DNA from: Candidatus Levilactobacillus faecigallinarum
GTDB lineage: Bacteria; Bacillota; Bacilli; Lactobacillales; Lactobacillaceae
Reading direction: 5' to 3'
Assembly (NCBI GenBank): GCA_019113985.1
Contig: DXGJ01000009.1
Span: 1 to 64,000 of the forward strand
Length of the DNA stretch: 64,000 nt
A model generated the notes under the pieces. The model saw only the letters and a list, made by a program, of their open reading frames with translations. It had not been told where the DNA came from and searched no databases. Shown here in pieces: positions 1 to 64,000 of this stretch. Each line of letters starts with the position of its first letter. Within the stretch, counting starts at the first letter, position 1. The position numbers and the translations under genes were made by a program.

Positions 1-127
1 GACCAACGCAAAGGCATTACGCTGGCCCACCAATCTTAATACTAGCTAGTACCTTAATGATACCAGCTTTTTTTCGCAATTTCGAGTGCGTTGTTTTAGT
101 GCACCCAAAATAATGTTTGTTTCATAT

Positions 128-168
128 AAAAAGGCCAACCAAGTCTCTCTGAAATTGGTTGGCCTTTG
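128..168 (-). terminator. Terminator of the universal stress gene
   Basis: A 13-bp perfect stem (130-142 with 155-167) is followed on the minus strand by a T-run. It lies just downstream of the universal stress gene. Positions 1-127 hold no gene that I can see. Confidence 0.85.
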
Positions 169-185
169 CATATTCGGTTAAAATT

Positions 186-641
186 TTAGTCTTCATCGGG
201 CATACTAACAACGGTAACGTTTGTATCTGCGTTCCGAACCACGTAAGCGGTGGTTGATCCCAGTAAAATCCGGGAAAGTGCGTCCGTACCGGATTTTCCC
301 ATCGCGATTAAATCAATAGCGTACTTTTCGGGGATGTCCTTGGCGATTAATGGTTTGGTAGCCCCTTTGACCTGTAAACGGGTCACTGGAACGTCTTCTT
401 TTTCGGCAATAGCAACGGCCTTATCCAAAATGGCTTGGCCGCGTTGCTCGTCGTTTTCGAGTAATTCTTTGTAAACTAAGCCAGCGGCCATGCCACCACT
501 GTAGGAGTTGGCACGGCCAGTATCAATAATGTGCAACAAGTATAGTTCGGAATGGAAAACCTTGGCTAGGTCGATTGCGTGGTCAAGTGCACGGTAGGCA
601 TTGTCGGAACCGTCGAGTGGTACGAGAATTTTGCTGTACAT
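186..641 (-). CDS. Universal stress protein (UspA family)
   Basis: This 151-residue cytoplasmic protein has the single USP domain. The N-terminus reads MYSKILVPLDGS, the usual first strand and loop of the fold. Near the C-terminus is the ATP-binding signature G-x2-G-x9-G-S (GKSG, nine residues, then GST). Members that carry this signature bind ATP and are linked to stress survival; the exact role is not known from sequence. I chose the ATG at 641 because AGGAGG sits 3-12 bases upstream at 645-654; a longer frame to 671 would skip that site. The gene is monocistronic, with its own promoter (695-723) and terminator (128-168). Confidence 0.93.
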   Translation of the reverse strand: MYSKILVPLDGSDNAYRALDHAIDLAKVFHSELYLLHIIDTGRANSYSGGMAAGLVYKELLENDEQRGQAILDKAVAIAEKEDVPVTRLQVKGATKPLIAKDIPEKYAIDLIAMGKSGTDALSRILLGSTTAYVVRNADTNVTVVSMPDED

Positions 642-694
642 AATAGGACCTCCTAGTCGTGTGATGTTCATTTTGATTACTTATGATAATCATT

Positions 695-723
695 AGTATA
701 TTATAAAATCAATTTGACGTCAA
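695..723 (-). promoter_or_regulatory. Promoter of the universal stress gene
   Basis: On the minus strand TTGACG (718-723) is followed after 17 bp by TATACT (695-700), a good sigma-A promoter about 55 bases upstream of the start codon. Confidence 0.7.
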
Positions 724-872
724 TGAACTTTCTAAGACAATTATTTGAAGATATAAACTAGACCGCTTGAATAATGATTAATCTCGTTCGCTATTCCAGA
801 GAAATGTGATAATCTGAAATTGTAAATTATGGGTGTAATCAGCTCCCGTATGGTGAAGGGAAGGGAAACAAT

Positions 873-1499
873 ATGGATGAGAGCATAGCAGGCGTTTATC
901 GGGCATCATTTGACGACAGCAGTCTCCGGATAAGCCACCTTAAGTCGGGTAAATGGGAAACGAATATTTGGCTGTCTGCGATGCAAAGTAGCGTAACCTT
1001 AACTACTGAGGAGCGTGGCTTGAAAGTGGCGATTCGGTATGAGTCCAGAAAAGTAGCATTACGCGTGCTTCCCGGAGAAAGTCGACAAATTGAGTTGGGT
1101 ATGTGTACGTATAACATTGCCTATGTGAACCTGGAAATTCGTGTTGAAATTGTGCAACAACATCAAATTCACGGTATCCAGTTAGTGCCGGATGAGGCAT
1201 ACGGCTATTATCGCGTGATGCAGACGTCTGATCGATTGATATATGGCGAAATTCAATGGGATTTAAAAGCGAATAAAGAAATCTGGCTACCTGCACGTTT
1301 AAGTCAACGGGTTGCTACTTTTAAGGGACGGTTAACGGCGTTGGCAGAAACGGATGACCAGGCAGTGGCTTGGCAACAGGTGGTTGCCCAGGCCAATTTA
1401 AGCCGATTCTCGAAAATCAATCGGGGACTAGTTCTGTCTCTTCAAGCGAGCGGACGTCAGCGGACTTGGCGAGATTTTTTTGTGAGCGACGGTAGTTAA
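873..1499 (+). CDS. Hypothetical cytoplasmic protein, 208 aa
   Basis: I do not recognise this family. The protein has no signal peptide, membrane segment or obvious catalytic motif, and is rich in beta-forming stretches. A purine-rich site (GGAAGGG) precedes the ATG. It is followed after 13 bases by the membrane protein at 1513 and then by a 38-residue membrane peptide at 1953, so the three probably form one transcript. The real-gene call rests on frame length, codon use and this operon arrangement. Confidence 0.7.
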   Translation: MDESIAGVYRASFDDSSLRISHLKSGKWETNIWLSAMQSSVTLTTEERGLKVAIRYESRKVALRVLPGESRQIELGMCTYNIAYVNLEIRVEIVQQHQIHGIQLVPDEAYGYYRVMQTSDRLIYGEIQWDLKANKEIWLPARLSQRVATFKGRLTALAETDDQAVAWQQVVAQANLSRFSKINRGLVLSLQASGRQRTWRDFFVSDGS

Positions 1500-1512
1500 T
1501 GGGGGAGTTACA

Positions 1513-1938
1513 ATGAAGATTTTGTTTAAAGCCTACTTGGTGGGACTAGTACCAGGTAGCTTGATTAGTATCATCAGTAACTTTGATGTTGCTCAAGCGA
1601 CAGTGAATTTTAAGCTAAGTTGGTGGAATGTTTATCTGCTGGTAAGCTATCTGGTGTTCTTGCCGTTGCTATATCGTGCACGAGTAAATTTATGGCAGAT
1701 GAGTGATCGTGTGACGAAGCAAGTGACCCAACCACGACCACACGCAGATCAAGAGGCGATGCGGCTAGGGTCGAATTTCGCCAATACTGGTTTATTTGGT
1801 ATGGCTCGAATTGGTGATTTCCGAGGCTCGGAAGGCTGGATTGTCCGCTGGGGGATGAGCTTTGTTTGGCGACTTGCTTGGGTGTTATTTGGCCCCTTTA
1901 TTTATGGGTATAAGTTATGGAAGAAGTCACATGACTAA
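1513..1938 (+). CDS. Small membrane protein, paralogue of the gene at 45170
   Basis: This 141-residue protein has three or four hydrophobic segments: residues about 6-24, 36-54, and a paired C-terminal stretch around 115-135. It closely resembles the protein at 45170 throughout: both start MK-x-L-x-x-AYL-x-G-x-VP, share SYLVF-x-PLL in the second segment, and end with a W-rich helix containing LLGP or LFGP and IYG or IYV. No known domain is evident. A GGGGGAG site lies at the right distance from the ATG. It probably sits in an operon with 873 and 1953. Confidence 0.8.
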   Translation: MKILFKAYLVGLVPGSLISIISNFDVAQATVNFKLSWWNVYLLVSYLVFLPLLYRARVNLWQMSDRVTKQVTQPRPHADQEAMRLGSNFANTGLFGMARIGDFRGSEGWIVRWGMSFVWRLAWVLFGPFIYGYKLWKKSHD

Positions 1939-1952
1939 GTCGGGAGAAGTAG

Positions 1953-2069
1953 ATGATTGATTGGTTTGATTTAGCGTATTATATTGTATGTTTTTCACTC
2001 TTAGTGGCAGTGGTAGTAGGTGTTGGTTGGCTAGTGTGGAAAATCTTGAAGAGTGTACTAAAGAAATAA
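1953..2069 (+). CDS. 38-residue single-span membrane peptide
   Basis: The short frame begins MIDWFDLAYYIV, contains one hydrophobic segment (about residues 8-30, rich in V, L and G) and ends in a basic tail (WKILKSVLKK). GGGAGAAG sits seven bases upstream of the ATG. It lies 14 bases after the stop of the 1513 gene and is probably translated with it. The composition is that of a small bacterial membrane peptide, which could be a subunit partner of the preceding protein, but no function can be assigned. Confidence 0.6.
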   Translation: MIDWFDLAYYIVCFSLLVAVVVGVGWLVWKILKSVLKK

Positions 2070-2498
2070 CGATTCGGAATAGTTGCAAAAAGTAATTGTT
2101 ATGTAAAAAGCTACCATTTAAGATAATTGAAAAGCGTGCTCCCCATCCGGAAAGCATGGTTTTGATCGTTGACTGGGGACAGTCTTCGTGATATTTGGAA
2201 CTGCTAAATACCTTAGACCGTATCAAACATTCGGCAAAGGTCAGTGGTAATAACGCTGGTTACTAACGATACTGTGGACTAACCGCGTTAACCATTACGT
2301 AACAGATTGCAATATCAGAACTTGGGGTGGAAACGGTCCACGAAAAAGAAGATTGCTACCAACTGTTTCCAGGCGTTTGCTGAAATTGGGAAATCAGGAC
2401 TGAGGATAGGTAAATATCGCGAATGTACAAGGCCAGCAAATAGAGGGGCATGCTTAACCGGGTGCTCGTTTAAGGCAATGATAAACTAAGACAAAATA

Positions 2499-2611
2499 AA
2501 AGGCCGACGAGATCATTTCGTCGGCCAATCCTGAAGGCTAATCGTTTCCGTTCTCCGCGGAAGCGATGACCTTAAGGCTATTTCGTGTAGCCAAAAAGCA
2601 TCACCCCCTTT
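2499..2611 (-). ncRNA. Structured minus-strand RNA ending in a terminator, with a seven-codon ORF; possible toxin-antitoxin remnant
   Basis: Reading the minus strand, AAAGGGGGTG (2602-2611) precedes an ATG at 2601 with only a seven-codon frame (MLFGYTK). Then come a short hairpin (2576-2592), a long imperfect hairpin of about 20 bp (2530-2550 with 2558-2577) and a perfect 9-bp terminator stem (2502-2510 with 2518-2526) followed by T-residues. Strong SD, tiny frame and a long hairpin resemble lactobacillus Fst/holin-like type I toxin loci with the toxin frame lost; that reading is inference. Confidence 0.4.
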
Positions 2612-2856
2612 CATTTGATGAGGCAAGTCTACTTCGGAATGACGAAAAGTGCAAGTAAAGATACTTTCCTTTGAGTGGTTAGGTCCTATCTATAGAAGTA
2701 AGCTATATAATATAACAGAAGTATTACAGAAAGCTTGTTATGTGTCATTCAGACGACAATCAAAGCATATGGCTTGTTATACTTCTTAATTCTAGCTATA
2801 ATTTATCTGTAATTAAGAGCAGGATATTTATATTTGATTGTTGAAAGAAGAAATTC

Positions 2857-2885
2857 TTAACAAAGTTTCAAATTTAATGTATACT
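2857..2885 (+). promoter_or_regulatory. Promoter of the first S-layer gene
   Basis: TTAACA (2857-2862), a 17-bp spacer and TATACT (2880-2885) lie about 48 bases upstream of the ATG, giving a short leader that ends in GGAGGA (2919-2924). Confidence 0.65.
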
Positions 2886-2932
2886 GTTCTTGCTTGATAG
2901 ATTACATACAATATGTTTGGAGGAAGAAATTT

Positions 2933-4429
2933 ATGCAATCAAGTTTAAAGAAATCCCTTTATTTGGGTCTTGCTGCATTAAGCTTCGGTGCCGTTGCTGC
3001 AACGAGCACTAATGCTTCTGCAAAGTCCTATGCTAAGGCCGGCGCTTACACGACCTTGAAGTCAGACGCTACTACTCGTAACGTTGAAGCTACTGGTACT
3101 AATGCACTTTACACTAAGCCAGGTACTGTTAAAGGTGCTAAGGTTGTTGCTTCTAAGGCTACTATGGCTAAGTTAGCTTCATCCAAGAAGTCAACTGACT
3201 ACTTCCGTGCATACGGTGTCAAGACCACTGACCGTGGTTCTGTTTACTACCGTGTTGTGACGATGGACCAAAAGTACCGTGGCTACGTTTACGGTGGTAA
3301 GACTACCGATGCGTTTGCTGGTGGTATCAAGTCTGCTAACACGACTACTGCTGCTACTGTTTCTAACGATATCAAGGGTAAGGCAGTTTACTTCACTAAC
3401 CCTGGTACTACGAACGTTACATGGAACGCACCTAAGTTCACTCAATACAAGGCATCCAAGAATGTTAAGAACACCACTCCATTTGTCGGTGATGCTTTAA
3501 CTGTGACTGATGCTGTTACCAAGACTCGTGAAGGCTCACTTTACTACTATGTAAAGGATGCTACTAACCCATCTGCTTCTGGCTGGATTTACAGTAAGGC
3601 TATCACTACTGATGCTAACGTTGTATTTAACCAAGCTAAAGACATCAAGGTTAACTTCACCTTTAACGGTAAGACTGTCAAGACTTCCGTAATGCAAAAC
3701 TTAAAGGCAGATGCTAATGGTGCCCAAGGTACTGTTGCTGCCAACGCTGTTGGTACTGCCGTAGGTTACGATGTACTTGCTAAGGCTACTGCCAACAACG
3801 ACGCATGGTTAACTGCTGCTCTTAGTGGTACTGGTTACACTTACGATGGCACTACTTCAGCAAACAAAGCTGCTTTGCTTGCTGCCAAGACTGGTGACAC
3901 TGTTAACTTGACTGTTACCCAAAACGCTGCTGTTACTACGCCAATTTCTCTGATGAGTGCGGCTACTACTACTACCTCTAATGATGCTAAGGCACTTGTT
4001 CGCGCTACTTCAAGTTCCGTTGCATCTCAATACAGTGTAGTTGTTCCTAGCTTAACTTCCGGCTTTAAGGGTGTTAACGGTGCTCCTTACACGTCTGCAG
4101 ATCTTACCACCTTTGCTGGTAGCAACAACCTGAAGACGTTGTACACGAAGACTATCGGTACTGGTAGTGATGCTTACTACTACGAATACAACTTGACTAG
4201 TGCTACTGCTGGTAACTACAGTGCTACTAAGCCAGCTACGCTTGTATACGTTGGTACTAAGGTTAACGGTACTTCTCCAGCTAAGTTAGCTACTAACGAT
4301 GGTGACTCTGTATGGGGTAATGACACTGATTCATCAGTTGCATCTTCATCAACCGCTACTGCTACTTCATCAACCACTGTTGCTACTTCATCAACGAAAG
4401 CAGCTAGTGAAAGTGTTTCTGGTAAGTAG
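2933..4429 (+). CDS. S-layer protein precursor, L. brevis Slp type (first copy)
   Basis: The 498-residue precursor starts [20 protein letters not shown], a Sec signal peptide cleaved near ASA-KSYA. Residues to about 150 match the conserved N-terminal part of L. brevis Slp proteins ([52 protein letters not shown]), which binds the cell wall; the remainder is the variable assembly region. The protein is Ala/Thr/Ser-rich and lacks cysteine. The last ~35 residues form a Ser/Thr/Ala tail ([14 protein letters not shown]) absent from the second copy. The ATG at 2933 follows GGAGGA; an upstream frame extension to 2894 lacks an SD. Its own promoter and terminator make it monocistronic. Confidence 0.93.
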
Positions 4430-4455
4430 TATAGTTATTTAAAAATAACTTTTTG

Positions 4456-4488
4456 AAAAGAGCGAGCCCATATGGTTCGCTCTTTTTA
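4456..4488 (+). terminator. Terminator of the first S-layer gene
   Basis: AAGAGCGAGCC pairs with GGTTCGCTCTT around a five-base loop and is followed by a T-run. Confidence 0.85.
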
Positions 4489-4579
4489 TTTTCTTAAAAT
4501 GCTTTTTTTAAAGTATGATAAAATTTAGTAGTTATGGTTTTGTATACGTGTTTATATTACATAAATTGAGGTGCGCGTT

Positions 4580-7213
4580 TTGAAGAATAAGGGGAAAAGG
4601 TACCCGACAACAAATAAATTTTGGCTATATTTAATTTCTTTCTTGGTCCCGACTACTTTGATGACTATGTATTTTATAAGTCGTCACATGGCCCCGTTTG
4701 GATCAAGTAGTTTGTTAACTATTGATTTGGGCCAGCAATATATTGATTTTTTTGCTTATTTTCGTCATGCAATATTGCATGATCCTAGTTCGCTGATATA
4801 CTCCTTTTCCAATGGATTAGGTGGGGAAATGATTGGAACTTGGGCTTACTATTTGTTTAGTCCACTTAACTGGATTCTATTATTCTTCCCTGGAACTACA
4901 TTGACATCTGGTATCTTCTTAATGACCGTTGTTAAGTATGGTCTTGCAGGATTAAGCTTCTTTTGGCTAATGCAGAGAACCGTTAGACCACGCTTTTGGT
5001 TATCGTTAACCTTTTCTACAGCATATGCAATGATGGGGTGGACGGTTGCTAATCAATTAAACTTAATGTGGTTGGATGCAGTAATCCTGTTACCTATAAT
5101 TTTTTATGGTTTAACGGAGTTGATTGATAAAGGGAAATGGCGATTGTACGTTGCTTGGTTAACGGCAATGTTGATAATCAATTATTATATGGCATATATG
5201 ATATGCTTTTTCTTAGTTTTATCCTTCATTTGGCTTGTGGCAGACAGATTTACGGACTGGAAAACGATGAAGCAACAATTGCTAAGGTTCATTGTGCGGT
5301 CTACTATTAGTGGCCTTTTAGCATCGACTATTTTATTACCAACGGTTTGGTCACTGGCACAGAGTAAGGCGCAATATACGTTAACCAGTTATAAATGGGA
5401 TTTTGAATATTTTCCACCAGCAATGTTTATCAAATTTTTTATGGGTGTCTTTAACTTTAATCAAATGTTTGCAGGATATCCAAATCTTTTCGTTGGATCG
5501 ATTGTGGTAATTGGTAGTTTCCTATTCTTCTTCAACAAAAATTTTAGCGTTCGTAGCAGAATTGTTGCCGGAATTATTACCTTATTTTATTTTCTTTCTC
5601 TGAGTTTCCGTCCCTTGATACTATTGTGGCATGCAGGACAGTTCCCGACAGGATATACTTTCCGCTTTTCTTTTGTGGTTTGTTTTTGGCTATTCTGGTT
5701 GGCAGCGCAAACGATATCGGAAGAATTTAAACCAACAAAATGGGGAATTATATCGTTTTCTGTGGTTACATTAATCACTTGTTTATATATAGGGGTGAAC
5801 CTCAAAGAATTTAGTGCATTAAAACCACTTCATTTTATTATGGGAATGGTGTTTGTTGTTGTTCTGGCTGTGTTACTTCTTTTACCGATAAGGTGGAAAT
5901 CAAAGTTTGTGGTTGTGTGTGTCATAAGCACTTTAGAGATATTCTTAAATGCTGCCCTGTCTTTAAATGAAATTGGTTATCTTCAGGTGAAAGATTATTC
6001 TCAATATACGAAAGAGTTACAGAGTTTGGTTAGCAGAGTTCAGCGAAACGACTCCAGTTTTTATCGAATTGGTAAAACTTTCTTAAGAGATAATGATGAT
6101 CCCTATCAAGCCAACTTTAATAGTGGTGCGGTTTCTTCTTCGGCGCTAACTAAAGATACAGCAACGTTTATGGGACGATTGGGAAATCCAGATGGAAGTA
6201 TATTTGTTGAGTATAGTAATGGAACTCTAATTAGTGATGCGTTGCTTGATATGAAGTATTACTTCCAACCGAATCAATCAATAGGTATAGAAAGCTATCA
6301 AACTAAGTTGCCCGTCTCCAGTAATAGATTTGATTTATCGGAGTATAAGGAAGTGCATCGTGATAAACAAGCCATAACCTACCGAAATGATTTGGCATTA
6401 CCACTTGGTTATTTAGCAAGTCCAGACGTTATTTCACTAAAAGCTATTGACTCCAATCCAGCTGAGTTTCAAGCAGATTGGTTGTCTGCTTTAACTGGAC
6501 AAGCTAGTTCAAAAACGGTGTTTACTAATCAAAAATTCGATCATACAGAGTTTACTAACATTTATCCAGTGAAAAAATTGAATGGTTCTATGCTTAAGAA
6601 AATAGATAAGAGAAAAGAATCAACGGGTGTTGTAACGACAACGTTTACTCCTAAGCCCAATTCGGTCTACTATATTACATTCGGACCAGATACTAATTTT
6701 AAAGCCGCCAGATTTATTGTGAATGGGACAGAGATTAATGAAAAAAGGGCTTATCGAAATCCAATATTAATAAGTGCATCTGGAAAGGATTCAAATGAAA
6801 CGCAGACGTTGCAAATTCAACTAAATCGTAAATCTATGAAACTTCAAGACTTCAAACTGTATCGTTTAGACCTTGATAAGTATCGAAGTACTATGAAGGA
6901 ATTAAAGAAACACCCTTGGAATTTAACGAAGCATACAAGTCGCTATTTAAGTGGAACTATTACCAGTCCAAGAAGAGGAGATGTTTTAAACACATCTATT
7001 CCATATTCTCAAGGATGGCATGTAAAGTTGAATGGACATTCGGTTAAGACATATAAGACGGTTGATATGTTTACGGCTGTAAAGTTAGATAAGGGTGCTA
7101 ACAAAGTTACGTTTAGTTACTGGCCACCATACTTGAATGTTGGGATAATATTAAGTTCAGTAACTTTAGTGGGATTATCAATAGAAGAATATTTAAGAAA
7201 ACGACAAGATTAA
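4580..7213 (+). CDS. yfhO: YfhO-family membrane glycosyltransferase-like protein
   Basis: This 877-residue protein has about 12-13 membrane spans in the first ~480 residues, a large extracellular domain (~480-850) and a final span before a basic tail. The opening loop after the first span contains LLTIDLGQQYIDFFAYFR, and SNGLGGEMIGTWAYY follows, both typical of YfhO proteins. In B. subtilis and Listeria, YfhO works outside the membrane with a CsbB-type enzyme that makes an undecaprenyl-phosphate sugar, to glycosylate lipoteichoic acid or other surface polymers. A CsbB-like gene is next at 7350. The start is the TTG at 4580, placed correctly after GAGG (4568-4571). The gene is clearly AT-richer than the flanking S-layer genes, suggesting acquisition. 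Confidence 0.88.
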   Translation: MKNKGKRYPTTNKFWLYLISFLVPTTLMTMYFISRHMAPFGSSSLLTIDLGQQYIDFFAYFRHAILHDPSSLIYSFSNGLGGEMIGTWAYYLFSPLNWILLFFPGTTLTSGIFLMTVVKYGLAGLSFFWLMQRTVRPRFWLSLTFSTAYAMMGWTVANQLNLMWLDAVILLPIIFYGLTELIDKGKWRLYVAWLTAMLIINYYMAYMICFFLVLSFIWLVADRFTDWKTMKQQLLRFIVRSTISGLLASTILLPTVWSLAQSKAQYTLTSYKWDFEYFPPAMFIKFFMGVFNFNQMFAGYPNLFVGSIVVIGSFLFFFNKNFSVRSRIVAGIITLFYFLSLSFRPLILLWHAGQFPTGYTFRFSFVVCFWLFWLAAQTISEEFKPTKWGIISFSVVTLITCLYIGVNLKEFSALKPLHFIMGMVFVVVLAVLLLLPIRWKSKFVVVCVISTLEIFLNAALSLNEIGYLQVKDYSQYTKELQSLVSRVQRNDSSFYRIGKTFLRDNDDPYQANFNSGAVSSSALTKDTATFMGRLGNPDGSIFVEYSNGTLISDALLDMKYYFQPNQSIGIESYQTKLPVSSNRFDLSEYKEVHRDKQAITYRNDLALPLGYLASPDVISLKAIDSNPAEFQADWLSALTGQASSKTVFTNQKFDHTEFTNIYPVKKLNGSMLKKIDKRKESTGVVTTTFTPKPNSVYYITFGPDTNFKAARFIVNGTEINEKRAYRNPILISASGKDSNETQTLQIQLNRKSMKLQDFKLYRLDLDKYRSTMKELKKHPWNLTKHTSRYLSGTITSPRRGDVLNTSIPYSQGWHVKLNGHSVKTYKTVDMFTAVKLDKGANKVTFSYWPPYLNVGIILSSVTLVGLSIEEYLRKRQD

Positions 7214-7256
7214 ATAGATGGTTTTTAAGTTTTAAAACTAATTGAATATAAAACAA

Positions 7257-7306
7257 ACGGGTTTCTAATAAATTGACGCTTGATTTATTTAGAAATCCTT
7301 TTTTAT
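7257..7306 (+). terminator. Terminator after the yfhO-like gene
   Basis: A 15-bp near-perfect stem (GGGTTTCTAA arm at 7259, TTAGAAATCC arm near 7289-7298) is followed by six T residues. It separates the yfhO-like gene from the glycosyltransferase at 7350. Confidence 0.85.
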
Positions 7307-7349
7307 AAAATTTAATCCCGGATTTAATTAGGATATGGAGTAATAAATT

Positions 7350-8291
7350 ATGAAAAAATTGAGTATAGTGGTCCCTTGCTACAATGAAGAAGAGTCAGTG
7401 ACGTTATTTTTTAGTACGGTTAAAGAAGTTATTAATAAAATAAACAGTGATAGAAAAGTTATAGTTCCGGAGTACATTTTTATAGATGACGGTTCTTCTG
7501 ATGATACGTTAAAAGAAATAAAAAAATTGAATAAGCAATTTCCAGATGTAGTTCATTATCAGTCATTTTCTCGTAACTTTGGAAAAGAGTCAGCGCTATT
7601 TTCAGGTCTTGAAAAGTCTACAGGGGATTATGTTGTTGTTATGGATGTGGACTTACAGGATCCGCCGGAATTATTATCTAAAATGCTAAGTCTAATTCAG
7701 AACTCGGATTATGATTGTGTTGGGACTATTCAGAAAGAACGTCTTGGTCAGAGTAAACTTAGAGCATTTTTATCGTCTAGCTTTTATAAAGTGGTTAATA
7801 AGGTGTCGGATGTTTACATCGAGCCTAATGCACGAGACTATAGGATAATGACAAGGAAGTTTGTAAACGAAGTGTTGGCGTTACCTGAATTTAATAGATT
7901 CTCTAAGGGAATATTTAGTTGGGTTGGGTTTAAAACAACTTATATAACTTATGAGAGTCAGCCTCGTGTGGCTGGAAAAACGCATTGGAGCTTACAACAA
8001 TTGTTTGCATACTCTATCGAAGGGATTATTGATTTCTCTGATGTACCATTAAAATTAGCAACATGGGTTGGAAGCATTTCATTTATTTTATCGATTTTGG
8101 GATTGATATTCGTTATTGTAAGAGCCCTTACCGTGGGAGGATCTGCGGCGGGATGGCCTTCTCTAGTTGTGATAATTTTGTTGGTTGGTGGAATTCAATT
8201 GTTTTGTTTAGGCATATTAGGCCAGTATATTAGTAAGATATATTTAGAAACTAAACATAGACCGATATATATTGTGCGGGAAGATGCCTAA
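7350..8291 (+). CDS. Family 2 polyprenyl-phosphate glycosyltransferase (CsbB/GtrB type)
   Basis: The 313-residue protein has an N-terminal GT-A domain starting KLSIVVPCYNEEES, a nucleotide-sugar motif (IDDGSSDDT), the metal-binding region DVDLQDPPE and, after ~residue 230, two membrane spans. This is the architecture of GtrB, CsbB and DPM1-like enzymes, which transfer a sugar from a nucleotide donor to undecaprenyl phosphate on the cytoplasmic face. The lipid-linked sugar is the expected donor for the YfhO-like protein encoded just upstream. A flippase would be needed and none is visible in this pair. Like its neighbour the gene is AT-rich. An SD (GGAG, 7335-7338) lies 11 bases before the ATG. 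Confidence 0.9.
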   Translation: MKKLSIVVPCYNEEESVTLFFSTVKEVINKINSDRKVIVPEYIFIDDGSSDDTLKEIKKLNKQFPDVVHYQSFSRNFGKESALFSGLEKSTGDYVVVMDVDLQDPPELLSKMLSLIQNSDYDCVGTIQKERLGQSKLRAFLSSSFYKVVNKVSDVYIEPNARDYRIMTRKFVNEVLALPEFNRFSKGIFSWVGFKTTYITYESQPRVAGKTHWSLQQLFAYSIEGIIDFSDVPLKLATWVGSISFILSILGLIFVIVRALTVGGSAAGWPSLVVIILLVGGIQLFCLGILGQYISKIYLETKHRPIYIVREDA

Positions 8292-8807
8292 TAAATTAGG
8301 AGAATTGAAGATAAATGTATTGGATAGTGATTAAGTAGGCGATGTTTTTTCGACTGTGTATGTTCAAGAATAATGATGGTATCAGGCACTTAAACTAGCG
8401 TTAAGATTAACCGTGTATATTATGAGGTACTCCAAACATAATAACTTGACTGTACTTAAGAAGGCCCCATTCCTGTAGTCGGAATGGGGCCTTTACTTTT
8501 TAGCTGGCTAAGTCTTTACTGAATTATTACAGAAACGAAACAATTTAAGAAATCGTTAAGGCTAAATGGGGGATTTGCATAATTTACAGAGTATGTGAAT
8601 CGCTCGTGATGGTAATCGTTATCCTGCTTTAAAACAGCGAGATGGTCGACTAACACTAAATCAGCGATTAACGGGTGGATATTTTTGTGATAGAAACCTT
8701 AAACATGTTAAGACTTTATGACTTATCGTTTTAGGGAGGAATTCTTTGATATACTGATTGCGTTCTCAGGAATTACAATTTTTTACTTTCGAAGGAGATC
8801 ATACATT
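8292..8807. other. 516-base intergenic stretch before the second S-layer gene
   Basis: It holds the terminator at 8461-8501 and a likely -10 element (TATACT, 8750-8755) for the second S-layer gene, without a clear -35. No protein gene is evident. Confidence 0.6.
8461..8501 (+). terminator. Terminator after the GtrB-like gene
   Basis: A perfect 11-bp GC-rich stem (8463-8473 with 8481-8491) is followed by TTTACTTTTT. Confidence 0.85.
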
Positions 8808-10199
8808 ATGCAATCAAGTTTAAAGAAATCTCTATACTTAGGCTTAGCTGCATTAAGCTTTGGCGCCGTTGCAACGGTATCCACCACTGCTTCCGCTAAA
8901 TCTTATGCCACTGCTGGTGCCTATTCAACATTAACTACTGACGCAACGACTCGTAACGTTGAAGCCACTGGGACTAACGCACTCTACACCAAGCCAGGGA
9001 CTGTTAAGGGTGCCAAGGTGGTTGCTTCTAAGGCCACGATGGCAACGTTAGCTTCATCCAAGAAGTCCGCTAACTACTTCCGGGCTTACGGTGTGAAGAC
9101 CACGAACCGTGGTTCCGTTTACTACCGTGTTGTTTCAATGGATGGCAAGTACCGTGGTTACGTTTACGGTGGTAAGACTTCTGGCACCTTCGCTGGTGGT
9201 ATCAAGTCTGCTGACACGACCACGACGGCAACTACGCCAACTAAGACGACTGGTTACTACCTGAAGGATGTTACCAAGAACACCCTGTGGACGGCACCTA
9301 AATACACCCAATACAAGGCAAGCAAGGTTAGCCTGTACGGTGTAAGCTCAACTGACAAGTTTACGGTTGATTCCGCCGCTACTAAGACGCGTGAAGGCTC
9401 CCTGTACTATCACGTAACTGACGCGAACAACACCAAGATTAGTGGTTGGATCTACGCTGGTAAGGGATACGATGCTTCTGCAACGACCCAAGACTTGGGT
9501 GGCCTGTCATTGACCATGTCTGATGCTTCCGCAACCTCCGACAACAGTGTTAAGGTCGTTTACCGTGACGCAAGCAAGACGCAAGTAAGTACCGCTACTT
9601 GGATTACCTCTGCATCTGACACCAAGGCCGGTGCTACCGTCGCAACCACGGCCACTAACGCTGCCGGAACGACTTTAGCTGACTTCGTAACAAACTCACT
9701 GCCTTCTGGCTACGCTACTTCTGGCACGGTTGACACGAGCTCTGCAGAATACGGCAACACGGTTTATGTTGATGTTGTCTCTGCCGCAACTTCTAAGGTT
9801 CAGTTAGTTGCTGACACCGTTGACAACACGGCTTCGACTAGCGACAACGCTGTATCAAGCACGTTATCCGATGGCGCAAAGCTGTCCTCCAGTGATCTCT
9901 CCGCAACGTTAAGCGCTGCTGGTGTTAAGGCTTTGACTGGGACCAAGGGTGACACGATTGGCGCAACTAACTTGAGCACGATCTCTGACGCCTTTGGGAC
10001 TGCCAGCATCACTGGCACCAAGACTTACTACGCCGCTGACGGTACGGCTTACCACTACGAATTCACTTATGAACCAACGAACTTCACTAGTGATAACCGG
10101 ACGGCCACTTACGGTGACACGTTGACCGCTAGCTTTAAGGCTGTCTTGACTAAGGGTGCTCCTAGCGCATCTTCATCTGACACGACTTGGATTGCTTAA
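8808..10199 (+). CDS. S-layer protein precursor, L. brevis Slp type (second copy)
   Basis: The 463-residue precursor shares the signal peptide and N-terminal wall-binding region of the first copy almost residue for residue to about residue 145, then diverges into a different variable region. It contains [20 protein letters not shown] and [12 protein letters not shown], close to the best-known L. brevis SlpA sequence as I recall it. It ends in [11 protein letters not shown] without the long Ser/Thr tail of the first copy. The ATG at 8808 follows GAAGGAGAT (8791-8799). The two copies are in direct orientation about 5.9 kb apart. Confidence 0.93.
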
Positions 10200-10224
10200 G
10201 GTAACTGTATAATTTAAAATGATG

Positions 10225-10264
10225 CAATTGGAATAGTGTTAGTTTTCCAATTGTATTATTTTTG
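10225..10264 (+). terminator. Terminator of the second S-layer gene
   Basis: CAATTGGAA (10225-10233) pairs with TTCCAATTG (10245-10253), followed by TATTATTTTT. Confidence 0.75.
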
Positions 10265-10313
10265 AAACGAACACACTATTTGCAGGTTTTGTAATTAAAA
10301 GGAGATGTAAACA

Positions 10314-10658
10314 ATGGTGTCAGTTGATGAAAGATTTGCTGCAATTTCTATTTTACTCAGGCTTCGGGATGCCGGGAATATAAAGATGAATTTATTTATC
10401 GATAGAAAAGTTGTTGCTAGTATGCACGGAAAGAAAATTGCTATGGCAGAGTGCAGAGTTAGAATTGTAGAAAATTCGTACGCAAATGGTTATGATATTA
10501 ATATTATGTGGGAAGATTCGAATGAGACAGCGGATTATAAAAATTTAGGCCTTTATCAGAACTATAATACCGCTTTCCAAAAAATTACTTATGATGAATC
10601 GACGGATTCTCTTATTATTTATGGTGAGAAAGGTATAACAATTAAAATTATGTTGTGA
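10314..10658 (+). CDS. Hypothetical protein, 114 aa
   Basis: I do not recognise this protein. It is soluble, without signal peptide or membrane segment, predicted mostly beta-strand, and AT-rich compared with its neighbours. A strong SD (AAAAGGAGA) precedes the ATG, which supports translation. It sits between the second S-layer gene and a small secreted protein, with no clear operon partner. Confidence 0.65.
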   Translation: MVSVDERFAAISILLRLRDAGNIKMNLFIDRKVVASMHGKKIAMAECRVRIVENSYANGYDINIMWEDSNETADYKNLGLYQNYNTAFQKITYDESTDSLIIYGEKGITIKIML

Positions 10659-10771
10659 GAATCAACTGTTGAAAATTCAAATTGATCAGTACCATTAAAG
10701 AAACCAAGTTTAACCAGTAACTCGTTATGGTACAATAAAACAGTTCGCGAAGATCGGTCTCTTCGTGAGTC

Positions 10772-10812
10772 ACTAAAAGTCACTTACCAGTCCCTGGTGG
10801 GTGGCTTTTTTA
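10772..10812 (+). terminator. Terminator downstream of the 114-aa gene
   Basis: AAAGTCAC...ACCAG pairs with TGGT...GTGGCTTT around a short loop and ends in a T-run. Confidence 0.7.
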
Positions 10813-10860
10813 GATGGCTGTGACGTATACTTAAACTATTAATTGTTAAGGAGACGATCC

Positions 10861-11280
10861 ATGATGAAAAAAACATTGTTAACCCTAGCGTCGGTAGTCT
10901 TATTAACGCCAATGCTCGGTGCCAGCGTGACTGCCAGTGCAGCTAGTTGGCACAACGGCACGCCCAAGGCCATGCGGGGGAAGTACCAAGCTAAAATTTA
11001 TCAACAATCCCAAGGCTTCGGGGATGAGTACCACATTACCGCCCATACATATATTTACCAGGCTTCAAACATGCCTCAAATGAAGGCAACCAAATTACGC
11101 TATAAAAAGATTAAGGCGCATACGTGGCGGCTGAAGGGGCATATTCATCAGAGTGGCATGCTACGGGCTGGCAAGCTCGACATGAAGATCTACCGCAAGG
11201 GCAAGTCGTTTGCAGCCGTTGAGTACGGGGATGCTTTTACGAAGCTCAACCGCGCAAAACGGGTTACAGCGTTTCACTAA
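10861..11280 (+). CDS. Small secreted protein, family shared with 15985
   Basis: The 139-residue precursor has a signal peptide (MMKKTLLTLASVVLLTPMLG) with likely cleavage after SAA near residue 28. The mature part is strongly basic and starts with a short block, GTPKAMRGKYQAK, that matches GTPTAIRGWWRTK in the secreted protein at 15985, so both belong to one family of small lactobacillus exported proteins of unknown function. I chose the ATG at 10861 because AAGGAGAC (10847-10854) precedes it. A terminator follows at 11298-11336. Confidence 0.82.
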   Translation: MMKKTLLTLASVVLLTPMLGASVTASAASWHNGTPKAMRGKYQAKIYQQSQGFGDEYHITAHTYIYQASNMPQMKATKLRYKKIKAHTWRLKGHIHQSGMLRAGKLDMKIYRKGKSFAAVEYGDAFTKLNRAKRVTAFH

Positions 11281-11297
11281 ACAAAACTAAAATAACA

Positions 11298-11336
11298 GAG
11301 AGCGTCATCGACCAATCCGGTTGATGACGCTCTTTT
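11298..11336 (+). terminator. Terminator of the small secreted protein gene
   Basis: GAGCGTCATC (11300-11309) pairs with GATGACGCTC (11323-11332), followed by TTTT. Confidence 0.8.
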
Positions 11337-11778
11337 GCAAATACGGAATCAATCATTTACTCCCCGGTGATAAAAAGTAAAAAATAAATTAAACGACGTT
11401 TTATACAGTTATGTAAAAATGCTCCGGTTAATAAATTGCCGCTTATCTAGCGATTAGTGGGGAATCTAGTAAGCAGCCCCAAATGGCTCCACTTAGTCAA
11501 CGAGTGAACTAATCAACATCAGCTTATTTTAGAGCGACTAAATGATTAATCGGGTATAAACATGTTTACAAATGCTTAAAAATGACTTAAACTGTATTTG
11601 TTACATAATTAGTTGAGTGTAACGACTGTGTGCGGCTGTAATGGTCTGTATCCTTGGAGGTTCTGCAAAGCGCGACACCTTTTTGCAAGTCTTGGGACGT
11701 GTAGCTCACAGTGTTAGTTCTTAAATGAACAGTGTTTTGGGTATTGATATTAGATAAAACAAAAGGGGTGCTTTATTT
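11337..11778. other. Long untranslated stretch before the WxL operon
   Basis: About 440 bases without a gene. It is AT-rich on the left. Near 11655-11690 a TGCAAA/TTTGCA pair could form a hairpin in a long leader. I could not place a convincing promoter. The WxL gene SD (AAAAGGGGTG) is at the right end. Confidence 0.5.
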
Positions 11779-12585
11779 ATGAACAAGAAGGTAAGCAGTA
11801 TCTTACTCGCCAGTGCATTGATGTTAGGGTCATTTGTACCGGTCGTTGCCAATGCGGATGGCTTAAGTGGGAAGACGCAAAGCGAAATTACGTTTGCTAA
11901 GCCAGACGCCAACATTGATCCAGTTGACCCAGAAAACCCAGGAACTACCGATCCAGGTAACCCTGGTGGGACTGAACCTGGTGGGGACTTAACGTTTATC
12001 TACGTTTCCCCTTCCATGAAGTTCGGGACGGCCGCAACAGAATCTGACGGCACGTTAACCAAGGATAGCGATGGCAAGTTGACCATCGGAACCATCAAAG
12101 ATGGTGGCCTGGTAAACGCTATCGAAACGACGGCCAATGCCAAGACCTACTATCCAGTTGTTACGACCCGTGACTTGGGTGCCACGAAGGACAACCCAAA
12201 CCTGGTTACCGAAGTTTCTGATACTCGTGGGACCAACGCCGGTTGGACTATCAGTGTTTCCGCTGACGCCATGGTTAGTGGCTCTAACTCCTTGGAAGGT
12301 GCTACCTTGAGTTTAGGTGGTTCAACGGCCACCATCAAGAACTCCGCTAAGACGGATGGTACCGATGCAGGGATTACTGGTAAAGACCAACAGATTACCT
12401 TACCCGGCACGGGGGCTTCTAGCTCTGCCACCATCTACTCAGCTAAGCCTGAATCTGGTGTCCTGAACACGGCCTTCCAATTAGCACCAGAAAACATTAA
12501 ATTAAGCAATATTCCTGCAAACGTTAAGGCCGGGACTTACTCCGGTAACGTTAACTGGACGTTAAGCGATACGCCAGGTGCATAG
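11779..12585 (+). CDS. WxL-domain cell-surface protein (first of operon)
   Basis: The 268-residue precursor has a signal peptide (MNKKVSSILLASALMLGSFV, cleavage near ANA-DG), a Pro/Gly/Asp/Glu spacer around residues 50-72 and a C-terminal WxL domain. The two hallmark sites are visible: GWTISV near residue 158 and NWTLSDTP at the C-terminus. WxL domains bind peptidoglycan non-covalently. It is the first gene of a WxL cluster with a DUF916/DUF3324 protein, an LPxTG protein and a second WxL protein, the standard set for a surface complex. A partial terminator at 12603-12638 may lower expression of the later genes relative to this one. Confidence 0.93.
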   Translation: MNKKVSSILLASALMLGSFVPVVANADGLSGKTQSEITFAKPDANIDPVDPENPGTTDPGNPGGTEPGGDLTFIYVSPSMKFGTAATESDGTLTKDSDGKLTIGTIKDGGLVNAIETTANAKTYYPVVTTRDLGATKDNPNLVTEVSDTRGTNAGWTISVSADAMVSGSNSLEGATLSLGGSTATIKNSAKTDGTDAGITGKDQQITLPGTGASSSATIYSAKPESGVLNTAFQLAPENIKLSNIPANVKAGTYSGNVNWTLSDTPGA

Positions 12586-12602
12586 GAATCTTTATGGTGG
12601 GG

Positions 12603-12638
12603 AAGGTGTTCATTCTGTATAAAATGAGCGCCTTTTTC
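12603..12638 (+). terminator. Intra-operon terminator/attenuator after the first WxL gene
   Basis: A 10-bp stem with G-T pairs (12603-12612 with 12624-12633) ends in five T residues, 18 bases after the first WxL stop. Confidence 0.65.
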
Positions 12639-12694
12639 GCTTTACATATTCGGTGTATGATTGCCGTAGAATCTATTTTGTAGTCAGGGGTGTC

Positions 12695-13753
12695 ATGATG
12701 CGAGGATTGGGAAAGTTTCAAGTTATCTTTTTGATGGTTATCGGTGTCGTTCTAGGGTGGGGAACGTCGGTGTCGGCACAGGCAGCGGCTAATGATATTG
12801 GGTATAGTGTTGCGGCTAAACTACCCAAGAATCAGATGAATAAGAAAAATTCGTTTTTTGACTTGAGAATGAAGTCCCAGCAACAAGAACAGCTACAAGT
12901 TCGCGTTTACAACCTCACGAATCAGGACATTCAGGTCGAATCAGCCATTCACACGGCGTGGACTAGCGAGAACGGAGCCATCGAGTACGTGACACCAACG
13001 AAGTCCTACGATGCCTCGCTTCGCTACAAGATGAGTGATATTAGTAAAATTCAGGGTAAAAAGACCCTTACGATTCCTGCCAAGGGGTCCAAGTTGGTGA
13101 CTGCCAACGTTAAGATGCCCAAGACTACGTTTAACGGCGTAATTCTAGGTGGCTGGTACTTCAAACGTGTCGATAGTAAGGTCACGGGAACGGTCAAGGG
13201 TGCTGGTAACATGCGGAACCAGTATTCTTACGTCATTGGCATGAAGTACACCATGGGCAAGGTTCCTTACCCGGCGATGAGCCTGGGGAAGGTCTCTGCT
13301 GGTCTGGATAATGCTCACCGTGGGGTTGTTGCGAACCTGCGCAACACCTCGGCTGTGATTATCCCGAACCTAACCACGAACACCACCATTACCAATCGGG
13401 ATGGTGGGAGCGTGGTCAAACACGAAAAGAAAGAAAACGTGCAAATGGCGCCAAACACGACGTTCAAATACACGTTACGTTATGGGAAAACGGAACTGAA
13501 GGCGGGCAACTACCATCTGCATATGGTTGCCAAGAATACCGATCGAAGCTGGACGTTTGACCGGGACTTTACAATCACCAAGGCTCAAGCCGATAAGTAT
13601 AATCAGGCGACGGTCGAAAATTCCGGCATTAACATTTGGTTGTTGGTCGCATTAGGCGCCTTGGGTATGCTGTTACTGATTCTGTTAATTCTGCTGGTTA
13701 TTTACCTGATTCGGCGGAAGCGGCGGGAAAATGACGATAAAGATGAGGATTAG
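12695..13753 (+). CDS. DUF916/DUF3324 WxL-locus membrane-anchored protein
   Basis: The 352-residue protein has a signal peptide, two beta-sandwich domains (DUF916 about residues 35-160, with YSVAAKLPKNQ and FFDLRM; DUF3324 about 165-300, with GVILGGWYF), then a membrane span (LLVALGALGMLLLILLILL) and a basic cytosolic tail. Family members interact with WxL proteins and can bind host or peptidoglycan ligands. Two adjacent ATGs exist (12695 and 12698) behind AGGGG; the second has slightly better spacing. Operon position is typical. Confidence 0.92.
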   Translation: MMRGLGKFQVIFLMVIGVVLGWGTSVSAQAAANDIGYSVAAKLPKNQMNKKNSFFDLRMKSQQQEQLQVRVYNLTNQDIQVESAIHTAWTSENGAIEYVTPTKSYDASLRYKMSDISKIQGKKTLTIPAKGSKLVTANVKMPKTTFNGVILGGWYFKRVDSKVTGTVKGAGNMRNQYSYVIGMKYTMGKVPYPAMSLGKVSAGLDNAHRGVVANLRNTSAVIIPNLTTNTTITNRDGGSVVKHEKKENVQMAPNTTFKYTLRYGKTELKAGNYHLHMVAKNTDRSWTFDRDFTITKAQADKYNQATVENSGINIWLLVALGALGMLLLILLILLVIYLIRRKRRENDDKDED

Positions 13754-13773
13754 ATAAAAAGGGGGCGTTGAGC

Positions 13774-14229
13774 ATGCAACGGTGGTTCCAGAGAGTATTG
13801 ATTGTTTTGGCAACACTTAGTTTGGGAATCGGCGTTGGTAGTTCGGCGCTCGCAGCAACAACGACAAGTGATGGTCATACCACGGCGGGAATTACCTTTG
13901 AGGGGAACCCTAGTAGCAATTCCAGCTCGGCGGGTTCTGATTCCGTAAATCCGGGGGGAGCAGGGGATGGCACGACGGATAATAGTGTTGCTATTCCGAA
14001 CGGCAAGACGCCGACGGGTTCCAAGGGTGACCGGATAACTGGCAAGCCCGCACAGACGCTGGGAAAGACCATTCATAAAACGGCGGCAGATCTCTTATCG
14101 GGTCGTTTACCCCAAACGGGCGAGACACAGTCTGTGTTGATTGGTCTAGTGGGAATTTTATTATTACTGGTGATTATTTTAGCGACCGTCGTTATTCGAC
14201 AGGCACGACTACTACGAGAGAGGGAGTGA
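13774..14229 (+). CDS. Small LPxTG-anchored WxL-locus protein
   Basis: The 151-residue precursor has a signal peptide (cleavage near ALA-ATT), a low-complexity Ser/Gly/Asn region, and a sortase signal LPQTG followed by a hydrophobic span (VLIGLVGILLLLVIILATVV) and a charged tail. Sortase A would link it to peptidoglycan. I chose the ATG at 13774, eight bases after GGGGG, over a TTG two codons earlier. Such small LPxTG proteins are regular members of WxL clusters. Confidence 0.9.
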   Translation: MQRWFQRVLIVLATLSLGIGVGSSALAATTTSDGHTTAGITFEGNPSSNSSSAGSDSVNPGGAGDGTTDNSVAIPNGKTPTGSKGDRITGKPAQTLGKTIHKTAADLLSGRLPQTGETQSVLIGLVGILLLLVIILATVVIRQARLLRERE

Positions 14230-14235
14230 GTCTTG

Positions 14236-15891
14236 ATGGCGTTAGCGCGTAGAAAATTCGTCTTATGGCTCAGTCTTATCTTGGTAACCGTAATGGGAGC
14301 CTTAGTTGTCGGAAATCAGCCTGCGCATGCGGCAACGTTACCGACGGGGGCAGGCTATGTTAATACTAATACGACCTACTATGGGACCCCTCAGACTGGT
14401 AAGGAATTGGTCCCGTCTACCGGGACGGCAAGTGGGACGCTACCGGCTCAGGTGCCAACAGTGACGGTTGCGGCTAATAACTTGTCCAGCAATAATCGAA
14501 TTACCTATAAAACGACTAAGATTTATTTGATTTTTTCGGGAACGATTGCGATGGCGACCACGGGAACCACTACTATGACGAGTGTTGTTCCAACGGTCTT
14601 TAATAATAAAGGTGAAGAACAGGCAACGAAAACGCCATCGGATTTGGCACCAAGTTCGACAAAATCAATTAGATTTTCGAACACAACGGTTTATGAAGTC
14701 GATGTAAACTTCACGAGTCTAGAAGACTTTCGGTTAAACATGCCACTGTATTATGGCTTAGCGGTTAAAAGTAGTAATGGTACGAAGGCTAATATGCTGG
14801 GGCTTGGGGAAAGCCTTCTCGATAACACGATTAATAATACATGGTTAGCTAATGGCCCGTTTACGCTCAATGCAACTTACAGTGGTAAGCCTACGGTGTA
14901 CGGAACCAGTGCGTTACGTGCGGATGATACGTCTGTGAGCGGTAAGTTGGGATATCCGGGTCTGCATGTCTGGTTGCCCTTGACAGACAGTGATGGCACC
15001 TTACGGGTTTATACCAGTACGATAGCAGAAGATGGGACTTTTACCATTGAAGTGGGGAAAGAACTAGGGCTATTAACGGCTAAAAAGAACATCACGGTAT
15101 TTGAAGGAAATGACATGGGGGATGAAACTTTTGTTGGGGGAAGTTTAATGCCCGTTTTAAAGATTACAGCAACCAATCCTGATTTAAGCGTTTATCCCGA
15201 TAGCTTATCCGACAACATTACAGGCAAGTCAGATGAACAAGTACTGGCCTGGATTGTACAAGAAGCAGGTGTCTCTGTAACGAGGCTCGGAACGACAGTT
15301 GATAATGCCGATGTTACCTATTCGGTGGACAAGACGAACTTAGCTAATGCGCTTTCAGGATTAGGCGATGGCGAGAGCTTGTCGCTGGAGATTAATGCTA
15401 AAGACAATACGGGCGCTATAACGGATGGTGGTGGGCAGACCATTACCATCACAAAGCATGATGGGACGTTAAGTTTCGGAACCATCAATGATTTGAATTT
15501 TGGTAGCCAGGTCATTCCTGCCCAGACAACCATGTTTTCACCAGTTGATCCGGGAGTTACGATCGATGATACGCGGGCGGCGGGGTCTGCCTGGTACGTA
15601 ACCGCGAATGCATCACCCCTGACTGATGGTAACGGGCATGCCGTTAGCGGCGGTCTAGTGTATGTTGGGACAAATGGCACCAAGCAACCAATGACCAATC
15701 AAGCGGTGCAAGTGGCTAGTGGAACCCGGGCCAAGGGCGTTAATTCGGTGGATGCGGCCAGTGGATGGTCGAAGAGTGACAGTCAGAAGCAGACGGGAAT
15801 TTACCTGGATGCGAATGCAAACACCTACACAGGAGAGCAATCCACGAATTATACGGGGACGGTCACCTGGACGTTGTCAAACACACCATAA
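14236..15891 (+). CDS. WxL-domain cell-surface protein (second of operon)
   Basis: The 551-residue precursor has a signal peptide (cleavage near AHA-ATL), a long N-terminal region of beta-sandwich character (Ig-like stretch about residues 215-310) and a C-terminal WxL domain from ~400, with AWYVTAN as the first Trp site and VTWTLSNTP at the end. The start is the ATG at 14236 behind GGGAG, six bases after the LPxTG gene stop, so they are co-transcribed. The long N-terminal part is likely the functional module presented by the WxL complex; its ligand is unknown. Confidence 0.92.
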   Translation: MALARRKFVLWLSLILVTVMGALVVGNQPAHAATLPTGAGYVNTNTTYYGTPQTGKELVPSTGTASGTLPAQVPTVTVAANNLSSNNRITYKTTKIYLIFSGTIAMATTGTTTMTSVVPTVFNNKGEEQATKTPSDLAPSSTKSIRFSNTTVYEVDVNFTSLEDFRLNMPLYYGLAVKSSNGTKANMLGLGESLLDNTINNTWLANGPFTLNATYSGKPTVYGTSALRADDTSVSGKLGYPGLHVWLPLTDSDGTLRVYTSTIAEDGTFTIEVGKELGLLTAKKNITVFEGNDMGDETFVGGSLMPVLKITATNPDLSVYPDSLSDNITGKSDEQVLAWIVQEAGVSVTRLGTTVDNADVTYSVDKTNLANALSGLGDGESLSLEINAKDNTGAITDGGGQTITITKHDGTLSFGTINDLNFGSQVIPAQTTMFSPVDPGVTIDDTRAAGSAWYVTANASPLTDGNGHAVSGGLVYVGTNGTKQPMTNQAVQVASGTRAKGVNSVDAASGWSKSDSQKQTGIYLDANANTYTGEQSTNYTGTVTWTLSNTP

Positions 15892-15900
15892 GGTAAATAT

Positions 15901-15945
15901 AAAAGCGTTACGGATTTTGAGAAAGTAAGTGCCGTAACGCTTTTT
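15901..15945 (+). terminator. Terminator of the WxL operon
   Basis: AAAGCGTTACGG (15902-15913) pairs with CCGTAACGCTTT, followed by T residues. Confidence 0.85.
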
Positions 15946-15984
15946 AATGCCGAAATTTATTTTATTGAAGGAGCAATTGGGGAA

Positions 15985-16470
15985 ATGAAAAAGTTGATTC
16001 AGGGGATTTTAGTTGGTAGCACGTTGTTATTTGGGTTGTGGCTTGGTGGTATGTCACAATCGGCATCAGCTGCCACCATTCACACTGGTACGCCGACAGC
16101 CATTCGGGGATGGTGGCGTACCAAAATGACCAAAGAGACGTATTATATTGGGAACGAGAAACACCATATTTGGGATTATCAGACGCTACAGATTACCAAA
16201 AAGCATGTTTGGGGCATGAATGAGGATGGCAAAACGTTCAAGATTCGAAATGTTGCATATCAGGTTAGTAAGTATCATGGTATCAAAGTCTATACTTTAT
16301 TGGGGACGCACACAAAGCATCGTAAGCAAGTGTTTGCGGCGGATTATGACCGTATTGGGGACATACTGCTCTCGGTCAATATCGACGTTAAGAAGCAAAG
16401 TATCGGCAAGCCAGTCACCTGGTATCCGTTTAGTGGACGAATTTCGCGGACAACGCTATATCCTTATTAG
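15985..16470 (+). CDS. Small secreted protein, family shared with 10861
   Basis: The 161-residue precursor has a signal peptide (MKKLIQGILVGSTLLFGLWL, cleavage near ASA-ATI). The mature start GTPTAIRGWWRTKM corresponds to GTPKAMRGKYQAKI in the protein at 10861, and both continue with a basic, aromatic beta-rich domain. Function is unknown. It lies right after the WxL operon terminator and is probably transcribed alone. SD: GAAGGAG (15968-15974), somewhat far from the ATG. Confidence 0.8.
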   Translation: MKKLIQGILVGSTLLFGLWLGGMSQSASAATIHTGTPTAIRGWWRTKMTKETYYIGNEKHHIWDYQTLQITKKHVWGMNEDGKTFKIRNVAYQVSKYHGIKVYTLLGTHTKHRKQVFAADYDRIGDILLSVNIDVKKQSIGKPVTWYPFSGRISRTTLYPY

Positions 16471-16486
16471 TCTTACCCATTTATGG

Positions 16487-16625
16487 TATAGTTAATAGCG
16501 TGAGATTCCCGCAGTCTTGCGAACAATTCAAAGAGCCGTGATTACCGTGTGAAGGTGAACATGACTGATATGGTTAGACAAAAATCCTCAGCGACCGCTT
16601 TGCCACGGTTACTGAGGATTTTTGT
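16487..16625 (+). ncRNA. Possible short transcript with extended -10 and terminator
   Basis: TGGTATAGT ending at 16492 is an extended -10 element, and 100 bases on AAAAATCCTCAG (16590-16601) pairs with CTGAGGATTTTT. The 110-nt product would overlap a 22-codon frame at 16561. The hairpin is bidirectional and may simply end the gene at 16692 on the other strand, so a small RNA is only a possibility. Confidence 0.3.
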
Positions 16626-16691
16626 TTAAGTCAGTACATAAGTGTTGTGAGGCAACAGCGTGATAGACGGCCGTATAACGACACGACAGCG

Positions 16692-17354
16692 TTATTTCAG
16701 CCACTTACAGACCTGTTGGTAGTCACGCTCACTAGATGCTTTGGCGGCCGCGTGTAGGGCTCGAACGATGTCCTGCGCGTGGGTGAATACCGTCAAATCG
16801 TCAACGGCAAACAGACGCTTGAGCCAGGCTACCAAGTCTTCGGAGAGCGGTAACTGGCCAGATTCCATTTGCCAATACAATAAGTCAGGTAGATCCAGGG
16901 AGTCCGCGAATTGGCTGACCGAGCTGTCGTCAAGCATGCGAACGGCGTGCAAGACGTCCCCTAGCTGATAGGTGGCCTGAGGGTCGAACCAGGGCTGCGG
17001 CATCCGCCGCGCAACTAGCGCACTATCCGGCCAAGCGAGGGCTTCGCAGCGTTGCCGCCATGCCTCGTGGGTCTGATTAGTTGCGTGGAGGGCACCAATC
17101 TCTGCGTCCAGGTCCGGTGAGGCTTGAAAGCGAACGAAATCGCTCATTTCCAAGTCATAAGTGACCATGATCAAACGAATCATGAAGCGCCAACGCTCGG
17201 ACTTGGGGACCACCACGGCCGTTTGTTCCAGCTGACGGTAAAACCAGGGAGAAATCCCAGTCCATTCCAAGTCTGCAGCGAGTGTTGCCAAGTCATCATG
17301 ATAAAAATAGGTCCGTAGCGTGGTTAAGACTGCGCCCACCGTATGCCGTTTCAT
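16692..17354 (-). CDS. Tandem XRE-like HTH regulator, degenerate
   Basis: The 220-residue soluble protein appears to carry two XRE-type helix-turn-helix domains. The N-terminal one has TVGAVLTTLRTYFYHDDLATL then YRQLEQ; the one at about 130-185 has LGDVLHAVRMLDDSSVSQFADSLDL then YWQMESGQLPLSEDL. The pattern G-x-x-L-x-x-x-R, A-x-x-L, W-x-x-x-E-x-G is that of XRE proteins. Function and targets are unknown. ATG 17354 lies eight bases after GGAGG; a GTG one codon earlier is possible. Confidence 0.65.
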   Translation of the reverse strand: MKRHTVGAVLTTLRTYFYHDDLATLAADLEWTGISPWFYRQLEQTAVVVPKSERWRFMIRLIMVTYDLEMSDFVRFQASPDLDAEIGALHATNQTHEAWRQRCEALAWPDSALVARRMPQPWFDPQATYQLGDVLHAVRMLDDSSVSQFADSLDLPDLLYWQMESGQLPLSEDLVAWLKRLFAVDDLTVFTHAQDIVRALHAAAKASSERDYQQVCKWLK

Positions 17355-17693
17355 CACCCATTCCTCCCTTTAGCTCTTAGCACGTCCTAGCATAACAAAT
17401 ACCGTGTACTGTTTCATGGGAACTCAATAAGAGTTTAGAGAGAATTACGAATGAACTCTATATTAAAATATTTATAGTTCGTGAACTGATTTAAAATAAA
17501 TCTTATGTAAAATGATGTAACCCCAACAATTTCAAGGCCTAATCAGATTACATTTTCAACACCGAATGAGCTAATATCTTACCATTGTTCGTTGTTTATG
17601 GTATTGTACGTTGTGGTAAAGATAACTACTAATCTAGTTAATTGCCATCACACTGGGGACTCCCGCAGTCCAAAAATTTAGGAGGAATTTCTA
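17355..17693. other. AT-rich divergent intergenic stretch
   Basis: This gap separates the XRE-like gene from the ComK-like gene. On the plus strand an extended -10 (TGGTATTGT, near 17598-17608) could drive the ComK-like gene, giving a leader of about 85 bases ending in AGGAGGAA. No further gene is seen. Confidence 0.45.
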
Positions 17694-18500
17694 ATGGCCC
17701 CATTAAACGGGTTAAGAAACGAACTGCAGAGAGATTATCGAATAAACGATTATTTAGACTTAGTGAATTTGAAACCGACGGACATTACGATTGAAGTTCA
17801 AGGGAATGATCCTGGGATTGATTGGTCAAGTCTTTTATACATTAAGAATTGTCGTGTGCTGGGGCGAGATGCAGAGACGATTGTTTGGTGTCGGAGTAGT
17901 GGCTTTTTCAAAACGACATTAAGTCCTAAACAAGTGGTTGAGTTAAGGATGGCTACGGGCGTTATTACCTGGTTGGATATGTTTGCCCATCTACGACTCT
18001 TAGGATATAGCAAACAGTCCGTTCCCTTTGTCATGGGCAACTTGCGGTTAATTCAAATCGGAACGCGGGAGGGCAACCATACAAGTTGGTTAAACCTGCA
18101 TCACGTTAATACGGTCAATTCAAGCAACACCAGTGCACGGTCACGCGTGCTACTGAACGGTGGCGATACAATCATTGTTAATGAGCGGATTGCGGTGCTG
18201 AAACGAAAGATGATGATTGCCGACCGGATCTTTGAAAATCAACAAAAATACTTAGAATTAGCTAAAGTGAATCATGGAGAAGAAACGCCATACGGAACAC
18301 GAGCCGAAATTATCACAGAATTTAAGCAATTTCGTCAATGCTCAGCCGTGTTATTGGCGGAAGCATTTGTCTATCGCTTGCTGGGGCGCGAAGACGTATC
18401 CGCCGATGAAATTCGAAAAGTGGTGCGGGCTGCGCAGATGGATGGGACCATTGCGCGGATAGAAGATCCGGTTAAACCCCAATTTCCTCTAAGGAGATGA
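17694..18500 (+). CDS. ComK-like competence transcription factor
   Basis: The 268-residue soluble protein shows the pattern of ComK proteins in its middle: an IGT-x-x-GNHTSWLNLHHV block like the WIS/WINxxHI block of ComK, followed by VLLNGGDTIIVNERIAVLKRKM, like the ComK C-terminal FxNG...VS...L..Q region. B. subtilis ComK activates DNA-uptake genes; lactobacillus homologues are known but natural transformation is rarely shown. The C-terminal ~90 residues extend beyond the classic length of about 190. The SD is AGGAGG. Weak similarity by eye, so I am only moderately sure. Confidence 0.55.
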   Translation: MAPLNGLRNELQRDYRINDYLDLVNLKPTDITIEVQGNDPGIDWSSLLYIKNCRVLGRDAETIVWCRSSGFFKTTLSPKQVVELRMATGVITWLDMFAHLRLLGYSKQSVPFVMGNLRLIQIGTREGNHTSWLNLHHVNTVNSSNTSARSRVLLNGGDTIIVNERIAVLKRKMMIADRIFENQQKYLELAKVNHGEETPYGTRAEIITEFKQFRQCSAVLLAEAFVYRLLGREDVSADEIRKVVRAAQMDGTIARIEDPVKPQFPLRR

Positions 18501-18502
18501 CC

Positions 18503-18535
18503 ATGGTGGCCAGACAAACAGTCAAATTTAAGTAA
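18503..18535 (+). other. Ten-codon micro-ORF with strong SD after the ComK-like gene
   Basis: AAGGAGATGACC, partly inside the last codons of the ComK-like gene, sits ahead of an ATG opening the frame MVARQTVKFK-stop. The spacing is ideal. Whether the basic peptide is made is unknown. Confidence 0.3.
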
Positions 18536-18643
18536 AAATTTTACGGCGGTGTGATTTGTTTACAGTATAGTCGTTTGTTCTATGTTACAATACGAAGAGT
18601 ATCAGCTTAGCCCCTCAGTTATTTTAGGGGGGTCAGGGTTGGT

Positions 18644-18695
18644 TCGCGATGACTATGTTTGGCAGCTGGGGTTCGGGGTTACCCCGAATCGCGGC
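18644..18695 (+). promoter_or_regulatory. Hairpin-rich leader of the marR gene
   Basis: TTCGGGG and CCCCGAA, separated by three bases, form a perfect hairpin just before the SD, and CGCGAT/ATCGCG arms outside it extend the fold. A further CCCCTC/GGGGG hairpin lies at about 18610-18635. This could control marR translation; none of it matches a riboswitch I know. Confidence 0.4.
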
Positions 18696-18717
18696 CACCA
18701 CGAGGAGGAAGAGTGTC

Positions 18718-19101
18718 ATGACAGAAGTTGACGAGATGGCCGTAGACATCGAACGAATTCACCAATTGAATTCGGTGCTACGTCCCTTTATCAAACGGCC
18801 GAGCAGCGGGGACGCGGTTACGTTTGAGCAATACCGGATCTTGCATGAATTAATGAAGGAAAAGACCAGCACCAGTGAATTGTCCCGACGCCTGAACGTT
18901 GGGCAGTCCATGATTTCCATCCAGATTAGCCGCCTATTGAAGAACGGCTACATTCAGGATGAGACGTTGCCGACCGACCGGCGGTACCACGTCTTCCAAA
19001 TCACGGACCGGGGCGAAGAGATTCACGCCCACGTAAGCCTGGTTTTATCTCACGAATTGCCGCAATTGATGGCGAAGTTGTCGTCGTACGTGAAGGTTTA
19101 A
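18718..19101 (+). CDS. MarR-family transcriptional regulator
   Basis: The 127-residue protein has a winged helix-turn-helix core: TSTSELSRRLNVGQSMISIQISRLLKNGYIQDE then the wing with DRRYHVFQITDRGEEI. MarR dimers typically repress neighbouring or own genes and respond to small ligands. The start at 18718 follows AGGAGG (18703-18708); a frame extending to 18649 has no SD and crosses the leader hairpin. No obvious target gene is adjacent, as both following genes are on the other strand. Confidence 0.85.
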   Translation: MTEVDEMAVDIERIHQLNSVLRPFIKRPSSGDAVTFEQYRILHELMKEKTSTSELSRRLNVGQSMISIQISRLLKNGYIQDETLPTDRRYHVFQITDRGEEIHAHVSLVLSHELPQLMAKLSSYVKV

Positions 19102-19156
19102 GCATTGGGAGATGACGGGCGTTGCGCGCCATGTCTCGCATGATTGGAAACCACCA

Positions 19157-19192
19157 AAAAACGCTGTTGGACAAGTTGCCCAACAGCGTTCT
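19157..19192. terminator. Bidirectional terminator between marR and the 85-aa gene
   Basis: ACGCTGTTGG pairs with CCAACAGCGT, with T-rich flanks on both strands. Confidence 0.8.
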
Positions 19193-19206
19193 TCTTGTGT
19201 CACTGA

Positions 19207-19464
19207 TTATTCAGCCGCCTCTAATTTTTCTTCTGGTTCCTTGAGGGGTTGACCATTTTCATCGACCAGTTGTAATTCGGAAACCCGAATGACCACTAAG
19301 TCGCCAAATGAATCGATTTTATCAGTTTCTTTCTTCTTTAATTGCTCAGGTTCGACCTTCACCAATGCAGAATGTTCATACATCTTGGTAATCGTTCCGT
19401 AGAAAGAGTTGGAAAATAGTTCGGTTTCCTTGCAGTAAACCCGGTCATTTTCGTGTAGTGCCAT
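19207..19464 (-). CDS. Hypothetical protein, 85 aa, DUF2187-like
   Basis: The short protein begins MALHENDRVYCKETELFSNSFYG and has a small beta-barrel pattern (NDRVYCK, GTITKMY, SALVKVEP, VIRVSELQLVD) reminiscent of DUF2187/KOW-like proteins, with an acidic C-terminal tail. Assignment is by pattern only. I chose the ATG at 19464, preceded by GGGGGA; the frame extends upstream to 19569 without an SD. Confidence 0.6.
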   Translation of the reverse strand: MALHENDRVYCKETELFSNSFYGTITKMYEHSALVKVEPEQLKKKETDKIDSFGDLVVIRVSELQLVDENGQPLKEPEEKLEAAE

Positions 19465-19593
19465 GAATGATCGTCCCCCATTAAAAGTAATTTCTAACAG
19501 ATTAAGGGCTAATGGGTTAAAAGTCAAGGAAAATCCCGAAAAATGCCAAAGAAAACGAACTATCTGCACAAATGGGGCCTTTCGGGGTAATAC

Positions 19594-20190
19594 CTATTGC
19601 TGGCGGAGTTGATTGATCCGCTCCTGCGTCGAGAAGTTTTGCAGCAATTCGCCTTGCTTAGTGATGGCCGTTGAGACGTCCGTTAAGAAGGCAAGCTCCG
19701 GTTCGCTCAGCGGAGCCTGTTCCTGGGCGGCCGTCAGTAGGGCGTCGAGTTCCTGGGTCAACTGCTGGGCCGTGGCCTGGAGGTCGGCAAAGGCCGCCGT
19801 ACCGGCTAACCCGCCCACTGCTTTAGCGGAAACGACCGGCGCCAGAGTTGCGGCAACCGGTGCAGCTGGAGTGGGTGCGGTTTGAGCGGCTAGTGTGGCC
19901 GGTGCGGGTTTGACGGCCGCATCGGCGACGAAGTAATAGTAGACTTCACGTGGTCGTAGGGTTGCTTTCTTGATGCGGTGGTCGATTGACGGGGCGGCAG
20001 AGACGGCTCCCATTACGACAGACGCCACGTAGCCCTGGTCCCCCAGCATCTGCCGGAGTTTAACGGCACGGATGCCACGGATACCGGGGAATTTAGTTTC
20101 CGAGACCACCTCGATTTGTTGTTCATCTTGCAGCCAAGCGATAATCTGTTTGCGAATTTTAGCCGCCTGGCTGTTTTTCGTGTTTGCCAC
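19594..20190 (-). CDS. Hypothetical protein with Ala/Pro linker, 198 aa
   Basis: I do not recognise this protein. An N-terminal globular part (about residues 1-85) contains KIRKQIIAWLQDEQQIEVV, FPGIRGIRAVKLRQML and RPREVYYYFVAD. An Ala/Pro/Thr-rich linker (about 86-125) leads to a C-terminal helical, probably coiled-coil region (LQATAQQLTQELDALLTAA). The likely start is GTG at 20190, nine bases after GGAGG; another GTG three codons upstream overlaps that SD. No partner gene is evident. Confidence 0.6.
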   Translation of the reverse strand: MANTKNSQAAKIRKQIIAWLQDEQQIEVVSETKFPGIRGIRAVKLRQMLGDQGYVASVVMGAVSAAPSIDHRIKKATLRPREVYYYFVADAAVKPAPATLAAQTAPTPAAPVAATLAPVVSAKAVGGLAGTAAFADLQATAQQLTQELDALLTAAQEQAPLSEPELAFLTDVSTAITKQGELLQNFSTQERINQLRQQ

Positions 20191-20332
20191 TAATGTCACC
20201 CTCCATAATAAAAACGCTTATATAGGACTATTAGACCATCTTTGGGGGACTTGACGCAAGCTCTTTGATGCAACGCATTGGCGTTTTTTCGCGGATTTTT
20301 GCTGGAACGATAAAATTATAGGGGAAATATGG

Positions 20333-20510
20333 TACAATCGACGTACATAGGGAATTTTAAGGAGTACCAAACGTCAACGTCTGGTACAGGCTGAGACCGC
20401 TGGATAGTGGCGGTCTCCCATCGGAAGAAGCTTCGCGTATCCGCATGATACGGGAGGTGGCACGGTGGTGCGCCGGCCTGTTTTTTCGTTTAGGCGCACC
20501 ATTAGCCAGT
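20333..20510 (+). promoter_or_regulatory. Structured 5' leader RNA upstream of the 89-aa gene
   Basis: An extended -10 (TGGTACAAT, 20330-20338) precedes four consecutive stems: GTACCA/TGGTAC, GAGACCGC/GCGGTCTC, CGTATC/GATACG, and GTGCGCC/GGCGCAC, the last spanning a T-run. The multi-stem order and the final switch-like stem look like a cis-regulatory RNA. A GGTGGCACGG stretch recalls a T-box but the consensus is not met. Confidence 0.45.
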
Positions 20511-20536
20511 TTGATAGAATATAGGAGTGAACGATT

Positions 20537-20806
20537 TTGCATATTTTTAGAGATGAAAACGGTATTCGCCTCGTGGTTTCTCACCAACTGGGTCACTTTG
20601 CCGCACGGTTTGCGGATTACGCCCCAGAGCAGGAGTTCATCAACTACGCGTTGCGCAAGGATAACAAACGTGGCCGTTATCATCTGACCATCGAAAAGAC
20701 CAACATCACGGAACTCGATCAAGACGTCTTCAAGAAGGAATTGGTCTTCGGTGACTTAGGGGACTCCCTGACGCCCATCGACGGCGTGACCTTAATGTTG
20801 ATTTAG
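20537..20806 (+). CDS. Hypothetical protein, 89 aa, behind structured leader
   Basis: The soluble protein starts at TTG 20537, nine bases after AGGAG (20523-20527), and reads MHIFRDENGIRLVVSHQLGHF. It has a mixed alpha/beta appearance and no known motif. Its expression is probably set by the structured leader in front of it. It is followed by a terminator at 20817-20850, so it is transcribed alone. Confidence 0.6.
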   Translation: MHIFRDENGIRLVVSHQLGHFAARFADYAPEQEFINYALRKDNKRGRYHLTIEKTNITELDQDVFKKELVFGDLGDSLTPIDGVTLMLI

Positions 20807-20816
20807 AATCATGAAC

Positions 20817-20850
20817 GAGACCTGTCGGCTAAGTCGGCAGGTCTTTTTTA
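20817..20850 (+). terminator. Terminator of the 89-aa gene
   Basis: AGACCTG.. pairs with ..CAGGTCT, followed by six T residues. Confidence 0.85.
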
Positions 20851-20879
20851 TGCAGTCGTCAATCGTTTGAATTGCTTAA

Positions 20880-20898
20880 TGTAACTGTGGGTGTTACA
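20880..20898 (+). promoter_or_regulatory. Inverted repeat operator before the NmrA-like gene
   Basis: TGTAAC (20880-20885) and GTTACA (20893-20898) form an inverted repeat directly upstream of TATAAC (a likely -10). Such a repeat in the promoter spacer is typical of MerR-type control of redox-linked dehydrogenases; no merR gene is adjacent. Confidence 0.35.
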
Positions 20899-20934
20899 GT
20901 ATAACCAGAAACCAATAGAAATGAGGTTATCAAT

Positions 20935-21576
20935 ATGACAAATGTACTGATTCTGGGAGCTCACGGGAAGATTGCTCAGCTCGCCACCGACATGTTGAAG
21001 AAGACCAAGACGACCCGCTTAACGTTGTTCTTGCGGAACGCACAACGATTAGCCGACGCCGCTAGCGACCAAGTCACTGTGATTGATGGAGACGCCGGAC
21101 AGCAGGCCGACCTGGAAAAGGCGATGGCGGGGATCGATGTGGTATACGCCAACTTAGCTGGCAGCAACATTGAAGACCAGGCCAAGAACGTGGTGGCGGC
21201 CATGACCGCTACGGGCGTTAAGCGGCTGGTGTGGATCTCCACGCTGGGCATTTATGACGAAGTGCCAGGTGCCTATGGCAAGTGGAACCACCAACAGCTT
21301 GATGGCGGGTACTTGGAGACCTATGCGGCGGCCGCAAAGGTGATTGAGGGCTCCGACCTGGACTACACGGTGATTCGGCCAGCCTGGTTGAGCAATCACG
21401 ATGAGATCAACTACGAGACGACGCAGAAGGGTGAGGCCTTCAAGGGAACCGAAGTGTCCCGGAAGAGTATTGCCGACCTAGTGACGAAGTTAGTCGCCGA
21501 CCCGAGTCAACACGTTCGCGAGTCTTTGGGTGTGAATAAGCCGAACACCGATGGTGATAAGCCAGCCTGGTATTAA
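20935..21576 (+). CDS. NAD(P)-binding oxidoreductase, NmrA/atypical SDR type
   Basis: The 213-residue cytoplasmic protein has a Rossmann fold: the dinucleotide loop is LGAHGKIAQ at residues 7-15, followed by an acidic strand end (VIDGD) and a central VWISTLGIYDE in place of the classic SDR YxxxK tyrosine loop. Family members reduce quinones or act as redox sensors. A typical length for this family is 205-220 residues. A GAGG SD lies 10 bases before the ATG. The inverted repeat at 20880 suggests induction by a MerR-type regulator. Confidence 0.82.
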   Translation: MTNVLILGAHGKIAQLATDMLKKTKTTRLTLFLRNAQRLADAASDQVTVIDGDAGQQADLEKAMAGIDVVYANLAGSNIEDQAKNVVAAMTATGVKRLVWISTLGIYDEVPGAYGKWNHQQLDGGYLETYAAAAKVIEGSDLDYTVIRPAWLSNHDEINYETTQKGEAFKGTEVSRKSIADLVTKLVADPSQHVRESLGVNKPNTDGDKPAWY

Positions 21577-21757
21577 GCTAAATGAGTGCATTTTGTGACG
21601 AATCGCTGTATAACTAAGGCGATGTGTTGCAATGGCACATGCATCCGCGCTTTTATAGTTAGCGAATAACTGATAATCAATTGACTACAGTCTATAGTAA
21701 CCTTTCCTCCAAACAAGAATCCGTGGTTTTGTAGAAATTGGTTATGAGTTAGACGGA

Positions 21758-21795
21758 ATACCGGTAGCGTTGCGGCGTTACCGGTATTTTTTTTG
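21758..21795 (+). terminator. Terminator after the NmrA-like gene region
   Basis: ATACCGGTA pairs with TACCGGTAT, followed by eight T residues. A further hairpin lies at about 21611-21660 (ATGTG/CACAT core). Confidence 0.85.
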
Positions 21796-21864
21796 TGTCA
21801 TATCGTCCGGATACCGGGCTGTAAGGCCACCGAAAAAACAAGGCGAAATTTATAAGAGTTTTCA

Positions 21865-21893
21865 TTGCAAACGCTTACAGCATATGCTATTAT
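21865..21893 (+). promoter_or_regulatory. Promoter with overlapping CcpA cre site
   Basis: TTGCAA (21865-21870), a 17-bp spacer and TATTAT (21888-21893) form a good promoter. TGCAAACGCTTACA (21866-21879) matches the cre consensus TGWAARCGYTWWCW at 13 of 14 positions and covers the -35, so CcpA would repress transcription when preferred sugars are present. Confidence 0.7.
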
Positions 21894-21899
21894 ACAGGT

Positions 21900-22517
21900 G
21901 TAGAAAGGATTAGGAGTTGCGATTCAGCAACACTTGATCTAGTTGATACACTGCTTTAGTTGGAGGACCGATTTCCGTTTTTACGTAAGTCAGGTTTAAC
22001 CAGTACCAGAGTCAAGCAAGACTTTTTCGAAACATGTATGTAACAAAGGTAAACCCACTAATGAACTCTAGAAGACTCAATTGGCAAGACACTTCACAAG
22101 AATTGAATAGCTTTTGTGGTAACTGAGATGTTCTAAGATTTAGAAAACAGAGACACGAAACGCTAGAGCTCAAATGTCATGATGGCAGGAACTACGCGAG
22201 GATTTCAAGAAGAATCGTTAGAGCGTAGGTTGTCGGGATGATGAGGGAATTAAGCAACTAGGCTTCACGATTTACGCTTCATGCTTTAAGCATCAAGTTA
22301 CAGGTTATGAGTTTAGTTCTTTGGTAACACCTGAGACGGTAGTCAGAAATTAATTAAGAATGAAGAACGACTGCGGCAGCTCGGGAGAAAAATTTAGTTT
22401 ATGAGGCGATTAAGGATTAATACGATTACGAAACGGGAATTTTCGAATCGCGACTCCCTTTCTACGAATTAGTGGACTTCAAGGTGATTCTTATCCACAC
22501 TTGAAGTCCATTTTTGA
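21900..22517 (+). ncRNA. Candidate large structured noncoding RNA (~610 nt)
   Basis: The block lies between a promoter/cre site and an intrinsic terminator and has no frame of 60 or more codons on either strand. Many local helices are visible: GTTGC/GCAAC (21916-21931); GGTTTAACC/GGTAAACC (21993-22001 with 22048-22055) enclosing AGAGTC/GACTTT (22008-22025); CACAAG/CTTTTGTG (22095-22118); TTCTAA/TTAGAA (22131-22145); CTACGC/GCGTAG (22192-22228); CTT-ATGC/GCAT-AAG (22277-22297); CTGA/TCAG (22331-22346); GGGAG/CTCCC (22383-22387 with 22454-22458); and CGATT-CGAAA/TTTCG-AATCG (22423-22450). The end is a 10-bp terminator stem. Size and helix density are in the range of ROOL/GOLLD-class RNAs, known from lactobacilli, but I cannot assign a class. 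Confidence 0.65.
22473..22517 (+). terminator. Terminator of the candidate large RNA
   Basis: GGACTTCAAG (22474-22483) pairs with CTTGAAGTCC (22500-22509), followed by ATTTTTG. Confidence 0.85.
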
Positions 22518-22734
22518 CGCCTCGGGAGAGTTCGCCTTTATAACGCTTACATAGGCATTTTCATCAAGTGCTCCTGGTCAGAGGGGGAACTTGCGTTAAT
22601 TCAGCTCAAGTAAATCCTTTTAACAAGTGCTGAACAACGAAATATATCCGCCCACGACTAGCGAAGTTAGTAAATGATTAATGCCAACAATGTTCGGAAA
22701 ACCCCGATTTTATCACCTTTTCTGCAAACAGCCA
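22518..22734. other. Gene-free stretch between the large RNA and the DeoB-like promoter
   Basis: About 220 bases with no gene or clear structure that I can support. Confidence 0.5.
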
Positions 22735-22763
22735 TTTACAGAGATTGCCTGAAAAGGTATATT
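22735..22763 (+). promoter_or_regulatory. Promoter of the DeoB-like gene
   Basis: TTTACA (22735-22740), a 17-bp spacer and TATATT (22758-22763) lie about 65 bases before the start codon. Confidence 0.65.
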
Positions 22764-22827
22764 ATTACTAAGGCCGGTTTCGTCAGGAAACTGAGAATGA
22801 CGATTCGGCGGAATGGAGTGAGCAAAG

Positions 22828-23655
22828 TTGGCTTTTCATCGCATTTTCGTCTTGGATTTAGCTGGCGTTGGTATGGGCGAAGCACCCGATGCCAATCGCT
22901 TTCAATCCGTCGGTGCCGATACCATTGGGCACGTTGCGGTTAGTTGGCCGGGCCAACTAAATCTCCCAACGTTTCAACAGCTTGGGCTGGGAAACATTCG
23001 GATTACCGACCCAATCCCCGGCGTAGCGCCGGTTGATCGGCCGACTGGTTTCTTTGGCCGCTTGCACATGGCTGCACAAGATCATGGCAAGACCACGGGT
23101 CTCCGCGAGATGTGGGACTACACCGGAGATATTCGCACCGAGAATGTCTTTACCACCATGACGTCAGCCGGGTACGCGGTGACCTTAGCGGGACCGTTTC
23201 TCAGCTACCTGGCGACTCAGACGCCCGCTCAACGCTTTCAGGTCGGGTCTAACCAGGCGGCCTTCAAGGTTTTGTATGACCGATTGAATGATCCCATCTC
23301 CGGGTTGACCTACATTAATCTGCCGGAGTTCAGCTTTGCCGGTGAACATCAGGACGTCGACGCCTTCAGCGCCGCATTGGTGGCAACGGACCGTTACCTG
23401 GCCCAGTTGGTCCACGACCTGGGGGCCAACGACCTGCTGATTATCACCGGGACCCATGCGGCAGACCCGACCTTCGGGACCACGCCGACACGGGAATACC
23501 TGCCGCTGTTGCTCTTCTCGCCTTCGCGGCAAGTTGGGCACGCCTTAGGCATCCGGCGGACTCTCGCCGATGTCGGTGCCACGATTCTCGAGAACTACGG
23601 GGTCGGGACCGTTACGGCGGGACATAGTCTATTAAATGAAATTACGCAAATCTAA
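22828..23655 (+). CDS. Phosphopentomutase-like protein, shortened, most metal ligands lost
   Basis: The 275-residue protein is clearly related to DeoB: FVLDLAGVGMGEAPDA, VGADTIGHV, LGLGNI, TREYLPLLLFSPS. DeoB converts ribose 1-phosphate to ribose 5-phosphate and is about 390-410 residues; here roughly a third is missing, mostly from the cap. Of the six metal ligands (E. coli numbering), D10 is kept (D10) and H348 is kept (H210), but D306 aligns with F168, H311 with E173, D347 with T209 and H359 with P220. The catalytic TGHWE loop reads TGLRE (T90). Likely a pseudoenzyme or repurposed protein. Start is TTG 22828 behind GGAG. It sits before nucleoside salvage genes. Confidence 0.85.
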   Translation: MAFHRIFVLDLAGVGMGEAPDANRFQSVGADTIGHVAVSWPGQLNLPTFQQLGLGNIRITDPIPGVAPVDRPTGFFGRLHMAAQDHGKTTGLREMWDYTGDIRTENVFTTMTSAGYAVTLAGPFLSYLATQTPAQRFQVGSNQAAFKVLYDRLNDPISGLTYINLPEFSFAGEHQDVDAFSAALVATDRYLAQLVHDLGANDLLIITGTHAADPTFGTTPTREYLPLLLFSPSRQVGHALGIRRTLADVGATILENYGVGTVTAGHSLLNEITQI

Positions 23656-23910
23656 ACACACGAACAAATCCTTGAAAGGAGGTGAGAGGGCAATAACAAC
23701 CGGAAGAACTTAACGAATAGCAAGGATTAGTGGTTCAGCGATTTATCTATTATTTATTCACCCAATACCACTAAGCTTCGCTGAGTTGTTTCCGGTGTCG
23801 TTCGTAACAGGAATTATGCGTACATAGTTTCTGCAGCAACATCGTGTCCTAACGTGTCGAGTGGGGCGCCACCACACGTTAAACAATATCGGAAAGAGGT
23901 ATTTTGACCA
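23656..23910 (+). promoter_or_regulatory. Structured leader before the nucleoside transporter
   Basis: AATCCTTG (near 23668) can pair with CAAGGATT (near 23721). GTGG and CAGCG (about 23731-23741) find partners CCAC and CGCTG downstream in pseudoknot order. AACGTGT/ACACGTT with an inner GTGG/CCAC forms a strong hairpin at 23851-23880. An SD-like AAAGGAGGTGA at 23677-23687 leads to no long frame. It may be a cis-regulatory RNA. Confidence 0.4.
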
Positions 23911-25167
23911 ATGTTAGTCGTAATTAATATTATCGGGGTAATCGTCTACCTCGCCATCGCTTTCCTGTTCTCCAAGAACAAGAAGAAGATTCACTGGCGT
24001 TCTGTCGGCGTTGTCTTAGTCTTAAACATCATCTTGGCCTGGTTCTTTACCAGTTTCAGCATCGGGCAAGACATTGTTAAGGGTGCCGCTGATGGATTCA
24101 ACTGGTTGGTCCAAGTGGCCTACCAAGGGATCGTCTTCGCCTTACCAAACTGGGTAACCCCTGAATTTGGTGGGACTGCGAAGTCCATGAACTTCGTGAC
24201 GAGTTCTCTGCTGCCAATTTTGTTGGTTGTTCCAATGTTCGATATCTTGACTTACATCGGGGTATTGCCTTGGATCATCAAGTGGGTTGGTCGTGGACTT
24301 TCCTTCATCACTGGTCAACCTAAGTTCGAATCATTCTTCTCCGTTGAAATGATGTTCTTAGGGAACACTGAAGCCTTAGCCGTATCTCAATTACAATTAA
24401 AGAGTATGCGTAAGGAACGTAACTTGACGCTGGCCATGATGTCCATGTCTTGTATCACGGCATCAATTCTGGGTGCATATACCCAAATGGTTCCTGGTCA
24501 ATTCGTTCTGACGGCCGTTCCAATCAACATCTTGAACGCCATCATCGTGACGAACCTGTTGAACCCAGTTGACGTTGCACCAGAAGAAGACACGATTGCC
24601 CGTATCGGTGGTTCTAGTGCTTCTGCTGATGAAGACGGTACTGAATCCGACGGCAAGAAGGAACCATTCTTCTCCTTCTTGGGTGACTCTATCTTGGGTG
24701 CCGGTCGTCTGATCTTGATCATTGCTGCGAACGTTATTGCCTTCGTTGCCTTGGCTGCCTTGATTGATAAGCTGTTAGGCTTATTCAACCCATGGCTGTC
24801 TCTGGAACACATCTTAGGTATCATCATGTTCCCATTTGCTTGGTTAATGGGTCTGAACGTGCACGATGCCTTCGAATTCGCCCAATACATGGGGACGAAG
24901 TTAGTGACGAACGAATTCGTTGTTATGGGTAAGATTTCTTCTACCATCAACACGGGTGCGTTCTCCGATCACTACCGTGCCATCTTAACTGTTTTCTTAA
25001 CTTCCTTCGCGAACTTCTCAACGACTGGGATGATTATCGGTGCCTTCAAGGGTATCGTCGACCAAGAAAACAACGATTTAATTTCCAAGAACGTGGGTTA
25101 CATGTTACTTTCCGGGATTCTGGTTTCCTTGCTATCTGCCGGACTCGTTGGTCTGTTCGTTTGGTAA
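23911..25167 (+). CDS. nupC: Concentrative nucleoside transporter (CNT/NupC family)
   Basis: The 418-residue inner-membrane protein has the CNT layout: N-terminal three spans, a central region with LLPILLVVPMFDILTYIGVLPWI, the family signature GQPKFESFFSVEMMFLGNTEA, and a C-terminal pair of re-entrant and transmembrane helices (NVHDAFEFAQYMGTK, FSDHYRAILTVF). CNT proteins import nucleosides with H+ or Na+. Its location after the DeoB-like gene and before a purine permease and nucleoside hydrolase supports nucleoside uptake. SD: AAAGAGG. A hairpin at 25201-25232 probably ends the transcript. Confidence 0.9.
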   Translation: MLVVINIIGVIVYLAIAFLFSKNKKKIHWRSVGVVLVLNIILAWFFTSFSIGQDIVKGAADGFNWLVQVAYQGIVFALPNWVTPEFGGTAKSMNFVTSSLLPILLVVPMFDILTYIGVLPWIIKWVGRGLSFITGQPKFESFFSVEMMFLGNTEALAVSQLQLKSMRKERNLTLAMMSMSCITASILGAYTQMVPGQFVLTAVPINILNAIIVTNLLNPVDVAPEEDTIARIGGSSASADEDGTESDGKKEPFFSFLGDSILGAGRLILIIAANVIAFVALAALIDKLLGLFNPWLSLEHILGIIMFPFAWLMGLNVHDAFEFAQYMGTKLVTNEFVVMGKISSTINTGAFSDHYRAILTVFLTSFANFSTTGMIIGAFKGIVDQENNDLISKNVGYMLLSGILVSLLSAGLVGLFVW

Positions 25168-25200
25168 TTCCGTTCCACAACTGATTTGAAGTCAGACGTG

Positions 25201-25232
25201 GATAGCCCAGAGGCGTTGGCTTCTGGGCTATC
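25201..25232 (+). terminator. Hairpin after nupC, probable terminator
   Basis: GATAGCCCAGA pairs with TTCTGGGCTATC as a perfect stem; the T-run is weak (TGTGTC). Confidence 0.55.
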
Positions 25233-25277
25233 TGTGTCTAATGGGTTTCGGATCGATAGAGTGGCAGCTGATGCGTA

Positions 25278-25433
25278 GGCAGGCTGACGTCGCTCGGGCA
25301 CGTGTTCGCCGTGGACGCGACTTTGAGCCTTACAAGAAGCGTAAGTCTCAAAGCTCGGTCTTATGCTAAGCCGGCCAAAAACGCCGACTAAGCATAACTT
25401 CACGGCTGGGCACCCGTTCGACGCCAGCCTGCC
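25278..25433. repeat. Imperfect palindromic intergenic element (~155 bp)
   Basis: The outer arms, GGCAGGCTGACGTCG (25278-25292) and CGACGCCAGCCTGCC (25419-25433), pair at 14 of 15 positions. Inside are two further hairpins: TTTGAG-CTTAC/GTAAG-CTCAAA around 25321-25350 and TTATGCT/AGCATAA around 25363-25398. This nested cruciform-like design is typical of miniature intergenic repeats of lactobacilli. A 119-codon frame on the minus strand is a by-product. Confidence 0.65.
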
Positions 25434-25539
25434 GGCAACGGTCGACCACTGATGCAACGTTGTAATAAAATTCTTAGTTGTTTATTGGGTTGTCATCTAG
25501 AGGCTACAATAAACAAGTGAGTTGGAAGTCACCGATGGA

Positions 25540-25700
25540 CCTTCTAAGTGTGTGTGCATAACACACGCGTTAAAAAACGGTTATACGGGTGCCGACCTTC
25601 CTAGACGGGGAGTGAAACCCAGCCGGGTGCGTGAGACCACCCGGTTGCAATGCCCGTGAAGTCTGTGCGTTGGAGTTAAACGCATTGAAAGCTAGGGAAT
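25540..25700 (+). promoter_or_regulatory. Structured leader RNA of the purine permease gene, class unknown
   Basis: ACGGG-TGC (25585-25592) pairs with GCA..CCCGT (25647-25657), closing a junction with two inner hairpins: GGG..CCC (25608-25620) and CCGGGTG/CACCCGG (25623-25644). Flanking hairpins are GTGTGT/ACACAC (25550-25566) and TGCGTT/AACGCA (25666-25684), the last close to the start codon. A three-way junction before a purine permease suggests a ligand-sensing RNA, but the purine riboswitch core is not present. Confidence 0.5.
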
Positions 25701-25703
25701 TTT

Positions 25704-27038
25704 ATGGAAAAGCAACCAACTCAGATGGAAGAAATCAAAACATCGGAAGACTTAGCCAATGACATGCCGTTACGGGAAGTCTGGCATCATAAAGATATCG
25801 TTCGCAACGAAATAATCGCGGGCGTGACGGGTTTCTTCGCCATCTCCTACATTATTATTGTGAATCCGGTTATCTTAAAGGATGCCGGGATTCCCGCAGA
25901 CCTAAGCGTCTTCGCCACCATCCTCTCGTCCGTGGTCGGGTGCCTGATTATGGCCTTTTGGTCCAACGCACCCATCATTTTGACGCCGGGAATGGGGGTC
26001 AACGCCTTCTTCACCTACACCATTGTCGTGAACATGGGCTTGGATTGGCGTGAAGCGTTAGGGATTGCGGCGGTCGCCAGCTTTGTCTACATGGTGATTG
26101 CTTTCACCAAGGTCTCCACGATTCTCTCCGAGGCGATTCCTGAATCGCTGAAGAGCGGGATTACGGCGGGGATTGGGCTCTTCCTGGTCGAAATCGGCCT
26201 GGAGAAAGCGGGCCTGATTGTTGCTGGTAAATCGTCGCTGATCGTGTTGGGCGATTTAACCAAACCAACGCCATTACTCGCGTTGTTTGGTCTGGTCTTG
26301 AGCTTGATTCTGTATCTGCGCAAGATTAAAGGAAACTTCTTCATCGGCATCGTGGCCACCAGTCTAATTGCGTTCTTCTTGGGCGTTAAGGACAGTGGCA
26401 CACCCGATGTGAACCTGGCACGGCTGGGCCAGTACCACAAAATCGTGTTCCAAAACGACTTTTCGCACTGGGCCACTACGCCGTTCATCCTAGCAGCCTT
26501 CTCAATGACCATGATTCTGGTCTTCGAGTCGATGGGGCTGCTCCAGGGGTTGCTGCCGAACAAGAAGAAGTTCAAGAAGACCTTTGAGGGTAGCGCGGTG
26601 ACCACGTTTATCTCCGGGTTTATGGGCACCAGTCCTACGGTTGCCGCGGCCGAGAGTGCCTCGGGAATCGAGAGTGGTGGTCGGACCGGTTTGATGGCGT
26701 TAACTGCCGCCGTACTGTTCGCCCTGTCGCTGATTTTTGTCCCACTGTTGGCCTACGTGCCATCCGCAGCGATTGCACCCGTCATCATTATCACGGGTGC
26801 CTTGATGATGGCCGCCATTGATGGTATCAAAATGACGGACTTCTCCGAATGGTTTCCTGCGTTTTTAATCATCGTGCTGATTCCATTCACCAATAGTATT
26901 TCAACTGGGCTTGCGTTCGGATTCGTGGCGTACCCAGTCATGAAGCTTGCGTTAGGGCGAGGAAAAGAACTGACTTGGCCAGTTTACCTGCTCGGCGTAT
27001 TGTTCCTACTCGACTTGATCTTTAGTGCCCTGTTGTAG
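25704..27038 (+). CDS. Guanine/hypoxanthine permease, AzgA/PbuG type (NCS2)
   Basis: The 444-residue membrane protein has 12-14 predicted spans and the AzgA-like motifs NEIIAGVTGFFAISYIIIVNP, LTPGMGVNAFFTYTIV, ESLKSGITAGIGLFLVEIGLEKAG and GTSPTVAAAESASGIESGGRTG. These proteins import hypoxanthine, guanine or adenine by proton symport. The final C-terminal residues are typical for length. It is preceded by a structured leader RNA and followed by a nucleoside hydrolase that would supply nucleobases, consistent with purine salvage. Confidence 0.9.
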   Translation: MEKQPTQMEEIKTSEDLANDMPLREVWHHKDIVRNEIIAGVTGFFAISYIIIVNPVILKDAGIPADLSVFATILSSVVGCLIMAFWSNAPIILTPGMGVNAFFTYTIVVNMGLDWREALGIAAVASFVYMVIAFTKVSTILSEAIPESLKSGITAGIGLFLVEIGLEKAGLIVAGKSSLIVLGDLTKPTPLLALFGLVLSLILYLRKIKGNFFIGIVATSLIAFFLGVKDSGTPDVNLARLGQYHKIVFQNDFSHWATTPFILAAFSMTMILVFESMGLLQGLLPNKKKFKKTFEGSAVTTFISGFMGTSPTVAAAESASGIESGGRTGLMALTAAVLFALSLIFVPLLAYVPSAAIAPVIIITGALMMAAIDGIKMTDFSEWFPAFLIIVLIPFTNSISTGLAFGFVAYPVMKLALGRGKELTWPVYLLGVLFLLDLIFSALL

Positions 27039-27062
27039 TAGGGACTTGCTTTTAGGTTTTAT

Positions 27063-27076
27063 CGTAAGCGGTTACG
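27063..27076 (+). promoter_or_regulatory. cre-like site before the nucleoside hydrolase gene
   Basis: CGTAAGCGGTTACG fits the CcpA cre consensus at 11 of 14 positions and is nearly palindromic. It lies between the permease stop and the hydrolase SD. Confidence 0.4.
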
Positions 27077-27116
27077 AATAATTCTGATTTTTAATATACT
27101 TTAGGAGGAACTTACA

Positions 27117-28031
27117 ATGACAATTAAAATTTTGATGGACACCGACCCTGGGATTGACGATGCAGCTGCTTTGACCATGGCGATTAACGACCCAAAGATC
27201 GACTTGAAGTTGGTCACCACGGTTGCTGGTAACGTGACGGTCGACAAGACCACTAAGAACGCTTTGAAGATTATGCGTTTCTTTAACACCGACATTCCGG
27301 TTGCTGCTGGTGCCGAACAACCTCTGTTCAAGGACTTTGAAGATGCTGCACGGATCCACGGTGAATCTGGAATGCCTGGTTACGATTTCCCAACCGACTT
27401 ACCAAAGCCCTTAAACAAGACGGCCGTGGAAGCCTTACATGACGAAATCATGGCTAGCACCGACCCAATCACCCTGGTCCCAACGGGTTCTTACACCAAC
27501 ATCGCCTTACTCTTCTCGGAATACCCAGAAGTTAAGAGCCACATCGACCGGATCGTGGCCATGGGTGGTGCCTTGGGCTTAGGGAACATGACAAGTGCCG
27601 CTGAATTTAACGTCTTCACCGACCCAGATGCTGCCGCTATCGTGTACAAGTCTGGTATTCCAATCGTCATGGTTGGTCTGGATATCACCATGAAGGCGCT
27701 GCTGACCAACGAAAACATCGACAAGTTACAACACTTGAACGAAGCTGGTCAGATGTTGCATGACATCATCATCAACGATGGCGACCACAACGACCAAGGT
27801 AGTGCGATGCACGATGTGAACACCATCTTCTACCTGCTCCACCCAGAAGCCATCAAGACCCAAGATATGTGGGTTGACGTGGTTACAGATGGCCCAGCCA
27901 TCGGTGAAACGGTCGGCGATATCCGTGGGGCTTACCACAACGGCAAGACCAACGCTAAGGTGTCTGTCGACATCGACGCCCAAGCCTTCAACGACTGGTT
28001 CATGGAAGAAGTTAAGAATATTAAGATGTAG
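27117..28031 (+). CDS. Inosine-uridine type nucleoside hydrolase
   Basis: The 304-residue cytoplasmic enzyme begins KILMDTDPGIDDAAAL, the Asp-rich calcium site of nucleoside hydrolases, and retains further family motifs: VAAGAEQPL, ITLVPTGSYTNIALL (the TGPLTN equivalent), MGGALGLGN and EFNVFTDPDAA. It splits ribonucleosides into base and ribose. Length matches RihA/B/C. SD: AGGAGG nine bases upstream. It follows the purine permease by 78 bases with no terminator, so may be co-transcribed. Confidence 0.93.
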   Translation: MTIKILMDTDPGIDDAAALTMAINDPKIDLKLVTTVAGNVTVDKTTKNALKIMRFFNTDIPVAAGAEQPLFKDFEDAARIHGESGMPGYDFPTDLPKPLNKTAVEALHDEIMASTDPITLVPTGSYTNIALLFSEYPEVKSHIDRIVAMGGALGLGNMTSAAEFNVFTDPDAAAIVYKSGIPIVMVGLDITMKALLTNENIDKLQHLNEAGQMLHDIIINDGDHNDQGSAMHDVNTIFYLLHPEAIKTQDMWVDVVTDGPAIGETVGDIRGAYHNGKTNAKVSVDIDAQAFNDWFMEEVKNIKM

Positions 28032-28074
28032 TTTAAAGAGTGATGACGTGGGCGCTTAGTCGACGAGCATTAAC

Positions 28075-28117
28075 GTCATAAGCTGGCTAATCCTGAACTT
28101 GGATTAGGTAGCTTATG
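28075..28117 (+). other. Long perfect hairpin after the nucleoside hydrolase
   Basis: CATAAGCT..CTAATCC pairs with GGATTAG..AGCTTATG through a 7-base loop. No T-run follows. It resembles the terminator at 28181-28222 in loop-closing sequence (AATCC/GGATT). Confidence 0.6.
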
Positions 28118-28180
28118 GGGTTAAGCGGAATCGACTGCCCGCAGAATCACGTTTCGGCACGGTTGCCGCCAAGTAACGTC

Positions 28181-28222
28181 AAAGGGCTTTCAATCCTGGT
28201 TTTGGATTGGGAGCCTTTTGTG
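28181..28222 (+). terminator. Terminator after the nucleoside hydrolase
   Basis: AAAGGGCT..CAATCC pairs with GGATTG..AGCCTTTT, ending in TTTTG. Confidence 0.65.
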
Positions 28223-28316
28223 CGTGTCCCAATCTTTACACAACCAACACACGTTCGATACGGTAACGCGACATGGGGGTGCTACTCTATGGGTAATCGG
28301 GGAGGAGTGGGTCAAA

Positions 28317-28406
28317 ATGTCCGTCATGCAAACTGATACGTTGATTTTGCTGATCTTGTCCTGGTTACCCATGCTCTGGTTCTATAAGCCAGAACACCAC
28401 AAATGA
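28317..28406 (+). CDS. 29-residue hydrophobic membrane peptide
   Basis: The frame reads MSVMQTDTLILLILSWLPML followed by a short polar tail. One membrane span is evident. GGGGAGGAG lies just upstream at suitable spacing, and terminators lie on both sides (28181-28222 and 28418-28461), so it forms a separate unit. Such peptides may be regulators of membrane complexes or type I toxins; no antitoxin RNA is obvious. Confidence 0.5.
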   Translation: MSVMQTDTLILLILSWLPMLWFYKPEHHK

Positions 28407-28417
28407 TGCTACTTTCT

Positions 28418-28461
28418 AATCGTACCGTTGCTTCCGGTGAGGAGCAGCGGTACGATTTTTT
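28418..28461 (+). terminator. Terminator of the 29-residue peptide gene
   Basis: TCGTACCGTTGCT pairs with AGCAGCGGTACGA (one G-T pair), followed by six T residues. Confidence 0.88.
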
Positions 28462-28871
28462 GATTTTTGAGCGGTCGAACGGTTCGTCATCTTAGTCAGT
28501 TATTTGGTGGATGACGTGGCCTATTCGTGGTCATTTACACCAATCGACGGGGTCAATAATTGTTTGAGTACCAGCATTCTCCACACCGGGAAAAGAATGG
28601 AAATCTGGGACTTGCATGGCTCGGAAATCCTGGGTATTCTGGTGGTAGGTAATTCTTGAAGAACACGCTAAGTTGGTCGGCCGGTGGCGTATCCAACCAT
28701 CAGCCGACCGATACGGCTCTGAGAACGCCGGTTTTAACGTTAAAGATAAGTTTACCTGCGGCTTTGGTTAAGCCACGGGTCAATCATCATGCCGAGGCGA
28801 CCGTCGCCAGCTGTGCGTCGTAACAACGCAATCGGCTGATTGGCGGTATTTTCGGTAAGAGAGGAATCACT
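28462..28871. other. 410-base stretch with several hairpins before a small peptide
   Basis: Local stems visible: GGTCGGC/GCCGACC (about 28678-28713), GGCTT/AAGCC (about 28764-28778), GGCGA/TCGCC (about 28797-28810) and CAATC/GATTG (about 28829-28842). They precede the 33-residue peptide gene and may form its leader. No larger gene is seen. Confidence 0.45.
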
Positions 28872-28973
28872 ATGCGTAAGTTGACGGACCGCCAACAAAT
28901 TATTTTGTTATTAACCCTGGTAACCATCATCGGATTGGGGTGGCTACTGGTTGTCCTCGTGTTCTACCCCTAA
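28872..28973 (+). CDS. 33-residue single-span membrane peptide
   Basis: The frame MRKLTDRQQIILLLTLVTII continues through GLGWLLVVLVFYP to a stop. A basic N-terminus followed by one long hydrophobic stretch suggests N-in insertion. AGAGGA precedes the ATG at good spacing. There is a hairpin-rich leader upstream. Function unknown. Confidence 0.5.
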   Translation: MRKLTDRQQIILLLTLVTIIGLGWLLVVLVFYP

Positions 28974-29205
28974 AGGTGGGGTGAGCCATCGCGCCTGGAA
29001 ACTAATCCGATCAGTGGGTGAGGCAAGTTACGAGTTCTTTTGCTGATTTTTGTGGAAACTTTACACGATGTTGACATAGACCATACAAATAATTTACACA
29101 ATTCCGCTATGCTTGGAGGTAGCTTCACCGATAGGTCAGCTGAACGGTCGTTCGGGGGAAACACGACGACCGTTATCTTTCTTCGATGGGGGGACCAGGC
29201 GATTC

Positions 29206-30048
29206 ATGAACAAGTTTACAGTGATTCAACTATCTGATATTCAGCTGCAACCCTTACCTAGTGGGGCCGAACCACCGATTCCACCACAGTTGCAGGCCAT
29301 TTTTGATGACGTGTTGGCCCATCAGCTCTCACCGGACCTCGTGGTCATCAGTGGCGATCTTTTTCAAAACGGCCGGCCGGAAGATTATCGGTGGCTCCGG
29401 GCCTACCTACACCAACAAGAACAGCGCCTCCAAGCGCCCATTCGGGTCATCCTGGGGGATGCGGATAATCGTGAGGCCTTTAATGTCGGCTTTCTAGAGC
29501 ACGAGGCCGCTTATTATGCGTATAAACAGATTTATCAGAACATGGATTTTTATTTCTTGGATACCAAGTGGCGCACCCGACGCACCGCCGGGTGGTTGGA
29601 GCGTGAACAACTGGACTGGCTTAACAAGAACCTTCACTTGGCGCCACGGCGGCGGGCCTTTCTTTTCCTGCACCATCCGCTCGACGCGCCAGCCTTGCGA
29701 GAGATGCGCTATACGCTCCTGCAGAACAATCACGAGTTGTTAGCGATTCTCCACGGTCATAACATTGGCGGCATCTTTGCCGGGCACCTCAACTTTGCGG
29801 CCAATTACCTGGTCGATAATACACTACCGGTGACGGTTGCCGGCGGGGCCAGCGTTTACGTCGATTGTCAGGATTCGCATCAGCACGAGGTGCATGCCGC
29901 GACCAGCTATAACGTCATCACGATTCAGCGCGGTGTGGCCAGCGTGACCACCCGCCTGCTGAGCTTTGACCCGCAGGTTCTGACCACAATAGCGGTCGGC
30001 AACACCGGATTTGCCAAGCACCGTCCCAGGCTTATCCGCGAACGGTGA
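29206..30048 (+). CDS. Calcineurin-like metallophosphoesterase with altered metal motifs
   Basis: The 280-residue protein has the fold pattern of class III phosphodiesterases (CpdA/GpdQ type): VIQLSDIQL, VVISGDLFQNG, then the GNHD-equivalent, FLFLHHP, and ILHGH..FAGHLN. Several ligands deviate: D-x-H reads D11-I-Q13, GNHD reads GDADN (84-88), and GHxH ends in N196. D51, H156/H157 and H194 remain. Activity is therefore doubtful or metal use is different. The ATG at 29206 is preceded by a GGGGGGA stretch; an upstream extension to 29113 lacks an SD. Transcribed alone, with a terminator at 30105-30143. Confidence 0.82.
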   Translation: MNKFTVIQLSDIQLQPLPSGAEPPIPPQLQAIFDDVLAHQLSPDLVVISGDLFQNGRPEDYRWLRAYLHQQEQRLQAPIRVILGDADNREAFNVGFLEHEAAYYAYKQIYQNMDFYFLDTKWRTRRTAGWLEREQLDWLNKNLHLAPRRRAFLFLHHPLDAPALREMRYTLLQNNHELLAILHGHNIGGIFAGHLNFAANYLVDNTLPVTVAGGASVYVDCQDSHQHEVHAATSYNVITIQRGVASVTTRLLSFDPQVLTTIAVGNTGFAKHRPRLIRER

Positions 30049-30104
30049 TTGGGTCGAGCGGCAGCGCCGAGTAGCGTCATCATAGGACGGCATTTCAAGA
30101 AAAC

Positions 30105-30143
30105 AGTAAAACTACGGTCGGGAATCTGCCGACCGTAGTTTTT
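30105..30143 (+). terminator. Terminator of the phosphoesterase gene
   Basis: AACTACGGTCGG pairs perfectly with CCGACCGTAGTT, followed by a T-run. Confidence 0.9.
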
Positions 30144-30157
30144 TCGTGGTCAAGGCG

Positions 30158-30186
30158 TTTCATGTGTCCCTAGTTTTCGGTATAAT
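30158..30186 (+). promoter_or_regulatory. Promoter of the rsmG-noc-par gene group
   Basis: TTTCAT (30158-30163), a 17-bp spacer and TATAAT (30181-30186), about 100 bases upstream of the rsmG start. Confidence 0.6.
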
Positions 30187-30258
30187 AGGAAACGATGTCA
30201 ACGCGGACCGCCAGACCGGTTGCGTTTCGACCATAAGTACGGTAAAGTATAACCAAAC

Positions 30259-30278
30259 GTGAAACATTTGTGTTTCAC
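30259..30278 (+). promoter_or_regulatory. Everted parS-like inverted repeat abutting the rsmG SD
   Basis: GTGAAACA-TTTG-TGTTTCAC is a perfect inverted repeat made of the two parS half sites (TGTTTCAC and GTGAAACA) in swapped order. In RNA it forms an 8-bp hairpin directly before AAGGAGG. Confidence 0.55.
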
Positions 30279-30290
30279 AAGGAGGATAAC

Positions 30291-31019
30291 ATGAATCCAG
30301 AAGCCTTTCGGACCGCATTGGCTGCCCAGGGCATCGACTTAACGCCGACCCAGGAACAGCAATTTGCGACGTACTATCAATTCTTGGTAGCGACCAACGA
30401 GCACGTAAATCTAACGACCATTACGGACGAAGCCGAAGTCTACCTTAAGCATTTTTATGACTCGCTGACGCCGGCGTTTTATTTACCAGCACTCCGGGAC
30501 CAACCGCTGACGTTGTGTGACGTCGGCGCCGGGGCCGGCTTCCCGTCGTTACCATTGAAGATCGTTTTCCCACAGCTTCAGGTGACCATCGTTGATTCGC
30601 TGAATAAGCGAATTACGTTCCTAAACGAGTTGGCCGCTAAGCTGAACCTGTCCGGTGTGGCCTTTCATCACGCTCGGGCCGAGGAATTCGGCGGCAAGCG
30701 AGCACCTGGTCGGGAAGCCTACGACCTGGTCACGGCGCGGGCCGTTGCCCGGATGTCCGTGCTCAGCGAACTTTGCCTGCCGTTGACCAAGGTGGGTGGC
30801 CAGTTCGTGGCACTTAAGGCGTCCAAGACGGCCGACGAGTTGGCTGTGAGCCACAAGGCCATTGCCACGTTAGGTGGGAAGCTGAGTGCCGACCACGCCT
30901 TTGAGCTGCCGGTCTCGAACGACCCACGGCACATCGTGGTCATCGACAAGCTCAAGCACACGCCGAAGCGTTACCCACGCAAAGCCGGCACCCCTAATCG
31001 GGAACCGTTAGAAGATTAA
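30291..31019 (+). CDS. rsmG: 16S rRNA m7G527 methyltransferase
   Basis: The 242-residue enzyme (GidB) methylates N7 of G527 of 16S rRNA using SAM. Visible motifs are FYDSLTP near residue 53, the SAM loop [23 protein letters not shown] and VTARAVA. The start at 30291 follows AGGAGG (30279-30284); a frame to 30270 would overlap the hairpin. Its position directly before noc, parA and parB is the conserved origin-proximal order in Firmicutes. Confidence 0.96.
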
Positions 31020-31039
31020 TGGGATGGAGGTAAGTCATT

Positions 31040-31873
31040 TTGCCATTTTCATTATTTGGAAATAATCGGGATAAGGCGGCACGGCCAGCCCATCCCGTGA
31101 AACAAAACGTGGTGATGATTCCGGTCGCCCAGATCATTCCGAACCGGTTCCAACCGCGGCAACGGTTCGACGCCACGGCCATCACGCAATTGGCCCAGAC
31201 GATTGATGAGCACGGGTTGTTACAACCCATCGTGCTTCGTCAATACGAACCGGACCATTACGAGATTATCGCCGGCGAACGCCGTTTTCGCGCCATCTCG
31301 TCGCTAAAGTGGACCGAGGTCCCCGCCATCATCGAAGATTTCAACGATGACGAGACCGCCTCGATGGCACTGATTGAGAACCTGCAACGCGAGGAACTTA
31401 CGGCCGTCGAAGAGGCCACGGCCTACCAACAGCTGATGGCGTTGAACCACCTGACCCAGTCACAATTGGCGCAGGGCATCGGTAAAAGCCAGGGTTTCGT
31501 CGCCAATAAATTGCGACTCCTGAAGCTGACCAAGCCGGTCCGCGACGCCATTTTGAACCGGCAGATCACCGAGCGGCACGGCCGGGCGCTGCTCAAGTTA
31601 GCGGATGCCCAACAGGCCACCATTTTGCATCAGGTGATTGACCGCCAGCTGACAGTCAAGGAGACGGAAGCGTTGATCGAAGCGCAGACGCCGCAGCCTA
31701 AGCGCCGCCGTAAGGTGACCAAGCAGGGCGTTAATGGCGACACCCGTGTGGCGGTCAACACGATTCGCCAGTCGGTCAAGATGGTGACCGACGCGGGCCT
31801 GCCGCTCACGACTAAGGAAGAAGAAACGGCCGACCATTACCGCATCATCATTGACATTCCAAAAGAAAGCTAG
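31040..31873 (+). CDS. noc: Nucleoid occlusion protein Noc (ParB family)
   Basis: The 277-residue protein begins MPFSLFGNN, which fits the membrane-binding amphipathic N-terminus of Noc. A ParB N-domain follows, with the CTP-binding motif ENLQREE and GERRFRA, then a helix-turn-helix region (LTQSQLAQGIGKSQGFVANKLRLL) and a C-terminal dimer domain. Noc binds its own sites and keeps the division septum away from the nucleoid. Start TTG 31040 is nine bases after GGAGG. It is a paralogue of ParB at 32645. Confidence 0.94.
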   Translation: MPFSLFGNNRDKAARPAHPVKQNVVMIPVAQIIPNRFQPRQRFDATAITQLAQTIDEHGLLQPIVLRQYEPDHYEIIAGERRFRAISSLKWTEVPAIIEDFNDDETASMALIENLQREELTAVEEATAYQQLMALNHLTQSQLAQGIGKSQGFVANKLRLLKLTKPVRDAILNRQITERHGRALLKLADAQQATILHQVIDRQLTVKETEALIEAQTPQPKRRRKVTKQGVNGDTRVAVNTIRQSVKMVTDAGLPLTTKEEETADHYRIIIDIPKES

Positions 31874-31887
31874 AGGTGGAACGAAGT

Positions 31888-32655
31888 ATGGGCTATATCA
31901 TCGCATTAGCCAATCAAAAAGGGGGCGTCGGGAAGACGACCACTGGTGTGAACTTGGGTGCCGCATTAGCGTCGGCCGGTAAGCAAGTCTTACTGGTCGA
32001 TACGGATGCCCAGGGGAACGCGACCAGTGGCGTTGGCGTTCAAAAGGCTACGATTCAGCAAGAGATTTATGACGTTCTGGTGAACGAAATTCCCATTCAA
32101 GATGCCGTGATTCACACGCAACACCCTGGATTGGACATCGTTCCCGCCACGATTCAGCTTTCTGGTGCCGAAATCGAACTGACGCCCATGATGGCGCGGG
32201 AGACCCGCCTGAAGGCCGCCTTAGACGACGTTCGTGACCAGTACGATTACATCCTGATCGACTGCCCACCATCGTTAGGGTTACTGACCATCAACGCGTT
32301 CACTGCGGCGGATTCGATTCTGATTCCGGTCCAGAGTGAATACTATGCGTTGGAAGGGCTGACCCAGTTGTTGAACACGGTCAAGCTGGTCCAGAAGCAT
32401 TTTAACCGCGACCTCAAAATCGAAGGCGTGCTGTTGACGCTTTACGATGCCCGGACTAACCTGGGTAAGCAGGTCAACGAAGAAGTTAAGAAGTATTTCC
32501 AAAACAAGGTCTACGCCACGATTATTCCGCGCAACGTCCAGTTAGCGGAGGCGCCAAGTCACGGGATGCCAATTATTGATTACGCACCGAAATCGAAGGG
32601 TGCGGAGGTCTACACTGAACTCGCAAAGGAAGTGCTAGCTGCCCATGGCAAGTAA
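31888..32655 (+). CDS. parA: Chromosome-partitioning ATPase ParA (Soj)
   Basis: The 255-residue Walker-type ATPase has the deviant Walker A KGGVGKTT (residues about 11-18), switch DTDAQGN and Walker B DYILIDCPPSLG. It acts with ParB in origin segregation and replication control. ATG 31888 is chosen because GAGGTGG sits eight bases before it; a GTG at 31876 lies inside that SD. The last 11 bases overlap parB, indicating translational coupling. Confidence 0.96.
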   Translation: MGYIIALANQKGGVGKTTTGVNLGAALASAGKQVLLVDTDAQGNATSGVGVQKATIQQEIYDVLVNEIPIQDAVIHTQHPGLDIVPATIQLSGAEIELTPMMARETRLKAALDDVRDQYDYILIDCPPSLGLLTINAFTAADSILIPVQSEYYALEGLTQLLNTVKLVQKHFNRDLKIEGVLLTLYDARTNLGKQVNEEVKKYFQNKVYATIIPRNVQLAEAPSHGMPIIDYAPKSKGAEVYTELAKEVLAAHGK

Positions 32656-33529
32656 GAAAGAGAAAAGTTTAGGGCGCGGGATCGACGCGTTGTTCGCTGA
32701 AAATGGCGTGGATACCGGTGAAGAGACCGTGGTCGACCTGACCCTGGCCGACATTCGCCCCAACCCGTACCAGCCCCGTCAGAAGTTTGACCAGAAGGGC
32801 CTGGCCGACCTGGCCGCGTCCATCAAGAAGACCGGCGTGTTCCAGCCCATCATCGTGCGGCAACCCGACAAGCAGTTGGACCGTTACGAAATCCTCGCGG
32901 GCGAGCGGCGGTACCGGGCCTCTAAGCTGGCCGGTAAGACCACCATTCCGGGCATCATCCGAGATATCAGTGAAGAGCAGATGATGGAGATCGCCGTGTT
33001 GGAAAACCTGCAACGCGAGGACCTGACGCCCCTGGAAGAGGCCGAAGCCTACGATACCCTGATGACCAAGCTGACCTTGACGCAGGCCCAGGTCTCCGAA
33101 CGACTGGGCAAGAGTCGGCCGTATATCGCCAACTACCTGCGTCTACTCGGTTTGCCTAAGCTGGTCAAGGACATGCTGCAGCACAACCAGTTGTCGATGG
33201 GGCAGGCCCGGACCCTGTTGTCCTTGAAGGATAAGACCAAGTTGGTGGCCCTGGCCAAGCGCGCGACGTCCGAGGGGATGACCGTGCGGGCCTTGGAGGC
33301 CGAGGTCGGCAAGCTGAACGGCGCGGCCAAGAAGCAAGCCAAGAAGCCGGCGAAGAAGAAGTCGCCGTTCTTGCGGTCGACGGAGAACCAGCTCCAGGAA
33401 CACTTTGGCACGCAGGTCTCCATCAACGAAAGCAACGCGGAGGACCATCAGGGCCGCATCGAGATCGAGTACCTCTCGAACGACGACCTGAACCGCATTT
33501 TGAAGATGTTAGACATTCAAGCGGATTAA
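32645..33529 (+). CDS. parB: Chromosome-partitioning protein ParB (Spo0J)
   Basis: The 294-residue protein starts with the ParA-stimulating basic peptide (KEKSLGRGIDALF), then the CTPase domain with ILAGERRYRA and ENLQRED, a central helix-turn-helix (LTQAQVSERLGKSRPYIANYLRLL), a Lys/Ala-rich linker and a C-terminal dimerisation domain. It loads on parS as a sliding clamp. No canonical parS was found in the window; see the repeat at 30259. It overlaps parA by 11 bases. Confidence 0.96.
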   Translation: MASKKEKSLGRGIDALFAENGVDTGEETVVDLTLADIRPNPYQPRQKFDQKGLADLAASIKKTGVFQPIIVRQPDKQLDRYEILAGERRYRASKLAGKTTIPGIIRDISEEQMMEIAVLENLQREDLTPLEEAEAYDTLMTKLTLTQAQVSERLGKSRPYIANYLRLLGLPKLVKDMLQHNQLSMGQARTLLSLKDKTKLVALAKRATSEGMTVRALEAEVGKLNGAAKKQAKKPAKKKSPFLRSTENQLQEHFGTQVSINESNAEDHQGRIEIEYLSNDDLNRILKMLDIQAD

Positions 33530-33544
33530 CTGAGGAGGATGACC

Positions 33545-33754
33545 ATGTACGATTTAGGCGATTTGGTAGAAATGAAGAAGCCGCACCCATGTGGCGCCAA
33601 CCGCTGGGAAATCACCCGGATGGGCGCAGACATCAAGATCAAGTGTACCAACTGCGGTCACGTGGTCATGCTGTCGCGGCGCGAATTTGAGAAGAAACTA
33701 AAGAAGGTATTGGTCCGTAAGGCCGATGCCGAAAATTCAGAAAAGAGTGAATAA
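33545..33754 (+). CDS. DUF951 family protein
   Basis: The 69-residue protein begins MYDLGDLVEMKKPHPCGANRW and has a Cys pair CTNCGH, giving with the earlier Cys a possible zinc-binding S1-like barrel. Length and position between parB and ychF are standard. ATG 33545 is six bases after GAGGAGG; the ATG at 33539 abuts the SD and is unlikely. Function is not known. Confidence 0.93.
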   Translation: MYDLGDLVEMKKPHPCGANRWEITRMGADIKIKCTNCGHVVMLSRREFEKKLKKVLVRKADAENSEKSE

Positions 33755-33759
33755 GTGTT

Positions 33760-34860
33760 ATGTCATTAACTGCAGGGATCGTTGGGTTGCCCAACGTCGG
33801 AAAGTCAACGTTATTTAACGCGATTACCAATGCCGGTGCCGAAATGGCCAACTACCCGTTCGCCACGATCGACCCCAACGTCGGCATGGTGGAAGTACCA
33901 GACAAGCGGTTGGACCGGATTCAAGAGTTGATTCCAGCCAAGAAGGTCGTCCCAACCACCTTCGAATTTACCGATATCGCCGGTATCGTGAAGGGTGCCA
34001 GCAAGGGTGAAGGGCTGGGGAACCAGTTCCTGGAAAACATTCGCCAAGTCGACGCCATTGTGCACGTGGTACGGGCCTTCGATGACGACAACATCACCCA
34101 CGTTTCCGGGAAGATCGACCCCATCGAAGATATTGAGACCATCAACCTGGAACTCGGCTTGTCCGACCTGGACGCCGTGAACAAGCGCTTGGCCAAGGTT
34201 GAACGGGCGGCTAAGGGGAGCGACAAGGAAGCCAAGGCCGAATTGGCCGTGCTCCAAAAGATTCAACCCGTCCTCGAACAGGGCGGCGCGGTGCGTTCTC
34301 TGGACTTCGACGAAGAGGAACAAAAGATCGTCAAGGGGCTGTTCTTGCTGACTAGCAAGCCCGTACTTTACGTGGCCAACATTGCTGAAGACGACATGGC
34401 CGACCCCGAGAACTCCAAGTACTTCAAGACCATCGAGGACTACGCCGCCAAGGAAGGCGCCGAAGCCATCGCCGTGGCCGCTGAAGCCGAAGAAGAAATC
34501 GCCGAACTCGACGATGACGAAAAGAAGGACTTCCTCGAAGCCGAAGGGGTTGAGGAACCCGGTTTGAACCGTCTTATTCGGGCCTCTTACCACCTCTTAG
34601 GCCTGGAAACCTTCTTTACGGCTGGCGGTAAGGAGACCCGGGCTTGGACCTACAAGGCCGGTACTAAGGCGCCTCAAGCGGCCGGTATCATTCACTCCGA
34701 CTTCGAACGGGGATTCATCCGGGCCGAAGTTATGGCCTTTGATGCACTGGACGAATACAAGACCGAAGCTGCCGTTAAGGAAGCCGGTAAGCTGCGGGTC
34801 GAGGGGAAAGACTACGTGATGGAAGACGGCGACATCGTCGAATTCCGCTTCAACGTTTAG
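33760..34860 (+). CDS. ychF: Redox-regulated ATPase YchF (Obg-like)
   Basis: The 366-residue P-loop protein has G1 GLPNVGKST, G3 DIAGIVKGASKGEGLG and the NVAEDD-type replacement of G4 (NIAEDD), the YchF feature that favours ATP over GTP. A coiled-coil insertion (about 130-200) and a C-terminal TGS-like domain (about 280-366) follow. It binds ribosomes and affects stress responses. It is five bases after the DUF951 stop, so co-transcribed. Confidence 0.96.
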   Translation: MSLTAGIVGLPNVGKSTLFNAITNAGAEMANYPFATIDPNVGMVEVPDKRLDRIQELIPAKKVVPTTFEFTDIAGIVKGASKGEGLGNQFLENIRQVDAIVHVVRAFDDDNITHVSGKIDPIEDIETINLELGLSDLDAVNKRLAKVERAAKGSDKEAKAELAVLQKIQPVLEQGGAVRSLDFDEEEQKIVKGLFLLTSKPVLYVANIAEDDMADPENSKYFKTIEDYAAKEGAEAIAVAAEAEEEIAELDDDEKKDFLEAEGVEEPGLNRLIRASYHLLGLETFFTAGGKETRAWTYKAGTKAPQAAGIIHSDFERGFIRAEVMAFDALDEYKTEAAVKEAGKLRVEGKDYVMEDGDIVEFRFNV

Positions 34861-34875
34861 AAGGGAACCAGATTA

Positions 34876-35601
34876 ATGAGTGATAATAAGCAGCAGCCCC
34901 GTAACGCGGGGGTGCGTCAGAAGCGCAACAACGTTGCATCGAACGAACGGGCAGCCTTCGACAACTTGGGACTGACTAAGCGGAACGCCGAGTACATGTA
35001 CCGCTTTAACAAGGCCCTGGAACCTACGAAGCTGAGTGCCGAGAAGAAGGCCGCCGCGGTTCAGGACATGGTCAACGAATTGGTCGAGGGCCAGAAGAGT
35101 GGCCGGACTGCCAAGAACCTGTACGGTGACATTGACGACCGCGTGAAGTACGTGGTTGAAGGGCCCCAAAAGGACGAAGCTATCATTGGGGGACCAAACT
35201 ACTGGCCCAACATGGTGTACAACGCCCTGACCTTCTTCATGATCTTTAACTTGATGTTCGGGATTATGTACCTGTTCTCACCAAAACTGCTGAAGACAAG
35301 CCAACCCGTGGGGATTACGGCAATCTTGATCAGTGCGCTGGTGGCCGGGTTCATCCTGCCAATCATGCCGCGGTTGTTTGATCCTAAAATCAAGCACAAG
35401 TACAATGGTTGGATTCGAGTGACGTTAGTCATCTTAGGCTTCCTGGTCTGGATGGCGATGTTCTACCTGGCACAAGCCTTGCCAGCCGTGGTCAACCCTG
35501 TGTTGATGCCATGGCCAAGTATCATCGTCGGGGTCGTATCCCTGGCCGCGATGATGTGGGTCCGGCGGCGCTATCACATTCGTGGTGGCTTCTTCGGTTA
35601 A
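34876..35601 (+). CDS. DUF1129 membrane protein
   Basis: The 241-residue protein has a basic cytoplasmic N-terminal domain (about 1-95, containing NERAAFDNLGLTKRNAEYMYRFNKAL) and then five or six membrane spans. This matches DUF1129/YbjC-like proteins, which commonly follow ychF in lactobacilli. Function unknown. It ends the operon with a terminator at 35617-35653. Confidence 0.88.
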   Translation: MSDNKQQPRNAGVRQKRNNVASNERAAFDNLGLTKRNAEYMYRFNKALEPTKLSAEKKAAAVQDMVNELVEGQKSGRTAKNLYGDIDDRVKYVVEGPQKDEAIIGGPNYWPNMVYNALTFFMIFNLMFGIMYLFSPKLLKTSQPVGITAILISALVAGFILPIMPRLFDPKIKHKYNGWIRVTLVILGFLVWMAMFYLAQALPAVVNPVLMPWPSIIVGVVSLAAMMWVRRRYHIRGGFFG

Positions 35602-35616
35602 ATTTACAGCAAACAA

Positions 35617-35653
35617 CGATGGCGTTCACCACTGGGTGGGCGTCATTTTTTTA
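35617..35653 (+). terminator. Terminator of the rsmG-DUF1129 group
   Basis: GATGGCG..CACC pairs with GGTG..CGTCAT, followed by seven T residues. Confidence 0.75.
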
Positions 35654-35862
35654 GGGTTAAACGGTGCTTTCGATTAGTGATTAGTCAGCTTGACGGGCAG
35701 TCACAACTTACGAAAAATGGGCTGAAACGGTTCATCATATAATTAGCTCGCCGACGTTAGACTAGACAAAATGGCTGTGGGCGGTATCCCTGATGCTGCA
35801 AGGGCTGCCGGGCGCCTAGGCTTCGGTTGAAAACGGTGGCCGCTTTTCAATTTTTTCGGTTC

Positions 35863-35891
35863 TTGACTTGCTTCCAAACGGTTCCTAGAAT
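35863..35891 (+). promoter_or_regulatory. Promoter of secreted-protein gene A
   Basis: TTGACT (35863-35868), 17-bp spacer ending GGTTCC, TAGAAT (35886-35891). It is near-identical to the promoters of genes B and C. Confidence 0.8.
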
Positions 35892-35954
35892 GGTGGTCAG
35901 ATAGCCGGGCGTCATGCTGGTTCGGCTATGAATTCATTTTTAGGGGGAGTTTTC

Positions 35955-36551
35955 ATGAAACGTGTTTTAGGTTATGTTTTAGGCTTAGTCGCCGCCTTAT
36001 CGTTGGCTGGTGCAGCAGCCACGACGGCCAACGCTGATGGCGGCGCTGCCAATGCTGGGAGTGGTCAAGCCGTTACGGGGTCTCCTCGTACGGATACCGA
36101 CGCCAACGAGCCGCAAGGCGGTGGGGCTACCGGTACCCTGGTTGTACCGAATACCGACTCATCCAGTGTTGCATCTTCATCCAGCGAGAGTTCTGCCAGC
36201 AGCAGTAGTTCTGCATCTTCGTCGTCAGTAGCGCCAACCAAGCCCGAAAAACCAAGCAAGAAGCCTGGTAAGGTAGTTGCTAATGGCAAGAAGATGCGTG
36301 GGGAGAAGCACTACCGGAAGAACAGCACGGTGATTCTGTTCCAGAAGGGCCGCAAGGGTGCCAGCGTGGTTCTGCGGAACCGCAAGGGCCAGTTCGTCGA
36401 GAAGTTTAGCGTTAAGAAGAGCGGCCGCTTCAGTATCAAACTTAGCAAGAAGGCCGCTTTGAAGTTAAGCAAGTTCGGCAAGAACTTTACCTTCACGGTT
36501 TCTCAGAAGGGCTTCAAGACCTACACCATCAAGTACTTAATCTTCAAGTAA
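35955..36551 (+). CDS. Secreted Ser-rich/basic-domain protein A
   Basis: The 198-residue precursor has a signal peptide (MKRVLGYVLGLVAALSLAGA, cleavage near ANA-DG), an acidic Gly-rich segment, a Ser-rich tract (about residues 75-100, with repeated SSASSSS), a KPxK spacer and a C-terminal basic domain of about 80 residues. That domain (YRKNSTVILFQKGRKG, VKKSGRFSIKLSKK, QKGFKTYTIK) is shared with proteins B (38788) and C (39504). The fold looks Ig-like. The ATG at 35955 follows AGGGGGAG. It is monocistronic, next to a GT-C glycosyltransferase, so the Ser tract may be O-glycosylated (inference). Confidence 0.85.
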   Translation: MKRVLGYVLGLVAALSLAGAAATTANADGGAANAGSGQAVTGSPRTDTDANEPQGGGATGTLVVPNTDSSSVASSSSESSASSSSSASSSSVAPTKPEKPSKKPGKVVANGKKMRGEKHYRKNSTVILFQKGRKGASVVLRNRKGQFVEKFSVKKSGRFSIKLSKKAALKLSKFGKNFTFTVSQKGFKTYTIKYLIFK

Positions 36552-36575
36552 GGCTGTTATCAGCTCGGATACAAA

Positions 36576-36609
36576 CGGGGGCGTCGTCGTTGGGCGAGGC
36601 TCCTTTTTG
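36576..36609 (+). terminator. Terminator of gene A
   Basis: GGGGCGTCG pairs with CGAGGCTCC at eight of nine positions, followed by TTTTT. Confidence 0.75.
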
Positions 36610-36684
36610 TTGGGCCCGTTTCCATAAACAAGCTTATTGCAACTTGGTCGCTGGCAAGGGTTGTGACGCGCATCGGGACGGGGG

Positions 36685-36913
36685 ACTTGGTATACTGAGA
36701 GGGTCTTGAAAATTCAGAAATCACGAGGACGGTGGCCCGACTTCACGGTGGTTACGGCCGCGGATACGGCGCGGGCTACCGTGAAGGGATAGAAGTTACC
36801 GGTATTTTTGGATTTACTCTTGTACTCGAACTCGTTTTAAGGGAGACTTATTAATGGTTTTATTCGTTGCGGCAACGTAACGTTTGGGGTTCGAGACAAG
36901 GGGGAATACAGAT
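36685..36913 (+). promoter_or_regulatory. Promoter and long leader with hairpin and mini-ORF before the first GT-C gene
   Basis: An extended -10 (TTGGTATACT, ending 36696) is followed by a perfect CTTCACGGT/ACCGTGAAG hairpin (36739-36787) and an eight-codon frame (36854-36880, MVLFVAAT) with its own SD GGGAG. The glycosyltransferase SD AGGGGGA lies 19 bases after this frame. Confidence 0.5.
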
Positions 36914-38563
36914 TTGAGAGAGAAATTAAGACTTTGGTTTGGTAGCCACGATGCACAATATATTGGGTTGCTGGCCATCGTCGGGTGTGTTCTGATGGCG
37001 TTTTGTTCATACACCTCACCCGCGTTTTATTTTGATTATTCACCGGACAACAACGCTTTCTTCACCGTGGGAAAGGCCATGATGCACGGCATTGTGCCGT
37101 ACCGGGACATCTTTGAGCAGAAGGGGCCGTACGTGTACTTCTTGCACGGGCTGGCCTACCTGGTGGCCCAGCGAAGCTTCATTTTTATCTTCGTGATGGA
37201 GATCATTGCGTTGGTCGCGGCCATGACGCTGACCTATTATTTGGCACGACGGTTACGCCTCACGGAGTTGGGGAGCTTCGTGGCAGCCCTGCTGTCACCG
37301 GTACTGTTTTTGTACCACCCCTATTACGATTACGGAGATACGGTCGAGTTTTTTGTGGTGCCGTTGTTGCTATCGTTGGTGTACTTGATTGTATTGCTGG
37401 ATCAACGGGGGATGCGGGTCAATCGCTGGTGGTTCTTCAGTCAGGGCCTATTCGTGGGCGTCGTGTTTCTGTCGAAGTATACCCTGTTGGGTGCCTGGAT
37501 TGCCTTTTACCTGGTCCTAGGAATCTACTTAGCGGTGAAGCGAAATTGGCTGATACTCCGACGCGTTATTTTGACCAGCGGGGCAGGCTTTCTGGTAGCC
37601 GTACTCCCTTGGCTGATTTACTTTTTAATGAATCACGCACTGACGGCCTTTTTTCGGGTCTATATCGTGTTCAACACCCACGCCTACGTGGCGTCGACGG
37701 TCTCGGCCTTTTCCAAACTGATTCAGTCCGCGATTTTACTCGCGCAATTTTACCTAGGGGACGTTCTATTCTTCGTCCTGGGGTTGGTTGGAACTTTGAT
37801 TATCTTGTACCGGACGGATATTCTCCAACGTCGCTTCACCAAGGCACTGTACTTGGTGACCTTCCTCTTGGGTGACTTATTCGCGGTATATGGCTATCAG
37901 ACCAATACGGTCTACCAGTATTATCAGTTAGCCTATTTTCCCTTTTTTGTGGTGCCATTCGTCTATTTCCTGGGGCGCTTGTTCCGGCGGGCGAACCTGA
38001 GAACCTACGACGATGCGTTCGTTATCTTGGGTACCATCATCCTGAGCCTGTTTCTGGTCCTGGGGGTCAACGATAACGTTGAGGAGTCGCGACTCTTCCC
38101 CAACAACGCCTCGGTCACGTTATCCCATACGCGTAAGCCACAGCGGCCGGCCCAGACGATTTTTGGCCAGCTGATGCGGTCCAAGACACCGGCAGATCAA
38201 CCGATGACGTTGCTAAACTATGGGTCAATCGATATGGGTTTCTACACCAGTTCTGGTGCGGTTCCCAGTGAATACTATTTCCAGAACTATAACGTCCCGC
38301 AGTCCGCCGCACCCCAGATTTTACGGGATCAAAAGCGAGCGATTGCCCAGAAACGGGTCGAATGGGTGGTCCTGAACACGCCGTCGGGACGCAGCGTGCG
38401 GGGCTGGCGGGCCCACAATCATGGCCGAATCGGTAACGGAAACTTGAATCCGGGAACGGCCGGGATTGCGAAGTCGTTGTATCATAATTATCGGCGAGTT
38501 GCCAAGCATAGCCAGCGGTTTGAGAACACCAACGTGACTTACTGGTTATTCCAGCGAAAGTAG
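36914..38563 (+). CDS. GT-C membrane glycosyltransferase (GT39/PMT_2-like), copy 1
   Basis: The 549-residue protein has about 11 membrane spans followed by a soluble domain from ~410. The first external loop holds FDYSPDNNAFFTVGKAMMHGIVPYRDIFEQKGPYVY cut into its key parts: the D-x-N pair and the conserved YRDIFEQKGP block, as in GT39/PMT_2-type enzymes that use polyprenyl-phosphate sugars outside the membrane. The start is TTG 36914, eight bases after AGGGGGA. It is a full-length paralogue of 40252. Its acceptor is unknown; the neighbouring secreted Ser-rich proteins are candidates. Confidence 0.83.
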   Translation: MREKLRLWFGSHDAQYIGLLAIVGCVLMAFCSYTSPAFYFDYSPDNNAFFTVGKAMMHGIVPYRDIFEQKGPYVYFLHGLAYLVAQRSFIFIFVMEIIALVAAMTLTYYLARRLRLTELGSFVAALLSPVLFLYHPYYDYGDTVEFFVVPLLLSLVYLIVLLDQRGMRVNRWWFFSQGLFVGVVFLSKYTLLGAWIAFYLVLGIYLAVKRNWLILRRVILTSGAGFLVAVLPWLIYFLMNHALTAFFRVYIVFNTHAYVASTVSAFSKLIQSAILLAQFYLGDVLFFVLGLVGTLIILYRTDILQRRFTKALYLVTFLLGDLFAVYGYQTNTVYQYYQLAYFPFFVVPFVYFLGRLFRRANLRTYDDAFVILGTIILSLFLVLGVNDNVEESRLFPNNASVTLSHTRKPQRPAQTIFGQLMRSKTPADQPMTLLNYGSIDMGFYTSSGAVPSEYYFQNYNVPQSAAPQILRDQKRAIAQKRVEWVVLNTPSGRSVRGWRAHNHGRIGNGNLNPGTAGIAKSLYHNYRRVAKHSQRFENTNVTYWLFQRK

Positions 38564-38678
38564 CGGCCGGGGAACCGGGAAAAGCGACCGAAGTTCGGGA
38601 CGCGCTTGCTGGGTGAACGCCTGATTTTCAGCAAGGTTAAAGAACCTGAAAATAACGATACTTTGCAACCGTGTAGCC

Positions 38679-38707
38679 TTGACACCGGTTACCCAAGCAC
38701 CTAGAAT
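38679..38707 (+). promoter_or_regulatory. Promoter of secreted-protein gene B
   Basis: TTGACA (38679-38684), 17-bp spacer, TAGAAT (38702-38707). Confidence 0.8.
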
Positions 38708-38787
38708 AAGTAGGTGAATTGTTTGGTTAAGAAATTAATTAAGCAATCCCAAAATAACAGATTCGTCTGTAGGGGGATTTTGGAACC

Positions 38788-39246
38788 ATGAAAAAAGTAT
38801 TTAGTTATGTTTTAGCTTTAGTTGCTGTTTTAACGTTCGGTGGGGCCATTGCGACCACGGCTAACGCTGCCGGTGGCAATGCCGTCGCAACCAGTGCCAG
38901 TGGTGTGAGTGGGGTGGCAACGTCATCTTCTAGCGTCAAGGCACCAGCGAAGAAGGCAACCAAGAAGGTCGCTAAGAAGAGCCAAATCAAGCTCGCCAAG
39001 AAGTACCGGAAGAACGCCAAGAAGGTTGTCTTCAATAAAGGCCGTAAGGGTTCTAAGGTCACGCTGAAGAACAACAAGAAGCAAACGGTCAAGAGCTACT
39101 CCGTTAAGAAGAACGGCAAGTTCACCGTTAAATTAAGCAAGAAGCAGGTTAAGAAGTTGAACAAGAAGAACGCCAAGTCCTTCAAGGCTTCCGTTGCCCA
39201 AAAGGGTTACAAGACCTACACCATTACGGCTAAAATCTCCAAGTAA
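38788..39246 (+). CDS. Secreted basic-domain protein B
   Basis: The 152-residue precursor has a signal peptide (MKKVFSYVLALVAVLTFGGA, cleavage near ANA-AG), a short Ser/Ala region and a very Lys-rich C-terminal domain: KYRKNAKKVVFNKGRKGSK, SVKKNGKFTVKLSKKQ, QKGYKTYTI, clearly related to proteins A and C. It has the shortest Ser tract of the three. High positive charge suggests binding to teichoic acids or other anionic wall polymers (inference). SD: AGGGGGAT. Followed by a strong terminator. Confidence 0.85.
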   Translation: MKKVFSYVLALVAVLTFGGAIATTANAAGGNAVATSASGVSGVATSSSSVKAPAKKATKKVAKKSQIKLAKKYRKNAKKVVFNKGRKGSKVTLKNNKKQTVKSYSVKKNGKFTVKLSKKQVKKLNKKNAKSFKASVAQKGYKTYTITAKISK

Positions 39247-39267
39247 TTAGGTAGTCGTTGATAAATT

Positions 39268-39311
39268 AGAGTAGTGCGAGAATGGTCTATCCTTCTCGCA
39301 CTACTTTTTAG
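39268..39311 (+). terminator. Terminator of gene B
   Basis: AGTAGTGCGAGAA pairs with TTCTCGCACTACT, then TTTT. Confidence 0.88.
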
Positions 39312-39404
39312 TATGCCAAGGAGTTGGGATATCATGTCGCTAAAAGGTTAATGCTAATGATATTTTGAAATTAGGAAGGTTAGCTTTCATAAAACCGTGC
39401 ATTC

Positions 39405-39433
39405 TTGACAGCGGCCGGGTCGGTTCCTAGAAT
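39405..39433 (+). promoter_or_regulatory. Promoter of secreted-protein gene C
   Basis: TTGACA (39405-39410), 17-bp spacer ending GGTTCC, TAGAAT (39428-39433). The region just downstream (GATAGCCGG) also matches promoter A. Confidence 0.8.
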
Positions 39434-39503
39434 GGGGCCTTGAAGATAGCCGGAAATCAGCGGCCGTCCGATTTTAAATGGTTTTAACTTAGGGGGAGTT
39501 TTT

Positions 39504-40097
39504 ATGAACAGAATCTTAGGATACGCAGCTGCCCTCATCGCAGCCTTATCTTTAGGGGGATTTGCCGCAACGTCCGCGCGGGCCGATGGCAACGCGGCGA
39601 CGGCTGCCAGTGGCACCCGGAGTAGCAGTGTTTCAACTGGGGATACGGACACAACACCGGCCAACACGGATTACGTGGCCGTAGCAAGCTCCGATAGCAG
39701 TAGTAGTGTTGCCAGCGCCAGCAGCAGTAGCACGGCCGCACCAACCGCGAGTCGCAAGACGCCACGGCGAGCGAAGAAGTCTAAGCGAGTGGCGACTAAG
39801 CGCCGTCGAGCGACTGCTAAGCGGACCGTTGCCCGGAAAGCTCGGGTCAGCGAGTTACGTTACCGCAAGGATGCTCGGGTGGTTCGCTTCGGCAAAGGTC
39901 GCAAAGGCGAAGTCGTTACGTTACGGAATCGCCGCGGGCAGGTCGTCAAGAAGTTTGACGTTCGCCGTAGCGGTAAGTTCGACATTCGCTTGACGCGCAA
40001 GCAGGCCTTTAAGCTCGACCGGGGTGGCAAGTACTTTGACGTCACCGTCTCACGGAAAGGCTTCAAGCCGTACACCGTTAAGGAAACTATTTTTTAG
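39504..40097 (+). CDS. Secreted Ser-rich/basic-domain protein C
   Basis: The 197-residue precursor has a signal peptide (MNRILGYAAALIAALSLGGF, cleavage near ARA-DG), Ser-rich stretches (SSDSSSSVASASSSS), an Arg/Lys-rich linker (about residues 80-115) and the shared C-terminal domain (YRKDARVVRFGKGRKGE, VRRSGKFDIRLTRKQ, RKGFKPYTVK). In this copy Lys is largely replaced by Arg, so the family has diverged while charge is kept. SD AGGGGGAG. It directly precedes the second GT-C gene. Confidence 0.85.
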   Translation: MNRILGYAAALIAALSLGGFAATSARADGNAATAASGTRSSSVSTGDTDTTPANTDYVAVASSDSSSSVASASSSSTAAPTASRKTPRRAKKSKRVATKRRRATAKRTVARKARVSELRYRKDARVVRFGKGRKGEVVTLRNRRGQVVKKFDVRRSGKFDIRLTRKQAFKLDRGGKYFDVTVSRKGFKPYTVKETIF

Positions 40098-40132
40098 ACG
40101 TTGAATAAGTGGCAATCGCGAGTTTGTGGTTA

Positions 40133-40161
40133 TTAAGGTGATCGTGTGATCGCCTTTTTTG
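40133..40161 (+). terminator. Terminator of gene C
   Basis: AAGGTGATC pairs with GATCGCCTT around GTGT, followed by T residues. Confidence 0.75.
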
Positions 40162-40174
40162 TTTGGCTAAATTG

Positions 40175-40204
40175 TTGTCGCCGCTTAGCCACTGACCCTA
40201 TAAT
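40175..40204 (+). promoter_or_regulatory. Promoter of the second GT-C gene and its partner
   Basis: TTGTCG (40175-40180), 18-bp spacer, TATAAT (40199-40204). Confidence 0.6.
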
Positions 40205-40251
40205 CGCCCCAATGACTAGGGGGATTTCAACAAGAAAGTGGGGGAGGGCCC

Positions 40252-41907
40252 GTGGCCTTTAAAGCATGGTTTCAGCATCATCAGCGTGAGCTCCAGTATT
40301 TGGCACTATTCAGCATGATGGGGGTCGCTATCATGTTGGTCTGTTCGTACACGTCGCCAGCTTTTTACTTTGACTATTCACCGGACAATAACGCCTTCTT
40401 CAGTGTCGGCAAGGCCATGATGAACGGCAAGGTCCTGTACCGGGACATCTTCGAGCAGAAGGGCCCATACATCTACTTACTCCACGGGTTGGCCTACTTG
40501 GTCTCGTCGCGGAGCTTCTTCCTGGTCTACCTCTGGGAGGTCGTGACACTGGTGGCGTCAATGTTTCTGAGCTACCGCATCGCGACTCGGATTCTACGGC
40601 AACCGCAGGCGCTGCTGGTTGGCATTCTGTCACCAGCCCTGTTTCTCTACCACCCGTACTACGACTACGGGGACACTGCAGAATTCTTTGCACTGCCGTT
40701 GATTTTATCGCTCATTTACCTCATCCTACTGCTGGCTGAACGGCGCTTCCACGTGAGTTCGTGGTGGTTCTTCGCTCAGGGGGTGTTTGTGGGGGTTGAA
40801 TTCTTATCCAAATACACGTTATTAGGTTCGTGGATTGCCTTTTACCTCTTCATCGGCGTCTATCTGATCAAGCAGCGAGAGTGGGCCACGTTGCGCCGGG
40901 TAGTGGTGTGGAGTGCCGGGGGCTTTCTGCTGGCAACGGTGCCGTGGTTACTGTATTTCTGGCTGAATCACGCGATGCGGAGCTTTCTTTACGTTTACTT
41001 CTTCTTCAACACCCATGTTTATCTGACGTCGTCGGTCTCGTTTTTCTCTAACCTGGTGCAATCTACTAGCTTACTGGCCAGTTTCTTCCTATCGGGTGTG
41101 GTATTCTTTACCTTGGGCCTTTTGGGGACGCTGGTGATTATCTTCCGGCACGACGTTTTAAAGGACAACTTCGCGCGGGTCTTGTACCTGGTGGTCTTTC
41201 TCAGTAACGACATCCTGGCGCTGTACGGGTACAGTAGCGGTAACGTCTTTCAGTATTACCAGCTGATTTACTTCCCGTTTTTTGTCTTGCCGTTCGTTTA
41301 CTTCTGCAAGTTCTGCTTTAACCGGCGCACCATCAAAAAGGATGACGATACGTTGACGATTCTGACGGCGATTCTGATGAGCTTTTTCCTGGTCCTCGGC
41401 GTCAACAATAACTTCACCAGCTCACGGTTGTTTCCCAATAACGCGTCCGTCACGGACTTGCATACCAAGCGGCCCCAGGAACCGGCCCAAACGGAATTTG
41501 GGAACATCATGCGCCAGCGGACCCACGGGAAAATCACACTACTGAACTACGGCTCGATTGACATGGGCTTTTATACCGCGGCTGGTGCCGTACCAACGCT
41601 GTACTATTTCCAAAACTACAACATTCCGACTCAAAGCGACCCAACTATTCTTAACACGCAATTGGCGGCTATTCGGCAGCGACGCGTCGAGTGGGTGGTC
41701 CTGAACACGCCGTTGGGGAAACGGCCGGCGACTTGGCGGGGGAACCAATACCAGGTCGGTCAGATTTCGGGCGGCAACCTGAACCCGGGAACGGCCCGGA
41801 TGAGTGGGCTACTCTACCGTAATTACCGGTTGGTCGCGGTCCACACCCAGAGTTTCGAGAACGTCAACGTGAGTTACTGGTTATTTCAGCGAAAATCAGC
41901 GGATTAG
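40252..41907 (+). CDS. GT-C membrane glycosyltransferase (GT39/PMT_2-like), copy 2
   Basis: The 551-residue protein parallels copy 1 (36914) along its whole length, including FDYSPDNNAFFSVGKAMM, LYRDIFEQKGPYIY, the FLYHPYYDYGDT loop, and the C-terminal LLNYGSIDMGFYT and VEWVVLNTP blocks. About 11 spans are predicted, then a soluble domain. It should transfer a sugar from a polyprenyl-phosphate donor on the outer face. GTG start behind GGGGGAGGG. The PTPS-related membrane gene follows 31 bases later in the same unit. Confidence 0.83.
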   Translation: MAFKAWFQHHQRELQYLALFSMMGVAIMLVCSYTSPAFYFDYSPDNNAFFSVGKAMMNGKVLYRDIFEQKGPYIYLLHGLAYLVSSRSFFLVYLWEVVTLVASMFLSYRIATRILRQPQALLVGILSPALFLYHPYYDYGDTAEFFALPLILSLIYLILLLAERRFHVSSWWFFAQGVFVGVEFLSKYTLLGSWIAFYLFIGVYLIKQREWATLRRVVVWSAGGFLLATVPWLLYFWLNHAMRSFLYVYFFFNTHVYLTSSVSFFSNLVQSTSLLASFFLSGVVFFTLGLLGTLVIIFRHDVLKDNFARVLYLVVFLSNDILALYGYSSGNVFQYYQLIYFPFFVLPFVYFCKFCFNRRTIKKDDDTLTILTAILMSFFLVLGVNNNFTSSRLFPNNASVTDLHTKRPQEPAQTEFGNIMRQRTHGKITLLNYGSIDMGFYTAAGAVPTLYYFQNYNIPTQSDPTILNTQLAAIRQRRVEWVVLNTPLGKRPATWRGNQYQVGQISGGNLNPGTARMSGLLYRNYRLVAVHTQSFENVNVSYWLFQRKSAD

Positions 41908-41938
41908 AGTTTAAGGGGACACGGGGGGAGTTTTAACA

Positions 41939-43651
41939 ATGGGAGAACGATTACGCGGGTTTTTAACCCGGTATTGGTGGCAGGTTGAGGGAGTGACCTT
42001 CCTACTACTGAGTATTTTATGGATTTTACCCTGGGGATTCTCAGGCAAGCTGTACGTGGGGGATGACCTGGCCTTCCACCTGAACCGGATTCAGGGGTTG
42101 ACCGCGGCATTCAAGGCCAGCGGCAACTGGTTTCAGATTCCGGCCGTGGCGACCGGGGCGTTCAGCGCCTGGGGGTATCCCATCAACCTCTTTTACCCGG
42201 CAACGGCCTTGATTCCAGCGGCCTGGCTCCAGGCAGTGGCTCCGGGGATCGGTGGGTATTACGTCTTCTTGGTTTTCCTGAATTTTGCGACCCTCGGGAT
42301 TGCCGCCGTCGTGGCGTACCAACTCTTGCAGAGCCGCGGTCAGGCTTTCCTGGTCGCTGTTATCTACAGCTTCGCCCAGTACCGTTTTCTAGACTTCTTC
42401 GTTCGGGGGGCGCTAGCGGAGGGCATCGTCTTCACTTTTCTGCCTATCGTTTTCTACGGTCTCTATTGTCTGACCGTGGGCGATTATCGCAAATGGTACT
42501 GGCTGGCCATCGGGATGGCGTTGATTGCCCTGACCCACGTGATTTCGTTGGCGTTAAGCGCCGTGGGCGTGGTGGTCATGCTCAGTATGTGGGGACTATC
42601 CCGGACCGAGCCGTGGCGGCGACTGCGAAATCTGGGATTTGCCACGGTGCTGGCGGTGGGACTCTCAGCCGGGTTCCTGGGACCGTTGGCCGAACAACTG
42701 GTGCACGTGGGTAAGCTGGGAGTCGCCCAGTACAGTCTGGCCCAGAGTGCAGCGCAGCTCGGCGACCTTTTCAGTAACTCGCTGGACAACGCGACGGCCT
42801 CCAACCAGATCAACTTCGGCGTGGTTGCGTTGTTACTGACGGTGGCGGCACTCTTTGCCTGGAAACAGTTGACGGCGTTTGACCGGTATTGTCTGGGCCT
42901 GAGTTGGTTCTTCATTTTCTTGGGAACCAACCTCTTTCCTTGGCAGCTGTTCCAGGGACTCCTGGGCAACATCCAATTTCCCTGGCGCTTCCTGGCGTTG
43001 GCGGTCTTCCCACTTGCGTTAGTGGGGGCGCGTTCACTGATTCTGCTAGCCCACGCGCGGACCTTTAACCGTAAGTTCTGGACAGTCGCCGTGGCGAGTC
43101 TAGCCGTGGTGGGCATCGCACTCGGTACCAGCGAGCGCCTGTACCATCAGGTTGGTTTGGGCCAGAACAAAATTGTGACCAATGCCAGTTACCTGCAAAA
43201 TGCGACGACGGATACCACCACGGACTATGTGGCCCAGCGGGGGCAAGTCTCAATGGCGGCAGTCCGGACGCACTCGGTACCGGTGATGAATACCCAGACC
43301 AACGGGCAACAGCTGGCGGACTTACAGCAGCAGACTGAACAATCGCTGGCCAATGGCCTAAGCTTTCACCTAACCAGCGCCGTACCGCAGCGCATTAAGC
43401 TGCCGGAACTGGCCTACGCGGGATATCACGTCTACGTTAACGGGCGGCAACAGACGCCGACGTTGGACGCTAATGGGGTGGTGCACATCAAGGTTGCGGC
43501 GGGCGCTTCACAGGTTCGCTACGTTTATCAACCAACGGTCGTCCAAATCCTGAGTGGCTGGGTGGCCGCGTTGAGTTGGCTGGGTCTGCTGGGAACGCTG
43601 GGTTGGCGCCGTTATCACCGGTCAACGTCAACGGTCACCAAGACCTTGTAA
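41939..43651 (+). CDS. PTPS-related multi-span membrane protein, probable glycosyltransferase
   Basis: The 570-residue protein has about 12 spans (to ~residue 400), an external domain and a last span near 535-555. The first loop contains GDDLAFHLNRIQGL, with an acidic pair as in GT-C enzymes, and the layout matches the PTPS_related (PF10131) family, often found with surface polysaccharide or lipid-sugar genes. It is in an operon with copy 2. A GGGGGAG SD precedes the ATG. Confidence 0.75.
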   Translation: MGERLRGFLTRYWWQVEGVTFLLLSILWILPWGFSGKLYVGDDLAFHLNRIQGLTAAFKASGNWFQIPAVATGAFSAWGYPINLFYPATALIPAAWLQAVAPGIGGYYVFLVFLNFATLGIAAVVAYQLLQSRGQAFLVAVIYSFAQYRFLDFFVRGALAEGIVFTFLPIVFYGLYCLTVGDYRKWYWLAIGMALIALTHVISLALSAVGVVVMLSMWGLSRTEPWRRLRNLGFATVLAVGLSAGFLGPLAEQLVHVGKLGVAQYSLAQSAAQLGDLFSNSLDNATASNQINFGVVALLLTVAALFAWKQLTAFDRYCLGLSWFFIFLGTNLFPWQLFQGLLGNIQFPWRFLALAVFPLALVGARSLILLAHARTFNRKFWTVAVASLAVVGIALGTSERLYHQVGLGQNKIVTNASYLQNATTDTTTDYVAQRGQVSMAAVRTHSVPVMNTQTNGQQLADLQQQTEQSLANGLSFHLTSAVPQRIKLPELAYAGYHVYVNGRQQTPTLDANGVVHIKVAAGASQVRYVYQPTVVQILSGWVAALSWLGLLGTLGWRRYHRSTSTVTKTL

Positions 43652-43660
43652 TGCGTGTCA

Positions 43661-43697
43661 CGAGAGAGTGGGGACGGCCCTGGTCTCTCTTTTTATT
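43661..43697 (+). terminator. Terminator of the glycosyltransferase operon
   Basis: AGAGAG pairs with CTCTCT around a 15-base loop, followed by TTTTTATTT. Confidence 0.65.
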
Positions 43698-43746
43698 TCC
43701 GTAAAAGGCATCGCAAAATTTCCAACACTTTTAACGGTTTGGGAGA

Positions 43747-43802
43747 CGAACCCTAAAAGTTCGATGAGAAACCTTGACCTGACAAGGTTTGGCTGGTACA
43801 TT
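43747..43802 (+). promoter_or_regulatory. guaB promoter with upstream CGAAC/GTTCG repeat
   Basis: TTGACC (43774-43779), 17-bp spacer, TACATT (43797-43802). CGAAC (43747-43751) and GTTCG (43759-43763) form an inverted repeat just upstream; CGAAC is the core of the PurR PurBox, so purine control is possible. Confidence 0.55.
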
Positions 43803-43830
43803 AGAAAACAATATCTCCCAGGATTCCTAA

Positions 43831-45009
<1,179 letters not shown>

Positions 45010-45023
45010 ATAAGTGAATGACA

Positions 45024-45068
45024 TTAAGCGTCATCCCATCGTTTTTGCGGTGTGATGACGCTTTTTAT
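45024..45068 (+). terminator. Terminator of guaB
   Basis: AAGCGTCATC (45026-45035) pairs with GATGACGCTT (45054-45063), followed by TTTT. Confidence 0.88.
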
Positions 45069-45169
45069 AATGGAATGGGAATTGTTATCTTGATTCTACA
45101 GAAGAATCTAGGGCCATGTCTATTGGGGGTCAATAAAGTTATACTGATAAAAAAGGGGTGTGAAGAGAA

Positions 45170-45586
45170 GTGAAGAGCTTACTAATGGCGTATCTTAAGG
45201 GATTCGTGCCGTATGGTTTAGTTTTGGCCGTGACCAATTTTGAGGTGACTGAGGCCAGCCTCGTTTTTAGTATGAGCTGGGCGAATGCCTATTTCTTGAT
45301 CAGCTATTTGGTTTTCTTTCCGCTATTGGTTAATCTTCGGCAGAAGGCCGTCCCGAAACCACAGTCCCGACCGGTTAAATCGATACCACGAGATGGTAAA
45401 AAGACAAACTGGGAACTGGAAGCTCTGAAGATTGGCTATACGAAGGGGATTGATCGGGATTACACCAAACCGGACAACTGGCTTGAACGCTGGGCGATGG
45501 CTTTTTGTCGGTGGTTACTCTGGATACTATTGGGGCCGGTGATTTATGTTGGTCAATGGGTTAAGGCATGGTATTTAGGCCGATAA
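45170..45586 (+). CDS. Small membrane protein, paralogue of the gene at 1513
   Basis: The 138-residue protein shares layout and sequence with the 1513 protein: MKSLLMAYLKGFVPYGLVL, a span with LISYLVFFPLLV, a polar loop and a Trp-rich C-terminal span (LLWILLGPVIYVGQW). GTG start. It stands alone here, whereas the other copy is in a three-gene unit. Function unknown. Confidence 0.78.
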   Translation: MKSLLMAYLKGFVPYGLVLAVTNFEVTEASLVFSMSWANAYFLISYLVFFPLLVNLRQKAVPKPQSRPVKSIPRDGKKTNWELEALKIGYTKGIDRDYTKPDNWLERWAMAFCRWLLWILLGPVIYVGQWVKAWYLGR

Positions 45587-45679
45587 TGGTCCTGTGATAG
45601 CGTTGGTTTATTGTTCTAAGCGACATTAAGCTGGTGATCCATGCAGAATTAGGGCGCTAGTAAGGATTAGAACATAAAT

Positions 45680-45715
45680 AAAAGCCCCGAATCCAGCGAT
45701 TCGGGGCTTACGTTT
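45680..45715. terminator. Bidirectional terminator
   Basis: AAGCCCCGAATC (45682-45693) pairs perfectly with GATTCGGGGCTT (45698-45709), with T-runs on both strands. It serves the convergent genes at 45170 and 45750. Confidence 0.85.
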
Positions 45716-45749
45716 TATATTCGGATTTTACAGATAGGATAGATAAACC

Positions 45750-46316
45750 TTAGTTGTTGTAAGCTTGTTGTAAAGCGACCTTGTCTTGGGAATCAATGGA
45801 AGCGTACCGTTCGGAAGCGTACATGACGCTGGCTTCGGAATCGGAGTGGCTTAAGCCTAAGGCGTGGCCAATTTCATGGGTAGCCACGTTGGCGCGTTGC
45901 TTGGTGGTGTAGTTGTACTTGGTGAGCAACTTCTTGTTTAACGTGGACTTGGCGGAAACGATTTGGTTGTCACCGCTCTTTTGGTAGTAAGAGTAGTTGG
46001 TGTAACCGGCTAAGTCGGAACCCTTAGTCTTCAGGGAGTTGGAAGAAGTCAAAGTGATGTCGGCCTTTTGACCACTCTTGGCAGGGGTCAATTCAACGAC
46101 ACCCACGGCGTTCCAGGACTTAACGGCTTTCTTCCAGATGCCTTGGTAATATGTAGAGGACGTATCGCACTTGTAAGTAATGGTGGTTGATTTCCAGCTA
46201 CCCCAGGTCGGCGTCTTAGCAAGTGAAGCGGCTTTGATGGAACCGGTGAAGCCAGTTAAAGTTAAGGCACAGGTGGCAGCGACAATCACGATTTGTTTGA
46301 TGACTTTCTTAAACAT
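45750..46316 (-). CDS. Secreted matrixin-like zinc metalloprotease
   Basis: The 188-residue precursor has a signal peptide (MFKKVIKQIVIVAATCALTL, cleavage near IKA-AS). The catalytic motif is HEIGHALGLSH (HExxHxxGxxH) with a Met-turn at VMYAS, the hallmark of matrixins (M10A-like). There is no pro-domain or extra domain. It would be exported and act outside the cell; substrates are unknown. The SD is weak (GTGGGAT). Transcribed alone, ending at the bidirectional terminator at 45680. Confidence 0.92.
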   Translation of the reverse strand: MFKKVIKQIVIVAATCALTLTGFTGSIKAASLAKTPTWGSWKSTTITYKCDTSSTYYQGIWKKAVKSWNAVGVVELTPAKSGQKADITLTSSNSLKTKGSDLAGYTNYSYYQKSGDNQIVSAKSTLNKKLLTKYNYTTKQRANVATHEIGHALGLSHSDSEASVMYASERYASIDSQDKVALQQAYNN

Positions 46317-47126
46317 AAGTTATATCCCACTTTCTGTAAAATTCCGAATGTTGTCTTTTTTGTTTTGTTCCTATCCGATTGAACACTGTTAGTATGCCTT
46401 GAAATGCTCCGCTTGTGTTAGCACACTTTTGCGAGTGTGGCTAAAATCGATGGGACAGTTTTTAGTATGTGGGTATAAACGAGTTCGATAACGAAAAAAC
46501 CTGCTAGAAATGGTTACACATAGGCACTTCTGGTTACAGTCTAAAGACAGTTGTACACAATTCAAAGTCCCCTCAAAGGTAAATGGGGGTTACGAATAAC
46601 CCTTAAAATACATTCATGGTTCCGGTTATCTGCTAAGACGAAGCTTGAATTTTTAAGCGATGTGTAACGGACATTTTTAATAATTAATTCTATAAATGTC
46701 TGATAAACGAACAGAAAAATTGACCACAACCGATTGGTACGGGCGGTGGTCATGCGGTGACTGGTGGAGAGCGTCTCCCAAAACGGCAGAGGTGCGGTGA
46801 GTTTTGTGGTTCGACGACAGGATGGTCTAGCCCGTGGCTGAATCACCCCCTCGTGGGATTTAACGCGTGATGCCGCCATTTAACGCCAAAGTGGTCCCGG
46901 TTATAAACGGGTCAGCGGCGGTGGTATAACAGAATTGTTTCAAAAGAGCTCTGGCGTTGGCGACACCCGGCCAACTAGTGTAAAATTAAGAACTGTTAAA
47001 GTGCCTTACGCCCGGTTAAAGGTTCCGGTGCGAACCAACGCGAACCGTGTATCTTTGGTAAACTAGGATTAAACGCCGAGAATGACGACTCGTGCAAATG
47101 ACAGCTGCGAAGGAGAGCTCATCTAT
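46317..47126. other. 810-base intergenic stretch before the two-component system
   Basis: It probably contains the protease promoter on the left and a promoter TTGGCG-18 bp-TAAAAT (46957-46986) for the two-component genes on the right. A 105-codon frame on the minus strand has no SD and poor composition. No gene supported. Confidence 0.5.
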
Positions 47127-47816
47127 ATGAAAATTTTAGTTGTCGATGACGATAAAGAAATTGCACAATTACTTGAAATCTACATTAAAAACGAAGGTTA
47201 CGAACCCCTGACTGCCTATGACGGCAAGGAGGCCCTAACCAAGCTTCACACCACGCCGGACATCGCCCTGATAATTCTGGACGTGATGATGCCCGAGATG
47301 AGTGGTATCGAAGTCATCAAGGAAGTCCGGAAAGACTCCCAGATTCCGATTCTGATTCTCTCGGCCAAAACCGGTGACATGGATAAGATTCAGGGGTTGA
47401 TCACCGGGGCCGACGATTACGTCACCAAGCCCTTCAACCCGCTGGAGGTCATGGCCCGGGTCAAGTCACTACTGCGGCGGAGCCAGGACAAGGTCACCGA
47501 TGACAGTCCCGACGTATTAGACATCGGGACCCTGACCATCAACAAGGATTCCCATGAGGTCAAGACGATTGCCGGCAAGACGGTTTCGTTAACGGCCCTA
47601 GAGTTCGGGATTCTCTACCTCTTGGCCAGTCATCCCAACCGGGTCTTCTCGGCGGATGAGATTTTCGAGCGCGTTTGGCGGCAAGAGAGCATCGTGTCGG
47701 CCAAGACGGTCATGGTTCACGTGAGCCACTTGCGGGACAAAATCGAAGATGCCACCAACGGCGAAAAGGTGATTCAGACGGTCTGGGGCGTGGGGTACAA
47801 GATTGAATCCCACTAA
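47127..47816 (+). CDS. OmpR/PhoB-family response regulator
   Basis: The 229-residue protein has a receiver domain with the acidic pocket D7-D8, phospho-acceptor D52 (IILDVMMPE), and K101 (TKPF), and a C-terminal winged helix (LTALEFGILYLLASHPNRVFS). Like VanR-type regulators it should bind DNA as a dimer when phosphorylated. Start at ATG 47127 behind AAGGAGAG; the frame extends to 47082 without SD. The histidine kinase gene follows 16 bases later, and a D,D-carboxypeptidase after it may be a target, pointing to envelope sensing (inference). Confidence 0.93.
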   Translation: MKILVVDDDKEIAQLLEIYIKNEGYEPLTAYDGKEALTKLHTTPDIALIILDVMMPEMSGIEVIKEVRKDSQIPILILSAKTGDMDKIQGLITGADDYVTKPFNPLEVMARVKSLLRRSQDKVTDDSPDVLDIGTLTINKDSHEVKTIAGKTVSLTALEFGILYLLASHPNRVFSADEIFERVWRQESIVSAKTVMVHVSHLRDKIEDATNGEKVIQTVWGVGYKIESH

Positions 47817-47832
47817 TAATGGGGGAACCAGC

Positions 47833-49005
47833 ATGAAGCTCACCACCCGGGAAAAGAGCGCGCTGTTTATGGAAGGCGTGGTCACCGTGATCCTGCTGCT
47901 CATGCTGAACCTCGCCCTGTTGGTCTTGATCGTTCAAGCCATCGAGAGCAATCCCGGTCTGCGTGATGGGATTTTCATCATCAAACGCTCCGTGATGTTC
48001 GGACCCCACCACTATCAACTGTGGAGTTGGGAGAACCTCTTCATTGGCCTGATGGTCATTGCCGACGCGATGGTGGTCTGGTGGCGCCTAATTCGGCGTT
48101 ACCGGCAGATGCAACTGCACCACATCATCGAAGAACTGCATTACATCGCCAACGGGCACTTCGACCACCGGATTCCCTTTCGGGTCAGTGGGGACGTGCA
48201 ACGGGTGGTTGATTCCGTCAACGCCCTAGTCGATTCGGTCATCAACTCTATGGACGAGGAACGGGCAATCGAGAAATCGAAGGATGAGCTGATCACCAAC
48301 GTCAGTCACGATATTCGGACGCCGTTGACCTCAATCATTGGGTACTTAGGCCTGATTGAAGATAAGCAGTACCACACCACGGACGATCTCTTGAAGTACA
48401 CCCACACGGCCTTTCTGAAGTCCAAACAAATGAAGTCGTTGGTCGACGACCTATTCGAATACACCAAGGTTCGGCAGACGGACACGCCGCTGAGCCTGAC
48501 CAAGATTGATTTGGGGGCCATGCTGGAACAACTGGCCGCTAGTTTTGAACTGGAGGCCCAGAAAAAGGGCATGGATATCGGCGCGACCGGCGACGACGTC
48601 CATCCGTTAATGATGGAGGCCGATCCCGAGAAGCTGGTCCGGGTCTTTAACAACCTGGTGTCCAACGCCCTGAAGTATGGCGACGGGGGCAAGCACATCA
48701 CCTTGGTCGCCAAACGCGTTACGGACGGTGAGCTGGAGGTCCGGGTCGCCAACGACGGGCCCAAGATTCCCAAGGAATCCTTGGCGATGATCTTCGAACG
48801 GTTCTACCGGGTCGAGGAGTCACGCTCCAAGGAGACTGGTGGAACCGGGCTGGGATTGGCGATTGCCCAGAGCATCGTGGCCCTGCACGGCGGGTATATC
48901 TACGTCGAGTCGGACGACCAACTGACTAGCTTCGTGATTCATTTGCCCGTGCAACACGATCATCCTTTAGCCGTACCGCAACGCCTGAAGACGGGGACGG
49001 CTTAG
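47833..49005 (+). CDS. Sensor histidine kinase, VanS-like
   Basis: The 390-residue protein has two membrane spans (about residues 14-36 and 69-86) around a short external loop, a HAMP-like linker, the HisKA box with H159 (NVSHDIRTPLTS), and an ATPase domain with N box (NNLVSNALKYG), G1 (VANDGPKIPKE), F box and G2 (GGTGLGLAIAQ). ATG 47833 follows GGGGGAA. It forms an operon with the response regulator. The short loop suggests sensing in or near the membrane. Confidence 0.93.
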   Translation: MKLTTREKSALFMEGVVTVILLLMLNLALLVLIVQAIESNPGLRDGIFIIKRSVMFGPHHYQLWSWENLFIGLMVIADAMVVWWRLIRRYRQMQLHHIIEELHYIANGHFDHRIPFRVSGDVQRVVDSVNALVDSVINSMDEERAIEKSKDELITNVSHDIRTPLTSIIGYLGLIEDKQYHTTDDLLKYTHTAFLKSKQMKSLVDDLFEYTKVRQTDTPLSLTKIDLGAMLEQLAASFELEAQKKGMDIGATGDDVHPLMMEADPEKLVRVFNNLVSNALKYGDGGKHITLVAKRVTDGELEVRVANDGPKIPKESLAMIFERFYRVEESRSKETGGTGLGLAIAQSIVALHGGYIYVESDDQLTSFVIHLPVQHDHPLAVPQRLKTGTA

Positions 49006-49098
49006 ACCTTAATCACGTTTAAGAAACTTAGGTTACACTTGAAGCATCCAACCGCGGGGCGACCCGTGATTACATAAGACAGGAGATTTTTGATTGCT

Positions 49099-50424
49099 AT
49101 GAAACGTTTACGTAAATTTATCGTCGGTTTGATTGCCGCCGTGACGCTGACCACCAGCGGTTTGTCTGCGGGGCTGACCCCCACGGTGACTGCCCAGGCC
49201 GCGACCACCAGCACCACATCTACGGTCAACCTGAAGGCCAAGGCCGGCATCGCGGTCGACGCCAAGACCGGTCAGATTCTGTACGAGAAGAATGGAAGCC
49301 AGGCGCTTCCCGTGGCCTCGATGACCAAGCTGTTGTCGATTTACCTGGTGTTGCAGGCGGTCCACAACGGCAAGCTGAAGTGGGACCAAAAGATTACCAT
49401 CAGCAAGCCCATCGCTAAGATTGCTAAGAACACCAATCTTTCCAATGTTCCCCTGCGGGCGGGTCACAGTTACACGGTCAAGTCCCTGTACCAGGCCTCG
49501 CTAATCTACTCGGCCAATGGGGCCATCGAAGCCCTGGGAGCTGCTGTGGCGGGGTCACCGCATGCGTTCGTCGACCAGATGAAGGCTCAGGCCGAGAAGC
49601 TGGGGATGACCGACGTGAAAATTTACAACGCCTGTGGGTTGACCAACAAGCAGGTTGGTTCGCTGGGTTACAGCAACGTTAAGGGGTCCGCTGAGAACCA
49701 GTGGTCCGCCGAAGACCAGGCCAAGTTGGCCGTCGCGTTGGTCAACAAGTACCCCGAAGTCTTGAACACCACCAAGGTTGCCAAGATGTGGTTCGAGAAG
49801 GGGACCCAGGATGCCACTAAGATGGAGAACTGGAACTGGATGTTAAAGGGCTTAACCGCTTCCTACAGCAAGTTACACGTTGATGGGTTAAAGACCGGGA
49901 CTTCTGACGCTGCCGGTGCCAACTTCACCGGGACCGCGAACAATAACGGCAACCGGATCATCACGGTCGTGCTGCACGCGGCCCACAAGTCCGAAACGGA
50001 TGCCTCACGGTTCCAACAGACCCAAAAGATGATGTCTTACGTTTACAACAACTTCAAGACGGTCACCTACCACGCTGGTCAATCGGTGACCGGTGCTAAG
50101 TCGGTGACCACGAATGACGCCAAGGAGAAGACCGCCAAGACGGCCCTGGCTAGCGACGTCAAGCTCTGGATTCGGAACGACCAAGTTGCCAGCAACGTCA
50201 CGGCCAAGCCACAACTGAAGGCGAGCCTGACCAAGAAGGATGCGCTGGAGGCGCCCGTTGCCAAGAACCAAACGGTGGGGACGGCCAACCTGTCGCTTAA
50301 GGGCGACCAACTGGGCTTCCTGGGCAACACCAAGACGGTCAAGGTACCGTTGAAGGTCACCCAAGCCGTTGAGAAGGCCAACATCTTCGTCCGCTTATGG
50401 CGGTCGATCGTTGCCCTGTTCTAA
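49099..50424 (+). CDS. dacA: D-alanyl-D-alanine carboxypeptidase (S11, PBP5/DacA-like)
   Basis: The 441-residue precursor has a signal peptide (cleavage near AQA-AT), the three penicillin-binding motifs S74-M-T-K77, S138-A-N140 and K265-T-G, a PBP5 C-domain (about 300-425) and a C-terminal amphipathic anchor. It removes the terminal D-Ala of peptidoglycan side chains. The ATG at 49099 is about 12 bases from AGGAGA, slightly far; a TTG at 49090 is an alternative. It is 93 bases after the histidine kinase gene with no terminator, so may be co-transcribed. Confidence 0.94.
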   Translation: MKRLRKFIVGLIAAVTLTTSGLSAGLTPTVTAQAATTSTTSTVNLKAKAGIAVDAKTGQILYEKNGSQALPVASMTKLLSIYLVLQAVHNGKLKWDQKITISKPIAKIAKNTNLSNVPLRAGHSYTVKSLYQASLIYSANGAIEALGAAVAGSPHAFVDQMKAQAEKLGMTDVKIYNACGLTNKQVGSLGYSNVKGSAENQWSAEDQAKLAVALVNKYPEVLNTTKVAKMWFEKGTQDATKMENWNWMLKGLTASYSKLHVDGLKTGTSDAAGANFTGTANNNGNRIITVVLHAAHKSETDASRFQQTQKMMSYVYNNFKTVTYHAGQSVTGAKSVTTNDAKEKTAKTALASDVKLWIRNDQVASNVTAKPQLKASLTKKDALEAPVAKNQTVGTANLSLKGDQLGFLGNTKTVKVPLKVTQAVEKANIFVRLWRSIVALF

Positions 50425-50440
50425 CTGAAAAGTTAAGCCA

Positions 50441-50498
50441 AATAAAAGCTGCGTTGACCCCCACATCTAAGTGGGTGGGCGACGCAGCTTTTATTTGG
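50441..50498. terminator. Bidirectional terminator between dacA and fetB
   Basis: AAAAGCTGCGT pairs with ACGCAGCTTTT with an inner ACCC..GTGGGT stem; T-runs on both strands. Confidence 0.85.
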
Positions 50499-50500
50499 TC

Positions 50501-51256
50501 TTATTTGAGTTGTAACTGTTGGTTGTAGAACTGGCGGTAGGCCAGGTAACAGGCGATGATCGACCCCAGGCTAGTGGCCGACAGCAGCATGAAGGTCACC
50601 ATAATCTGGTACTTGATGGCCCGGACCGGGTCGACGCCGGCAAAAATCAGGCCGGACATCATCCCGGGGAGGCTGACCAGTCCCACGGTTTTAGCGGAGT
50701 CGATGGTCGGCGCCATCCCAGTCCGGATGGCCTCACGAACGATGGCAATCGAGGCATCTCGAATCCCGGCACCCAGGGCCAGTCGCTCGAGTACGCCCTG
50801 GCGCTGGTCGTGAAACTGTTGGTTCAAGCCTCGGTAGGCCAGCCCGATGGCGACCATCGAATTCGAGGCAATCATCCCGGAGATGGGAATCATCTGCGAG
50901 GGGATGAAGCGGATGGCGCCCGACCAGACCAGGACGCCTAGCGTGATACTGGTACTGGTCAGGATGGCCAGAAAGGAGATACTCAGGGCGTGGGGAATCC
51001 CGGCGCCCCGTTTCTTGGCGTTCCAGGCCGCGTTGAAGATGATGAAGAGAATCATGGCAAACGTTAACGCGACGTTGTTGATGCGGAAGATGTACTTGAG
51101 CAGGTACCCGACCAGAAAAAGCTGGACGATAGCCCGGATGACCCCAACGACGATATCGCGGTCGAGCCCCAGCTTTTGCCAGAGGCTGATGCCCAGGGCA
51201 ATCAGGACCAGGAAGGCGGCCCAGAAGAGTGAGGCGTTATTCACGGCTAAGTTCAT
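50501..51256 (-). CDS. fetB: ABC permease FetB-like (UPF0014)
   Basis: The 251-residue protein has about seven membrane spans and the FetB features RAIVQLFLVGYLLKYIF, FNAAWNAKKRG, SGMIASNSMVAIGLAYRGL and SLPGMMSGLIFAGVDP. In E. coli FetAB exports iron and protects against oxidative stress; other homologues may export different substrates. It overlaps the end of fetA by four bases (ATGA), indicating coupling. Confidence 0.9.
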   Translation of the reverse strand: MNLAVNNASLFWAAFLVLIALGISLWQKLGLDRDIVVGVIRAIVQLFLVGYLLKYIFRINNVALTFAMILFIIFNAAWNAKKRGAGIPHALSISFLAILTSTSITLGVLVWSGAIRFIPSQMIPISGMIASNSMVAIGLAYRGLNQQFHDQRQGVLERLALGAGIRDASIAIVREAIRTGMAPTIDSAKTVGLVSLPGMMSGLIFAGVDPVRAIKYQIMVTFMLLSATSLGSIIACYLAYRQFYNQQLQLK

Positions 51257-51903
51257 GCGCCCACCTCCAATTCTCCGGCGGTCAACCGGACCAGCTGGGA
51301 TGCGGCCTGAATCTCGCCGCTATCGTGGGTGATCATGATGGTGGTCACCTGGCGGTCAACGTTGAGGTGGTGCAGCCAGTGGTGGATGATGGTTTTATTT
51401 TCCTCATCTAAGCTGGCCGTGACCTCGTCGAGGAGGAGCAGCTTGGGTAAAAACAGGACGTTGCGAATCAACGCGACGCGCTGGCGTTCCCCGCCGGATA
51501 ACTTGTCGACCGGCTGGTCTAAGACCGTGGGAGCGAGTCCCACGTTGGCCAAGGCCTCTTTGACGTGGTCCTGGTCGACGGGCAGCTTGCGAATCTGGTA
51601 GGGGAAGGCGAGGTTGTCGGCGACGGTCTCGCCGAAGAGGGTCGGCAGTTGAAAACAGTAGGAGACCTGGCGGCGGTAGGCGATGGGGTCGTAGGTTGAC
51701 TGGGGCTGGCCCTGGAACTGGACCTCGCCACTGGTGGGAGAGATCAAGGACGCCATTAGCTGTAACAGGGTGCTTTTGCCGCCGCCCGAAGGCCCGGTCA
51801 AGGTGAGGTGGGCCTGTTCGGGGATGTCCCAGTTGATGTCGTGGAGGATATCCCGGTCGGCCGTACGGTAACCAACGTTTTTCAGTGTCATCAGAGTTCC
51901 CAT
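51253..51903 (-). CDS. fetA: ABC transporter ATP-binding protein, FetA-like
   Basis: The 216-residue ATPase has Walker A GPSGGGKST, a Q-loop, signature LSGGERQR, and Walker B LLLLDEVTASLD followed by the switch H (ITHDSGEI). It energises FetB. ATG 51903 lies seven bases after GGAGG; MTLKN four codons later is possible. Confidence 0.92.
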   Translation of the reverse strand: MGTLMTLKNVGYRTADRDILHDINWDIPEQAHLTLTGPSGGGKSTLLQLMASLISPTSGEVQFQGQPQSTYDPIAYRRQVSYCFQLPTLFGETVADNLAFPYQIRKLPVDQDHVKEALANVGLAPTVLDQPVDKLSGGERQRVALIRNVLFLPKLLLLDEVTASLDEENKTIIHHWLHHLNVDRQVTTIMITHDSGEIQAASQLVRLTAGELEVGA

Positions 51904-52206
51904 GTGGAGAACCTCCCTTTACATAGTAAGGAAATATAACGATGCTTGCAGTGTAGCACGTTCTGGCGGGGGTGTCCGGGTGGCCGCTCGGGTGTTTGTT
52001 TACTGAAAATAACCCGAAAAATTTCTTTTGTGAATAAACTTTAGGTTGCTAAAGGCCCGACTGAACGGGGTTTCGTGGAATTGAAATATTGTCGATGGCC
52101 TGTTGTATTTTTGACAAGTCAAGTAATTTTGTGCGAAGATGTTCTCTATTATTAGCCGAGTACGTGCTTTTTGAGGATATTTTGAGGATAAAGGGAGCTG
52201 AAACAT
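51904..52206. other. Divergent intergenic stretch between fetAB and the yhgE-like gene
   Basis: It must hold the promoters of both directions. TTGACAAGTCAA (about 52111-52122) is an inverted repeat of TTGAC that coincides with a likely -35 for the right-hand gene and could be a TetR-type operator. No gene seen. Confidence 0.45.
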
Positions 52207-55200
52207 TTGAACATGGTAAAAGGTGAATGGCGTTACATCCGTCATAATCGGTTGATTTTAATCTCCGTATTGGCGATTATGTTTATTCCATTCCTTTATA
52301 GCATCTTCTTCCTGCGGTCAGTTTGGGACCCATACGGCGAAACCGGTGAATTACCGGTTGCCGTGGTGAACCAAGACCAGGCTGTGACCTACCAGGGGAA
52401 GACGTTAAACGTTGGGGATCAAACCATCACCAACTTAAAGAAGAATAGTCAATTGGGCTGGCACTTCGTTTCGAAGTCGCAGGCCGCACAGGGTTTGAAG
52501 GACCGAAAGTACTACACGGTCATCACGATTCCCAAGAACTTCTCGGCGAACGCCGCAACGGCGCTGGATAAGCATCCGAAGAAGATGGCGTTTACCTACA
52601 AGACCAACGCCTCCGCAAACTACATTGCGAAGGTTATGAGTGACGTGGGCGCCGATAAGCTGAAGAGCGAAATCAGTGCCAAGGTTACTAAGGCCTACGC
52701 CCAAGCCACGTTTGACCAGATCTACAAGGTCGGCAAGGGCATGAACAAGGCCGCTAAGGGATCCGCCCAGTTGAAGGACGGGACGGTTACCTTAACCGAT
52801 GGTCTGAACACCTACACGACCGGGGTTAAGACACTGAACAACGGTCTGCAACAGATGAAGACCAGCGTTACGCCATTGGCAACTGGGATTCAGAAGTTGT
52901 CGAGTGGGGCGAACACGTTGAAGTCTGGGCTGGGCCAGTATACAGCGGCGGTCGGTCAATACACGGCCGGCGTTAGCCAATACAGTGCTGGTGTGAACCA
53001 ATTTACCAGTGGTGTTAGTCAGCTGAGTGCTGGGATGCCACAATTAACGGCTGGTGCTAGCCAGCTGAATAATGGTGCTCAAAGCCTGAACAAGGGTGTT
53101 TACCAGTACGTTGACGGGGTCTACACGTTGAACACTGGGGTGAAGAAGTTAGGATCCGGTGTTGGTCCATTAGCAGATGGCGTTTCTAAGCTGTACGCTG
53201 GGTCAACGTCATTGAACTCGGGATTATCCAAGTTAAGTGATAATTCAAGTGCTTTGACCACCGGTGCCAGTTCATTGGCCGATGGTGCTAGTCAGGTTAG
53301 CCAAGGGGTTTCTTCATTACAAAGTCAGTTAAACCAAATGATGAGTGGCGATACTATGTCACAAGTTGCGCAATTGCAGACGTTGGTATCTGAACTTGAG
53401 AGTTTAAAGAATAATCAGCAGATGAGCGCATTGGGAACAACGTTGAGCCCTGCGTTGACGCAGTTAGTGGCAGCTGAAACACAATTGAACCAAGCGATTG
53501 CTGCCGAAAAGGGTGCTGCAACGAAGGTTCAGACTGCAGCTACTAATGTTGGTGGTACATCGTCTGAAAATACAACGACCAAAAACTCTGGTGATCAGAG
53601 TGCTGCGGCCGGGACTAAGTCAGCGATTGCGGCAGCTCAAGCTAATTTGAGTAAGGCTGCGAATGCTTCTGATGATAGTGCTAAGGATTCCGCTGTTAAG
53701 GCAGCTCAAGCTGAATTGAGTAATGCCCAAACGCAGAATAGTAAGATTAGTGGGACGACTACGCAAACAACCAAGGCTGCTGATACCAGTAGTGTGACGG
53801 ACGCCGCAACTAATCTGGTGGCCGCACAAAAAGCTGTTATGGCCGCAACATCTAGCTTCCAATCGGCGATGACCCAAGTTATGACGGCTCTCAGCCAGAC
53901 TGGGATTGATGCAACAACGGCTCAAACACTTGGGAACGTTGCATCAAGTGCCCAAAGTGCTGACTTGGCAGGACTTTCTGATAAGTTAAAGGGCCTTAGT
54001 GGTCTGGCATCACAAACGACCGACTTACAAAAGCTGGTCGATGGTGCCAACTCATTGAGTGCTGGGGCGAATACGTTAAGTCAAGGTGTCACGACTTACA
54101 CATCGGGTGTTGATGCCGCTTTAGCCGGTTCTAAGCAATTAAACACTGGTTTAGGTTCCCTGAATCAACAAGTACCAACGTTGAAGAACGGGGTTACCCA
54201 AATCATGAACGGAACTGCTCAGCTAGCCAAGAACGGCTCAACGCTGAAGTCTGGTTCCAGCCAATTAGCTAGTGGGACAAGCAGTCTGAACAGTGGTTTA
54301 CAAACGGCCGCTGCCGGGGTTAATAAGCTGAACGCCAACACGCCGAAGTTAACGGCCGCTGGTAACAAGCTGAACAGTGCTTCGGGTCAATTGAATAGCG
54401 CTTCCGGTCAACTGACCAGTGGTGCTAGCCAATTAGCCGGTGGGTTGAACACCCTGGAAGGCAAGATTCCAGCGCTGACCAGTGGGGTTAACCAATTGGC
54501 TGATGGGTCCGCTAAGTTGGACGCCAACAGTAATCAGCTGATTCAGGGTGGCGACAAGCTCGCCAAGGGGAGCAATACGCTCGCTAAGTCCCTGAAGAGT
54601 GGTGCCGACCAGATTACGGCGCAACCGTTGACCAGCAAGACGGCCGACATGTTTGCGTCACCTACCAAGCTGAAGCATGAAAACTACAGCTACGTACCAA
54701 ACTACGGGCACGCCTTAGCACCTTACGTGCTGTCCGTTGCCTTGTACGTTGGGGCCTTAGTCTTCAACTTCGCCTTCCCAATCCGGAAGGTCTCCATGGC
54801 CGGTGGTTCCGTTGCCGGGTGGTTCTGGAGCAAGGTCTCCATTGGGGCCGTTGAAGCCTTTGCCATGGCCGTTATCGAACCTTCCCTGATGATGTTGGGC
54901 GGGTTGACGGTTCAACACCCAATCCAGTTGATCATCTTGTCGATTGCGTTCTCGGAGGCGTCGATGTTCATCGTGATGTTCCTGTCGATGCTCCTGGACA
55001 ACCCAGGTCGATTCATCGCCATGATTCTCCTGATGCTACAACTGGGTGGTTCCGGTGGGACCTTCCCAATGGAAGTTACCAACCACTTCTACAACGTGGT
55101 TCATCCGTTCTTACCAATGACTTACTCGATTCTTGGTTTCCGACAAGCCATTACCGATGGGATGGGCAGTGGCGTTGAATGGCAAGCAGTGGGCGTTCTC

Positions 55201-55344
55201 GCGCTCTTTGTGGTCATCAACTTAGCCTTACTGTACCCAACCATGCACTGGCTACAGAAGAAGCACCTGATGGGTGTTTCACAGTTAGACGACAACCAAA
55301 AATTGCAAGCCGTCGAAGATCCGACTAGTAAGCGTCATTCCTAA
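52207..55344 (+). CDS. YhgE/Pip-family membrane protein
   Basis: The 1045-residue protein has one N-terminal membrane span (about 16-36), a very long extracellular region and a C-terminal block of five or six spans (about 845-1025). The outer region starts with the YhgE N-domain (ELPVAVVNQDQ) and then contains tandem repeats with Leu/Gly at regular spacing (L-x-x-G-x-x-x-L) at about 195-385 and 620-810, flanking a coiled, Ala/Gln/Ser-rich insert (about 390-600). L. lactis Pip is a phage receptor; YhgE proteins are linked to ESX/Type VII-like loci in some bacteria. Start TTG 52207, nine bases after GGGAG. Confidence 0.88.
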   Translation: MNMVKGEWRYIRHNRLILISVLAIMFIPFLYSIFFLRSVWDPYGETGELPVAVVNQDQAVTYQGKTLNVGDQTITNLKKNSQLGWHFVSKSQAAQGLKDRKYYTVITIPKNFSANAATALDKHPKKMAFTYKTNASANYIAKVMSDVGADKLKSEISAKVTKAYAQATFDQIYKVGKGMNKAAKGSAQLKDGTVTLTDGLNTYTTGVKTLNNGLQQMKTSVTPLATGIQKLSSGANTLKSGLGQYTAAVGQYTAGVSQYSAGVNQFTSGVSQLSAGMPQLTAGASQLNNGAQSLNKGVYQYVDGVYTLNTGVKKLGSGVGPLADGVSKLYAGSTSLNSGLSKLSDNSSALTTGASSLADGASQVSQGVSSLQSQLNQMMSGDTMSQVAQLQTLVSELESLKNNQQMSALGTTLSPALTQLVAAETQLNQAIAAEKGAATKVQTAATNVGGTSSENTTTKNSGDQSAAAGTKSAIAAAQANLSKAANASDDSAKDSAVKAAQAELSNAQTQNSKISGTTTQTTKAADTSSVTDAATNLVAAQKAVMAATSSFQSAMTQVMTALSQTGIDATTAQTLGNVASSAQSADLAGLSDKLKGLSGLASQTTDLQKLVDGANSLSAGANTLSQGVTTYTSGVDAALAGSKQLNTGLGSLNQQVPTLKNGVTQIMNGTAQLAKNGSTLKSGSSQLASGTSSLNSGLQTAAAGVNKLNANTPKLTAAGNKLNSASGQLNSASGQLTSGASQLAGGLNTLEGKIPALTSGVNQLADGSAKLDANSNQLIQGGDKLAKGSNTLAKSLKSGADQITAQPLTSKTADMFASPTKLKHENYSYVPNYGHALAPYVLSVALYVGALVFNFAFPIRKVSMAGGSVAGWFWSKVSIGAVEAFAMAVIEPSLMMLGGLTVQHPIQLIILSIAFSEASMFIVMFLSMLLDNPGRFIAMILLMLQLGGSGGTFPMEVTNHFYNVVHPFLPMTYSILGFRQAITDGMGSGVEWQAVGVLALFVVINLALLYPTMHWLQKKHLMGVSQLDDNQKLQAVEDPTSKRHS

Positions 55345-55349
55345 ACGGT

Positions 55350-55392
55350 TCAAAAATAGTGGTTCCCGCTGTGGGGACCACTATTTTTTTCG
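55350..55392 (+). terminator. Terminator of the yhgE-like gene
   Basis: AAATAGTGGT..CCC pairs with GGG..ACCACTATTT, followed by T residues. Confidence 0.85.
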
Positions 55393-55589
55393 GGTCACAC
55401 GCAAAAACTTTTTGGTGAAAGGCCGTTTTGATTTTTCACAAATGGCCCCACCATTGTAGGCTTCATCGGGTGAGGGACTTGATAAATGTTCGGGTTACGG
55501 TATGAAAATCATGTGAAACATGGTAGAATATCATCGTGCGGTTTATAACGCATTTCATATTTCAGAGTATTCGACGGAGGCAAACATTC

Positions 55590-56396
55590 TTGAATAAACG
55601 AAGGCCAAACCCCAAGCAAGTGCCAGATCCCGACGAACCGTTATGGCGGTCGACACTGCGGGTAGCCATGCCCCTTAACCTGAGTTACATTCCGATTGGG
55701 CTGGCTTGTGGGATTTTGCTACACGCGGCAGGGTTCAATACCTTACTGACTGGATTGGTTTCTGTATTAATCTTTTCCGGTGGGGCACAATTCTTAATCG
55801 CCACGATGCTGACAATTAACTCCCCACTACTTTCAATTGTCTTGATGCTGTTTTTCTTAGAGTTACGTTACGCTTTACTGAGTTCAAGTTTGTCCCCTTA
55901 TCTTAAGGGACAATCCAATCGATTCTTGTTCTTCTTTGCCGTTTCCTTGAACGACGAAAACTACGCCATCAACTACCTGAAGTTCGCGACTGATAAGAAG
56001 TGGACCGGGAAAGAAGCGTTGATGGTCGAGCACTATTCGCTGTTGTTCTGGGCCCTGAGTAACCTTATCGGGAGTCTGATTGGAAGCGCCCTGAAGATTG
56101 ATTTGGGGATCGTTAATTTTGCATTGACGGCGCTGTTCCTCTACATGATCGTGATGCAAATCAAGAACCGATTGACGCTCCTCATCTGTGTGGTGGCTGG
56201 CCTACTGGCGGCCGTCTGCATGATGATTGTGAAGAGTACCCTTGGCTTGGTCATCTCCACGATTATCGCGTCATTGATCGGGTTTGCGCTGGAGTCTAGT
56301 CTGCGCAAGTACCTACCAGATAGTCACTGGCTCTGGAAACTGCGGAGTCCGGGGGCCAAGAAATCGGCTGTTGAAGAGAGTGCGGATGGAAAATAA
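55590..56396 (+). CDS. azlC: AzlC-family branched-chain amino acid exporter subunit
   Basis: The 268-residue membrane protein has PLNLSYIPIGLACGILLHAAGF, VLIFSGGAQFLIATM and LELRYALLSSSLSPYL, hallmark AzlC motifs, and about seven spans. With AzlD it exports branched-chain amino acids (azaleucine resistance). I chose TTG 55590, nine bases after GGAGG; an ATG-free extension to 55536 lacks support. AzlD follows 18 bases later. Confidence 0.9.
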   Translation: MNKRRPNPKQVPDPDEPLWRSTLRVAMPLNLSYIPIGLACGILLHAAGFNTLLTGLVSVLIFSGGAQFLIATMLTINSPLLSIVLMLFFLELRYALLSSSLSPYLKGQSNRFLFFFAVSLNDENYAINYLKFATDKKWTGKEALMVEHYSLLFWALSNLIGSLIGSALKIDLGIVNFALTALFLYMIVMQIKNRLTLLICVVAGLLAAVCMMIVKSTLGLVISTIIASLIGFALESSLRKYLPDSHWLWKLRSPGAKKSAVEESADGK

Positions 56397-56414
56397 GGAT
56401 GCAGGGAGAAGTTT

Positions 56415-56765
56415 ATGAGTACAGTTAATACTTGGACCACGACACAACACTTTTGGCTAGTTATTCTCGGCTTTTGCGTTGCCTTCGTGCCGCGTTTCCT
56501 ACCCTTAATGTTGTTCACGAAGCGGGAGATTCCCGAGTGGTTCAACGAATGGATGAAGTACGTGCCGGTGTCACTGTTTACGGCGCTGGTGGTGAAGGAT
56601 ATCTTCATCGATAGTGCGACCTATCAGGTGATGTTCACCCAGATTCCCGAAATGATTGCGTCGATCATCGTCATCATCGTGGCGTACCGCACCCGATCCA
56701 TGGCGTTATCGGTCATCATTGGGTTGGTCGGCGTGTTCCTCCTCTCCATGGCGATTCACGTATAA
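56415..56765 (+). CDS. azlD: AzlD-family branched-chain amino acid exporter subunit
   Basis: The 116-residue protein has three or four spans and the AzlD pattern FVPRFLPLMLFTKREIPEWFNEWMKYVPVSLFTALVVKDIF. It pairs with AzlC and is co-transcribed. SD GGGAGAAG. A terminator follows. Confidence 0.92.
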   Translation: MSTVNTWTTTQHFWLVILGFCVAFVPRFLPLMLFTKREIPEWFNEWMKYVPVSLFTALVVKDIFIDSATYQVMFTQIPEMIASIIVIIVAYRTRSMALSVIIGLVGVFLLSMAIHV

Positions 56766-56787
56766 CCTTTTATCTAAACCTAAAAAA

Positions 56788-56832
56788 AGTAACGTCCTTT
56801 CGGTGTTTTCACCGAAAGGACGTTTTTGTTTG
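56788..56832 (+). terminator. Terminator of azlCD
   Basis: AACGTCCTTTCGGTG (56791-56805) pairs perfectly with CACCGAAAGGACGTT (56810-56824) and TTTT follows. Confidence 0.92.
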
Positions 56833-56954
56833 GATGAAGAGTCGTTCAAGGGGGTGCTCATCGAGCTTTTACGGCGGCTTAGTGCGACGTTACCCGAGTA
56901 TCCGGGGGGAAGTCCCAACGGGGAGAAAAGTCGGTAGGCGGTGATAAAATGGGC

Positions 56955-56992
56955 AAAAAAAGGGTGCCCCCCAGGTACGGGTCACCCAAAAA
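56955..56992 (-). terminator. Terminator of the 179-aa membrane gene
   Basis: On the minus strand GGGTGACCC pairs with GGGGGCACCC (with small mismatches) and a run of seven T follows. Confidence 0.7.
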
Positions 56993-56998
56993 TGTGGT

Positions 56999-57538
56999 TT
57001 AGAATGTTACCGCGTAGGTCATCGATAGTGCGAAGCTGAAGACCAGCAAAAAGCCCAAGAGGGGCAAGCTGTAGCGGCGGATGTTGTCCATTAAGGACTG
57101 GAACCAGCTAATGAAGTACTTGTGGTCCTCATCCCAGGCGTTGTGCATGATGGTCTGGCTGGTGGTCATGATGGCGGTGTAGAGCAGACCGCAGAATGAA
57201 GCCACGAAGACCAGGTAGAGCAGGCTGACGCCGAGGTTGCCGGCTAGGAAAACACTGACCAGTTGGGTAATCGCGACGATGGCCATGGTCAGACTCAGGA
57301 AAGCCAGCAAAGTGACCGGCCAACGTTTAGGCAGCGTTGAGAAGACCAGGAACAGCACGATGATGCGCAGGCCCATTAACAGGCTGGCCAGAAAGCCGTC
57401 GAGCGTCAGGGCGTGGAAAACGATGGGGTTCGCGGCACTCACGTGGGCTAAGTTGAGCACCAGGAGAATGGCGAATAAGAGGACACACCAGCCAATTAAG
57501 ATCCGGCTCGTGAAACGGGAAATACCAAGTTTTTGCAT
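56999..57538 (-). CDS. Hypothetical membrane protein, 179 aa
   Basis: The protein has about five membrane spans and a short cytosolic loop (NAWDEDHKYFISWFQSLMDNIRRY). No known family is recognisable. AAGGAG precedes the ATG at good distance, and a terminator follows. It lies between azlCD and cfa and is transcribed alone. Confidence 0.72.
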   Translation of the reverse strand: MQKLGISRFTSRILIGWCVLLFAILLVLNLAHVSAANPIVFHALTLDGFLASLLMGLRIIVLFLVFSTLPKRWPVTLLAFLSLTMAIVAITQLVSVFLAGNLGVSLLYLVFVASFCGLLYTAIMTTSQTIMHNAWDEDHKYFISWFQSLMDNIRRYSLPLLGFLLVFSFALSMTYAVTF

Positions 57539-57649
57539 AATGAACTCCTTTGAATACGGCTAGACGACCGGGGCCGCCACTAAATCGGTTACATACTAAC
57601 GAATATACCACGAAAGACGCGGGGATGCGAAAAAATCTCTGACGACAGA

Positions 57650-57702
57650 CAAAAGGCGCGCCATCCCCGGTGATCAATCCGGGCAGGGTGCGCCTTTTTA
57701 TT
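57650..57702. terminator. Bidirectional terminator downstream of cfa
   Basis: AAAAGGCGCGCC pairs with GGTGCGCCTTTTT (one mismatch), with an inner CCCGG/CCGGG stem. Confidence 0.75.
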
Positions 57703-57734
57703 GGTGCAACGATCCGCGGTCGTTGCGTCTAGTT

Positions 57735-58928
57735 TTAATCCGTGACTTTTTCTTGTTCAGCGTACATGTAGTCCCGCGTCATCGGAAGCATCCGGGCTGA
57801 AGGCCCCTTCGAGATCAAATACTGGATCACGTCAATGTTACCAGATTTGAAGGACGCTGCGCAAGCTTGGAGGTAAAGATCCCACATCCGGACGAACTTT
57901 TCGTCGAACATCTTGGCAACTTCCTCACGGTGTTGGTTAAAGTTTTCGTCCCAGATTTCAACGGTCTTTTGGTAATGCCGCCGAAGGGGTTCCATGTCAT
58001 CGATCTGTAGGCCGTTCTCGATGATGTGGGTGGTGTTTTCAATCAGCCCAGGCACGTAACCACCCGGGAAAATCCACTTGTTCAACCAACCATTGTTGGC
58101 GCCACCCTGTTGCCGGGTGATACCGTGAATCAAGGCGACCCCATCGTTCATCAGGTACTTCTGAACGCAGTCGAAGTATTGACCCAGGTTCTCGGCACCG
58201 ACGTGTTCGAACATCCCCACGGAGGTGATGTAGTCCCACTGTTCGTTGCCCAGTTCCCGGTAGTCTTCCAACCGGACTTCGGCGACGTCGGCCAGGCCTT
58301 CTTCTTGAATCCGTTGGTTCACGTAGTCGTATTGTTCCTGACTCAGGGTGATCCCGGTCACGTGCAGGCCATATTCTTTGGCGGCCGTTAACATCAGGGT
58401 ACCCCAGCCACAACCAATGTCTAAGAGGGTCTTACCAGGTTGGGGGTTCAGCTTCTTGATGATATGGTGAACCTTGTTGACTTGTGCGGTCTTCAGGTCG
58501 TCTTCCGGCGTCTCGAAGTAGGCACACGAGTAGGTCATGGTATCGTCCAACCAGAGTTGGTAGAAGTTGTTCCCGATATCGTAATGGTTCTGGACGTCGG
58601 TCTTGCTTTCCTTTTCGGTGTGCTTCTGCTTCGGCAGGAAGTGGATGTACTTCTTGTTGTGGAAGAAGCTGTCGGCATTCTCGTAGGCTGCGGTTAGCAG
58701 GTCTTCGATGCTGCCGTCGATCTCAATCGTGCCGTCCATGATGGCTTCCCCTAGCGCAATCGAGGCGTTGCGGGAGATTTCCTTAATCGGAATGGCCTGA
58801 TGGATGGTGATGGTGTTGGCGGGAGTGCCGGTCCCATAAACATCGCTAGTACCGTCCCAGTAGTTAACGCGGACGGGGATGTTGAAGGTATGGCTCAGAA
58901 ACGTCTTGTAAAAAGTTTTTTCAAGCAT
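57735..58928 (-). CDS. cfa: Cyclopropane-fatty-acyl-phospholipid synthase
   Basis: The 397-residue enzyme adds a methylene group from SAM to unsaturated acyl chains of membrane phospholipids. It has the N-terminal lipid-binding domain (about 1-105), the linking [14 protein letters not shown] block, the SAM loop [10 protein letters not shown] and the conserved EHVG and GGYVPGL segments. Length is normal. AAAGGA precedes the ATG. In lactobacilli cfa is induced by acid and in stationary phase. A cre-like site lies upstream at 59032. Confidence 0.96.
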
Positions 58929-59031
58929 GTTCGAGGTCCTTTCTCATTAGCATTATCTTCCGATAAGGAAAACAAAATTACCTAGCCATTATACGCCTGT
59001 CGGCCCCTAAAATGTAAGGGAGACGGCTCTG

Positions 59032-59045
59032 TGTAAGCGGTTAAC
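59032..59045. promoter_or_regulatory. cre-like site between cfa and the TPR-like gene
   Basis: TGTAAGCGGTTAAC fits the cre consensus at 12 of 14 positions. It lies about 100 bases before cfa (minus) and 85 before the gene at 59130. Confidence 0.4.
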
Positions 59046-59129
59046 CTTTCAGCTAAATTGGCAAATATGACAGTTTGGCCGGTGAGCATGGTATAATAAG
59101 ACTACATTAACCAGCGGAGGTCTTTTACT

Positions 59130-60047
59130 GTGAAAAAATGGGTATGGGTCGTGGCAACCATCGTCGTCGCGTTATTGATTGGCGGCTACGCTTATTCCAA
59201 TCATCATGCGACAGCCAAGGAATATGCAGCAGCCATGGATAACGGCCGAACGGCTTTGAAGGCCAAGAATTACACGCAAGCAGAGAGTTATTTTCAAAAT
59301 GCATTGAAGCGCAAGCTCAATGATCCAACGGCACAAACGTACTTAACGCAAACGCAACGGTTCGTGTCCGGTGAGAACGCCTTGACCGCGCGGAAGTTCC
59401 GCAACGCCCAGGGCCGCTACCAGAAGGTTTCGGACACCAAGAACGGCTCCGACGTGCTGACCAAGCGGGCCAAGCAACGCCTCAAGCAGGTCAAGGGCAT
59501 CCGGGCCAACGTGACGCAGTTCAAGGAACTCCTGACCAAGGCGCAGGAGCAGAATCAAGCGCTGAACTACGGGGTCTCGAACAATACCTTGGACGAACTC
59601 TTTAATAACAAGAAGTTCCAGCAGAGTTACTACAAGAACTTGTACAACCAGGCCTTAGCACTGCGGAAGGCCAACAACGCGGGCCAGACGGCAGCCATCA
59701 CCAAGAGTGGTTCGACGGCCGCCAGCACGTCGTCTAGTGACACCAGCAACAGCAGCACCGGGACCAGCGACAGCAACGCCAACAGTAGTAGTGCGTCGCT
59801 GACGTCGTCAGAATCGGCCGCTGCCAAGAACTACAAGGGGAAGAATGAATACACGGTCACCAAGAAGCAGACTGAGTTGAACGGGAAAGTCATTACCGAC
59901 GCCCAGATCAGTGCTGCTCGGCAGACCATCAACGCGGCCGGCGGTCAAGCTGACGCGATGAGTAATCAAGACGTCCGGGTCGCCTTACAACAAGCCGACA
60001 AGAAGGGCATCTCCCTGACTAAGTACACGCAAACGTACTTGAAGTAG
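59130..60047 (+). CDS. Membrane-anchored TPR-like protein with Ser-rich linker
   Basis: The 305-residue protein has an N-terminal anchor (KKWVWVVATIVVALLIGGYAYS), TPR-like helices (about 35-150: YTQAESYFQNALKRKLND and RFRNAQGRYQKV type), a Ser/Thr/Asn-rich linker (about 193-232) and a C-terminal helical domain (about 240-305). There is no lipobox cysteine, so it stays as a single-span protein with the bulk outside. Function unknown; it may be a wall-associated scaffold. GTG start, nine bases after GGAGG. Confidence 0.82.
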   Translation: MKKWVWVVATIVVALLIGGYAYSNHHATAKEYAAAMDNGRTALKAKNYTQAESYFQNALKRKLNDPTAQTYLTQTQRFVSGENALTARKFRNAQGRYQKVSDTKNGSDVLTKRAKQRLKQVKGIRANVTQFKELLTKAQEQNQALNYGVSNNTLDELFNNKKFQQSYYKNLYNQALALRKANNAGQTAAITKSGSTAASTSSSDTSNSSTGTSDSNANSSSASLTSSESAAAKNYKGKNEYTVTKKQTELNGKVITDAQISAARQTINAAGGQADAMSNQDVRVALQQADKKGISLTKYTQTYLK

Positions 60048-60363
60048 TCGCTAATGACTTAAATAAAGGCCACCTGGAAACCGTTTCCGGGCGCAACTAG
60101 CACAAAAACGCTATCCAGTCAGTGGGTAGCGTTTTTGTATTGGCGGTTTGTAAGCGAGACTAACCAACCAACCGAAGTTTTTTGGGTGGTCAGAGATGTG
60201 ATTGCACACACAAGAAGTTAAGACAATCATTGATTTAACAACGAATGCGGCTGGTTAGACCGGTAAAAAGGGCAAGAGTCATTATTTACCCTAGATTGGT
60301 AAGGGTGGTTTACTATAGTACTAGGTCCACAGAACCAATTACACTGTAAGGGGGGTAAGGGTG
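60048..60363. other. 316-base stretch before the ROK regulator
   Basis: It holds the terminator at 60104-60138 and a possible -10 (TATAGT near 60313-60318). No further gene is seen. Confidence 0.5.
60104..60138 (+). terminator. Terminator of the TPR-like gene
   Basis: AAAAACGCTA pairs with TAGCGTTTTT around a short loop, followed by T residues. Confidence 0.88.
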
Positions 60364-60486
60364 ATGTGGCGCCTGCTTAACCGGTTTGTGAAGATCTTGG
60401 GGGATCAAGCAGGCCTACCAGATGCACAATTGGTCTGGGGTCAGGTTAGGTCTGGTGTTGACATCACCACAGATTATGATTATTAA
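60364..60486 (+). CDS. 40-residue ORF overlapping the ROK regulator start
   Basis: With a very strong SD (GGGGGGTAAGGG) this frame starts MWRLLNRFVKIL and ends TDYDY-stop, overlapping the ROK ATG at 60476 by 11 bases. The ROK gene itself has no SD, so it may depend on translation of this ORF (coupling). The peptide has an amphipathic N-terminal helix; function unknown. Confidence 0.45.
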   Translation: MWRLLNRFVKILGDQAGLPDAQLVWGQVRSGVDITTDYDY

Positions 60487-61660
60487 CAAACATATCATGC
60501 GGACGACGAACGAGAAGCAAGTGTTGCAACAGATTGTCAATGCGGGGCCCATCTCACGAAGTCAGATTTCACGAAACCTGAGCCTGAACAAGGTCACGGT
60601 CTCCGACATCTACAGTGAGCTCCTGCATGAAGGCTTGATTCGCGAAGTTGGGCACGGGGTCAGTACCCGTAACGGTGGCCGGAAACCGGTCATGGCCCTG
60701 TTGAATGTCGATTATGGGTTTGTTTTAAGCATTAATATTCTGCGGCAACGGTTCACCATTTTAACCAGTCGCTTGGATGGAAAATCGCAGGACTATACCA
60801 GCGTTTCCACGTCTGGCGTTGATTTAACCACGGTGCTCGATATGATTGAAGACCACGTGAATGAGGTTGTTGATCAGCACGACAACCGGCTATTAGGCCT
60901 GTCCTTCGGGCTAGATGGCATGATTTATGAGAATCAGATCCTGGACGCAGCCCTAAAGGGACTCAAGAACTTTGATTTGGCCAAGTACTTTGGCGACAAG
61001 TTCGGTGTGCCGGTGATGTTGGAGAACCTAGCCAACCAGTCGGCCATCTTCGAGCGGGACTTTGCCGGTGAGGGCGTTTACGAGAACCTGGTGGCGATCA
61101 CCATTCGAGACCAGGTCAATGCCGGGATTGTCACCAACGGCCACCTCTACCAGGGGCACCGGGGCGAGGCGGGGATGATTGGCAAGTGTCCGTTAGCTGA
61201 CCGCTACATGGAAGACAATCAGCAGACGGTCAACCACTACGTCTCCGAGACCAGTGTCTTGAAGCGGATTATGGAGTACCAGCAACTCGACCGGGTCGAT
61301 GTGAACCGGATTCGGCGGGATTACCTGGGGCACGACGAGGCCCTGTTGCGGATTCTCGATGAATTCACCTACTACTTGGCCAAGGTCCTGGGGAACATCT
61401 CCAGTAGTTTTGCCCCGGACGCCATCATCTTAAACGCGCCGATTCTGGAGCTGCTGCCGGAGCTGATGGATAACGTCCGCGGCTACGTCGACAAGTTGGC
61501 GATCCCGCGGAAGGCACCGCTACTCCTGACCAAGAACGCCAAGGAAGCGTCCCTGATGGGCGGAGCGTCGACCATCATCCACAAGGTCTTGGGCCTGGAT
61601 GACTTACAGTTGACGTTCCGCAACGAACGGGCTGTGGTTTTGGAACAATTAGAATCCTAA
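60476..61660 (+). CDS. ROK-family transcriptional regulator
   Basis: The 394-residue protein has an N-terminal winged helix (ISRSQISRNLSLNKVTVSDIYSELL) and a ROK domain (about 85-375) with GLSFGLDG and GHRGEAGMIG. The zinc-binding CxCGxxGCxE cluster of sugar kinases is replaced by KCPLADRYM, as in regulators of the XylR/NagC/MLC group. It probably senses a sugar or sugar phosphate. The start is ATG 60476, likely coupled to the 40-residue ORF; an upstream in-frame ATG at 60422 is unsupported. Confidence 0.88.
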   Translation: MIINKHIMRTTNEKQVLQQIVNAGPISRSQISRNLSLNKVTVSDIYSELLHEGLIREVGHGVSTRNGGRKPVMALLNVDYGFVLSINILRQRFTILTSRLDGKSQDYTSVSTSGVDLTTVLDMIEDHVNEVVDQHDNRLLGLSFGLDGMIYENQILDAALKGLKNFDLAKYFGDKFGVPVMLENLANQSAIFERDFAGEGVYENLVAITIRDQVNAGIVTNGHLYQGHRGEAGMIGKCPLADRYMEDNQQTVNHYVSETSVLKRIMEYQQLDRVDVNRIRRDYLGHDEALLRILDEFTYYLAKVLGNISSSFAPDAIILNAPILELLPELMDNVRGYVDKLAIPRKAPLLLTKNAKEASLMGGASTIIHKVLGLDDLQLTFRNERAVVLEQLES

Positions 61661-61671
61661 TCTTAAAAGTG

Positions 61672-61708
61672 GGGTGGTCGTCGCGGTTGCGGCGGCCGCC
61701 TTTTTGTC
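61672..61708 (+). terminator. Terminator of the ROK gene
   Basis: GGTGGTCGTCGC pairs with GCGGCGGCCGCC (G-T pairs allowed), followed by TTTTT. Confidence 0.75.
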
Positions 61709-61730
61709 TTGAGGGGCTCGGTGAAATCCT

Positions 61731-61759
61731 TTAGGGAATTCCCGCCACTGCGGTATAAT
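61731..61759 (+). promoter_or_regulatory. Promoter of the AI-2E family gene
   Basis: TTAGGG (61731-61736), 17-bp spacer, TATAAT (61754-61759); the -35 is weak. Confidence 0.5.
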
Positions 61760-61789
61760 AAAGCTACTATTTACGGGGAGGGTTTATTT

Positions 61790-62917
61790 GTGAGTTTATG
61801 GCAGCGATTTATTGAAAACGTCCGCCTGCGCCGGTTTACGGTGCTGGCGTTGATCATCGTCATCCTGTGGCTGGTCCGCAGCGAGATGAACATGATTCTC
61901 TTGACGTTTATCTTCACCTTCATGGTGTTGAAGGTGGTGAAGTTCGTTCGGCGACACGTCAAGATTCCGTCGCAGCTGGTGGTGATCGCCATCTACGTTC
62001 TGGTTCTAGGGGGCCTGTATTGGGCGGTCACGGCTTACCTGCCTCAAATCGTGACCTCGTCAGTTCATGGGATTGAGAAGCTCTATCGCTTCTATCAGAA
62101 CCCGGACAACGACACCAGTCAAGTCGCCAAGTGGGTCACCAACTACATCAGTACCTCCGACCTGATTGGACAGGTTCAGAACAGCGCCAAGGTTGTGTTG
62201 AACTACCTGTCGACGATTGGCTCGTTCGGGGTCACGTTATTCATGTCGATGATTCTGAGCTTCTTCTTCACCATTGAGGATAAACAGATGGCGGCCTTCT
62301 CCAAACACTTCCTGACCAGTACCTATGGCTGGTTCTTCGAGGACATTAAGTTCTTCGCCGACAAGTTCGTCAACACGTTCGGCGTGGTGCTGGAAGCTCA
62401 ACTCTTTATCGCGTTGTGCAACACGGTGATTACCACCATCGTCTTGGCCATCATGAAGATGCCACAGTTACCGACGCTGGCAATTATGATTTTTGTCCTG
62501 AGTCTGATTCCGGTGGCCGGGGTCATCGTGTCGATCATTCCGTTAGCCATCCTGGGCTACTCGGTGGGGGGCTACCGCTACGTCATTTACATCCTGTTGA
62601 TGATTGTGATTGTCCACACCTTAGAGGCCTACGTGTTGAATCCCAAGTTCATGTCGAGTCGGACTGAGCTGCCAATCTTCTACACCTTCGTGGTGCTGCT
62701 GGCCGGGGAACAACTCTTCGGCGTCTGGGGGCTGATCGTCGGGGTCCCGATTTTCACCTTCTTCCTGGACATCCTGGGCGTGCGACCGGTTCACGGGTTG
62801 CATCCGGGGGTCGACGTGGAAAAGCTGCGACAGTACGGGCAAGACCATATCCCGCACCGCGGTGGTTCGGAGGATGATGATCCGGATGGGTCCCAAAATG
62901 ATAAAACTAAAAAATAA
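61790..62917 (+). CDS. AI-2E family transporter (PerM/UPF0118)
   Basis: The 375-residue membrane protein has eight predicted spans in the AI-2E layout: two N-terminal spans, a large external helical region (about 90-150), then STIGSFGVTLFMSMILSFFF, the LIPVAGVIVSIIPLAILGY block, and a C-terminal VLLAGEQLFGVWGLIVGVPIF signature. Members export quorum signals or act in ion/solute transport. GTG start seven bases after GGGGAGGG. The C-terminal tail is rich in D and G. Confidence 0.9.
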   Translation: MSLWQRFIENVRLRRFTVLALIIVILWLVRSEMNMILLTFIFTFMVLKVVKFVRRHVKIPSQLVVIAIYVLVLGGLYWAVTAYLPQIVTSSVHGIEKLYRFYQNPDNDTSQVAKWVTNYISTSDLIGQVQNSAKVVLNYLSTIGSFGVTLFMSMILSFFFTIEDKQMAAFSKHFLTSTYGWFFEDIKFFADKFVNTFGVVLEAQLFIALCNTVITTIVLAIMKMPQLPTLAIMIFVLSLIPVAGVIVSIIPLAILGYSVGGYRYVIYILLMIVIVHTLEAYVLNPKFMSSRTELPIFYTFVVLLAGEQLFGVWGLIVGVPIFTFFLDILGVRPVHGLHPGVDVEKLRQYGQDHIPHRGGSEDDDPDGSQNDKTKK

Positions 62918-62921
62918 TTAG

Positions 62922-62976
62922 GTAAAACGCTTGGACAGTGATGACGGCGGTCATTGGCTGACCAGGCGTTTTTTGC
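62922..62976 (+). terminator. Terminator of the AI-2E family gene
   Basis: AAAACGC.TTGG pairs with CCAGGCGTTTT around a long loop, followed by T residues. Confidence 0.75.
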
Positions 62977-62982
62977 GGGGCG

Positions 62983-63011
62983 TTGACAAGCGTTCGCGGC
63001 CTTTGTATAGT
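62983..63011 (+). promoter_or_regulatory. Promoter of the uracil permease gene
   Basis: TTGACA (62983-62988), 17-bp spacer, TATAGT (63006-63011). Confidence 0.85.
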
Positions 63012-63022
63012 AGCTAGTAATC

Positions 63023-63115
63023 AAATAGTCCTTTAACTTTAGTCCCGTGAGGCTGGTAAGGATACGGCGTAAGTCGGCCATTTTCGTGTACACGGGATGG
63101 GCGGCTATTTTTTTG
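63023..63115 (+). promoter_or_regulatory. PyrR-dependent attenuator of the uracil permease gene
   Basis: AGTCCCGTGAGGCTGG (63041-63056) is the PyrR RNA-binding motif (AGUCC-N-GNGAGGCU pattern). AGTCGGCCAT (63072-63081) and ATGGGCGGCT (63097-63106) form a terminator followed by seven T residues. CCCGTG (63044-63049) could instead pair with CACGGG (63091-63096), an antiterminator. UMP-bound PyrR would thus stop transcription. Confidence 0.88.
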
Positions 63116-63177
63116 CGGAAAAACCGGTGCGACCCTTACCCGGACCGGGACGAAGCGAGATTGAGGAGGAAATCACC

Positions 63178-64000
63178 ATGGCAAGAGAGAAGCAAGATTA
63201 CCGTAATCCGGAGGCCGTCTTAGACGTTTACGAACGGCCGGCCATGCCGGGTTGGATCTTTTTATCCCTGCAACACCTGTTTTCGATGTTCGGCTCGACG
63301 GTTCTGGTCCCATTACTGGTGGGCTTGAACCCCAGCATCGCGCTGTTTAGCTCCGGCGTCGGCACGCTACTACATATTCTGATTACCAAAGGTCGGATTC
63401 CGGCCTACATGAGTTCGAGCTTTTCGTTTATCGTGCCCAGCATTGCCCTAATGAAGGCTGCCGGGTACGCCGGGGTCGCCCAGGGGACGATTGCCGTAGG
63501 TCTGGTCTACCTGGTGGTCGCCGTGCTGGTCGGCAGCTTCGGGGCCGACTGGATCGATAAGGCGTTGCCCCCCATCGTGGTGGGGCCGGTGGTCATCGTT
63601 ATCGGGATGTCGGTGGCTGGGAGTGCCGCGACTAATGCGATGATGAACAACGGTCATTATGATTTGAAATACTTCGGGATTGCCATGTTTACACTGGTGG
63701 TAACGGTCCTGTTCAACATGTACCTCAAGGGCTTCTGGAGCAATATTGCCATTCTCTTGGGAATCGTGGTCGGCTACCTGCTGTCGTTGTGGGCCGGCAT
63801 CGTTGATTTCTCAAAGGTCGGCAGTACGCCCTGGTTACAGTTGCCCGCCTTTGAGTTGCCCTTCCTGAGTTACCAGCCCAAGCAGATCTACTGGGACGCC
63901 ATCATTAGTTTTGCGCCGATTGCGTTTGTCACCATGGCCGAACACCTGGGACACATCATGGTGCTGGATGAGCTGACCCACCGGGACTTCTTCAAGAATC
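63178..64000 (+). CDS. Uracil permease (UraA/PyrP type), cut by the window end
   Basis: The frame is open to the last base, giving 274 residues of a protein normally about 430 long. It starts MAREKQDYRNPEAVLDVYERPAMPGW and shows the NCS2 features SLQHLFSMFGSTVLVPLL and PIAFVTMAEHLGHIMVLDE with the transport Glu, plus about eight spans so far. It imports uracil by proton symport. ATG 63178 lies after GAGGAGGA (63163-63170). PyrR attenuation upstream supports pyrimidine control; it may lead a pyr operon beyond the window. Confidence 0.92.
   Translation, partial: MAREKQDYRNPEAVLDVYERPAMPGWIFLSLQHLFSMFGSTVLVPLLVGLNPSIALFSSGVGTLLHILITKGRIPAYMSSSFSFIVPSIALMKAAGYAGVAQGTIAVGLVYLVVAVLVGSFGADWIDKALPPIVVGPVVIVIGMSVAGSAATNAMMNNGHYDLKYFGIAMFTLVVTVLFNMYLKGFWSNIAILLGIVVGYLLSLWAGIVDFSKVGSTPWLQLPAFELPFLSYQPKQIYWDAIISFAPIAFVTMAEHLGHIMVLDELTHRDFFKN

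Follow-up and report, generated by a model that had tools for sequence, protein, structure and literature searches.

We judge it somewhat probable that three neighboring genes of a Levilactobacillus genome, slp1, yfhO, and GT2, form a lipid-linked O-glycosylation cassette dedicated to an S-layer protein, in which the membrane glycosyltransferase YfhO would modify the Ser/Thr-rich C-terminal tail of Slp1. The evidence comes mainly from the recurrence of YfhO genes beside tailed S-layer genes across the genus, together with the predicted functions of the encoded enzymes.

Organization of the locus

The locus lies in a stretch of 64,000 nucleotides (hereafter the window) from a Levilactobacillus genome that is 72% complete. 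Rechecked open reading frame positions place slp1, yfhO, GT2, and a second S-layer gene, slp2, consecutively on the + strand, all four intact. The original prediction of an AT-rich pair, YfhO-like and CsbB/GtrB-like, between two S-layer genes of the same direction is thus confirmed, with the pair at 35–36% GC. slp1 (2933..4429, + strand, ATG at 2933) encodes a 498 aa member of the L. brevis SlpA family of S-layer proteins, which has a signal peptide and, in its N-terminal part, a pair of wall-binding repeats; this conserved wall-binding region carries the YFRAYG motif, described for SlpA in PMC2571106. A promoter-like site 5′ of slp1 (TTAACA-17-TATACT, 2857..2885, + strand) was found by consensus scan and is a candidate only, as a consensus match is itself no proof of function. 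The yfhO gene (4580..7213, + strand) begins at a TTG codon at 4580 preceded by GAGGTG and encodes a predicted 877 aa GT-C membrane glycosyltransferase. GT2 (7350..8291, + strand), of the csbB/gtrB/pgfS type, encodes a predicted polyprenyl-phosphate glycosyltransferase of 313 aa and is an AT-rich paralogue of the core copy. slp2 (8808..10199, + strand, ATG at 8808) encodes 463 aa, lacks a Ser/Thr extension, and ends in SDTTWIA.

Terminator-like hairpins with T runs lie on the + strand in the slp1/yfhO gap (4454..4488, z −6.8), in the yfhO/GT2 gap (7259..7298, AT-rich, z −3.9), and 3′ of GT2 (8460..8494, z −4.8). Because they separate all four genes, the row is no simple operon: the cassette originally pictured stands as a gene row but not as a tight transcription unit. 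The slp1–yfhO hairpin has a counterpart at the equivalent place in all three other slp–yfhO loci that we found (see below). Both glycosyltransferase genes are AT-rich relative to their own homologues and not merely relative to their neighbors, yfhO having 35.9% GC (48.9–59.1% in core Levilactobacillus yfhO) and GT2 35.1% (45–57% in core GT2).

Slp1 differs from typical SlpA-type proteins of the genus at its C-terminus. These proteins end 12–23 residues past a TSP-like anchor (e.g., in NTGNSIFG), whereas Slp1 continues for 36 Ser/Thr-rich residues beyond the corresponding SVWG and hence beyond the canonical Slp end (4319..4426, + strand); this extension is the proposed acceptor region. The Ser/Thr/Ala tail is as the original prediction described it: the TSPA anchor is followed by 48 residues, of which 22 are Ser or Thr. 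The SASSAS sequon is absent from Slp1. The structure model of Slp1 (pLDDT 41) is too poor for placing the tail.

Predicted enzymes and proposed mechanism

The YfhO protein matches PF09586 with 808.6 bits (cut-off 28.5) over positions 1–835 of the 835-position model and retains 101 of 109 family-conserved residues. Its AlphaFold model (pLDDT 82.6) contains a beta-rich domain in the C-terminal part, and Foldseek comparison with the PDB matched the model to AftD (E = 1.9e-8) and ArnT (E = 6.5e-5), as well as to AftA and Emb. The model places YfhO in the GT-C fold class, with matches that are polyprenyl-phosphate-dependent GT-C enzymes. GT2 matches Glycos_transf_2 (PF00535) with 91 bits and, over residues 3–310, the GtrB protein sll0501 (5ekp; E = 1.6e-74). 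The gene for a GtrA flippase is on a different contig, unlinked to the cassette (G000:C38:12925-13278, E = 1.3e-24); such a gene is found in this genome and in all 36 examined. The window genome therefore encodes the GT-A, GT-C, and GtrA components of the CsbB/GtrA/YfhO three-component system.

From these components we infer an activity, a sugar donor, an acceptor, and a topology for the cassette. GT2 would load undecaprenyl phosphate with a single sugar, taken from a nucleotide sugar, at the inner side of the membrane, and the GtrA flippase encoded elsewhere in the genome would turn the resulting Und-P-sugar outward. YfhO, with its catalytic loop and beta domain predicted to lie outside, would then pass the sugar to Ser or Thr residues of the Slp1 tail during export. 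The yfhO gene would be expressed either when transcription reads through the slp1 terminator or from a promoter of its own.

Association of YfhO with tailed S-layer genes

To compare the locus with related strains, we read the neighborhoods of ∼113 distinct slp genes in 36 Levilactobacillus genomes; several of these genes are at contig ends, with neighbors out of view. In four cases, an slp gene is followed on the same strand, after a gap of 77–154 nt, by a gene for a ∼880 aa YfhO: the window, L. fuyuanensis, L. hammesii, and L. brevis CD0817. All four slp genes encode a C-terminal Ser/Thr-rich extension, with tails of 41–53 residues after the TSP anchor that contain 22, 31, 27, and 18 Ser or Thr, respectively. 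A comparable tail occurs in just one of the ∼109 remaining slp genes, that of genome G025 (36 residues, 15 Ser/Thr), which has no adjoining YfhO and lies on a contig of 5.3 kb. This gene (L110, G025:C40, 1764-3296, − strand) encodes a Thr-rich-tailed Slp, and the next gene is another slp. Tail and YfhO linkage are associated with a Fisher p of 8e-7, a value that is uncorrected, ignores relatedness, and uses a tail definition made after the loci had been seen. A tree of Slp sequences with tails removed requires two changes for YfhO linkage and three for the tail; the two independent contrasts are concordant but too few for significance. With only two independent pairs, we do not claim that the link is independent of phylogeny.

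The linked YfhO proteins of the four species share 47–67% identity and are intact. The recurrence of ∼880 aa YfhO beside tailed slp genes in relatives points to the tail as the place of sugar attachment, and it strengthens the earlier proposal, made from gene placement, that S-layer proteins may be glycosylated here; overall, we regard that proposal as partly supported. Longer YfhO proteins (1007–1031 aa) are encoded near tail-less slp genes in genomes G024 and G013, which weakens any strict rule that joins tail and YfhO. The coupling to S-layer genes that was originally ascribed to the enzyme pair holds for YfhO but not for GT2, which is slp-linked only in the window and in G024 (beside a different slp and in a different order). 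Among the other genomes, including the three further tailed ones, GT2 is not slp-linked, and the core GT2 lies at a different place.

One further locus was considered as a third case and set aside. In G274, a genome of another genus (probably Lentilactobacillus, judged by its Slps), an 880 aa YfhO adjoins a 615 aa Slp-like protein with a Ser/Thr-rich end, and further slp genes are near (L223, G274:C1, 2480-10364). A similar-ended homologue has no YfhO in the stretch read, so the locus is suggestive only.

Relationship of linked and core YfhO

Phylogenetic analysis groups the other three linked YfhO copies in a clade (100/100) inside Levilactobacillus, with the window copy outside all Levilactobacillus copies, linked and core (94/89). 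The window copy forms a long branch and its place in the tree is therefore unsure; the AU test does not reject a single clade for all linked YfhO (p 0.10). If the tree is taken as it stands, the position of the window copy suggests that slp and YfhO may have become linked on two occasions, each accompanied by a tail. A search of plasmid records found no close YfhO (best match 37%).

The setting of core YfhO is conserved: greA, udk, and mltG flank it to one side, and its opposite neighbor is a divergent PBP-like gene (all named from sequence). We dropped an initial assignment of this divergent neighbor as LtaS, which would have tied core YfhO to LTA, as it reads as PBP-like. The L. fuyuanensis, L. 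hammesii, and L. brevis CD0817 genomes have core YfhO too, so the slp-linked copy there is an extra one. In the window genome, the contig with the PBP-like gene stops exactly where core yfhO would start, so we do not claim the linked gene as the sole copy there.

Comparison with known glycosylation systems

The nearest experimental parallel is the Pgf system of Streptococcus mutans (PgfS, PgfM1, PgfE, and PgfM2, with the substrates Cnm and WapA). There, pgfS and pgfM1 lie downstream of cnm, the cnm–pgfS terminator is read through, Cnm modification depends on pgfS and pgfM1, and the Thr-rich region of Cnm is the predicted glycosylation site (PMC5856776). The window locus likewise combines a PgfS-type GT2 and a YfhO-family membrane protein with a surface-protein gene directly upstream, slp1, which is separated by a terminator and encodes a Ser/Thr-rich predicted acceptor. 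Unlike Pgf, its putative substrate is an S-layer protein rather than an LPXTG adhesin, the gene order is substrate–YfhO–GT2, there is one YfhO in place of PgfM1 and PgfM2, and no epimerase is clustered with them (no PgfE-type sugar epimerase ORF between window positions 1 and 13000). The best NCBIfam matches of GT2 and YfhO are PgfS and PgfM1, both below the curated cut-offs that define equivalogs (PgfS, 297 of 500 bits; PgfM1, 459 of 1400; PgfM2, 399 of 1500). Given these scores and the lack of a clustered epimerase, we do not assign the locus to the Pgf system.

The CsbB/GtcA/YfhO systems of Bacillus subtilis, Staphylococcus aureus, and Listeria share the Und-P-sugar synthase (GT-A), the GtrA flippase, and the YfhO GT-C enzyme. 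Their known acceptors are LTA or WTA, whereas here the GT-C gene adjoins a tailed S-layer gene and the flippase gene is unlinked. Lentilactobacillus buchneri SlpB and L. kefiri Slp belong to a homologous S-layer family and contain a low-complexity Ser-rich stretch; glycosylation of these S-layers has been suggested to occur outside the cell (PMC5796085). The sequon of SlpB (SSASSASSA) is in an internal linker, in contrast to the C-terminal tail of Slp1, and SASSAS-sequon Slps in three genomes of the same genus as G274 likewise have the motif inside an internal linker. No glycosyltransferase gene lies beside these three SASSAS-type slp genes (L264, L265, and L266 in G259, G313, and G164). The likeness to L. 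buchneri that was originally proposed is thus one of composition, not of locus. L. brevis SlpA, SlpB, SlpC, and SlpD share the YFRAYG wall-binding region and multiple slp copies with the window genome; the available portions of the sources on these proteins describe neither a Ser/Thr extension nor adjoining glycosyltransferase genes.

Other candidate glycosylation loci

Two further units occupy window positions 35928-41907 (+ strand), each a gene for a small secreted Ser-rich protein followed by a PMT_2-type GT-C gene (35928-36551 and 36884-38563 in unit 1; 39504-40097 and 40252-41907 in unit 2, all on the + strand). Of 29 homologous loci across the genus, 23 have such a secreted protein encoded 5′ of the PMT_2 gene, which makes this combination a second candidate substrate–enzyme pair. 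Next to the PMT_2 genes, positions 41939-43651 (+ strand) encode a 570 aa membrane protein that weakly matches the C-terminal part of YfhO (E = 8e-4, below the cut-off). csbB-type GT2 paralogues lie beside WxL/DUF916-like surface-protein genes on another contig of the window genome (L134, G000:C38, 5446-9107) and in G024 (L109, G024:C6, 563-5212). A WxL gene is also found 3′ of slp2 (11779-13753).

Alternative explanations

The main rival to an S-layer acceptor is that the pair adds sugar to a secondary polymer of the wall, namely LTA, WTA, or the SlpA-binding polysaccharide of L. brevis, and so tunes anchoring of the S-layer without modifying its protein. We rank it first among the alternatives because characterized CsbB/YfhO systems act on LTA or WTA (PMC8035078) and because it is a non-teichoic wall polysaccharide to which the N-terminal half of L. 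brevis SlpA binds (PMC2571106); the presence in G024 and G013 of YfhO genes close to slp genes that lack a tail also fits. Such a role would leave unexplained why a ∼880 aa YfhO recurs beside Slps that are extended at the end opposite the wall-binding half, and the three other tailed genomes already have core YfhO, the likelier polymer enzyme. On balance, we consider it plausible but rather unlikely.

It is less probable still that AT-rich surface-glycan genes landed by chance in recombination-prone slp loci with many repeated genes and are functionally unconnected to Slp1. Most Levilactobacillus genomes have multiple slp copies in variable order, the pair is compositionally foreign, and terminators intervene between the genes, all of which would suit such hitchhiking. 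Chance does not readily account for a tailed slp directly 5′ of yfhO, on the same strand and at 77–154 nt, in four species, nor for YfhO proteins that have diverged and yet remain intact with family-conserved residues kept. We give very little credence to a third possibility, that the tail stays unmodified as a low-complexity spacer and that YfhO has its acceptor elsewhere, e.g., among the Ser-rich secreted or WxL proteins of the region. Genes for both protein types are within the window, and GT2 paralogues adjoin WxL-type genes in this genome and in G024, but the Ser-rich secreted proteins have adjoining PMT_2-type GT-C genes of their own. Modification of the Slp1 tail by YfhO remains our preferred reading.

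Implications

Glycosylated S-layer proteins of lactobacilli are recognized by host lectins (PMC6607945). A review leaves the enzymes of the L. buchneri pathway unnamed and calls the L. kefir pathway unexplored (PMC5796085), and our literature search for work joining YfhO, lactobacilli, and the S-layer found none beyond a review of oral bacteria. A YfhO gene beside a tailed slp supplies both a candidate enzyme and a candidate acceptor site, making the question directly testable in matched strains (L. hammesii DSM 16381, L. fuyuanensis 244-4, and L. brevis CD0817, with tail-less relatives). If the proposed transfer to Slp1 is correct, it would add an S-layer protein to the acceptors of YfhO-type GT-C enzymes. 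More tentatively, we conjecture that, on two or more occasions, the general envelope machinery supplied a YfhO paralogue to the position directly 3′ of the main S-layer gene, with gain of a Ser/Thr tail as the O-glycosylation acceptor, creating a substrate–enzyme module in S-layered lactobacilli. Were this so, the S-layer glycan could be changed by swapping one or two genes.
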